NCBI GenBank assembly: GCA_003695705.1
Contig: RFHU01000364.1
Location: 1-33,273, forward strand
Direction: 5' to 3'
Length of the DNA stretch: 33,273 bases
DNA from: Planctomycetota bacterium
GTDB lineage: Bacteria; Planctomycetota; J058
This document shows positions 1 to 33,273 of this stretch, one piece after another. A program made the translations under genes and the position numbers. Each line of letters opens with the position of its first letter. The first letter of the stretch is position 1. The notes under the pieces were generated by a model that did no database searches, was not told the origin of the DNA, and worked only from the letters and a program-made list of their open reading frames with translations.

Positions 1-656
1 CGCTCCGGCTCGAAGACGGTCGCGGGCCCCACGGGGGCCTCGAGGTGGAGCCAGCCCGCGCGGACGCCCGCGAGTTCGGGCGCTCCCTGGGCCTTGGCCC
101 ACGGGGCGCTGAAGCGCAGCTCGATCCCCGCCCACTCCAGGCGCTGGCCGTGGCCGTCGAAGCGGGCCAGCTTCCGGGCGTCGCGCGCCGTGAGGACGAA
201 GACCTCCTGGTCGGTACTCCGACGGTCGCAGAGGCTCCCCGAGAAATGGCTGCCGTTGTGGTGCATGGCCAGGCAGAGCTCGAAGTCGCCGACTTCGAGC
301 TCACGCCCCGAGGGGAGCTGCAAGACCAGCGTCCCCACGCTGCGCAGGCTGCCACTGATCACGCTCGAGAACCCGCCCCGGTTGCTGGCGAAGACCAGTC
401 GCGAGCGCTCTCCGTATTCGACCCGGTAGCTGGTGTCGAGGTGGGGCCGCAGCCGCGAGCGCGCGGTGGAGCGCCAGGCGCCGGCTTTGACACCGCGCGC
501 GCGCAGAGCGGACTCGTCGAGTTCGAGGGTCACCACGCCGCCGCGGGTCTCCCAGTAACCGCTCAGGTTGCAGTCCGACTGCGCGACGGAAGGCGCCGCG
601 CAAAGGGCCAAGGCCAGAGCCGTGAAGCCACGAACGCCACGGGAAGGAATCTTCAT
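1..656 (-). CDS. Secreted protein of unknown function, partial (3' end off the left edge)
   Basis: An open frame begins at ATG 654-656 and reads 218 codons without a stop to the window edge, so the C-terminus is missing. It begins MKIPSRGVRGFTALALALCA and continues to a likely signal-peptidase site after APSVAQ, about residue 26. A GAAGG ribosome-binding site lies six bases before the ATG. The mature part looks beta-rich, with alternating hydrophobic residues, and contains three cysteines that could form disulfides in the exported protein. I recognise no family. It lies 35 bases downstream of the dehydrogenase-cytochrome gene on the same strand, so the two are probably co-transcribed and may both act outside the cytoplasmic membrane. 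The absence of stops and the good signal peptide make the gene convincing; its role is unknown. Confidence 0.75.
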   Translation of the reverse strand, partial: MKIPSRGVRGFTALALALCAAPSVAQSDCNLSGYWETRGGVVTLELDESALRARGVKAGAWRSTARSRLRPHLDTSYRVEYGERSRLVFASNRGGFSSVISGSLRSVGTLVLQLPSGRELEVGDFELCLAMHHNGSHFSGSLCDRRSTDQEVFVLTARDARKLARFDGHGQRLEWAGIELRFSAPWAKAQGAPELAGVRAGWLHLEAPVGPATVFEPE

Positions 657-691
657 GCGTTGCCTTCTGGGAAGGGTGCTGGGAGCTTGAA

Positions 692-3600
692 TCACTGGGC
701 GCCTGCGTCGATCCACTGGCCGATCAGGTCGTGGCCGTAGGGGTCGACGAGGGCCGAGCCAATGGTGGGCATGCCGCGGAAGTCGCGGCGTCCCATGCGC
801 AGCCAGAGCACGCTGCGCGTCTTGTCGCCGGGCATGACGATCTGCGCGCCGGGGACGCCGAGGTCGCCGCCGCCCGGAGTGGCGCCGATCACGTTCATGT
901 CGGCCCGCGACACCGAGTGCCGCAGATCGATTTGGTGCGGCGTGGGGCCGCCGGGACGGTGGCAGCCCGAGCAGTTCGCCGCCAGGTAGGCCCGCGCCCG
1001 GTGGGCGAGGGGGAGGCTGGCGTCCTTGTAGTCCGCAAAGGCGGGGTACTGGCTGGGATCGCCAATGTTCGTGGTGAAGAGGCCAATATGGTTCCAGCTG
1101 CGCAGCTGGTTGTCGGTTCGGGTCGGGTAGTCGAAGTCGCTGTTGAGCTGCCCCGTGCGCGGCCCCAGGACGAAGCCTGCGGCCTGGGTGTGGCAGTTCA
1201 TGCAATCCACCCGGCTGGGGAAGTACCACTGCTGGCTGCGCTGCCCACCGGGCGCAGAAGCGTCCTGAATGGTGTAGGTCTCGAACTCCCCGTTGCGCAG
1301 GAGCACCGCGTCGGTTCCGGCCTGGTTCCAGCGGTAGGTGTATCCGGCCCAGCCGGACGCCTCGTGAATCAGCACGCGGGTCTCGAGCCGCCGGGCCGTG
1401 GTGGGATCGCCCAGGCGCATTTCCAGCTCGAAGTGCTTGACGAGCACCGTACCCACGGGGAACTGCCAGTTGCCCTGGGGGCTGAAAACGATCTTGTCGT
1501 TGCCGGGAAGGGCGATCCACCGACGCTTGCGCGCGTTGTCCGACCAGAGCGGGGCCGCGACGTCGTATTCGATCAGGCCCGGCGCCGGGACGAGGTTCGC
1601 GGTGTCCTGGAAGAGTCCGGTTGCGGAGAGGGTCTGCGGGAAGCTCGTGGTCGAGCCGCTGTTGGGCGCAAAGCGGTAGATCCGACCCGAGTGGCTCACC
1701 GCGTAGAGTTCGCCTGCTTCGTCTTCCCCGAAGGCGACGAGCGAGTTCACGCTGGCGACCTGCCGGTTGAACTCCACGCGCCCGTTGCGGTACTTCAGGC
1801 TCCAGATCGCGCCGGCGGTGTAGTCGCCGTAGACGTAGAGCCCCTGCAGACCGGGAATCCGGCTGCCGCGGTAGACGTAGCCTCCGATCACGCTGCGTCC
1901 GTTGCTCTGGTCGTAGGCGTAGACCGGCTCGGTGAGGCCTGCGGAGGAGCCGCCGGCGTAGGGCCGATCGCCTTCGCGAATGTTCCAGCCGTAGTTGCCG
2001 CCGCGCGTGATGATGTCCACCTCCTCGACGGCGTTCTGGCCCACGTCGCCCGCCCAGAGGTCTCCGGTGGCGCGGTCGAAGGAGAAACGCCAGGGGTTGC
2101 GCAGTCCGTAGGCCCAGATCTCGTCGCGTCCCGCGCGCCCGACGAAGGGGTTGTCCTGGGGCACGCGGTAGGTGGCCTGGTTGCGCACGTCGAGGCGCAG
2201 AATGGCCCCGAGAAGGGTGTTCTTGTTCTGGCCGTTGCCCTGAGGGTCTCCGCCGCTGCCGCCGTCGCCGAGGCCCACGTAGAGCATGTCGTCCGGCCCG
2301 AAGGCGATCATGCCGCCGTTGTGGTTCGAGTAGGGTTGCCCCACGGTGAGAACCACCTGCTCGCTGCCGGGGTCCGCTCGGTTGGGGTCACCGGCGGAAA
2401 CCCGGAAGCGCGAGACAACCGTGCGACCGCCGCTGCCGGTGTAGTAGACGTAAAAGGTGCCGTTCTGCGCGTAGGCTGGATCGAAGGCGAGTCCGAGGAG
2501 GCCGCGCTCGCCGCCCGAGGTCACCCGGCCGCGAATGTCGAGGAAGGTCTGGGCGCTGGCGACTCCGGGGTCGTTGCGGAAGACCAGGATCCGCCCGGCC
2601 TGCTCGACCACGAACAGCCGGTCCGTTCCATCGCCGGCGTGGGTGAGGAACACGGGTCGCTGGAAGCTGAGGTTGGGGAAGGCGTTGTCGGCCCGGAGGC
2701 TGGTCGGCGGCGGCGCGCCGTGGACGGGGAAGCGGAGCCCGCGGACGGGGACGCGCCGGACGAGGCCGAAGGAAGACCCGCCGCCGCTCGGACTCACGTC
2801 GGCCCGCAGGCTCCACGAGTCGATCGTTCCCTCGTCCTGCCCCTGAGTGTCGATGACCCTTAGCTCCCAGACGCCGTTGACCTCTTCGCCGTTGAAGCGA
2901 CTCAGCGGCTCGGTGGGGTTGAGGGTGGTGGGGAAGGTGCCGCGAACGTCGTCGTTTCCGTCGTTGTCGTTGACGTCGAAGAGGGTGATCGTGGTCCCCG
3001 CAGGCGAAGTGAGCTGCAGGACGAGGTCCCCGCGCCAGGTGTGGGTGATCTCGACGCTCACCTGCAGGGCCTGAATGCTCCCTGCTCCCTGCACCACCAG
3101 CCTCGAGACGGCACCGCTCGCGTCGTTGTCCGGAATGTCGAGCGGTGGGTTCTCCCGGCGGGTGGCGGCCACCGTGCTCGAGGCCGCGGGCACCTGCACG
3201 CGGACCACGTTGCTGCCCGCGGCGCTGCCCACGGCGTTGGTGGCGAAGACGCTGTACTCGTAGCTCGTGCTGGGCTGCACCGAAGCGTCGGTGTAGGTGG
3301 TCACGTCGGCGGCGACCTGCGCGATCTGCGCGAATTGCCCACCCGAGCCCGTCCGGCGGCCCACGAGGAAGGCGGTTTCGTCGCTGCTGTTGTCCTGCCA
3401 GGTCAGTTCGACGGCCCCGGCGGCCGTGAGGCGGAAGCGGAGGTTCGAGGCTGCGGCCGGCGGCTGGGGCGCCGGCTGGGGCGCGGGGGTGGTCACTTGC
3501 GCCTCGGCGGACCAAGCCGAGGACCCCACCTGGTTGGTGGCGGCCACGCGGTAACGGTAGGTCGTCTGCGGCGCGAGCCCCGTGTCGTCGTAGGCGACGC

Positions 3601-4144
3601 TGTCGGCGGGGAGTTGGGCGACGGTGGCGAAGGAACCGCTCCCCTCGGCGCGCTGCAGGACGAAGCCCGTCTCGTTGAGGGCGTTGTCGCTCCAGCGCAG
3701 CGCCACCGCGTCGGGTGCGGTGGCGTCCGCGGTCAGCGCGTCCGGAGCCGCGGGAGCGGTGGGGGTGGGGATCGGGGCGCTTTGGACCTGCACGGTCCGC
3801 TCCCCGCTGACCCCGCGCGCCGTGCCCGAGCGAACGTAGATCGCGTAGTAGATCGTCCCCGGCCGGACCGGCGCGGTGATCTGGCTGCGGAAGGTCCCGG
3901 GAGGACCGCTGCGCAGGGCGCCGATCCGCGTCCAGCGGCCGCTCTGCTCGCCCCACACCACCGTGGTCAGGTCGACCGGGTCGGGGCTGTTGACGGTCCA
4001 GACGATCTCGAAGGTCTCGCCGGGGTTCACGCGCAGAGGCGCTTGGTCGACGCGCACCGTGGTCTGCGCCTGCGCGCTCGCCGCGCCGACAAGCAGGAAG
4101 ACCGCAGACAGCGCGAAGGCGCGCGAAGGGGCAAGGGCTCCCAT
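692..4144 (-). CDS. Secreted PQQ-type sugar dehydrogenase fused to FN3, P-domain and di-heme cytochrome modules
   Basis: A 1150-residue exported protein. Residues 1-26 are a signal peptide ending ASAQA. Next come a beta-rich region (27-125), two fibronectin type III domains (about 130-220 and 225-315) and a proprotein-convertase P-domain (about 325-440, with WRGDLVLQLTSP and NGVWELRVIDT). A soluble glucose/sorbosone-dehydrogenase-type propeller follows (about 465-830, with GERGLLGLAFDP, NHNGGMIAFGPDD, YGLRNPWRFSFD and GDVGQNAVEEVD). The C-terminal 300 residues resemble the SO2930-type di-heme cytochrome family and carry two haem-attachment motifs, CMNCH (981-985) and CSGCH (1058-1062). Family knowledge suggests oxidation of a sugar or alcohol with PQQ and electron transfer to haem; the substrate cannot be told. 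The start was placed at ATG 4144 because the signal peptide follows at once. An upstream in-frame ATG would bury it. Confidence 0.9.
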   Translation of the reverse strand: MGALAPSRAFALSAVFLLVGAASAQAQTTVRVDQAPLRVNPGETFEIVWTVNSPDPVDLTTVVWGEQSGRWTRIGALRSGPPGTFRSQITAPVRPGTIYYAIYVRSGTARGVSGERTVQVQSAPIPTPTAPAAPDALTADATAPDAVALRWSDNALNETGFVLQRAEGSGSFATVAQLPADSVAYDDTGLAPQTTYRYRVAATNQVGSSAWSAEAQVTTPAPQPAPQPPAAASNLRFRLTAAGAVELTWQDNSSDETAFLVGRRTGSGGQFAQIAQVAADVTTYTDASVQPSTSYEYSVFATNAVGSAAGSNVVRVQVPAASSTVAATRRENPPLDIPDNDASGAVSRLVVQGAGSIQALQVSVEITHTWRGDLVLQLTSPAGTTITLFDVNDNDGNDDVRGTFPTTLNPTEPLSRFNGEEVNGVWELRVIDTQGQDEGTIDSWSLRADVSPSGGGSSFGLVRRVPVRGLRFPVHGAPPPTSLRADNAFPNLSFQRPVFLTHAGDGTDRLFVVEQAGRILVFRNDPGVASAQTFLDIRGRVTSGGERGLLGLAFDPAYAQNGTFYVYYTGSGGRTVVSRFRVSAGDPNRADPGSEQVVLTVGQPYSNHNGGMIAFGPDDMLYVGLGDGGSGGDPQGNGQNKNTLLGAILRLDVRNQATYRVPQDNPFVGRAGRDEIWAYGLRNPWRFSFDRATGDLWAGDVGQNAVEEVDIITRGGNYGWNIREGDRPYAGGSSAGLTEPVYAYDQSNGRSVIGGYVYRGSRIPGLQGLYVYGDYTAGAIWSLKYRNGRVEFNRQVASVNSLVAFGEDEAGELYAVSHSGRIYRFAPNSGSTTSFPQTLSATGLFQDTANLVPAPGLIEYDVAAPLWSDNARKRRWIALPGNDKIVFSPQGNWQFPVGTVLVKHFELEMRLGDPTTARRLETRVLIHEASGWAGYTYRWNQAGTDAVLLRNGEFETYTIQDASAPGGQRSQQWYFPSRVDCMNCHTQAAGFVLGPRTGQLNSDFDYPTRTDNQLRSWNHIGLFTTNIGDPSQYPAFADYKDASLPLAHRARAYLAANCSGCHRPGGPTPHQIDLRHSVSRADMNVIGATPGGGDLGVPGAQIVMPGDKTRSVLWLRMGRRDFRGMPTIGSALVDPYGHDLIGQWIDAGAQ

Positions 4145-4392
4145 GGGCAACTCTCTGGCAGGGGTGGCTCCGTGCGGAGTCGGAACGCCCCGAGCAAGGC
4201 GCTGTCCAACGAAGTCGCCCGCCGCAACAGACGAATCGGACATGAGATACACGCTTTGTCCACAAACGGAAGTGCGTCGGTTCCCAGAACCTGAACGGGA
4301 GGCCGTACACGCTCGGCACAGGGGCCCCCTCCCGCCCAAGGCCTTACGGGCCAAGGGCAAGGGGTGTGGCCTACCGGCGACGGGAAGCCGCC

Positions 4393-4401
4393 TGCTACCC
4401 T
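4393..4401 (+). promoter_or_regulatory. Extended -10 promoter element; leaderless start
   Basis: TGCTACCCT has the TGn-TAnnnT form of an extended -10 box. The hexamer TACCCT (4396-4401) is followed by exactly six bases and then the GTG at 4408, so transcription should begin at or next to the start codon. No good -35 is visible, as is usual for extended -10 promoters. The rest of the 263-base divergent gap, 4145-4407, shows no clear promoter for the minus-strand gene. Confidence 0.45.
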
Positions 4402-4407
4402 GCGGAC

Positions 4408-6399
4408 GTGCCCAAATGTCGCGGTCCGCGCCCGCTGCCCCTCGCCAAGGACGAGCGCCCCCGTCCCCCGCGCCGCGCTCGGGCCGGGCGCTGGCGCGCG
4501 CTGACCCTCCTCGGCGTGCACCTCGCCTTCGCCGCGCACCTCGCCCACTGGGCCTGGGCGGGCGAGACCCTCTCGCCCCTCGAGCCCTCCGAGGCCATTG
4601 CCTTCGCACGGGCGGGGTGGGTCAACGCGGGGCTGCTCTTCTTCGCCGCGACCCTCCTCGGGACCGCCCTCTTTGGTCGCTGGTTCTGCGGCTGGGGCTG
4701 CCACGTGGTCGCGCTTCAGGACGGCGCCCGCTGGCTGCTCCTGCGCGCGGGCCTGCGCCCCCGCCCCCTCCGTTCGCGCGCCTTGGCCCTGGTGCCGTTC
4801 CTCGCCGCCGCCTGGATGTTCGCGCTCCCCCTTCTCGCCCGCGGCAGCCTCTCGGTACGCAGCGTCGAGCTCACCACCCGCGAGTTTTGGCGCACCTTCC
4901 CCGCCTGGCCGGTGGCCCTGCTCACCCTCGCCGTCTGCGGCGGACTCTCGGTCTTGCTCCTGGGCTCCAAGGGCTTCTGCACCTACGCCTGCCCCTACGG
5001 GGCCCTCTACGGCCTCCTCGACCGCCTCGCCCCCTGGCGGATTCGCGTCGGCGACGCCTGCCGCCAGTGCGGCCAGTGCACGGCGGTGTGCAGCAGCAAC
5101 GTCCTGGTCCACGCCGAGGTCCGCGACCACGGCATGGTCGTCGACCCCGGCTGCATGAAGTGCCTCGACTGCGTGGGCAGCTGCCCCACCGGCGCGCTTC
5201 GCTTCGGGTTCGGGCGCCCCGCCCTCGTCGCGCCCCGGGGCCCCCGATCGGGACGCCCCTCCGCCAAGGGTCGCGGCGAGGAGTTCCTGCTCGCCCTCGG
5301 CTTCGCCGCCGCCTTTCTCGCCCTCGACGGCCTCTACGACCGAATCCCCTTCCTCCTCGCCCTCGGGGCGGCGGGCTGCCTCGCTTGGGGGCTGCGCACC
5401 GTCTGGCGGATCGCGCGCCGCCCGAGCGTCAAACTGCTTTCTTGGCACCTACGGCGCAGCGGCGCGCGGACCCGGGCGGGCCACGCCTTCCTCGTCGCTT
5501 CCGCCCTGGCCTTCGCCGGCTGGGCGCACAGCGCTGGGATCACCTGGCTCGCCTACCGCTGCCGGCGCGTGCACGACGAGACCGCCGCGCTGCACCGCTC
5601 GCCCCACCCCTGGCGCGCGCAGCTTGCGCGCCCCGCCCGGCTCGACGCCGCCTGGGCCGAGCGCGTCGCGCGCGGGATCGCCTGCGGCGAGGCGGTCCGC
5701 CGCTACGGCCTCGCCCGCTGGCCGAGCAACTCCCTGCGCCTGGCCTGGCTCTACCTGCTCGCCGGCCGCGAGGACGAAGCCGAGGCCCGCGCCCGCGAAG
5801 CCCTCGCGGGGCTCCCCCGCAACGCCCGCGCCCGCGCGGACCTCGCCCGCCTCCTCCTCGCGCGCGAGCGGCCCGCCGAGGCGGCGGCCCTTCTCGAAGA
5901 GGCGCGGCGCCTGCGGCCGGGCGACCCCGAGGTCTTGCACGCCCTCGCGCGGGCGCACGCCCTCGCCGGCCAAGGAGAAGAAGCCACCCAGGCCTACGCC
6001 GCGCTCCTGGGCCTGCGTCCCGACCGCTGGGAGCTCTGGCTCGAAGCGGGCCGCTTCGCCGCGCAGCGGGGACGGCGCGAGGAGGCGCGCGCGAAGCTGG
6101 CCGAGGCCGCACGCCGCGCGCCGGCGGACCGCGCCGCCCAGCTCGCCCTGAGCGAGGCCCTCCTCGCGGCGGGACTCTACGCCGAAGCCGCGGACCGGGC
6201 GCAGGCGCTCCTGGGCCGCGACCCCGGCGACCCGATCGCCCACCGCCTCCTCGGCCTCGCGCACCGCGGGCGCGGCGAGCGGGCCCTTGCCCTGCGCCAC
6301 CTGCGTCGCGCCGTACAGGCGAACGGAGACCCCACCGCCGCCCGCGCCCTGCGGGAACTCGAAGCCGAGGGGCCGCCCCCTTCCCCGGGGTCGCGCTGA
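4408..6399 (+). CDS. NapH/CcoG-like membrane polyferredoxin with C-terminal TPR domain
   Basis: A 663-residue membrane protein. Four transmembrane segments (about 31-50, 71-90, 126-144 and 167-186) frame the cysteine motifs CGWGC (C94, C98) and CTYACP (C191, C195) typical of NapH/CcoG proteins. Two classical 4Fe-4S motifs follow: CxxCxxCxxxC at 218-228 and CxxCxxCxxxCP at 249-260. Further hydrophobic segments precede about 240 residues of TPR-like helical repeats to the C-terminus. The family moves electrons across or along the membrane; the TPR tail suggests a protein partner. It is divergent from the dehydrogenase-cytochrome gene, so a shared respiratory role is possible but is inference. 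The usual CGWxCP motif here has His instead of Pro. GTG 4408 was chosen because of the -10 box placed six bases upstream; an in-frame GTG at 4366 is the alternative. Confidence 0.85.
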   Translation: MPKCRGPRPLPLAKDERPRPPRRARAGRWRALTLLGVHLAFAAHLAHWAWAGETLSPLEPSEAIAFARAGWVNAGLLFFAATLLGTALFGRWFCGWGCHVVALQDGARWLLLRAGLRPRPLRSRALALVPFLAAAWMFALPLLARGSLSVRSVELTTREFWRTFPAWPVALLTLAVCGGLSVLLLGSKGFCTYACPYGALYGLLDRLAPWRIRVGDACRQCGQCTAVCSSNVLVHAEVRDHGMVVDPGCMKCLDCVGSCPTGALRFGFGRPALVAPRGPRSGRPSAKGRGEEFLLALGFAAAFLALDGLYDRIPFLLALGAAGCLAWGLRTVWRIARRPSVKLLSWHLRRSGARTRAGHAFLVASALAFAGWAHSAGITWLAYRCRRVHDETAALHRSPHPWRAQLARPARLDAAWAERVARGIACGEAVRRYGLARWPSNSLRLAWLYLLAGREDEAEARAREALAGLPRNARARADLARLLLARERPAEAAALLEEARRLRPGDPEVLHALARAHALAGQGEEATQAYAALLGLRPDRWELWLEAGRFAAQRGRREEARAKLAEAARRAPADRAAQLALSEALLAAGLYAEAADRAQALLGRDPGDPIAHRLLGLAHRGRGERALALRHLRRAVQANGDPTAARALRELEAEGPPPSPGSR

Positions 6400-6412
6400 G
6401 ACGCGACCCCGG
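6385..6412. terminator. GC-rich hairpin between convergent genes
   Basis: An 11 bp perfect stem (6385-6395 with 6402-6412) closes a six-base loop CTGAGA, which holds most of the stop codon of the polyferredoxin gene. There is no T-run. It lies between two convergent gene ends and could act as a bidirectional terminator or mRNA 3'-end stabiliser. Confidence 0.5.
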
Positions 6413-6456
6413 ATCGCGCTCCGCTCCGCCGCGGGGCGACCGTGCCCCCTGGGCGC

Positions 6457-8184
6457 TCAGTGCTCGTGGCGGCACTCGCCGTAGGTCTCGTCGAGGTGGA
6501 GGTGCACGGGCACTGGCCACGGGACGTGCACGGGGACGCGCACGGGCACGCGGTGCTCGCTGTCCGCCTCGAGCACGTAGTCCCCCTCGGGGACGTCGGC
6601 GAAGCGAAAGCGCCCGACCGCGTCGACGCGCTCCCGGCGCAATACGCGCTCGCCGTCGGGCGAAAGCAGCCGCACGGTGCCCTCCTCGGGAGGAAACACC
6701 CGTCCCTCGAGCGCACTCACCTCGAGGAGCACCAAGCTCGCCTCGCCGGCCGCGTGCGCAGGCCAGAACCGGGGCGCGGGCAGGGCGCGCCCGGGCGCGG
6801 TGGCGGTGAGCGTGAGGTCGCCGGCGGGCGCGCGCAAGACCACCTCCCCGCGCGCGTCGGCGAGGCCTTGGGTTCGTCCGCTCGCTCCGTCGGCGACCAC
6901 CCGCGCCCCCTCCAGCGCAAGCCCCTGGCCGTCGACCACCCGCACGCGGACCTCCCGCGGTGCGTCCTCCCCGCCCCCCCCCGCCCCTGCGGCCCACTCG
7001 GTGACCTTGCCCGGGCGGACTTCCACTCGGTGCGGGGAAGGATCGCCCGGAAGCGAGAGCAGATACGGACCCGGCGGCAAATCGAGCCAGCGCCACGCGG
7101 CGCCCTCGCGCGCGGGCGCCGGAAGCGAGAGGTCCACCCCGCAAGGAAGGTAGGCGGGCTCGAGCTGCGGGGCCGCCGCGCCGGCGGGTCCCGGCGCGCG
7201 GAGAGACCCCAGCCCCTCGAGCGGCACGGCGAGCCCGCCCTCCCCTCCCTGGCCGGGGAGGGTCCGCCAGCGCGGACGCAGGGGAGTCGCGGCGCCCTTC
7301 GCCACGGCGAGAACCCACACTTCGGGGCCCGCAAAGCCCTGGGCACGAAAGCGCCCGTCGGGGTCGAGAACGAGGCGGCGGGCGCGCGCCGGGTCTTGGG
7401 CGTCGACGGCCCACGCCGCTGCGCCCGCGGCTGCCTCTCCGCCCGGGAGCACGAGCCGCCCCCGCAGCGCACGCCCGCGCGCGAGCTCCAGGGTCGGCAG
7501 CGCGTCGGCGCCGAAGCGCGAGCCCACGAAGCCCTCGGCGCGGACGAAGAGGTCCACGGCGACGCCGTCCGGCGGGTGGAGGACGAAGCGCCCCTGCGCG
7601 TCGGTGCGCGCACGCTCCGCGTAGTCCGCCGCGATGGCCTCGACGCTCGCGCCCTCGATCGCGTCGCCTCGGCCTGCGGCGACCACGCTTCCCTCGAGGC
7701 GAACCGAGCGCCGGAGGCGAACCCGCCGCGGCCCGTCCGGCGGCACGACGCGGGGCGCGTGGCCGCGCGCGACCAGCACGAGGGGAGCCTCGCCGGGCGG
7801 CCAGGGGAAGGAGCCCTTGGCGTCGCTCCGCGCGACGAGCAGGCGCGGCGCCCCGTCCTCCCCCGCAAGCCAAACCTGCGCCGCCGCGAGCGGCGCCCCT
7901 TCGGGGCCGAGGACCCAGCCGCGCGACGCGTCGGGCACCGAGGCGGGCTCCGTCGGCGCGGTCGCGCTCCCCTCCCCAGCCGCCCCCCTCCCCGCACGCA
8001 CGGGATCGAGCGGCCGGGAGGGGGCCGAAGGGAACGCAGCGCCCGGGCGAGGCCCGGCCAGCCGCCGCGCCGCCGCGCCCTCGTTCGCGGGGCCCTGCCT
8101 CGCCGGCCCGTCGGGCCACAGCAGCACCCCGAGGGCGGACAGCGCCAGGGCGGCGGCTCCGCAAAGCGCCAGGACCTTCTTCAC
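6457..8184 (-). CDS. Membrane-anchored protein with repeated carboxypeptidase-regulatory-like domains
   Basis: A 575-residue protein with a short basic N-terminus and one hydrophobic segment (about 3-23, LALCGAAALALSALGVLL). No clear cleavage site is seen, so it is probably a membrane anchor or an uncleaved signal. An Ala/Pro-rich linker runs to about residue 85. At least five beta-sandwich units of the carboxypeptidase-regulatory-like type follow, near 88-150, 155-235, 245-310, 420-490 and 505-560. They are recognised by the recurring pattern of V.G.V.......L.GA.V followed by T.A.G.F. and G.Y.L.. The extreme C-terminus is His-rich (VHLHLD, ECRHEH). Such domains are usually carbohydrate- or surface-binding scaffolds; I see no enzyme motif. 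GTG 8184 starts six bases after a TAAGAT box, suggesting a leaderless mRNA. Confidence 0.8.
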   Translation of the reverse strand: MKKVLALCGAAALALSALGVLLWPDGPARQGPANEGAAARRLAGPRPGAAFPSAPSRPLDPVRAGRGAAGEGSATAPTEPASVPDASRGWVLGPEGAPLAAAQVWLAGEDGAPRLLVARSDAKGSFPWPPGEAPLVLVARGHAPRVVPPDGPRRVRLRRSVRLEGSVVAAGRGDAIEGASVEAIAADYAERARTDAQGRFVLHPPDGVAVDLFVRAEGFVGSRFGADALPTLELARGRALRGRLVLPGGEAAAGAAAWAVDAQDPARARRLVLDPDGRFRAQGFAGPEVWVLAVAKGAATPLRPRWRTLPGQGGEGGLAVPLEGLGSLRAPGPAGAAAPQLEPAYLPCGVDLSLPAPAREGAAWRWLDLPPGPYLLSLPGDPSPHRVEVRPGKVTEWAAGAGGGGEDAPREVRVRVVDGQGLALEGARVVADGASGRTQGLADARGEVVLRAPAGDLTLTATAPGRALPAPRFWPAHAAGEASLVLLEVSALEGRVFPPEEGTVRLLSPDGERVLRRERVDAVGRFRFADVPEGDYVLEADSEHRVPVRVPVHVPWPVPVHLHLDETYGECRHEH

Positions 8185-8190
8185 CCCAAG

Positions 8191-8196
8191 ATCTTA
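8191..8196 (-). promoter_or_regulatory. -10 box TAAGAT; leaderless start
   Basis: Read on the minus strand, TAAGAT is followed by CTTGGG and then the GTG at 8184, the same six-base spacing seen at other genes in the window. No good -35 is visible at 17 bases. A plus-strand TACCCT at 8195-8200 overlaps it and could serve the divergent amidase gene, but that is weak. Confidence 0.5.
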
Positions 8197-8295
8197 CCCT
8201 CTGCAACTGCAGCGCTTAGACCTTTTCTTCGCCCCCCCTGCACGACGGCCCCGACCGGACGGCTAGTTCCGGCGGAGAGGCGGGGGAGGCACTCC

Positions 8296-9297
8296 ATGAG
8301 AACGCACGCGTTGACCTTGGGGCTCGCGCTGACCTCGGGGCTCGCGCTGGTCGTGAGCGCGGCGCCGGCGGCGGCCGCCCCCCGGCGGCCCTCCATGCGC
8401 TGGGTCCCCGCGCACCCGAGCAACTACACTCGCCGCTCGAGCCGCACCATTCGGCGGATCGTGATCCATACGATCGAGGGGAGCGAAGCGGCCGGGGTGA
8501 GCTGGTTCCAGAACCCTCGCGCGAACGTGTCGGCGCACTTCGTCGTGGCCCACAGCGGACGGATCACCCAAATGCTGCGCGAGAGCGACCGCGGCTGGCA
8601 CGCGGGCGTTTCCTCGGTCAATGCCGACTCCATTGGGATCGAGAACGAGGGCTGGGCCTACCGGAACACCTGGACCGAGGCGCAGTACCGAGCCCTCGCG
8701 GACCTCGTCCGCTACCTGATCCACAAGTACAGCATTCCCCTCGACCGCCGGCACATCGTGGCCCACTCCGAAGTGCGCAACGGCAAGGTGGACCCCGGCC
8801 CCCACTTCAACTGGGGCAAACTCTTCCGGCTCGTCGGCGCGGGCGCCCCCCCGGTGCCCTCGAGCACCACCACCCCGAACACGAACGCAAGCACCCCCCG
8901 CGTTCCCGCCGGAACGCGCACCGCCGTCGAGGTCACCGCGAGCGCCCTCAACGTACGCACACGCGCCTGGGGCACCGTTCTCGGCCAGGCCACGCGGGGC
9001 GAGCGCTTCGTGGTCATTGGGCAACGCTCGGGCTGGTTGCGCATTCACTGGGGCGGCCGCGACGGATGGATCCACGGCAACTACGCCCGTCGCGTCGCCA
9101 GCGAAGGCGTGGAAATTACCGCCAGCGTGCTCAACGTGCGCAACGGCCCCTCCACGCGCTACGGCCGCCTCGGCGTGTGCTACCGCGGCCAGACCTTCGT
9201 CGTCGTCCGTCGCCAAGGCTCCTGGGCCCTGGTCCAGTTCGACGGGCGCCGGGGCTGGCTGCACGCCGGCTACACCCGAAGCGTCTCCCTTCGCTAA
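8296..9297 (+). CDS. Exported N-acetylmuramoyl-L-alanine amidase (Amidase_2) with two SH3 domains
   Basis: A 333-residue protein with a signal peptide (1-28, ending AAPAAAA). The catalytic domain (about 35-180) matches the AmpD/T7-lysozyme amidase fold. It has zinc ligands H58 (IVIHTIEG), H157 (IVAHSEV) and D166 (KVDPGPHF), with E116 (SIGIENEG) and K164 at the positions that are catalytic in AmpD. After a Thr/Pro/Asn-rich linker come two bacterial SH3 domains (about 195-262 and 265-331) with the characteristic LNVR, GWxxI and GWLH motifs. The expected reaction is cleavage of the bond between N-acetylmuramic acid and the stem peptide, with the SH3 domains binding the wall. A strong GGGGGAGG ribosome-binding site (8282-8289) sits six bases before ATG 8296, which fixes the start. 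All key residues are present. Confidence 0.93.
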   Translation: MRTHALTLGLALTSGLALVVSAAPAAAAPRRPSMRWVPAHPSNYTRRSSRTIRRIVIHTIEGSEAAGVSWFQNPRANVSAHFVVAHSGRITQMLRESDRGWHAGVSSVNADSIGIENEGWAYRNTWTEAQYRALADLVRYLIHKYSIPLDRRHIVAHSEVRNGKVDPGPHFNWGKLFRLVGAGAPPVPSSTTTPNTNASTPRVPAGTRTAVEVTASALNVRTRAWGTVLGQATRGERFVVIGQRSGWLRIHWGGRDGWIHGNYARRVASEGVEITASVLNVRNGPSTRYGRLGVCYRGQTFVVVRRQGSWALVQFDGRRGWLHAGYTRSVSLR

Positions 9298-9356
9298 CGC
9301 GCTCTTCCTCCTCTTCTGCCGGCGCGGGGTAGGCACTGCCGGAGCCGGCGCCGCGC

Positions 9357-9983
9357 TCACCCGTCGCCTTCGGCGCCTTCGATCTCGGAAAGAGAGCACT
9401 CGCTCGCCTCGATGCCCGCGAGGACTTCGTCGCGGGCGAGGGTGAGAGGAACTCCTCGCCCCTCGAAGGGCTCGAAGTCCGCCAACGCCGCGGCCGTCTC
9501 CGCGAAGTCCGAGGGCACGAAGGCGTACCCCTCGACGTCCGACCACCCCGGGGCGATCTCGAAGCCCCCCTCGCCCAACACGCAGCGGAGCCACCCCGTG
9601 CGCTGATCGGAGAAATCGTAGGGGAGGTAGATCACCGCTCCCACGTCCGCCGCCTCCACGGCCTCGCGCCACTGCCGGAGGAGGGCCCTCAGCGACGGGA
9701 TCGCGCTCCGCTCGGCGCGCCCTTCTTCTCGATCCAGGGCGTAGTAGTAGCTGTCGCTGCGCGCGACGAAGGGCCCAAGGCGCAAGACGAGGTCGTCGTG
9801 TTCGGTGCCGTTGGGCTCGTAGACCAAGCTCAACGTCGTAGGCGGTGGATCCCGTCGATGCCGGGCCGTCCGCTCGAGCCTGTCTGCGGTCCAAAAGGTC
9901 GCGCACGAAGAACAGTAGGGGGAGTCCTGGCCTCGATGCGCCCTGACCTCGAGGGCACCGGAGCAGTTGGAGCACTCCCTCAT
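9357..9983 (-). CDS. Hypothetical protein with N-terminal zinc ribbon
   Basis: A 208-residue protein starting at ATG 9983. The first 30 residues contain paired cysteines (CSNC at 4-7 and CSSC near 24-27) that would form a small zinc ribbon. The rest is an acidic, mixed alpha/beta cytoplasmic domain with no signal peptide or membrane segment and no motif I recognise. It is rich in Asp/Glu at the C-terminus (ECSLSEIEGAEGDG). The frame stays open upstream, but the zinc ribbon beginning right after this Met supports the start. It lies on the same strand as hflX, 316 bases downstream of it, and ends convergently with the amidase gene. Composition and codon use look like the neighbours, so the gene is probably real, but no function can be assigned. 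Confidence 0.6.
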   Translation of the reverse strand: MRECSNCSGALEVRAHRGQDSPYCSSCATFWTADRLERTARHRRDPPPTTLSLVYEPNGTEHDDLVLRLGPFVARSDSYYYALDREEGRAERSAIPSLRALLRQWREAVEAADVGAVIYLPYDFSDQRTGWLRCVLGEGGFEIAPGWSDVEGYAFVPSDFAETAAALADFEPFEGRGVPLTLARDEVLAGIEASECSLSEIEGAEGDG

Positions 9984-10299
9984 GCGCAGCCCGCCCCCGA
10001 GCGCCGGCACCGGACGGGGGCCACCAGACCCCGTGCCCCGCGCGTCGCAACGCACAAGACAGCCGACCACGCGCCAAAGTCGGGGGGAAGCGTGCCCGAG
10101 GGCCAGAAGGGAACCCTTCCCCGCGAACGCCGGGCGCGCGAGGGCGGGGGAGCGCGTCGGATCGGATCCGTCGATCCTCGCGGCGCCCGGTTGGCGCAGG
10201 GGCTCGTGGCGGCGCTCGGCAGGGACGACGCGGGGCGCCCGCGGCCGCGGGTCCGCGGCGACGAGCCGCCGGCGGCGCCCGTGGCCGGAGACCGCAGGT
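9984..10299. other. Intergenic stretch without a recognisable gene
   Basis: 316 bases separate the end of hflX from the zinc-ribbon gene. Both strands carry short or shadow-like open frames of Arg/Pro/Ala-rich composition. The stretch holds several GC-rich inverted repeats, for example CGGATC-G-GATCCG near 10157 and GGCGCCGCCGGCGGC-type runs near 10270, which could form structures downstream of hflX. I see no T-run, no clear promoter and no RNA gene. Confidence 0.4.
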
Positions 10300-11658
10300 T
10301 CACGCCCCGTCTCCGCTCGCCGTGCGCGGGACGGTTCGTAGGCGGATTCCTTCGCGACGACGCAAGCGAGCCTGGGCGGCGCCGAGCACCCGCGGATGAC
10401 ACTGCACGCGCAGGCAGAGTTCCTCGCCCTCGAGGCGCTTGTCGAGGACTTCGCTGAACCCCTCGAAGAAGGCGATCGCGCGCCCCTCACGAACGTCGAG
10501 GCGCAGCTCGACCTCGACCTCGTCCGCCGCGGCCCGCTCGTCGACGAGGCGACGCAGCGCGTCGAGTCCCTCTCCGGTCTTCGCCGAGACGCGCACCGTG
10601 TCGGTGAGCCGCGCCTCGAGGTAGGGGAGGAGCTCGCGCTCCGCCGCGTCGACCTTGTTGAGGACCACCAGCTCGGGTCGCTCGCCGAGGCCGAGCTGGG
10701 CGAGGACCTCCCGCACCGCGCGCACCTGCTCGAGCGGCGCGGGGTCGCTGGCGTCGACGACGTGGAGGAGGAGATCGGCGGTCACGACTTCCTCGAGGGT
10801 GGCGTGGAAGGACTCCACGAGGTGGTGCGGCAGGTGGCGAATGAAACCGACCGTGTCGGAGAGGAGGACGGTCCGGCGCTGGCCGACCTTCCAGGGGCGG
10901 GTGCGCGTGTCGAGGGTCGCGAACAAGCGATCCGCCACCAGCACCTCCGAGGCGGTGAGCCGGTTCATGAGCGTGCTCTTGCCCGCGTTGGTGTAGCCGA
11001 CCAGCGCGACGCAGAAGGCTTCGGCGCGCGCCGCGACTTCGCGCTCCTTGCGCGCCCGCACGCGCGCCAGCTCGCGGCGCAGCTCTTGGATCCGAAGGCG
11101 CACCAGGCGGCGGTCGATCTCGAGCTGCTTCTCGCCCGGCCCACGCAGCCCGACCCCGGGGTCGAGGTGGCTCCACATTTTCCGCAGGCGCGGAAGCGAG
11201 TATTCGAGCTGAGCGACTTCGACCTGCAGGCGGGCCTGCGGGGTGCGGGCGTGGCTGGCGAAAATGTCGAGGATCAACTCGGTGCGGTCGATCACCTTCT
11301 TCCCCAGCCGCTTCTCGAGGTTGCGCCGCTGCCCGGGGCTGAGGTCGTTGTCGAAAATGACCACGTCGGCCCCGTGCTCGGCAACGAGCTCGCCGATGCG
11401 CGCGACCGTCCCCTTCCCCACGCAAGTGGCAGCGTCGAGGCGATCTCGGCGCTGGACCACGTGCTCGCCCACGACCACCACGCCGGCCGTGTCCGCGAGG
11501 CGCTCGAGCTCCTCGAGGGGAACCGGGCGCTCGCAGCGAGGGTCGCGGCGCGGCACCGCTGCGGCGAGCACCGCCACCTCGGGACGACGCTTGGTGGTGA
11601 GCGATCTGGGGCTCCGGTCCGGCGCCGGCGCGTTCTCTGCAGTCCAGCCTCGTGCCAT
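10300..11658 (-). CDS. hflX: GTPase HflX
   Basis: A 452-residue GTPase of the HflX family, of the usual length. The N-terminal HflX domain (about 25-150) includes DNDLSPGQRRNLE and DRTELILDIFASHA. A helical linker follows with the family signature GVGLRGPGEKQLEIDRR (about 168-184). The G domain has G1 GYTNAGKS (221-228), switch I FATLDTRTR, G3 DTVGF (268-272) and G4 NKVD (334-337), with a C-terminal beta domain. HflX binds ribosomes and splits stalled 70S particles in species where it has been studied. The start at ATG 11658 is supported by a TATGTT box six bases upstream. It follows the kinase gene by 42 bases on the same strand but appears to have its own promoter inside that gap. No key residue is missing. 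Confidence 0.95.
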   Translation of the reverse strand: MARGWTAENAPAPDRSPRSLTTKRRPEVAVLAAAVPRRDPRCERPVPLEELERLADTAGVVVVGEHVVQRRDRLDAATCVGKGTVARIGELVAEHGADVVIFDNDLSPGQRRNLEKRLGKKVIDRTELILDIFASHARTPQARLQVEVAQLEYSLPRLRKMWSHLDPGVGLRGPGEKQLEIDRRLVRLRIQELRRELARVRARKEREVAARAEAFCVALVGYTNAGKSTLMNRLTASEVLVADRLFATLDTRTRPWKVGQRRTVLLSDTVGFIRHLPHHLVESFHATLEEVVTADLLLHVVDASDPAPLEQVRAVREVLAQLGLGERPELVVLNKVDAAERELLPYLEARLTDTVRVSAKTGEGLDALRRLVDERAAADEVEVELRLDVREGRAIAFFEGFSEVLDKRLEGEELCLRVQCHPRVLGAAQARLRRREGIRLRTVPRTASGDGA

Positions 11659-11664
11659 TGCTAG

Positions 11665-11670
11665 AACATA
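11665..11670 (-). promoter_or_regulatory. -10 box TATGTT for hflX; leaderless start
   Basis: On the minus strand TATGTT is followed by CTAGCA and then ATG at 11658, again exactly six bases. A -35-like GCGACA (11690-11695) lies 19 bases upstream, a long but tolerable spacing. The promoter sits in the 42-base gap after the kinase gene. Confidence 0.55.
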
Positions 11671-11700
11671 CCCCGTCGGGGGCGGGCGCTGTCGCGCGAA

Positions 11701-13392
11701 TCAGCCTTGGCGGAGCACGACCCGGGTGGCGGCCGCCTCGCGCTCGGCCTCGGCGATCCGCTCGCGAAGGCGCTGGATCTGCGCCTCGACCACATCGGCC
11801 GGGAGTCCCTCGGGGGGACTCTCCAAGAGGGCCTCGTAGCGGGCGAGGGCCGCCCGCGCCCGCTCGAGCGAGGCACGCTCCTCGAGGCCGGCGAGCACCC
11901 AGCCCGCGTAGGCCCGCGCGGCCTCGCCCGGCGCCCCGGCCAGCACCGCCTCCGCCATTTCGCGCATGCCCTCGACGTCCCCTTCGGCCTCGTAGATCCC
12001 CAAGAGGAGCAGGGCCGCCTCGCTTCGCAGACGCGCGTCGCCGTCGGAGAGGGTCTCTCGGAGCAGGCTGACGGCCTTCTCCGTGCGCCCGAGCTTGATG
12101 TTCGTCTTGGCCACCGAGAGCCGGGTCGTGCGCAAGCCGCTGGATCCGCCGGGCCCGCGGCGACTCCGCGCGTCGGGACTGAGCACGAAGACGCGCTGGC
12201 TCGGAGCGCGCGCGAGGGCCTCGCCTCGGCGTGCGCGCTCGATGCCCTCGAGGAGTTCGTCGTAATCGCCGATCCGCCGCTCCGGCGACTTCTGCATCAT
12301 GTGCAGGAGGAGTGCCTTGGCCGCGGCCGGAACGTCCCGCTCGGAGGGGAAGACCAGCGGGTCGTTGATGTGCTTGAGGATGATCGCCACGGGCGAGTCG
12401 GCCTCGAAGGGAGGGGCCCCGTAAAGGAGGAAGAACAAGGTCGCGCCCAGCGAATAAATGTCCGAGCGGTGGTCGACCTTGGCGCCGCGGCCTTGTTCGG
12501 GGGACATGTAAAGGGGAGTGCCCATGACGACCCCCGTGGAGGTGAGGTCGAGGGTGTGCCCCATGGCGGCCTTGGCTTTGGCCAGGCCGAAGTCGGTGAT
12601 CTTGACCTGACCTCCGCCGGTCAGGAGCAGGTTCGAGGGCTTGACGTCGCGGTGAATGATCCGCGCCTCCGAAGCCGCTCGGAGGCCGAGGGCGGTCTGG
12701 CGGACCGCGTCGAGGGCCCGGTCGACGGGAAGGGGACCGCTCGCGCGTACCCGCTCGGCAAGGTCCTCGCCCTCGACGTATTCCATGGCGAAGTAGTGAA
12801 AGGGCTCGTCGGCGCGGGAGATCGAGTAAATGTGCGTAATGTTCGGATGCGAGAGCTTCCCGCAGGCGCGGGCCTCTCGACGGAAGCGCTCGATGAAACT
12901 GCGGTTGCGGGAGAGGCTGGGCGAGAGCACTTTCAGAGCGACCGGGCGGTCGAGGGCGAGGTCGTGCGCGCGGTAGACCACGCCCATGCCCCCCTTGCCC
13001 AAGACGTCCTCGATGCGAAAGGAACCGAGTTCGGTCCCCGCGGGAAGTTCGGGCTGCTCGCCGTCGCCCGGCGTCGTCTCGCCCAGAGCGCCCGGCCCGC
13101 AGGCCGGGGTCGACTCGCGCAGGGCAGCGTCGATCCGCCGCAGCTCGCTGGTGCGCTCGCCCGGCCCTTCGCCCGGCGGGAGCACCGCGAGGGTCTCGCT
13201 GCTGCTGACGCGCCGGCGGAGGCGCTCGCGCAGCTCCTCCCAAGCCGGGGGCACCTCCCCCGCCGCCAGCCGGTGCGCGTGCTCGCGGCGCGCCTCGGAG
13301 GAGCAAGCGGGGCAACGAAAGACGAAAGCCAACTCGACGCGATCGACGTCGAGGGGTTCGCCGCACGCGCAGAACTCACTGGGTTCGTCCAT
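11701..13392 (-). CDS. Pkn-type Ser/Thr protein kinase with N-terminal zinc ribbon and C-terminal helical repeats
   Basis: A 563-residue soluble kinase. Residues 7-30 hold paired cysteines (FCACG, CPAC) predicted to form a zinc ribbon. The kinase domain (about 125-395) is complete: glycine loop GKGGMGVVY (132-140), VALK lysine K154, catalytic HRDVKPSN (247-254), DFG (267-269), GTPLYMSPEQ and HRSDIYSLG. The C-terminal 150 residues are helical and TPR-like (KAVSLLRETLSDGDARLRSEA onward), suitable for binding a partner. There is no transmembrane segment, so it should act in the cytoplasm. The start at ATG 13392 places the zinc ribbon at the N-terminus, with GGGGAAG as ribosome-binding site; an upstream in-frame start would add an Arg-rich tail that looks spurious. 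It is divergent from a second kinase gene. Confidence 0.92.
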   Translation of the reverse strand: MDEPSEFCACGEPLDVDRVELAFVFRCPACSSEARREHAHRLAAGEVPPAWEELRERLRRRVSSSETLAVLPPGEGPGERTSELRRIDAALRESTPACGPGALGETTPGDGEQPELPAGTELGSFRIEDVLGKGGMGVVYRAHDLALDRPVALKVLSPSLSRNRSFIERFRREARACGKLSHPNITHIYSISRADEPFHYFAMEYVEGEDLAERVRASGPLPVDRALDAVRQTALGLRAASEARIIHRDVKPSNLLLTGGGQVKITDFGLAKAKAAMGHTLDLTSTGVVMGTPLYMSPEQGRGAKVDHRSDIYSLGATLFFLLYGAPPFEADSPVAIILKHINDPLVFPSERDVPAAAKALLLHMMQKSPERRIGDYDELLEGIERARRGEALARAPSQRVFVLSPDARSRRGPGGSSGLRTTRLSVAKTNIKLGRTEKAVSLLRETLSDGDARLRSEAALLLLGIYEAEGDVEGMREMAEAVLAGAPGEAARAYAGWVLAGLEERASLERARAALARYEALLESPPEGLPADVVEAQIQRLRERIAEAEREAAATRVVLRQG

Positions 13393-13412
13393 GTCCGCTT
13401 CCCCGCAGCCGG

Positions 13413-13418
13413 ATTGTA
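13413..13418 (-). promoter_or_regulatory. -10 box TACAAT for the minus-strand kinase
   Basis: TACAAT on the minus strand differs from consensus by one base and ends 20 bases before ATG 13392. That would leave a leader of about 13 bases containing GGGGAAG. No convincing -35 is seen. Confidence 0.45.
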
Positions 13419-13497
13419 GTGAACGACGCGAGCCCGAGCGAGGCCGTGGACCCCGAGCCCGGACGCGGCGCACCCCGAGGAGACCTCCCGGGCGGAC

Positions 13498-13506
13498 TGC
13501 TAAGAT
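13498..13506 (+). promoter_or_regulatory. Extended -10 box TGCTAAGAT for the plus-strand kinase
   Basis: TGC followed by TAAGAT gives an extended -10 element. Transcription would begin near 13513, leaving a leader of about 47 bases that carries the purine-rich ribosome-binding site AGGGAGAGGGG (13541-13551) before GTG 13560. No -35 is evident. Confidence 0.45.
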
Positions 13507-13559
13507 GGACTTCCCTCGCGGGATCGAAGACGCTGCCCGCAGGGAGAGGGGCTCGCGGG

Positions 13560-15101
13560 GTGGACCAACGCGATCGACTGGTTGCCGACCTCGCCGTGCG
13601 GCTGGGCCTGATCGAGCCCGCGGCCCTCCGGCGACTCCCGCCGCTGCGCGCGCAGTTCCCTACGCGGCCCCTCGAGCGCCTCCTCCTCGACGTCGGCCTC
13701 CTCGACACCGCAGGCCACCAGCGCCTCGTCGCCGGCCTGCGCGCCGCCTCCTCGGCGCCCCCGAGCGAAGCGCGCAGCGCTGCGCTCCGGCGCCGTGGGC
13801 TCTCCGACTCGGACGTCCTGCCCCTTCCGCCGAGCGACGAGGAGGAACTCGAGGTTCCCGACGACGTCTTCGACGAACCAACCCTCGTCCTCGGCGACGA
13901 AGGGACTGCCGAACCCGCCGTCTTCGACCAGAAAACCGTCGTCCTCCCCGACGACGAACCCGCCGTCTTCGACCAGAAAACCGTCGTCCTCCCCGACGAC
14001 GAACCCGCCCTCGAACTCCTCCCCGGCGGCGACTCGGACCGCCTCGAACTCGCTCTGCCCCCCGAAGAGGACCCGCGCCTCGCAGAGGGCGCCCCGACCC
14101 CGCCGCCGTCCCCCGGCGCGCGCCAGGACAAGGTGCTCACCGGATCCGAGTTCCAGCGCCGCCTCGAGAAGCGCCAGGGCTTCGAGGGGTTTCGGCTGGG
14201 GGACTACCGCATTCTGGGCGAGATCTCACGAGGCGCCTTCGGCGTGGTGCTCGACGCCGAACCGGGCGGAGTGACCAAGAGCATTGGCCTCGACCGCGGC
14301 TACGAAGGAAACGTCGCCCTCAAGGTCTCGCTGGAAAACCGCAGCGACCCGCGCGCAACCGAACGCTTCCTCGAAGAAACGCGCGTCCAGATCGGCTTCG
14401 ACCACCCGCACATCGTGCGGATCTTCGACTGTGGGGTGGAGGCCGGCCTCACCTACTACTCCATGGAGCGGATCGAAGGGCTCGAGGCGCGCCGCCACGT
14501 CCTCGACAACGGCCCCATGCCGCCCCTCCTTGCCGTGCGCATCGTCAAGGAGATCGCTGCGGCCCTCGCCTACGTGCACCAGCGCCGGATCTACCACCGC
14601 GACCTCAAACCGCACAACATCCTCCTCGACCAACGTACGCGGCCCTGGCGAGCGGTCCTGATCGACTTCGGGCTCGTGACCGAACACCTCGCGGGCGACA
14701 AGGACAAGGGGCTGATCCTGGGCACGCCCTCCTACATGCCTCCCGAGCAAGCGCAGCCGCGGGGTGGCCACGGCCCCATCAACGCCACGAGCGACATCTA
14801 CGCCCTCGGCGCGACCCTCTACTTCTTCCTCACCGGCCGCGCCCCCTTCACCGACCGCGACCCGCGCAAGATCATCCGCAAGGTGGTCAACCAAGCCCCC
14901 GTCGACCCCGCCGAGCTCAACCCCGCCGTCCCGCGCCGCATCGCCGACCTGTGCCTCAAGTGCCTGGCCAAGAAGCAGCGCGACCGCTACCACTCCGCGC
15001 GACAGCTCGAAGCCGAGCTCGAACGCGAGCTCCGGAGCGGGCAGCGAAAACTCAAGGCCAAGTCCTTTCTCGGGCGCTTCCTCGGCAAGAAGAAGCCCTG
15101 A
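13560..15101 (+). CDS. Ser/Thr protein kinase with long acidic N-terminal region carrying a tandem repeat
   Basis: A 513-residue cytoplasmic kinase. The first 60 residues are helical. Residues 75-190 are acidic and probably disordered, and contain a 15-residue unit PAVFDQKTVVLPDDE in two tandem copies after a related EPTLVLGDE. The kinase domain (about 215-490) has a looser glycine loop GEISRGAFGVV, lysine K255 (VALKVS), catalytic HRDLKPHN (346-353), DFG (369-371), GTPSYMPPEQ and SDIYALG, so it should be active. The C-terminus is Lys-rich (RKLKAKSFLGRFLGKKKP). The start at GTG 13560 is chosen because a strong ribosome-binding site lies eight bases upstream; the frame is open further up. It is divergent from the zinc-ribbon kinase. 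The repeated T-V-V-L motifs look like possible phospho-threonine sites for FHA domains, which is inference. Confidence 0.9.
   Translation: MDQRDRLVADLAVRLGLIEPAALRRLPPLRAQFPTRPLERLLLDVGLLDTAGHQRLVAGLRAASSAPPSEARSAALRRRGLSDSDVLPLPPSDEEELEVPDDVFDEPTLVLGDEGTAEPAVFDQKTVVLPDDEPAVFDQKTVVLPDDEPALELLPGGDSDRLELALPPEEDPRLAEGAPTPPPSPGARQDKVLTGSEFQRRLEKRQGFEGFRLGDYRILGEISRGAFGVVLDAEPGGVTKSIGLDRGYEGNVALKVSLENRSDPRATERFLEETRVQIGFDHPHIVRIFDCGVEAGLTYYSMERIEGLEARRHVLDNGPMPPLLAVRIVKEIAAALAYVHQRRIYHRDLKPHNILLDQRTRPWRAVLIDFGLVTEHLAGDKDKGLILGTPSYMPPEQAQPRGGHGPINATSDIYALGATLYFFLTGRAPFTDRDPRKIIRKVVNQAPVDPAELNPAVPRRIADLCLKCLAKKQRDRYHSARQLEAELERELRSGQRKLKAKSFLGRFLGKKKP
13911..14009 (+). repeat. 45 bp in-frame tandem repeat, 2.2 copies
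   Basis: Units 13911-13955 and 13956-14000 are identical, followed by nine bases of a third. The unit encodes EPAVFDQKTVVLPDD, so copy number could change without shifting frame. Confidence 0.9.
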
Positions 15102-15255
15102 GCCGACGCGCCCGCGGCGGCCACGCGCCGCCCGCCCCCTCTCCGGCGACCCGGGCACTCCCCAGCCCCCCCAGGGTCCCTCGCCCAAGCCCCAAGGCGC
15201 GACCCGAGCAAGCCCTTGCGCTGGAGAGCGTTGCACGAAAACCACCCGCACCCCC

Positions 15256-15284
15256 TTGACATTGAACTAGTCCGCTAGTTCAAT
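15256..15284 (+). promoter_or_regulatory. Sigma70-type promoter of the GntR-ABC operon
   Basis: A perfect -35 TTGACA (15256-15261), a 17-base spacer and TTCAAT (15279-15284) as -10. GTG 15294 follows nine bases later, so the mRNA would have almost no leader. An inverted repeat covers the spacer and most of the -10. Confidence 0.75.
15262..15283. promoter_or_regulatory. Operator palindrome inside the promoter
   Basis: A perfect inverted repeat TTGAACTAG-N4-CTAGTTCAA fills the space between the -35 and -10 boxes and overlaps five bases of the -10. A bound dimer would block RNA polymerase. The adjacent GntR-type gene is the obvious candidate for the binding protein, which implies autoregulation. 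The site is seen directly; the binding partner is inferred. Confidence 0.75.
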
Positions 15285-15293
15285 GGTCACCCA

Positions 15294-15977
15294 GTGAACC
15301 ACCTCCGCGACGGCACGCTGCGGCTGCGCCGCACGGAAGGGGCCCGCCCCCGCTGCCCCTTCTGTCGGGGCGCCTTCCTCCCCGGCGAACGGGTTCGGCG
15401 CTGCGCGACCTGCGGGGAAGCCCACCACTGGGAGTGCCTGGCCCTTCACGGCGGCTGCGCGGTCTACGGCTGCGAGGTCGCCCCCCCCAGAGAGGACGCA
15501 ATGGACGAGTGGAGCATCGACCCCGACGACCCCGTGCCCATCAGCGAGCAGATCACCTACCGGGTGCTCTTCGCCATCGCCAAGGGCGTCTACCGGCCCG
15601 GGGACCGCCTTCCGACCGTGCGCGAAGTGGCCGCGCGCCTCAAGGTCAACCCGAACACCGTCTCCAAGGCCTACCGCGACCTCGACCGCGACGGGGTCCT
15701 GATCAGCCGCCGCGGAGCCGGCGTCTTCGTTCATCCCGACGCGCCGCAGGTGGCCACCGAGCGGCGCCAAGCCCTGGTGCTCGCCCGCTGCGAGCGGGCC
15801 CTGGGCGAGGCCCTCGACGCCGGCCTCACCCCCGAGGAGATCCAAGAGGTCATCGTCAACGCCCTGCGGCGCGCCGCCCGCGCCCGCGGCCTCCCCCTCT
15901 CCGAAAACACCAGCACGCCGCGGTGGGCCGAGCGGGTCCTGGCGCGCCCCCGAAAGGACAGCAAGCATGAAGGTTGA
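15294..15977 (+). CDS. RING-like zinc finger fused to a YtrA-type GntR regulator
   Basis: A 227-residue protein. Residues 21-60 carry a cross-brace zinc-binding pattern: C21-x2-C24, C37-x2-C40, H45-x2-C48, C55 and C60, like the prokaryotic RING finger family. From about residue 78 comes a classic GntR winged helix (ISEQITYRVLF, RLPTVREVAARLKVNPNTVSKAYRDLDRDGVL), then a short helical C-terminus as in YtrA-type repressors. Family members repress adjacent ABC transporter operons, and here the ATPase gene overlaps by 11 bases. GTG 15294 is preferred over the internal ATG 15501 because the promoter ends nine bases before it and the cysteine pattern is intact. Starting at 15501 would give an ordinary YtrA-sized protein. 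Zinc binding is expected but unproven; what the RING-like part contacts is unknown. Confidence 0.88.
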   Translation: MNHLRDGTLRLRRTEGARPRCPFCRGAFLPGERVRRCATCGEAHHWECLALHGGCAVYGCEVAPPREDAMDEWSIDPDDPVPISEQITYRVLFAIAKGVYRPGDRLPTVREVAARLKVNPNTVSKAYRDLDRDGVLISRRGAGVFVHPDAPQVATERRQALVLARCERALGEALDAGLTPEEIQEVIVNALRRAARARGLPLSENTSTPRWAERVLARPRKDSKHEG

Positions 15978-16965
15978 CGTGAGCCGCAAGCGACCCGACC
16001 CCTCGCCCGCCTCGCAAACCGAATCCGTCCCGGGGCCGACCGCACAAGGCGCCGCCCCCCCACCCCTCGAAGCCCGGAATCTGGGCCGCCGTTTCGGGCG
16101 CCGCTGGGTGGTCCGCGACCTCAGCTTCCAAGTCCCCCGCGGCTCGGTCACCGCCCTGCTCGGACGCAACGGAGTCGGCAAGTCGACGACCATCCAGCTC
16201 CTCTTGGGCCTCCTGGACCCCAGCGAAGGCGAAGCGCGCGCCTTCGGCGCAGACCCCCGCCGCCTCCGCGCGGACCTCTTTCGGCGCACGGGCTACGTCT
16301 CCGAGCGGCGCGAACTCCTCGAGGACCAAAGCGTCGAGGGGTTGGCGCGGATCGTCGCCGAGCTCCACGGCCCGCGCTTCGACCGCGAGCGCTTCGAAGA
16401 CCTGCGGCGCCGCTACGAGCTCGATCCGCAGGCTCGCTGCAAGACCCTCTCCAAGGGTCAGCGCGCCCGGCTCCTCCTCGCCCTGGCCCTCGCCCCGAGC
16501 CCCGAGCTCCTCGTCCTCGACGAGCCCACCTCGGGCCTCGACGTGCTCGTGCGCGACGACTTCCTTGCGGGCATCGCCGAGGCCGCCGCCGAGGAGGACC
16601 GCGCGGTCCTCCTCTCCTCGCACTTGATCGACGACGTGGCCAGGATCTGCGACCGCGCGGTGATCCTCCGCGAAGGCCGTCCGCCCCTCTGCGGCGACCT
16701 CGAAGCGTTGCGCGCGAGCTGCTCGCGCTACCTGGTGCGTCTGAAGGGCGTCCTCCCCGCGAGCGCCTCCCTGCCCCTGCCGGCCGACGCGGTGCTCCTC
16801 GAGCGAGATCCCCGCGCGCTGACCCTGGTCGCCCAGGGAGCGTGCGAGCACCTCGAGGCCGAGCTCGACGCCTGCCTTCCGGTGGCCGAGCTCGAGCGGC
16901 GCCCCGCAACCCTCAAAGAAGCCTTCGCCTGCCTCTCGGCCCCCGCGCAAGGAGGGGCGTCGTGA
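15967..16965 (+). CDS. ABC transporter ATPase
   Basis: A 332-residue ATP-binding subunit. After a Pro-rich 30-residue lead the ABC domain shows Walker A GRNGVGKST (66-74), a slightly altered signature LSKGQR (161-166, for LSGGQ), Walker B LLVLDEP (181-187) with TSGLD as D-loop, and the switch His H219 (SSHL). A C-terminal extension of about 100 residues follows, as in the YtrB/CcmA-like exporter ATPases. It would power the two downstream permeases from the cytoplasmic face. AAAGGA lies eight bases before ATG 15967, inside the end of the regulator gene, and its own stop overlaps the next start by four bases (GTGA), indicating translational coupling. All catalytic motifs are present. Confidence 0.93.
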   Translation: MKVDVSRKRPDPSPASQTESVPGPTAQGAAPPPLEARNLGRRFGRRWVVRDLSFQVPRGSVTALLGRNGVGKSTTIQLLLGLLDPSEGEARAFGADPRRLRADLFRRTGYVSERRELLEDQSVEGLARIVAELHGPRFDRERFEDLRRRYELDPQARCKTLSKGQRARLLLALALAPSPELLVLDEPTSGLDVLVRDDFLAGIAEAAAEEDRAVLLSSHLIDDVARICDRAVILREGRPPLCGDLEALRASCSRYLVRLKGVLPASASLPLPADAVLLERDPRALTLVAQGACEHLEAELDACLPVAELERRPATLKEAFACLSAPAQGGAS

Positions 16966-18821
16966 GCCGCACCCTGTGGATGCGGGAAGTTCGCCGCCTC
17001 GCCCCCTTCGGCACCGGCAGCCTGCTCTGGGTCTACGGAAGCCGACTCGCCTACCAGCCCCCTCCTCAGGGGCTCCCCGAGGACGTCTTCCTCGTCCCCG
17101 GGGCTTGCCTCTTGGCCCCTCTCCTCCTCGGCGCAATCTCCGTTGCACCCGAAGCGAGGACGGGCGCCCTGGCCTTCTTGCGCCGGCAGCCCCTCTCGCT
17201 CTCCCGGCAGTACCTCGTCCGGGTCACCGCCGCCCTCGCGTGGCTCCTGCCGAGTTGGCTGCTCCTCTGCGCGGACTCGCTCTTCGCCGTTCAGGCTCCT
17301 CCCCCGGTGACCAACGGCGGACCGGGCGTCTGGGCTAGCCTTTGGGCCCTGGCGTTCGGCGCCGGCCTGTTGGCCTCCACGATTGCGTTCGAGGCTCTCT
17401 CGGCGCTCTTCCTTGCCCTGGCCTTCGGACTCGTGGGGAGCGGCCTCTTGCTCGCCGCCGACGTCCTCGTCTTGGGCATGGCGCCCTTGACTCCACAGGC
17501 GGTGGCCCTCGCGGCCTTCGTGTTCGCCGGCTCGGCCCTCGCCAGCAGCTACGTCGCCTTCGTTCGCGGCGAGCTCCAGCACCGCTCCGTCCGCCCACTC
17601 ATGCTCGGGACCACCTGCCTGGCGGGAGCACTCGGCCTGGGCCTCCTGGGAACCGCGGCGGCGCAGGCCTACACCGTACGCGCCGTAGTAGCGCAGCTCC
17701 CCCTCGGCGGCGACCGCTCCCGTGCGGGGGGACGCCTCGCCGTCAGCCTGCAGGGCGCAACGTGGGCGGGCGACGAAGACCGAGTCGCCGTCTTCGCGCG
17801 CGGCGGCGACGCCCCCCGGGTGCTCGACGTCCGTGGCGTACGCCGCCCCGTCTTCTCCCCCGACGGGGGACGGCTCCTCCTCTTCGATCGCCAGCGGCGC
17901 GCTCGCTGGCTCTACGACCTCGACCGAGGCGCTCGCGCCGAGTTGGTTGCCCGCCCAGGGACCTCCTTCGACGGCGGCGAGGTCCTCTGGACCGACGCAG
18001 GGCCCCTGCTTCTCGCCGCCGGCAGCGGGTCGCTCGCCGCCTTCGACCCCCGCACCGGCGAAAGCAACCTCGCCTCCCTCCCCAAGGGCATGCGCCTCGC
18101 GGGCGTCCGGCCGGGCGCGCACCCCCTGGTCCTTCACGACGCGCAGCGCCTCTACGCCGCCGACTGCCCTAGAGTACCCGCGCGCAGCGAGGCGGACCTC
18201 GCAATCGAACCCGCGGCTCGGCTCGGCGACGGATCGCGATCCGGGGCGCTCTCCCACTGGGCGGAGGTCGTCCTCTCCCCGAACGGACGCTACGCCCTCT
18301 GCCGCGACCGAGACGCGGCCCGCCCCCTGGTTCTCTTCGACCTCGTGACCCCCGAGGCGCCGCCGCGCCGCCTCCCGCTCGCGGCACCGTCCGCCGCAGC
18401 GCCGCGAGCCGCGCCGGCTCCCCGGGAGGCCGTGCTCTCGATCATCGAAGACGGGCGCACCGTGTCCCGCTCGGTGGAACGGCTGCGCCTCTTGGGAACC
18501 TACTCCTACGGCTGGGACCCGAGCGAGCGCCGCCTCGCCCTCGAGAGCCCCGGAGGAACGGTCTTCCTCTTCGACCTCGAGAGCGGACGCCGAGCCGTTC
18601 TCCAGAGCGGGCGCCGGAGCTTCCCGGGACGGGCCTTGGCCTGGTCCCCCAGCGGTCGGATCCTCGCCCTCCCCTCGGGGGCGGTGGTCGACGTCGACTC
18701 CGCCAGGCTCCTCGGCCACGCGCCGGTCTACGCCTTCCTCGACGAAGAGCGCGTGCTCCTGCGCGGCCACCGGGCCGCCCCGCTCTCCCTCGCGTCCGCC
18801 CTCGCCGGAGGTGCCCCGTGA
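16962..18821 (+). CDS. ABC permease fused to a C-terminal beta-propeller-like domain (first copy)
   Basis: A 619-residue protein. Residues 1-245 are the permease: about seven hydrophobic segments (near 16-32, 43-62, 88-108, 123-143, 148-170, 179-200 and 212-235), with a typical ABC-2 style cytoplasmic loop EARTGALAFLRRQPLSLSRQ. Basic residues lie in the loops expected inside (RRQ, RGELQHR), so the remaining 370 residues should lie outside. That part shows blade-like motifs of WD40/TolB propellers: RRPVFSPDGGRLLLFD, VVLSPNGRYAL, WDPSERRLALE with VFLFDLESG, and LAWSPSGRILAL. The first hydrophobic segment is marginal; if it does not cross, the propeller would face the cytoplasm. The start is GTG 16962, overlapping the ATPase stop by four bases. 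The substrate is unknown. It resembles the next gene in architecture. Confidence 0.85.
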   Translation: MSRTLWMREVRRLAPFGTGSLLWVYGSRLAYQPPPQGLPEDVFLVPGACLLAPLLLGAISVAPEARTGALAFLRRQPLSLSRQYLVRVTAALAWLLPSWLLLCADSLFAVQAPPPVTNGGPGVWASLWALAFGAGLLASTIAFEALSALFLALAFGLVGSGLLLAADVLVLGMAPLTPQAVALAAFVFAGSALASSYVAFVRGELQHRSVRPLMLGTTCLAGALGLGLLGTAAAQAYTVRAVVAQLPLGGDRSRAGGRLAVSLQGATWAGDEDRVAVFARGGDAPRVLDVRGVRRPVFSPDGGRLLLFDRQRRARWLYDLDRGARAELVARPGTSFDGGEVLWTDAGPLLLAAGSGSLAAFDPRTGESNLASLPKGMRLAGVRPGAHPLVLHDAQRLYAADCPRVPARSEADLAIEPAARLGDGSRSGALSHWAEVVLSPNGRYALCRDRDAARPLVLFDLVTPEAPPRRLPLAAPSAAAPRAAPAPREAVLSIIEDGRTVSRSVERLRLLGTYSYGWDPSERRLALESPGGTVFLFDLESGRRAVLQSGRRSFPGRALAWSPSGRILALPSGAVVDVDSARLLGHAPVYAFLDEERVLLRGHRAAPLSLASALAGGAP

Positions 18822-20782
18822 AGCTCCTCTTCGCCCGCGCCCTGCGCGGCCTCCTCCCCGTCGCCTTGGGCCTGGCGGGGGTCCACGCCTTGCTCCTCGC
18901 TGCCTTGGCCCTGGGGCCCGTCCTCTTCGACTCGCCCGCACTCCATGCCGCCGACCTCGCCTTCGGTCTCGCGGTCATGGCCTGCCCCTTCGTTCTGGCG
19001 GCGGCGGCCTTCGCACGCGACTACGAAACGGGCGGCGAGGCCTTCCTCGCCACCTTGCCGGCGCGGCGCCTGCCCCTCCTCGCCGCCCGCCTCGCGGCCG
19101 CCGCCCTGGCCTCCGGCCTCACGGTGCTCGTCGTCTGGGCCCTCTGCCGGCTCGGGGAGAGCGTGTTCCTCGGCCCCGCCCCGCGCCTCCTGAGCGAGCG
19201 AGGCGAGGTCCTCGTGGGCCTCGCCTCCCTGGGCGGCTTCGCCGCCGGGGTCGCGGGAGGTGTCCTCGCGCGGAGGACCGTCGCGGGGCTCCTCGTTGGC
19301 CCAGCCCTCGTGGGCGGCGTCGCCTGGCTCCTCCTCGCCCTGACGGACTTCCTCGGCGCCCCGGAGCCCTGGCCCGAAGGGCTGTCCTTGGCGGGCGGCG
19401 CCCTCGTCTTCCTGGGGGCCGCAGCGGCCTACGTGCGCCGCGGCGCCTGGCCAGCGCCGACCCCCGCCCGGGCCCTGGGCGCGGGGGCCACGGCCCTTGC
19501 CCTGCTGCTCCCCGCCGCGGGGGCAGGGCTCGCCTTCGCCGCGGACCACACCGTCTTCGCCGAGCGGGAGGTCCTGGCCGTGAGTTCGAGCACCACGGCA
19601 CGAACGGCCCTCCTGGCGTCCTTCCCCCACAACCGCTGGCGGGGCCCCGGCGGCGAACTCCCGCGTCACGAGTTGTGGGTCTTCACCGCCGACGCCCCGG
19701 ACACGCCCTGGTCGCTCCCTGCGTCGGCGTCTTGCTTCAACATCTCGCCCGACGGGCGCCACGTGCTCCTCGGAGTCCCCGTAGGAGCGGGCACCCGCTT
19801 CGCCCTCGCCGACGTGGGGGAGCGGCGCCTCGCCTGGGGGCCCGCCGGGGCGTTCTCCGAGCAACTCTCCACGGCGAGGGCGGAGAGGCAAGTGGATCTC
19901 CTCTTCGAGTCCGTCCCCTTCTGGCGCTGCTTCCCGTCTTCCCCGCAGGTATGGGCCCAAACCCCAGGGCGCGGCTCCATGAGCTATCCCGTCGTCTGGG
20001 CCGAGCGGAATGCCTTCTTGGTGGACCCCCGGACCGGGCGCCTCGTGCGCTGGGACGGGGCCCCGGGACCCCGCCTCCCTACGGACACGGCCCTCGAAGA
20101 CTACCAGGCAGGCGCCCTGCTCCTGCGCGACCCGGCAGGTCAACGCTACCGTTTCGAAGTCCGCTCCGGCAGGACGACCCCGCTCCCGATCCCCGTGCGT
20201 GCGCTGGCCGCGCGCCTGGGGCCGGCAGGACGCCGGGTCCTTTGGCTGGAGCCCACCAACGAGGGAGGGCTCGCTCTTTGGTGCCAAGACGACCCCGGCC
20301 AGCCACCGCGCCCCCTTGGCCCCGAACTCCCGACGACCGGCCCCCGGACCGCACCGGCGGTCGCCCTCGAAGAAAGCTGGCTGGGGCTCGCCTTCGCGGC
20401 CGGGAGCGACGAGGCCCTTCTCGTCTACCTGCGCCCGGAGGACGCCGGCGTCCGGAACGCCCTCGTCTGGTGGATCGACTTCCGAGGCACCTGCCGCAGC
20501 GTGGACTGGGAGCCCTGGGTGACCGACTACGCGCCCAGGGTCCTCGATTGGCTCCTCCCCGGCGAAGGCGGGGAGCTGTGGACCCCCCTCGGCCGAATCC
20601 GCCCGACCTCGAAGGGGAACCGGCGCGCCCGACTCGCAATCTGGAAGAACGAAAGGCCACAGGAGCGGCAGTACTACCACCTAGGGGATCTGCTCCTGCG
20701 CCTGCCCGACGCTCGCCTTTTGACGACCGCCGGCTACTTCGACCCCCGAAGCAACCGAGTCGTCGCGCCCCCGCCCTTCTGA
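18818..20782 (+). CDS. ABC permease fused to a C-terminal beta-propeller-like domain (second copy)
   Basis: A 654-residue protein built like its upstream neighbour. Seven transmembrane segments (near 11-37, 46-66, 92-109, 131-151, 157-179, 188-206 and 219-242) have Arg-rich loops after the second, fourth and sixth, which puts the N-terminus inside and the C-terminal 410 residues outside. The cytoplasmic loop RDYETGGEAFLATLPARR is typical of ABC-2 permeases. The soluble part is beta-rich with propeller-like features such as CFNISPDGRHVLLGV and LVDPRTGRLVRWDG, although its blades are less regular. It probably pairs with the upstream permease to form a heterodimeric transporter with the ATPase. 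The start is GTG 18818, with a four-base GTGA overlap. It is the last gene of the operon and ends 120 bases before a convergent gene. Confidence 0.85.
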   Translation: MKLLFARALRGLLPVALGLAGVHALLLAALALGPVLFDSPALHAADLAFGLAVMACPFVLAAAAFARDYETGGEAFLATLPARRLPLLAARLAAAALASGLTVLVVWALCRLGESVFLGPAPRLLSERGEVLVGLASLGGFAAGVAGGVLARRTVAGLLVGPALVGGVAWLLLALTDFLGAPEPWPEGLSLAGGALVFLGAAAAYVRRGAWPAPTPARALGAGATALALLLPAAGAGLAFAADHTVFAEREVLAVSSSTTARTALLASFPHNRWRGPGGELPRHELWVFTADAPDTPWSLPASASCFNISPDGRHVLLGVPVGAGTRFALADVGERRLAWGPAGAFSEQLSTARAERQVDLLFESVPFWRCFPSSPQVWAQTPGRGSMSYPVVWAERNAFLVDPRTGRLVRWDGAPGPRLPTDTALEDYQAGALLLRDPAGQRYRFEVRSGRTTPLPIPVRALAARLGPAGRRVLWLEPTNEGGLALWCQDDPGQPPRPLGPELPTTGPRTAPAVALEESWLGLAFAAGSDEALLVYLRPEDAGVRNALVWWIDFRGTCRSVDWEPWVTDYAPRVLDWLLPGEGGELWTPLGRIRPTSKGNRRARLAIWKNERPQERQYYHLGDLLLRLPDARLLTTAGYFDPRSNRVVAPPPF

Positions 20783-20902
20783 CCTCGAGCCGGGCGCAGG
20801 CCCAGCTCCTGCCCCCCGAACGCAGCGAAGCGCTCCCTCGCGCAGGCGCGAGGCGCCCCGGCAAGCATGGGCGCAGGGCGGGCTGGGCGGCTCCCACGCC
20901 CT

Positions 20903-22309
20903 CTAGGTGGCGAGCAAGAGCGCGGCGCGGTCCACGCCGGCGGGGGGACGTTCGAGCACCTCGACGACCTCGCCGGCGACGCCCGCCGTGCCGTCGAGGG
21001 GGAGGCGCCCGCCGCCCGCCGGGCTCCCGTCGGGGCCGAGCGCCACCGCAACGACGGGGCGCAGGGGGGCCGCGCGGTTGGGCTCCACCACCACACCGAC
21101 CTCGCCCCCGCGCAAGCGCACCACCGTGCCCGGCGGGTAGGGGCCGAGCAGCCACGCGAACACCGAGAGCAGCGCCGGGTCGTGGACTCCTTCGCTGCGG
21201 AGGAGTTCCTCGAGGGCCTGCGGGGGCGTCCGGGCCGGGGCGCCCTGGCGGTCGCTGGTCAGCGCGTCGTACTCCTCGCACAGGCGTACGATCATGGCGA
21301 AGGGGTGCCGGGGAGGACGGTGGCGCGCCGGCGTCGGGATCCGGTGGCGCGCAAACTGAAAGGCCACGGTCACCGCGAGCAAACTGCGCGTGTTGCTCCG
21401 CCGGGTGCCGAGGAGCGATCCCAGCGCCCGGTAGGGGTGGAGCCCCAGCGCCTCGGCGTCCTCGGGCGAGGGAAGGGCGCTGCCGAGCAGGTGCGCGGGC
21501 AGATCGACCATGCCCAAGGCGTGCAGCAGGGCCGAGGAGGCCAACTCGGCGAGGCGAACTCGGGTCACGCCCAGGGCGTAGCCGAGCGCGAAGGCGAGGA
21601 AGCCCGTGTTCGCCATGTGCTGAAAGACGTAGGCGTCGGCCCCCTTGACGGACCCCAGCGCCAGGAACCGCTCGGGAAAGCGCGGCACGAGCCCGGTCAG
21701 GTCGCGCACCGCGCGCCCGAGCTTGAGTTCGAGGTCGCGGCGCACCGCCTCGTCGTCGTGTCGGCGAACGAACTCGCGCACCAGCACGAGGGTGCGTGCG
21801 TAGGCCTGGGGGAAGAAGGCCGCGGGGTCGATCTCGGTCTGCTCCGCCCGAACGGCCCCGTCTTCGTCGAGCCCGAAGACCTGCGCGCGCCCCCCCAGCT
21901 CCGCCTCTTCGAGGGCAGCCTTCAACTCGGCGAAGGGCCGCTTCCCCACGGCGGGCGGTTTGAGGCAACCGAAGAAGGCCCGCAGCGCGTCGAGGGTGAG
22001 TCCCTCCCCAAAGGAAAGCCCTCCTACCTCCTGCGCGAGGAGGGCGTCGTGGAGCTCCTTGAGGGTGGCGTAGGCCTGCCGCCCCCCGCGAACCGGGTCT
22101 CGGTTGAGGAACAAGGTCCCCTGGTCCACGTCGAGGCGTACGCTCCCTGCCTGCGCGAGGATCTGCTCGATCAGCGACAGCAACCCCCGCAAGGGCTCGT
22201 CGAGGTTGACGTTGTCCACCGCGTAGAGGCGCACGATCCGCAGCGCTTGCAAGAAGCGCGTGCAGAACTCGACCCCGAGATCCTTGTCGAATTCGAGCTC
22301 GTTGCTCAC
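20903..22309 (-). CDS. Degenerate HD-GYP-like protein
   Basis: A 468-residue cytoplasmic protein. Residues 1-110 form an N-terminal domain also found in the upstream gene (LRIVRLYAVDN, LFLNRDPV). The middle (about 240-380) aligns by eye with HD-GYP phosphodiesterases: QHMANTGFLAFALG, LLHALGMVDLP for LLHDIGKIGIP, LHPYRALGSLL, and CEEYDALTSDR. The Asp of the HD pair is Ala, the following Lys is Met, and the HHE..DGSGYP segment is absent, so cyclic-di-GMP hydrolysis is unlikely. The C-terminal beta segment (PPGTVVRLRGGEVGVVVEPN) is often seen after HD-GYP domains. It starts at GTG 22309, overlapping the upstream stop by four bases, so it is translationally coupled to the helical-repeat protein and may be a non-catalytic sensor or partner. 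Confidence 0.8.
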   Translation of the reverse strand: MSNELEFDKDLGVEFCTRFLQALRIVRLYAVDNVNLDEPLRGLLSLIEQILAQAGSVRLDVDQGTLFLNRDPVRGGRQAYATLKELHDALLAQEVGGLSFGEGLTLDALRAFFGCLKPPAVGKRPFAELKAALEEAELGGRAQVFGLDEDGAVRAEQTEIDPAAFFPQAYARTLVLVREFVRRHDDEAVRRDLELKLGRAVRDLTGLVPRFPERFLALGSVKGADAYVFQHMANTGFLAFALGYALGVTRVRLAELASSALLHALGMVDLPAHLLGSALPSPEDAEALGLHPYRALGSLLGTRRSNTRSLLAVTVAFQFARHRIPTPARHRPPRHPFAMIVRLCEEYDALTSDRQGAPARTPPQALEELLRSEGVHDPALLSVFAWLLGPYPPGTVVRLRGGEVGVVVEPNRAAPLRPVVAVALGPDGSPAGGGRLPLDGTAGVAGEVVEVLERPPAGVDRAALLLAT

Positions 22310-23967
22310 TCCGCGCCCTCGCGTTCGGCGCGCAAGGCCTCGAGGGCCTCGCGGGCAAGGAAGCGGACGTCCTTGGCCGCCTTGCGCCGGAAGATCCCCG
22401 TCGACCGCTGGCACTGCTGCTGCAAGAAGCCCACCGCCGCGAGCCCCCCGAGGCGCCGCAGGGCTTCGAAGTGCGCCCGCTGCTCGGCCGCGTCCCGCTC
22501 GAGGAAGTCGGGGGAGGCGATCGCCTCCTTGAGCCGCGGGAGGATCGCGACGAGCTTCATGGCCTGCATGCGCGCGAGCGCGTCCAGGCGAAGCTCGCGG
22601 CCCGGCGCGGCGAGGAGGCGCCCGAGCACCTCGACCTTCCCCTCCTCGGTGCGCTTGTGCCAGAGCTTGGTGGCCTTCTTGGACACCACCTCGCTCGGAT
22701 GCCCCCGCGCGACGGCGAGCAGCTCCGCGAGCTCCTTCTCGTCGCGGACTCGTTCTTCGACCGCGGCGAGGGCACGCTGGGCTTCGAGGGCCGGCACCTC
22801 GGCGCCCAGGAAGTGCTTTGCCGCCCGGGGTGCCCGTTCGAGGCGTGCGCAGGCGAACTCGAACAGCTCCTGCGCCAGGGGCGTGCCCCGGCGCGCGGCG
22901 TAGAGCTTCGCCGCCGCCTCGACGCCGGGCGCCCCCAGGCAGTCCAGCACCCGCCGAAGCGTGTCGGGAGCGGCGCCGGCGCCGCCCTTGACCATGGCCA
23001 GCACCCGGTCGCAGAGGGCCGGGTCCAGCAGGGAGTCGAGGAGCCGCGCGAAGGCGGCGTCCTCGCCGCCCCCCTCCTCGCGCGCGGCGCGGAAGCACTC
23101 GAGGAGGTCGGCCAAGAGCCCGGGGTCGCGGCCTTCCAGGGCTAGGTCGAGGGCGCGCCGAAACAACCACTCGGCGTCGCGCGGCGAGACGACCTCCGGC
23201 GCCAGGGCCAGCCCGTCGACGGTGTGCCCCACCACGTTCACCAGCAGCCGCCCTCCCGTCCAGGCGCGGGCTTCGGCCCTCAGGGCGTCGAGCGCAGCGC
23301 CGTGGTGTTCGAGGGGCTCGTGCTCGACGACCTCGAGCGCGGCGAGCACCGCCTCGGCCGCCGCCGTCGCAGGCCGAGGCGCCTCCGCCGAAGCGGTCGC
23401 TTGGGGGACGTACGGGCCCGGCCGCAGGCCTTGGGTCCAGCCGGAGACCCGGCGCTCGACTTCCGCGTTCAGCTGGTTGAGGTAGAGGACCTGCTCCTCG
23501 GAAAAGTCCTCGGGCGGGTCCCAGGGATCGGTGAGCGAATTCAGGGCTGCGTAGTCGAGGCTGGGGAGTTCGGACTCCCAGAGGAGGAGGAGGGAGTCGA
23601 GGTCCTGCTCGTTGGCAACGCGGAAGAAGAGGAGGGCAATTTCGCGCGCCTCCTCGGGCTCCGCCCCCGCCCGCACCGTGAGCTCGCGCACGCCGTCCAC
23701 GTAGAAGCCCACCGCGAGGTCCTCACGCCCCCGCGCCGGCGCGACGAGCCGCTCGCCCAGGGCGAGGCCCTTGGAGGTGACCGCCACCACGAGGTCTCCG
23801 TGCGCCTGGTGGAACGCCTGCAGGAGACGCACGAACTCGCCGAGGACCTCCACGCAGTTGGCGTGGTAGTGCGGATAGAGCTTCAGGTTGCGCTGGCAAC
23901 GCCCAAAGCACTCGAAGAGCGCCTCGGCGGCGGCGACTTGCTCGGCGGACGGTTCCTCGCGCTCCAC
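22306..23967 (-). CDS. Helical (HEAT-like) repeat protein
   Basis: A 553-residue soluble protein, almost wholly helical. The N-terminal 110 residues (CFGRCQRNLKLYPHYHANC, VTSKGLALGERLV) resemble the N-terminus of the downstream HD-GYP-like protein. From about 200 to 553, paired helices follow each other in a HEAT-like manner, with HPSEVVSKKATKLWHKR, LRLDALARMQAM and KAAKDVRFLAREALEALRAE. No catalytic motif is seen, so a scaffold or adaptor role is likely. It starts at GTG 23967. A TAGCAT box 24 bases further upstream may be its promoter. It is coupled to the HD-GYP-like gene by a four-base overlap and is divergent from the FHA/DUF4388 kinase, which suggests one regulatory unit. This is inferred from position only. 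Confidence 0.78.
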   Translation of the reverse strand: MEREEPSAEQVAAAEALFECFGRCQRNLKLYPHYHANCVEVLGEFVRLLQAFHQAHGDLVVAVTSKGLALGERLVAPARGREDLAVGFYVDGVRELTVRAGAEPEEAREIALLFFRVANEQDLDSLLLLWESELPSLDYAALNSLTDPWDPPEDFSEEQVLYLNQLNAEVERRVSGWTQGLRPGPYVPQATASAEAPRPATAAAEAVLAALEVVEHEPLEHHGAALDALRAEARAWTGGRLLVNVVGHTVDGLALAPEVVSPRDAEWLFRRALDLALEGRDPGLLADLLECFRAAREEGGGEDAAFARLLDSLLDPALCDRVLAMVKGGAGAAPDTLRRVLDCLGAPGVEAAAKLYAARRGTPLAQELFEFACARLERAPRAAKHFLGAEVPALEAQRALAAVEERVRDEKELAELLAVARGHPSEVVSKKATKLWHKRTEEGKVEVLGRLLAAPGRELRLDALARMQAMKLVAILPRLKEAIASPDFLERDAAEQRAHFEALRRLGGLAAVGFLQQQCQRSTGIFRRKAAKDVRFLAREALEALRAEREGAE

Positions 23968-23991
23968 GCTCGCTCGTTCCCCCCGGGGGGC

Positions 23992-23997
23992 ATGCTA
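23992..23997 (-). promoter_or_regulatory. Possible -10 box TAGCAT
   Basis: TAGCAT on the minus strand lies 24 bases before GTG 23967 and would give a short leader. No matching -35 is present, so confidence is low. Confidence 0.3.
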
Positions 23998-24041
23998 CCC
24001 AGGCCCCGCGGGGTTTTCTTCCCCGGCGGAGGGTCCTCCCT

Positions 24042-24070
24042 TTGCGAGGGCCGCTCCGGGGTGGCATGCT
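24042..24070 (+). promoter_or_regulatory. Promoter of the FHA/DUF4388 kinase
   Basis: TTGCGA (24042-24047), a 17-base spacer and CATGCT (24065-24070) have the spacing of a sigma70 promoter. The ATG at 24066 lies inside the -10, so the first usable start is GTG 24081, ten bases after the -10, with a leader of only a few bases. Confidence 0.5.
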
Positions 24071-24080
24071 CGCCCGCATC

Positions 24081-26396
24081 GTGAGCAGCGCCAACTACGA
24101 ACACCTCGTCGGACTGCGCCTCTCCTCCTCCCTCGTTACGACCGGACTCCTCGGCGCCGGGGCCATGGGCGTGGTGCTCCGGGCCCGCCACGACGGCCTG
24201 CGGCGGGACGTCGCCGTCAAGTTCCTCAACCCGGGCCTTGTGTCCGACGACCCCGAGGCCCTCGAGCGCTTCCTCCAAGAGGCGCGGGTCATTGCCCGCC
24301 TCCGCCACCCAGGGCTGGTCTCCCTGCTCGACGCAGGGCGCTTCGGGCCCAACGCCTGGTTCAGCATGGAGTTGATCGAGGGCCGCTCCCTCGCGGAAGC
24401 GCTCGAGGAACTCGCCCCGCCGGCCGCCCTCTCCGCCCTCGCCGACGTCGCCGACGCCCTCGCCTACGTACACCGCGAAGGCTTCGTGCACCGCGACCTC
24501 AAACCGCAGAACGTCATGCTCCGCTCCGACGGTCGGGCCGTCCTGATGGACTTCGGCCTGGTGAAGGACCTCGAAGCCGCGGGACTGACGGCGGCAGGCG
24601 CCCTCCTGGGCACCCCCGCCTACATGCCCCCCGAGCAGGCCTCGGGCGAAGAGGAAGTGGGCCCGGCCGCAGACATTTACGCGCTGGGGGCAATCCTCTA
24701 CACCTGGCTCGCCGGGCGTCCGCCCTACCGAGCCCCCAACGCCCTCAACGTGCTCTTCCAGGTACTCAAGGGGCCGCCGCCGGCGCCCTCCGAGATCCGC
24801 GACGGGGTGCCCCCCGAACTCGAGGCCCTCTGCCTCAAGGCCATGGCGCGCGATCCCCGCGCACGCTTCGCCGACGCCCACGAACTGGCGCAGGCCTTGC
24901 GCGCCGCGGCGGGCCCCGCCCCACGGACCGGGCCGGGGCGCTGCGTTCTCCGCCACCCCGAACTGGGCGACTTCGTCCTCCGCCCCGGCGGCGAACTCAC
25001 CGTCGGCCGAGAGGCCGGGCGGGACGTGCGGATCCCCTCGGGAAGCGTCTCTCGCCTGCACGCGCGGCTCGTGTGGGGAGCGGAGCCCGGCGCCCGCCCC
25101 GCGGTGGTCGACGAGGGGAGCGCCAACGGAACGACCGTCGACGGCGAGCTCGTCTCCGGCCGGGCCCTCCTGCCGGTCTCCGGCCGCGTATCCTTCGCCG
25201 GACACGAGTTCTCGGTGTTGCTCGAGGAAGGAGAGGGGCGCGCGCTCCTCGACGAAGAGACCTCGCGGGACGTGGTCGTGGGGGCCTTCAGCCTCGGTCA
25301 GCGGCTCAGCGGGCGCCTCGTGGACGCCTTTTCGATCCACGAGGTCCTGCGCAAGGCGGAGGACGCCCAACTCACCGGCACGCTCGACCTGACCACGCCG
25401 CGCGGGGAGGCTGCGGTCACCCTGGGCATGGGGCGGATCATGGCCGTACGCGCGCCGGCGCTCGAGGGCCTGGAGGCTCTGGACTGGGTGCTCTCCGCCC
25501 AGAGCGGGCGCTACCGCTTCCGCCCCGAACTCGAACCCTGCGAGAGCACCCTCGACCTCTCCTTCGCCCGCTACGCGCGAGGACAGGCCGCCGCCCGCCG
25601 CAAGGCCGCCGCGCGGCGGCGCGAGGAAGAGCGCCGGGCAGCGGCGCCTCCCCGGCCGATCGATCCCCTCGCGGTCCCGCCGCGCGCACCGACGGGCGCC
25701 CCCCCCGCGGAGCCGGCGCACGCCCCCGCCGGCGCTACCGCCAGCGCAACGGCGAGACCGGCCAGCGTCCGGCCCACGGGAGAGCCCGCCGCCTGGCTCG
25801 ACTGCCCGCCCTTCGATCCGGTCCCAGTCCGCGGGGAATTGCGCGTGGGGCGGGACCCCGACTGCGCCCTCGTCCTCCCCCACGTGGCCGTCTCCTTCCT
25901 GCATGCCTTGGTCCGCGACGGACCGGAGGGCCTCGAAGTGGAGGACCGCTCGCTGGGCGGCACCTACCTCAACGGCGAGCGCGTCCTCCTCTCGGCACTG
26001 CGCCCGGGCGACACCCTCACCGTCGGCCCCTACGCCGTTCGCGTCGAGGCGCGCCGCCCTCGCACGCGCACGCGCCCTCCCGTCCAACCCCTCGAACTGC
26101 CTGCGCAGAGCGCCACGCCGGGGGGCCGACTGGCCCGCGTCCCCCTCCCCCGGCTCCTCCGGCTCCTCGCCGGGCGCAGCGCGACGGGGTTGCTCGAGTT
26201 CACCACCCCCGCCGCCGCGGGCGAGTTGGCCTTGCTCCGCGGTCGCGTCGTCCACGCCCGCAAGGGCGATCTCCGGGGGGAGGAGGCCGCCCGCGCCCTC
26301 CTCTCGGCAGACAAGGGGCGCTTTCTCTACCACGCCAAGCGGCGCCCGCCGGAACAGAGCCTGGACCTTGCCGTAGAAGCCCTCCTCGACGGCTGA
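24081..26396 (+). CDS. Ser/Thr protein kinase with two FHA and two DUF4388-like domains
   Basis: A 771-residue cytoplasmic protein. The kinase domain (about 15-270) is intact: GAGAMGVV loop, K47 (VAVKF), HRDLKPQN (137-144), DFG (157-159), GTPAYMPPEQ and ADIYALG. An FHA domain follows (about 288-380, VGREAGRD, SVSRLHARL, GSANGTTVDG), then a DUF4388-type domain (about 405-500, LSGRLVDAFSIHEVLRKAEDAQLTGTLDL, GRIMAVRAP). After an Ala/Pro/Arg linker come a second FHA domain (about 585-655, VGRDPDCALVLP, SFLHALV, GGTYLNG) and a second, more divergent DUF4388 copy (about 685-765, LPRLLRLLAGRSATGLLEF, GRVVHARKGD). FHA domains bind phospho-threonine, so the protein may read its own or its neighbours' phosphorylation. 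The start was placed at GTG 24081 because the -10 box covers the upstream ATG 24066. It is divergent from the helical-repeat gene. Confidence 0.92.
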   Translation: MSSANYEHLVGLRLSSSLVTTGLLGAGAMGVVLRARHDGLRRDVAVKFLNPGLVSDDPEALERFLQEARVIARLRHPGLVSLLDAGRFGPNAWFSMELIEGRSLAEALEELAPPAALSALADVADALAYVHREGFVHRDLKPQNVMLRSDGRAVLMDFGLVKDLEAAGLTAAGALLGTPAYMPPEQASGEEEVGPAADIYALGAILYTWLAGRPPYRAPNALNVLFQVLKGPPPAPSEIRDGVPPELEALCLKAMARDPRARFADAHELAQALRAAAGPAPRTGPGRCVLRHPELGDFVLRPGGELTVGREAGRDVRIPSGSVSRLHARLVWGAEPGARPAVVDEGSANGTTVDGELVSGRALLPVSGRVSFAGHEFSVLLEEGEGRALLDEETSRDVVVGAFSLGQRLSGRLVDAFSIHEVLRKAEDAQLTGTLDLTTPRGEAAVTLGMGRIMAVRAPALEGLEALDWVLSAQSGRYRFRPELEPCESTLDLSFARYARGQAAARRKAAARRREEERRAAAPPRPIDPLAVPPRAPTGAPPAEPAHAPAGATASATARPASVRPTGEPAAWLDCPPFDPVPVRGELRVGRDPDCALVLPHVAVSFLHALVRDGPEGLEVEDRSLGGTYLNGERVLLSALRPGDTLTVGPYAVRVEARRPRTRTRPPVQPLELPAQSATPGGRLARVPLPRLLRLLAGRSATGLLEFTTPAAAGELALLRGRVVHARKGDLRGEEAARALLSADKGRFLYHAKRRPPEQSLDLAVEALLDG

Positions 26397-26401
26397 TCGC
26401 T

Positions 26402-26444
26402 CCCCCCGGGAGCGGGCGGGGCAGCCCCGTCCGCTCCCGGGGGG
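26402..26444. terminator. Strong bidirectional hairpin terminator
   Basis: A 20-base arm (26402-26421) pairs with 26425-26444 across a three-base CAG loop, with a single G-U pair in the plus-strand RNA (26416 with 26430) and otherwise perfect. It lies between two convergent gene ends (26396 and 26450). No T-run follows, so termination would depend on the stem itself. Confidence 0.7.
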
Positions 26445-26449
26445 CTGCC

Positions 26450-28210
26450 TCAGAGGCGCTCGGCCCGGGTCGGACCGTGGGCCACTCCCTGCGTGCGCTC
26501 GATCAGCGCCAGGTAGCGGGCAAGGGCCTCGCCCTCGGCCTCCAGGTCGGCGGCGAAGACCTCGCGGAGGTCGCGCTTCTGCAGCGCGCCTTGCAGCAGG
26601 CCGTAGTAGAGCTTGTCCCCGAGCATGTGTCCGAGCATGTGGGTCACCAGCAGGTGGACCTCGGTGGGTTGGGCCAGAGCGGCCCCGCCGCCGGGCCAAC
26701 GCCCCGAGCGCAGGTAATGCCGCTCGGCGCGCTTGTGCTCAAGGACCAAGCGACTTGCCTTGAGGGTCAACCGGTGGCTGAGGAGGAGCCGCACGCGCTC
26801 CTCGCCGCCGGCCATGAGGCTTCCCGTCTCGGTGAGGCGGAAGGCGCCCCCTTTGAGGTGGCGCGCGTTGGCCTCGACGAAGGCCTGGCAGTCGGCCTCC
26901 CGCCAACACTCCCGGGTGGGAACGATCACCTTGCTGCCGAAGTAGCCAATCGCCTCGGTGACCACGCGGAAGTAGAAGTCCACCGCCAGCGGTCGGGGGG
27001 CTTCCCAACCGTAGCCCGAGCAGCGGTGGTGCAGGAAGTGCGTCGCTTCCTCGGCCGCGTTCTGGAGGGAAAAGTCGGCCAGGTAAATGATGTCGCCCTT
27101 CGGAATGAAGTAACTCTCGTTGGACAGGATTTGGCGCTTTATGTCCTCGACTTCCTGGGCGCTGAAGTCGCCGCCCGCAAGGTAATCGAGGAAGTCGAGG
27201 TCGTTGACGGTGAATACGGTGAAGGCGTCGAGGTCGTCGCGCTCGATCTGGAGGAACTCGGCCACGGTGCACACCAGGCGGTGGACCTGCTCGGTGTAGT
27301 CGGGACCGTCCTCGCCGAACTCCACCTCCTCGCTCTCGTCCTCGACGAGGTCCCAGCTCGATCCCGAGAGGGAGGGCGACTCGAGGGCGTCTCGCTCGCT
27401 CACCCAGTTGAGGTAGCTGTGCAGCTTCTCGAGGGGGGAGGCGTTGATCACGCAGAAGGCGTCGTCGGCGAGGCGAACGACGTTGACTTCGCGCTCCTTC
27501 GCCTCGCCGGCGAGCTTCCAGTAGATCTCCTCGGCGTTCTGGTGGACGATCAGGTGCCGCGGCGGCGCGACCCCTAGCTCGTACTCCATGTAGTTCGCGA
27601 CGATGAACGGCAGGTGGTCGCGGGCGACGTGCAGGTCCCCGTCGAACACGAGCACGATCGCGTCGGGGTCGGCCTCGGCCTCGCGGGCGACGATCTTGGC
27701 GGTGCGGAAGTCGCGTTCGAGCAGGTGGTCGTATTCGTGCTCCTGGGGGTCGGAGTTGATCCCCACCACGCGTAGGCCGCGCCGGCGTGCGAGGGCGAAG
27801 ATCTCCGCGTAGGGGGCCCACTCGAAGCCCCAGGTACGCTCGTAGTCGATCGCCTTGAGGAAGGCCTCGTCGCTGAGTTCCCCGAGCATGTAGCGGTCGA
27901 GCAGCTCTTGATCCTTGCTGTGGACGAGTTCCATGCAGAGCACCACCCGGCGCTCGAGCTTGGTGAGGGCCAAGAGCAGCTTGACCACCGTGCGCTGGGC
28001 CTGCGGCAGGGTGTGGTAGTCGCCGACGTAGACGAGGCGTGCGGCGGCCGCGGCCTCCACCAGTTCGCGCTTGCTCGAAACGGCCTGGTAGCCGCGGACG
28101 TCGCGCCGGTACTCTTCTTTGTAAATGTCTACGTTGGGAGGGTTCTCGACGATGCTCGCCTCGATCTCCTCCTGCAGCCGAGACCAGAGGCGCCGTTGCA
28201 GGTCGAGCAA
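26450..28210 (-). CDS. ChaN-like (haem-binding/TIKI-superfamily) protein with long C-terminal region
   Basis: A 586-residue protein without signal peptide. Residues 55-205 match the ChaN-like domain: LVYVGDYHTLPQAQ (GDYH at 63-66), VVLCMELVHSKDQELLDRY (E95), YERTWGFEWAPYAEIFALARRRGLRVVGIN and VLVFDGDLHVARDHLP (H194, H199). ChaN proteins bind haem and relatives include metalloproteases; which applies here is not clear. The C-terminal 370 residues are well composed and probably folded, but I recognise no family. The only available start is TTG 28210. No ATG, GTG or other TTG precedes it in frame before a stop, and an AGGGAAGG ribosome-binding site lies about 11 bases upstream. A promoter (GTGACC-N17-TATCAT) is 70 bases upstream. 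It is divergent from the HtrA operon. Confidence 0.8.
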   Translation of the reverse strand: MLDLQRRLWSRLQEEIEASIVENPPNVDIYKEEYRRDVRGYQAVSSKRELVEAAAAARLVYVGDYHTLPQAQRTVVKLLLALTKLERRVVLCMELVHSKDQELLDRYMLGELSDEAFLKAIDYERTWGFEWAPYAEIFALARRRGLRVVGINSDPQEHEYDHLLERDFRTAKIVAREAEADPDAIVLVFDGDLHVARDHLPFIVANYMEYELGVAPPRHLIVHQNAEEIYWKLAGEAKEREVNVVRLADDAFCVINASPLEKLHSYLNWVSERDALESPSLSGSSWDLVEDESEEVEFGEDGPDYTEQVHRLVCTVAEFLQIERDDLDAFTVFTVNDLDFLDYLAGGDFSAQEVEDIKRQILSNESYFIPKGDIIYLADFSLQNAAEEATHFLHHRCSGYGWEAPRPLAVDFYFRVVTEAIGYFGSKVIVPTRECWREADCQAFVEANARHLKGGAFRLTETGSLMAGGEERVRLLLSHRLTLKASRLVLEHKRAERHYLRSGRWPGGGAALAQPTEVHLLVTHMLGHMLGDKLYYGLLQGALQKRDLREVFAADLEAEGEALARYLALIERTQGVAHGPTRAERL

Positions 28211-28278
28211 CTCGCGGCGAGCCTTCCCTATGGGCTGCTTCGTGCCGGACTCCTTGGCCGACGCTCTTGGACCGCAGG

Positions 28279-28307
28279 ATGATACTTCAGCGTCAGGGCT
28301 CGGTCAC
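28279..28307 (-). promoter_or_regulatory. Promoter of the ChaN-like gene
   Basis: On the minus strand GTGACC (28302-28307), a 17-base spacer and TATCAT (28279-28284). Transcription would start near 28272, giving a leader of about 60 bases before TTG 28210. Confidence 0.5.
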
Positions 28308-28328
28308 GGGCTGGCGTCGGCGCCTCCC

Positions 28329-28357
28329 TTGCGCGCTCGGCGGACCGGCGCGATCCT
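28329..28357 (+). promoter_or_regulatory. Promoter of the HtrA operon; leaderless start
   Basis: TTGCGC (28329-28334), a 17-base spacer and GATCCT (28352-28357), followed by exactly six bases and GTG 28364. The boxes are imperfect, but both spacings match those at other genes in the window. Confidence 0.45.
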
Positions 28358-28363
28358 CGCGCT

Positions 28364-29389
28364 GTGAACTCCGCCCGCTGGCTCTTCGCCTTGGCGCTGG
28401 CCTCGTGCGCGGTGTGCCTCCCCCGCGGGGTCGCGCGCGACGAGGGGCCCGCGCTGCGGCAGGCCCTCGACTTCGAGGCCCGCGTGCGCGACGCGGTGGC
28501 GCGCGTCGCGAGCGCCGTGGTCACCGTGGGGGTCAGCGAGGAGCCGGCCCTCGCCAGCCGCCTGCGCAGCGGGGGCTCGGGGGTGGTGATCGATCCCGAG
28601 GGCTACGCCCTGACCTGCGAACACGTCACCGAAGGCGCGGACGAGGTGGTCGTCGGCCTCCCCGACGGTCGCACCGTGCGCGCCCCGGTGGTGGGGCGCG
28701 ACGTCCTCGGCGACCTGGCGCTCCTCAAGCTGCCCGTCGCCGGCCACCCCTGGGTCCCACTGGGCGACTCGCGTGCGCTGCGCGTGGGCGACTGGGTCCT
28801 CGCCCTGGGCAACCCCTTCGGCCTGGCGCGGCAGGACCACGCCGCCGCGGCCAGCCTGGGCGTCGTGAGCGCGCTCCACCGCTACCAGGCCGGCACGAAG
28901 GTCTACGGAGACGCACTGCAGTTCGACGCTGCCGTCAACCCGGGCAACTCGGGGGGGCCCTTGTGCGACCTCTCGGGGCGAGTCGTCGGCCTCAGCGGGC
29001 GGATCTCGGTGCGCGGACTGGCCCGCCACAACGTGGGGGTGGGCTTCGCAATTCCGGCCGAGCAGATCGCGCTGGTCCTCGACGCGCTGCGCGCCGGCGA
29101 GGAAGTGACGCGCGGCTACCTAGGGGTGCGCTTCTTCCTCGCCCCGGACGGCGGCGAAGGGGCGCGGATCAGCGACGTCCTCCCCGGGAGCCCCGCCGCG
29201 CGGGCGGGGCTCCGCCCGGGCGACCGGATCCTGCGCGTGGGCGGGCGACGCCTCGACCACCCGGCACGGCTCCGAAACGCCCTGACCGTGCTCCCTGCGG
29301 GCGCCACGGTCACCCTGGGCGTCTTGCGGGGCGCCCGGCGCTTCGAACGCACGGTCCGCCTCGCCCCGCGCCCGGAGGCCCCTCGGTGA
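28364..29389 (+). CDS. HtrA/DegP-type serine protease with PDZ domain
   Basis: A 341-residue exported protease with an N-terminal signal peptide (about 1-25, WLFALALASCAVCLPRGVA). The trypsin-like domain has the full triad: H87 (ALTCEHV), D117 (LGDLALLKL) and S196 (NPGNSGGPL), with LGNPFGL and GVGFAIP as further HtrA marks. A single PDZ domain (about 255-341) holds GYLGVRF, GSPAARAGLRPGDRIL and VGGR. HtrA proteases degrade or refold damaged proteins outside the cytoplasmic membrane. The start at GTG 28364 sits six bases after a -10-like box. It is the first of three overlapping genes of the same fold and the only one with an intact triad, so it is probably the enzyme of the group. Confidence 0.93.
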   Translation: MNSARWLFALALASCAVCLPRGVARDEGPALRQALDFEARVRDAVARVASAVVTVGVSEEPALASRLRSGGSGVVIDPEGYALTCEHVTEGADEVVVGLPDGRTVRAPVVGRDVLGDLALLKLPVAGHPWVPLGDSRALRVGDWVLALGNPFGLARQDHAAAASLGVVSALHRYQAGTKVYGDALQFDAAVNPGNSGGPLCDLSGRVVGLSGRISVRGLARHNVGVGFAIPAEQIALVLDALRAGEEVTRGYLGVRFFLAPDGGEGARISDVLPGSPAARAGLRPGDRILRVGGRRLDHPARLRNALTVLPAGATVTLGVLRGARRFERTVRLAPRPEAPR

Positions 29390-30447
29390 CCGCCGCCGTG
29401 CGCACGCCGTGGGGGGCCGGACTCCTGCTCGCGCTCTGCTGCGGCGCCGGGGCGCTCGTGCGCGGAGAAGGGCCTGCGCAGGAATCCGGCGAGGAGGCGT
29501 CCCTCGGCGCCGTCCCGTCCGCCTACCGGCGCGCGGCCCGCTCGGTGGTCCGCGTCCGCCGCGAAGGAGGGCGCCCGCGCGGCGACGCGCCCCAACGCAG
29601 GATCCTGCCCGCGCTCCTGCCCGGGTCGCAAGGTTCCGGAGTGATCTTGGGACCCCAGCGGGTCCTGACGCACGCCGGCCTGGCCCTCTACGAGGACGCC
29701 CGCTACGTGGTCACGACGGCCACGGGGCAACGCGTCGACGCGGACCTCGCGGCCCTCGACCTCGAACGCGGTGTGGCGCTGCTCGAGACCCGGGCGCCCC
29801 TGGACGCGCCGGCCGCGCGCACCGCACCGTCCGGCGCGCTCGCCGTGGGGACCCCGCTGCTCGCGGTCGGCGACCCCTTCGCCATGGCCCACGACGGGCG
29901 CGCGGCGGTCTCGCTCGGAATCCTCGAAGGACGCTGCGTGCTCGACGCCCCCGGCGAAACCTACCCAGGCGAGGTCCTCCTCACCGACGCGGCGATCAAC
30001 CCGGGCAGCGAAGGCGGTGCGCTGGTCGACTTGCGGGGCCGCGTGGTGGGGCTGCTCTGCCCGCTGGCCTTCGACCGCCGGCTGCAGCCCGCGGACGAGG
30101 GAGCTTCGCCCCACGAGCGACCGCTGCTCGGCTACGCCTTGCCCGTGGAAGTCGCGCTGGCGGTGGCTCGCCCGCGCCGCCCGGACGCACCCCGGCTGGG
30201 CTTTGCGGGGCGGGCCGAAGCGGGGGGGCTGCGGGTGGTCTCCGTGGAGCCGGGCGGACCCGCAGCGCGCGCGGGACTCCGGCCCGGCGACCTGATCCGC
30301 GAGGCGGGAGGAGTGCCCTTGCGCCGAGGCGACGTCCTCCGCCGCCTGGCGGCCCGCGCGCGCGGCACCGTGCTGGAACTCACCCTCGAACGCGAGGGGA
30401 CCGCGCTGCGCGTGCGCCTCGACCTCGCCGCGGAGGGACCCCGGTGA
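29386..30447 (+). CDS. HtrA-like pseudoprotease with PDZ domain (first)
   Basis: A 353-residue exported protein (hydrophobic segment about 8-25) of the HtrA fold. The layout matches the upstream gene: SQGSGVILGPQRVLTHAGL, LDLERGVALLE, VGDPFAMA, AINPGSEGGALVDLRGRVVGLL, LGYALPVEVAL, then a PDZ domain (about 265-353) with GGPAARAGLRPGDLIREAGG. All three catalytic positions are changed: His to Gly (G98), Asp to Gly (G129) and Ser to Glu (E209). The nearby H96, D125 and S208 make a shifted active site conceivable but unlikely. It probably binds substrates or regulates the active protease. The start is GTG 29386, overlapping the upstream stop by four bases. Frame and composition are intact, so it is not a decaying gene. 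Confidence 0.88.
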   Translation: MTAAVRTPWGAGLLLALCCGAGALVRGEGPAQESGEEASLGAVPSAYRRAARSVVRVRREGGRPRGDAPQRRILPALLPGSQGSGVILGPQRVLTHAGLALYEDARYVVTTATGQRVDADLAALDLERGVALLETRAPLDAPAARTAPSGALAVGTPLLAVGDPFAMAHDGRAAVSLGILEGRCVLDAPGETYPGEVLLTDAAINPGSEGGALVDLRGRVVGLLCPLAFDRRLQPADEGASPHERPLLGYALPVEVALAVARPRRPDAPRLGFAGRAEAGGLRVVSVEPGGPAARAGLRPGDLIREAGGVPLRRGDVLRRLAARARGTVLELTLEREGTALRVRLDLAAEGPR

Positions 30448-31454
30448 ACCGCCGCCGGGCGCTCGCCCTCAGCCCCCTGGCCATCGGCCTCCTCGCCGTC
30501 GCGCGGACGCAGGCGGGCGGCCCGGCCGCCCCCGCGCGGCCAGACCCCAGCGAGGCCGCCCTGGCCCTCGCCGAGGTGCTGCCCGAAGCCGTGCGCCGGG
30601 CCGCCCCGCACCTCGTGCTGATCCGCCCCCGCAGCGAGGCGCGCAGCGCGCGTCGCCGGGGGCGCAGCGGGGTGGTCGTGGCCCGCGGCGTGGTGGTGAC
30701 CTGCGCCCGCAACGTGGACGCCTTCGGCGTCGACGACCTGGTGGTCGAAGACGCCCGCGGCCACGCAACGCCGGCCCGCCTGCGGGGCCGCGACCTGCGC
30801 CTGCGCCTGGTCGCCCTCGAAGCCGACGGCCTCGACGCCCCGCCCGCTCCGCGGGCGCCCCTGCGCAGGGTTCCGGGGAGCCTGGTCCTCGCGCTGGGCG
30901 CTCCCTTGCGCACCGAAGGGCTTCCTTCGGCGACCTTCGGGATCCTCTCCGCGACGGACCGCTTCGCCGGCCGCGCCGACCAGGTGGACGCGGCCCTCGA
31001 CCCCTCCAACCTCGGTGGCGCCCTGGTCGACCTCCGCGGGCGGCTCCTGGGGGTCGTGGTCCACCCCGACCCACGATTGGGCTGGCGCAGCGGCGTCGGC
31101 TTCGCGATCCCCTCCCACCTGATCGACGCGGCCCTGCCCCTCCTGCGGGCCGGCGCCGAGTTGGCTCCCGGCGACCTGGGCTTGGCCCTTTCGCGTGTGG
31201 CCGGAGGCCCCGGCGCCGGGGTCGAGGTCGCGCGGGTGGACCCCGAGGGCCCCGCGGCCTCGGCGGGGCTGCGGCCGGGCGACCGGATCCTCCGCCTCGG
31301 CGGTCGCGCCACCCCCGGCCTGCGCGCCTTCCGCCGCGCGACCGCGCCCCTCTACGCCGGGCAGCGAGTGGAGCTACTGCTGCGCCGCGCAGGGCAAACG
31401 CGCCTCGTGGAACTCGTCGTGGGTCGGGCGAAGGGCACCGCGCAAGCGCACTGA
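30444..31454 (+). CDS. HtrA-like pseudoprotease with PDZ domain (second)
   Basis: A 336-residue exported protein of the same fold. The N-terminus VNRRRALALSPLAIGLLAVA has consecutive arginines before the hydrophobic stretch, so Tat export is possible. HtrA landmarks remain (RSGVVVARGVVVTCARNV, LALGAPLRTEG, LDPSNLGGALVDLRGRLLG, GVGFAIPSHLI), but the triad is N90 for His, R121 for Asp and L190 for Ser, which rules out serine protease activity. A PDZ domain (about 250-336) has GPAASAGLRPGDRILRLGG. It starts at GTG 30444 with a four-base overlap and closes the operon. Its divergence from the first gene looks greater than that of the second gene, suggesting stepwise duplication. A role as a non-catalytic subunit is inference. 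Confidence 0.87.
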   Translation: MNRRRALALSPLAIGLLAVARTQAGGPAAPARPDPSEAALALAEVLPEAVRRAAPHLVLIRPRSEARSARRRGRSGVVVARGVVVTCARNVDAFGVDDLVVEDARGHATPARLRGRDLRLRLVALEADGLDAPPAPRAPLRRVPGSLVLALGAPLRTEGLPSATFGILSATDRFAGRADQVDAALDPSNLGGALVDLRGRLLGVVVHPDPRLGWRSGVGFAIPSHLIDAALPLLRAGAELAPGDLGLALSRVAGGPGAGVEVARVDPEGPAASAGLRPGDRILRLGGRATPGLRAFRRATAPLYAGQRVELLLRRAGQTRLVELVVGRAKGTAQAH

Positions 31455-31527
31455 AGGCCCCCGTTCGACGGCGGCCCACCTCCCGGCCAAGCCGGCGCGG
31501 GCTCCCGACGGCAAAGCGCGGCCCCGT

Positions 31528-32376
31528 TCAGCGAGGCGGCGCGAGCGGGTCCGGCGGGTCCTCGCGGGTGTCGAAGGGATCGCCCACCGACCCCTGCGAA
31601 GGGGCTTCCCCCGCCGCCGCGCGCACGGGCGGGGCGTCCGGGACGAGGGGGTAGTCGAGCACGGGATCGGGCCCGGCCTCGGGCGCCCCGACGCCCTCCG
31701 GAGCGCGTGCACCGGCCGGCAGTCTCCCGACCGGCGCGGACGGGGCCGGAGCGGGGCGCGGAGGAGAGGACCGGGGCGGGGGCACCTCCCTGGGCTCGGG
31801 CAGGCGCCGAGGGCCCGTGGGGCTTCTCCGAGGCGCTGCGGGCGGGGTCCCCCGCGCCGAGGGAACGGCCCCGGGACCCGGAAGGCGCTCCTCGAGGTAG
31901 GGCCACACCGCGTCGTGAATCCGCTCGGGGAGCAGGGGCTCGAGCGAGTGGACGACCCAGCCCAGGACCCGCCCCGACGCGCTGCGGCGCACCGCCCCCG
32001 CCACCCCTTCGGAAAGGCCCACGCCCACCAAGCTGAGCAAGGCGAACACGCACAGCCCTTTGCAGGCACCGAGGACACCGCCGAAGCGGCGATCCAGTTC
32101 CTCGAACTCCAACTCCTCGATCTTGTGCTTCAGCTTGAGCGTAAGCACGTAGAGGCACACCGCGACGAGGGCGTAGACCACGATCCAGGCGGAGAAGCGC
32201 CCCAGCACGGGATTCTCGGCGAAGAGCGGGCCGAGGGGCCGGCAGAGGACGCTCGCGCACAGACCGCCGACCAAGAGGGTGCCGAGCCCGCTGGCCTGCC
32301 ACACCAGACCCCGGTGGCGACCGATCCCGTAGCCGAAGGCAGCAACAACCGCGACGAACAGGTCGTAGAGGCCCAC
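31528..32376 (-). CDS. CvpA-family membrane protein with Pro-rich C-terminal tail
   Basis: A 282-residue protein. The first 170 residues match the CvpA (colicin V production) family: an N-terminal segment with LYDLFVAVVAAFGYGIGRHRGL, hydrophobic segments near 24-48, 62-82 and 105-125, and the typical DRRFGGVLGACKGLCVFALLSLVG. About 110 residues of Pro/Arg/Ala-rich, probably disordered sequence follow, longer than in ordinary CvpA proteins. Family members are inner-membrane proteins linked to envelope integrity and secretion; the mechanism is not settled. It starts at GTG 32376 with a GAGGGGAGG ribosome-binding site eight bases upstream, in the 15-base gap after the neighbouring gene, so the two are an operon. 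Gene symbol cvpA would be premature given the different tail. Confidence 0.85.
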   Translation of the reverse strand: MGLYDLFVAVVAAFGYGIGRHRGLVWQASGLGTLLVGGLCASVLCRPLGPLFAENPVLGRFSAWIVVYALVAVCLYVLTLKLKHKIEELEFEELDRRFGGVLGACKGLCVFALLSLVGVGLSEGVAGAVRRSASGRVLGWVVHSLEPLLPERIHDAVWPYLEERLPGPGAVPSARGTPPAAPRRSPTGPRRLPEPREVPPPRSSPPRPAPAPSAPVGRLPAGARAPEGVGAPEAGPDPVLDYPLVPDAPPVRAAAGEAPSQGSVGDPFDTREDPPDPLAPPR

Positions 32377-32391
32377 CGGCGCGGCCTCCCC

Positions 32392-33273
32392 TCAATCTCG
32401 GTCCAGGACGAAGCGCACCCCGACGCGGTCGACGGGCGGGTAGCTGCGCACGCGCTCGCGCCCCTCGCCGGCCCACCCCTCCTCGGCGAGCCACTCGAGG
32501 GGCTCTCCCCTCAAGCCCTCGAGGCGGGTTCCGCCCACGGAGGCGGCGAGGAGCCACTCGTGGCGCGTGGGAAGCCGAAGGCCCAGGGCGCGCGCGAGTT
32601 CGCGGGCGACCTCTTGGGGGAGGCCCCGCAGGGGTTCTTCGCGCCGGCCGGGGACGACGCGGCCCGAGGCCCAGTTGGGGAGTCGCATGCGACCGGGAGG
32701 CAGGGATCGTCCCCCGAGGAGGTAGGGCCGAAGGTACTTCGCCAGCTCGAGCTTGCGCCGGCGGGCGCGGGAGGTCTTGGCCCGGTTGCCGAAGCCCAGG
32801 GGGATCGAGTCGATCAGCGCCGCGAACTCGCCCACCGTGAGCGGTCGCGCCATGACCCACACGCCGCGGACCTCGCGGCTGCTCCCGTCCACCGAGAGCC
32901 TGCGGTCGGGCAGCCGCACCAGACGCAGGCGAAGTCCCCGCGCCTCGTAAACGGTCTCCCGCGGCCCGGAGGCCGTCGGTCCCGGGCCCGGCTGCGCCGT
33001 CTGCCCCGGACCCGGCTGCGCCGTCTGCCCCGGGCCCGGCTGCGCCGTCTGCCCCGAGCCCGGCTGCGCCGGTCGGTCGAAGCGGAGGGGCGGAGCGTCG
33101 GGCACCCCTGCCCCCGGAGGAGAAGGCTCGCCCCCCGGCTCCCTGGCCGTCCCCGGCTCCCTGGCCGTCCCCGGCTCCCTGGCCGTCCCCGGTTCCCTGG
33201 CCGTCCCCGGCTCCCTGGCCGTCCCCGGCTCCCTGGCCGTCCCCGGCTCCCTGGCCGTCCCCGGCTCCCTGGC
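32392..33273 (-). CDS. Formylglycine-generating-enzyme-like (SUMF1 fold) protein with repeat-rich N-terminus, partial
   Basis: 293 residues are visible; the frame is open to the right edge, so the true N-terminus is missing. A GTG at 33105 could be an internal start but is not needed. The visible N-terminal part is made of a six-residue repeat (TAREPG) and then an eight-residue repeat (PGPGQTAQ). The C-terminal 190 residues look like the SUMF1/FGE-sulfatase fold: VWVMARPLTVGEFAAL, LGLRLPTRHEWLLAA, GEPLEWLAEEG and VGVRFVLD. The catalytic cysteines of true formylglycine-generating enzymes are not present, so it is more likely a binding or structural relative. It lies 15 bases upstream of the CvpA-like gene on the same strand. 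Confidence 0.7.
   Translation of the reverse strand, partial: AREPGTAREPGTAREPGTAREPGTAREPGTAREPGTAREPGTAREPGGEPSPPGAGVPDAPPLRFDRPAQPGSGQTAQPGPGQTAQPGPGQTAQPGPGPTASGPRETVYEARGLRLRLVRLPDRRLSVDGSSREVRGVWVMARPLTVGEFAALIDSIPLGFGNRAKTSRARRRKLELAKYLRPYLLGGRSLPPGRMRLPNWASGRVVPGRREEPLRGLPQEVARELARALGLRLPTRHEWLLAASVGGTRLEGLRGEPLEWLAEEGWAGEGRERVRSYPPVDRVGVRFVLDRD
32987..33070. repeat. 24 bp in-frame minisatellite, 3.5 copies
   Basis: Units 32987-33010, 33011-33034 and 33035-33058 differ at one base each in their 3' ends, with half a unit to 33070. On the minus strand it encodes PGPGQTAQ repeats in the FGE-like protein. Confidence 0.9.
33137..33273. repeat. 18 bp in-frame minisatellite, at least 7.6 copies, running off the edge
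   Basis: The unit GGCTCCCTGGCCGTCCCC repeats from 33137 to the window end with a single substitution (GGTT, unit 33191-33208). On the minus strand it encodes GTAREP repeats. The true copy number is unknown because the array continues past the window. Confidence 0.92.

Follow-up and report, generated by a model that had tools for sequence, protein, structure and literature searches.

A RING-fused YtrA-type repressor in an ABC-2-type transporter operon of Planctomycetota with predicted periplasmic propellers

YtrA-type regulators belong to the GntR family and are well known beside genes for ABC exporters, often with a link to cell-envelope stress. In Bacillus subtilis, YtrA recognises the site AGTGTA-13bp-TACACT (PMC8060467), and the YtrA motif typically has a length of 24 bp (PMC6746942). 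Deletion mutants of the B. subtilis Ytr system show no consistent antibiotic phenotype and the authors of that work doubt a transport function (PMC12772383), and export as a function of YtrA-type systems is therefore uncertain. A second example is PmtR, for which the peptides that are exported act as the releasing signal (PMC5080381). RING fingers are known from other bacterial settings. Prokaryotic RINGs follow a C4HC3 order with a long last loop (PMC11354881), operons of the E1/E2/Ubl/JAB type are known from Planctomycetes (PMC4197634), and prokaryotic RING fingers have been linked to such operons (Burroughs et al. 2011, as relayed in PMC4197634).

Here, a window of 33,273 nucleotides from a Planctomycetota bacterium was analysed, in which an operon of a YtrA-type regulator, an ABC ATPase and two permeases combines both themes. 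The most unusual part of this operon is the fusion of a RING domain to the repressor, not the fusion of propellers to the permeases. Fusion to a RING was found only in a single small lineage, while the exporter architecture is common to several bacterial phyla.

Operon structure and conservation

The operon consists of four genes on the same strand, with overlaps of 11, 4 and 4 nt between successive genes (15294-20782). The host genome has 6.6 Mb and is 88% complete. The main features are:

15256-15261, plus strand: -35 hexamer TTGACA (direct sequence reading)
15294-15977, plus strand: RING-YtrA repressor of the GntR family, 227 aa, GTG start (Pfam, NCBIfam, 8-genome alignment)
15967-16965, plus strand: ABC ATPase, 332 aa (PF00005, 88.4 bits)
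16962-18821, plus strand: permease 1, 619 aa (AF2, Foldseek, positive-inside rule)
18818-20782, plus strand: permease 2, 654 aa (AF2, hhalign to permease 1)

A preliminary description of this DNA had taken the four overlapping genes as one unit, with a YtrA-type regulator beside an ABC-2-type transporter. Both points are borne out by a single upstream promoter, a conserved gene order, and matches of the regulator to PF00392 (60.3 bits) and of the ATPase to PF00005. The ATPase carries a Walker A motif (GRNGVGKST), a signature motif (LSKGQ), a Walker B motif (LLVLDEPT) and an H-loop (SSH).

The same description had proposed a search for this gene order in other genomes, and the order was recovered in eight. 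Regulator, ATPase and two permeases follow one another identically in 8/8 Planctomycetota genomes, with two copies of permease 2 running into contig ends. Seven of the genomes that carry the RING-YtrA regulator belong to one family and the eighth to a different family within the order. The regulator scores 363-396 bits in the eight and is 60-65% identical along its full length; the next protein in a 392-genome sample of the phylum scores 129 bits and has no RING. Full-length permease 1 was seen only in the eight RING-YtrA genomes. When permease 1 was used alone as a query, a contig scan gave no matches, because these permeases evolve fast and are hence poor baits, whereas the regulator alignment did retrieve relatives. 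Among the eight genomes, mean pairwise identity is about 36% in the membrane part and 27% in the C-terminal part of permease 1, and about 31% and 26% in the respective parts of permease 2.

The operon is flanked directly upstream by a Ser/Thr protein kinase gene on the same strand (13419-15101; PF00069, 128.9 bits). Downstream, a converging minus-strand gene (20906-22306) encodes at least 467 aa with HD-domain-like stretches recognised by eye and no Pfam match at E 0.001.

Permease topology and spread of the architecture

Neither permease in the window had a significant Pfam or NCBIfam match, therefore the domain reading could be tested solely through structural models and relatives. ABC2_membrane_5 reached an E value of 0.12 for permease 2 and permease 1 had no ABC-2 match, so that both fall short of the curated Pfam definition of ABC-2 permeases. 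Permease 1 does have a helical core with a coupling helix and profile homology to accepted members. Its AF2 model, based on an 8-sequence alignment, has a mean pLDDT of 71, with values of mostly about 75-90 across the beta domain; it places seven membrane helices in residues 1-241, with a short helix (69-75) after helix 2, where the ABC-2 coupling helix is expected. The model of permease 2 is poor (mean pLDDT 50), with seven helices in residues 1-253 and a beta-rich remainder.

To the C-terminal side of the helices, the following domains are predicted:

17700-18761, plus strand: C-terminal propeller of permease 1, residues 247-600, about 30 strands, likely seven blades (AF2, Foldseek)
19577-20779, plus strand: C-terminal domain of permease 2, a probable propeller (profile homology to permease 1)

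Under a seven-helix model with helix limits taken from the AF2 models, the density of K+R across the eight sequences is 0.22 on the inner versus 0.075 on the outer side for permease 1, and 0.20 versus 0.068 for permease 2. This asymmetry points to C-terminal domains outside, and both are most likely periplasmic. A cytoplasmic location, for instance through a helix 1 or 7 that does not span the membrane, would fit the six helices usual for ABC-2 permeases and the weak hydrophobicity of helix 1 in permease 1, which a hydropathy scan missed in several sequences. However, positive charges lie on the side expected from the seven-helix model across the family, and relatives from other phyla likewise scan as about seven segments, leaving this alternative very improbable. 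The seven membrane segments per permease and the outward-facing domains that had been predicted from loop charges are thus upheld, the former by agreement of AF2 models, hydrophobicity and the positive-inside rule, and the earlier domain sizes of about 370 and 410 residues are about right.

The claim that both domains are WD40/TolB-like propellers stands on different ground for each permease. For permease 1, a beta propeller is well supported by modelling: the top of the Foldseek list against the PDB consists entirely of propellers (WD40 proteins, NirF, AztD; E about 1e-8 to 1e-6), with target-normalised TM scores of about 0.4-0.56 for single-propeller chains, and a profile comparison also matches the domain, weakly, to PDB chains of the WD40 type. 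Pfam gave only sub-threshold PD40/PQQ matches for the C-terminal domains of this family. For permease 2, Foldseek returned TolB and S9 peptidase matches at a TM score of about 0.1, which is too low to count. Since its own AF2 model is poor, the case for a propeller comes from profile homology: hhalign of permease 1 against permease 2 gave 99.6% for the membrane parts and 96.7% (E 4e-10) for the C-terminal parts, and reversed and column-shuffled null profiles all gave less than 1%. A propeller is therefore probable in permease 2.

The preliminary description had treated the propeller fusion as the distinguishing feature of the operon, a view that does not survive comparison with other genomes. 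The idea that the fusion is unique to this operon was rejected, as YtrA-linked permeases with a large C-terminal domain are common in Planctomycetota and are also present in three other phyla. Elsewhere in the phylum, the permeases of most plain YtrA loci continue past their membrane helices into such a domain, and one group from four of these loci (L110, L111, L112, L119) aligns with permease 1 at 98.4% over 323 columns (hhalign). YtrA-ATPase-permease operons of Armatimonadota, Wallbacteria and Elusimicrobia encode about seven segments followed by a long C-terminal domain. For example, an Armatimonadota permease (L055a of locus L055) passes the cut-offs of both ABC2_membrane_2 (35.2 vs 27.2 bits) and PD40 (30.9 vs 20.9 bits). 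The group to which it belongs reaches 96% against permease 1, where reversed and column-shuffled profiles stay below 1%. No published description of this YtrA-linked permease-propeller architecture was found in a literature search, which does not prove its absence.

Large C-terminal domains also occur in other forms. Several RING-YtrA genomes and G007 have a second, plain YtrA operon (L106-L109, L047) with a different permease family, whose large C-terminal domain is partly propeller-like. In four further loci (L117, L120, L121, L122), YtrA-linked permeases have about ten membrane segments and a large C-terminal domain that appears helical by eye; there, a large C-terminal domain does not equal a propeller.

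The repressor, its putative operator and its RING domain

The regulator gene and its promoter contain the following elements:

15260-15285, no strand: putative operator, perfect inverted repeat CATTGAACTAG-tccg-CTAGTTCAATG with 11-bp arms and a 4-nt spacer, overlapping the promoter
15351-15464, plus strand: RING domain, Prok-RING_1 like, ligands C21 C24 C37 C40 H45 C48 C55 C60 (alignment)
15501-15503, plus strand: possible internal ATG start for a YtrA protein lacking the RING, with AGAGAGG upstream at 15489-15495
15543-15731, plus strand: GntR winged-helix DNA-binding domain (the PF00392 match, residues 84-146), followed by a short YtrA-like part

As in YtrA proteins, the winged helix is followed by a C-terminal part of about 50 residues, and the conserved region stops near residue 200. 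The best NCBIfam matches of the regulator include the PmtR and Rv1152 models, those of the ATPase include PmtA, and the PmtR and PmtA scores are far below their cut-offs. Its PDB matches are small GntR proteins.

The -35 hexamer is spaced 17 nt from a -10-like TTCAAT (15279-15284). Four relatives (G002, G005, G006, G009) have TTGACA plus a downstream TACACT or TACACC, and the remaining relatives have other TTGNNN forms; a generic sigma-70 scan did not list the promoter at 15256. In 5/7 relatives, as in the window, the distance from the -10 hexamer to the start codon is exactly 9 nt, which suggests that the transcript is probably leaderless. The core of the putative operator, a 24-bp ATTGAA-N12-TTCAAT, has the same register as AGTGTA-N12-TACACY in the relatives (8 genomes compared). 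The relatives' half-sites occupy the equivalent promoter position and, for example as AGTGTA-N12-TACACC, nearly match the B. subtilis YtrA site. As is typical of YtrA, this is a long site (about 24 bp) at the promoter of the regulator's own ABC operon. It occurs once in the 6.6-Mb genome with up to 3 mismatches allowed, and was never found in shuffled window sequence. A putative operator that overlaps the promoter and has no second copy genome-wide makes autorepression by RING-YtrA the natural inference. A regulon beyond this operon was considered and rejected, as a second operator within 3 mismatches is absent genome-wide.

The repressor may also exist in two forms. At the junction between RING and YtrA parts, 3-4 residues ahead of a conserved W, all eight genomes have an in-frame ATG (three) or GTG (five) preceded by a purine-rich, SD-like sequence (window, L038-L044). 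ATG and GTG make up 3.6% of codons in RING-YtrA genes, and many plain YtrA genes begin near the equivalent position. Together, these observations suggest that an internal start yields a RING-less repressor, which would serve as a built-in control for RING-dependent regulation.

What the RING itself might do can be judged from its conservation and genomic context. It is possible, though doubtful, that a bacterial Ubl pathway acts on RING-YtrA as a target or works with it as an E3-type partner, and that the exporter is the output of a Ubl-controlled switch. The RING would then be the docking site of E2-Ubl, and repression would end once the repressor or a neighbour is modified, an effect to which the RING-less isoform would be immune; this too is put forward tentatively. 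In favour, the eight zinc ligands are invariant and in cross-brace order in 8/8 genomes, and their pattern agrees with the C4HC3 order and long last loop of prokaryotic RINGs. Against it, the window's RING stays under the PF14446 cut-off of 29.1 bits (23.6 bits; 26.6 in the genome scan), while the orthologue in G001 exceeds it at 31.8 bits.

The components of such a pathway are encoded in most of the same genomes. An E1(ThiF)-Ubl(YukD-like)-E2 operon is present in 7/8 RING-YtrA genomes (L127-L133; in the window's genome on contig G000:C236 near 24387-25105), with E1 and Ubl confirmed by BLAST in six genomes and, in the window's genome, Ubl only. In five genomes the operon is followed by a JAB gene; the contig ends there in G009, and in G001 the next frame is outside the compared stretch. 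HPN and the catalytic cysteine are both retained in the E2. Ubl sequences from different genera share 88-96% identity and have an invariant end, LLLTSTFVAG. These findings are consistent with Ubl control, as are homologous RINGs encoded inside E2 loci in other families of Planctomycetota. Across 392 genomes, RING is present in 30/34 genomes with E2 versus 33/358 without, and at family level in 16/19 versus 13/80. Both counts are uncorrected for relatedness and thus ignore shared ancestry, which weakens them as support. A further point against is G003, where E2 and Ubl were searched for and not found in an assembly, 89% complete, that encodes at least 16 RINGs as well as the RING-YtrA operon.

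RING genes are also unusually numerous in these genomes. The window's genome (G000) has 24 Prok-RING_1 matches and one E2-like gene, all eight RING-YtrA genomes have at least 15 RING genes each, and the nine genomes with at least 15 matches are these eight plus G008, which again agrees with Ubl control. However, the RINGs of G000 belong to proteins of many different layouts, several of which have membrane segments, and this makes a general role in binding proteins equally possible. In G000, the parts fused to RINGs (L142-L161) include membrane segments, PDZ-like stretches and low-complexity tails. Within the 392-genome sample, expansion to at least 15 RINGs is seen only in families f1, f3 and f4 of the host order.

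Because the support is genome co-occurrence and G003 yielded neither E2 nor Ubl, the tie between this RING and a ubiquitin-like pathway is a contextual one. The proposal that the native Ubl pathway controls the repressor by way of the repressor's RING, that an isoform made from an internal start is blind to this pathway, and that the twin-propeller exporter is the only detected target is accordingly speculative and rather unlikely. The defined partners (E1, Ubl, E2, JAB), the unique putative operator and the predicted RING-less isoform make it directly testable. If the RING is functional, this locus would offer a specific case in which a bacterial ubiquitin-like pathway may control transcription.

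Proposed mechanism and comparison with known systems

Taken as a whole, the operon probably encodes an autorepressed, envelope-associated ABC-2-type exporter with paired periplasmic propellers. Two copies of the ATPase would power a heterodimer of permease 1 and permease 2. Each permease would contribute a six-helix ABC-2 core, with the seventh helix carrying the propeller into the periplasm, so that the two propellers would flank the translocation exit. There, they would most likely bind or pass on a ligand with activity on the envelope, either a peptide or a lipid-linked molecule, which the complex exports or extracts; external propellers on permeases would offer a ready docking platform. 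RING-YtrA would sit on the palindrome over its own -35/-10 region until it is released by the build-up of a signal in the cytoplasm, which, by analogy with PmtR, is probably the substrate. The RING may add a second input through protein contacts, and the internal start could give a repressor without it. This exporter reading is preferred because the gene order is kept in eight genomes despite permeases that are about 25-36% identical, and because PmtR, among the regulator's best NCBIfam matches, is displaced by exported peptides. The operon holds no substrate gene, which counts against it.

Sensor or mechanical action without substrate movement has been proposed for NosDFY or MacB-like systems. 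If the complex here were mainly such a device, its propellers would bind an envelope component and ATP hydrolysis would signal to, or exert force on, a periplasmic partner. The retention of paired external domains in 8/8 genomes, the doubts over transport by Ytr and the presence of NosF among the closest solved ATPases are all compatible with this. However, NosF is one of several PDB relatives (ABCA3, ABCA7, Rv1218c, NosF) and ranks behind the ABCA lipid transporters and the Rv1218c efflux pump, and the operon has no gene for a periplasmic partner, so this alternative appears considerably less probable. Likewise, the earlier suggestion that the propellers sense a ligand and signal to the ATPase finds little encouragement in the nearest characterised YtrA-type systems, which are controlled from the cytoplasm, PmtR being an example.

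Among known systems, B. subtilis ytrGABCDEF resembles the operon in having a YtrA-type repressor early in an ABC operon, a presumed envelope link, and self-operators with AGTGTA/TACACT-type half-sites about 12-13 bp apart, which in the window are predicted. Ytr differs in having two ATPases and a separate MacB-like YtrF, whereas the operon described here encodes a single ATPase, its two permeases each have a predicted propeller fused to them, and its repressor carries a RING (8 genomes). PmtR-PmtABCD of Staphylococcus aureus, a phenol-soluble modulin exporter, likewise pairs a YtrA-type GntR repressor with its own ABC exporter; we know of no propeller domains on Pmt permeases and no RING on PmtR.

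The closest relatives in architecture are the YtrA operons of Planctomycetota (L047, L107, L108, L110-L112, L115, L119), Armatimonadota (L055), Wallbacteria (L056, L057) and Elusimicrobia (L058, L060). They share YtrA, an ATPase and permeases of about seven helices, with C-terminal domains of about 300-400 aa, several of which have propeller signatures. Unlike the window's operon, their regulators have no RING, their permease sequences are very distant, and some of the operons encode a single permease or permeases whose C-terminal domain is helical. Most knowledge of YtrA-type ABC systems comes from envelope stress in Gram-positive bacteria, and the operons compared here show that there is a cross-phylum form with predicted external propellers. 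The RING itself shares its C4HC3 order, long last loop and phylum with the prokaryotic RINGs of E1/E2/Ubl/JAB operons. Unlike the RINGs of conjugation operons, it lies outside such an operon and is fused to a DNA-binding repressor.
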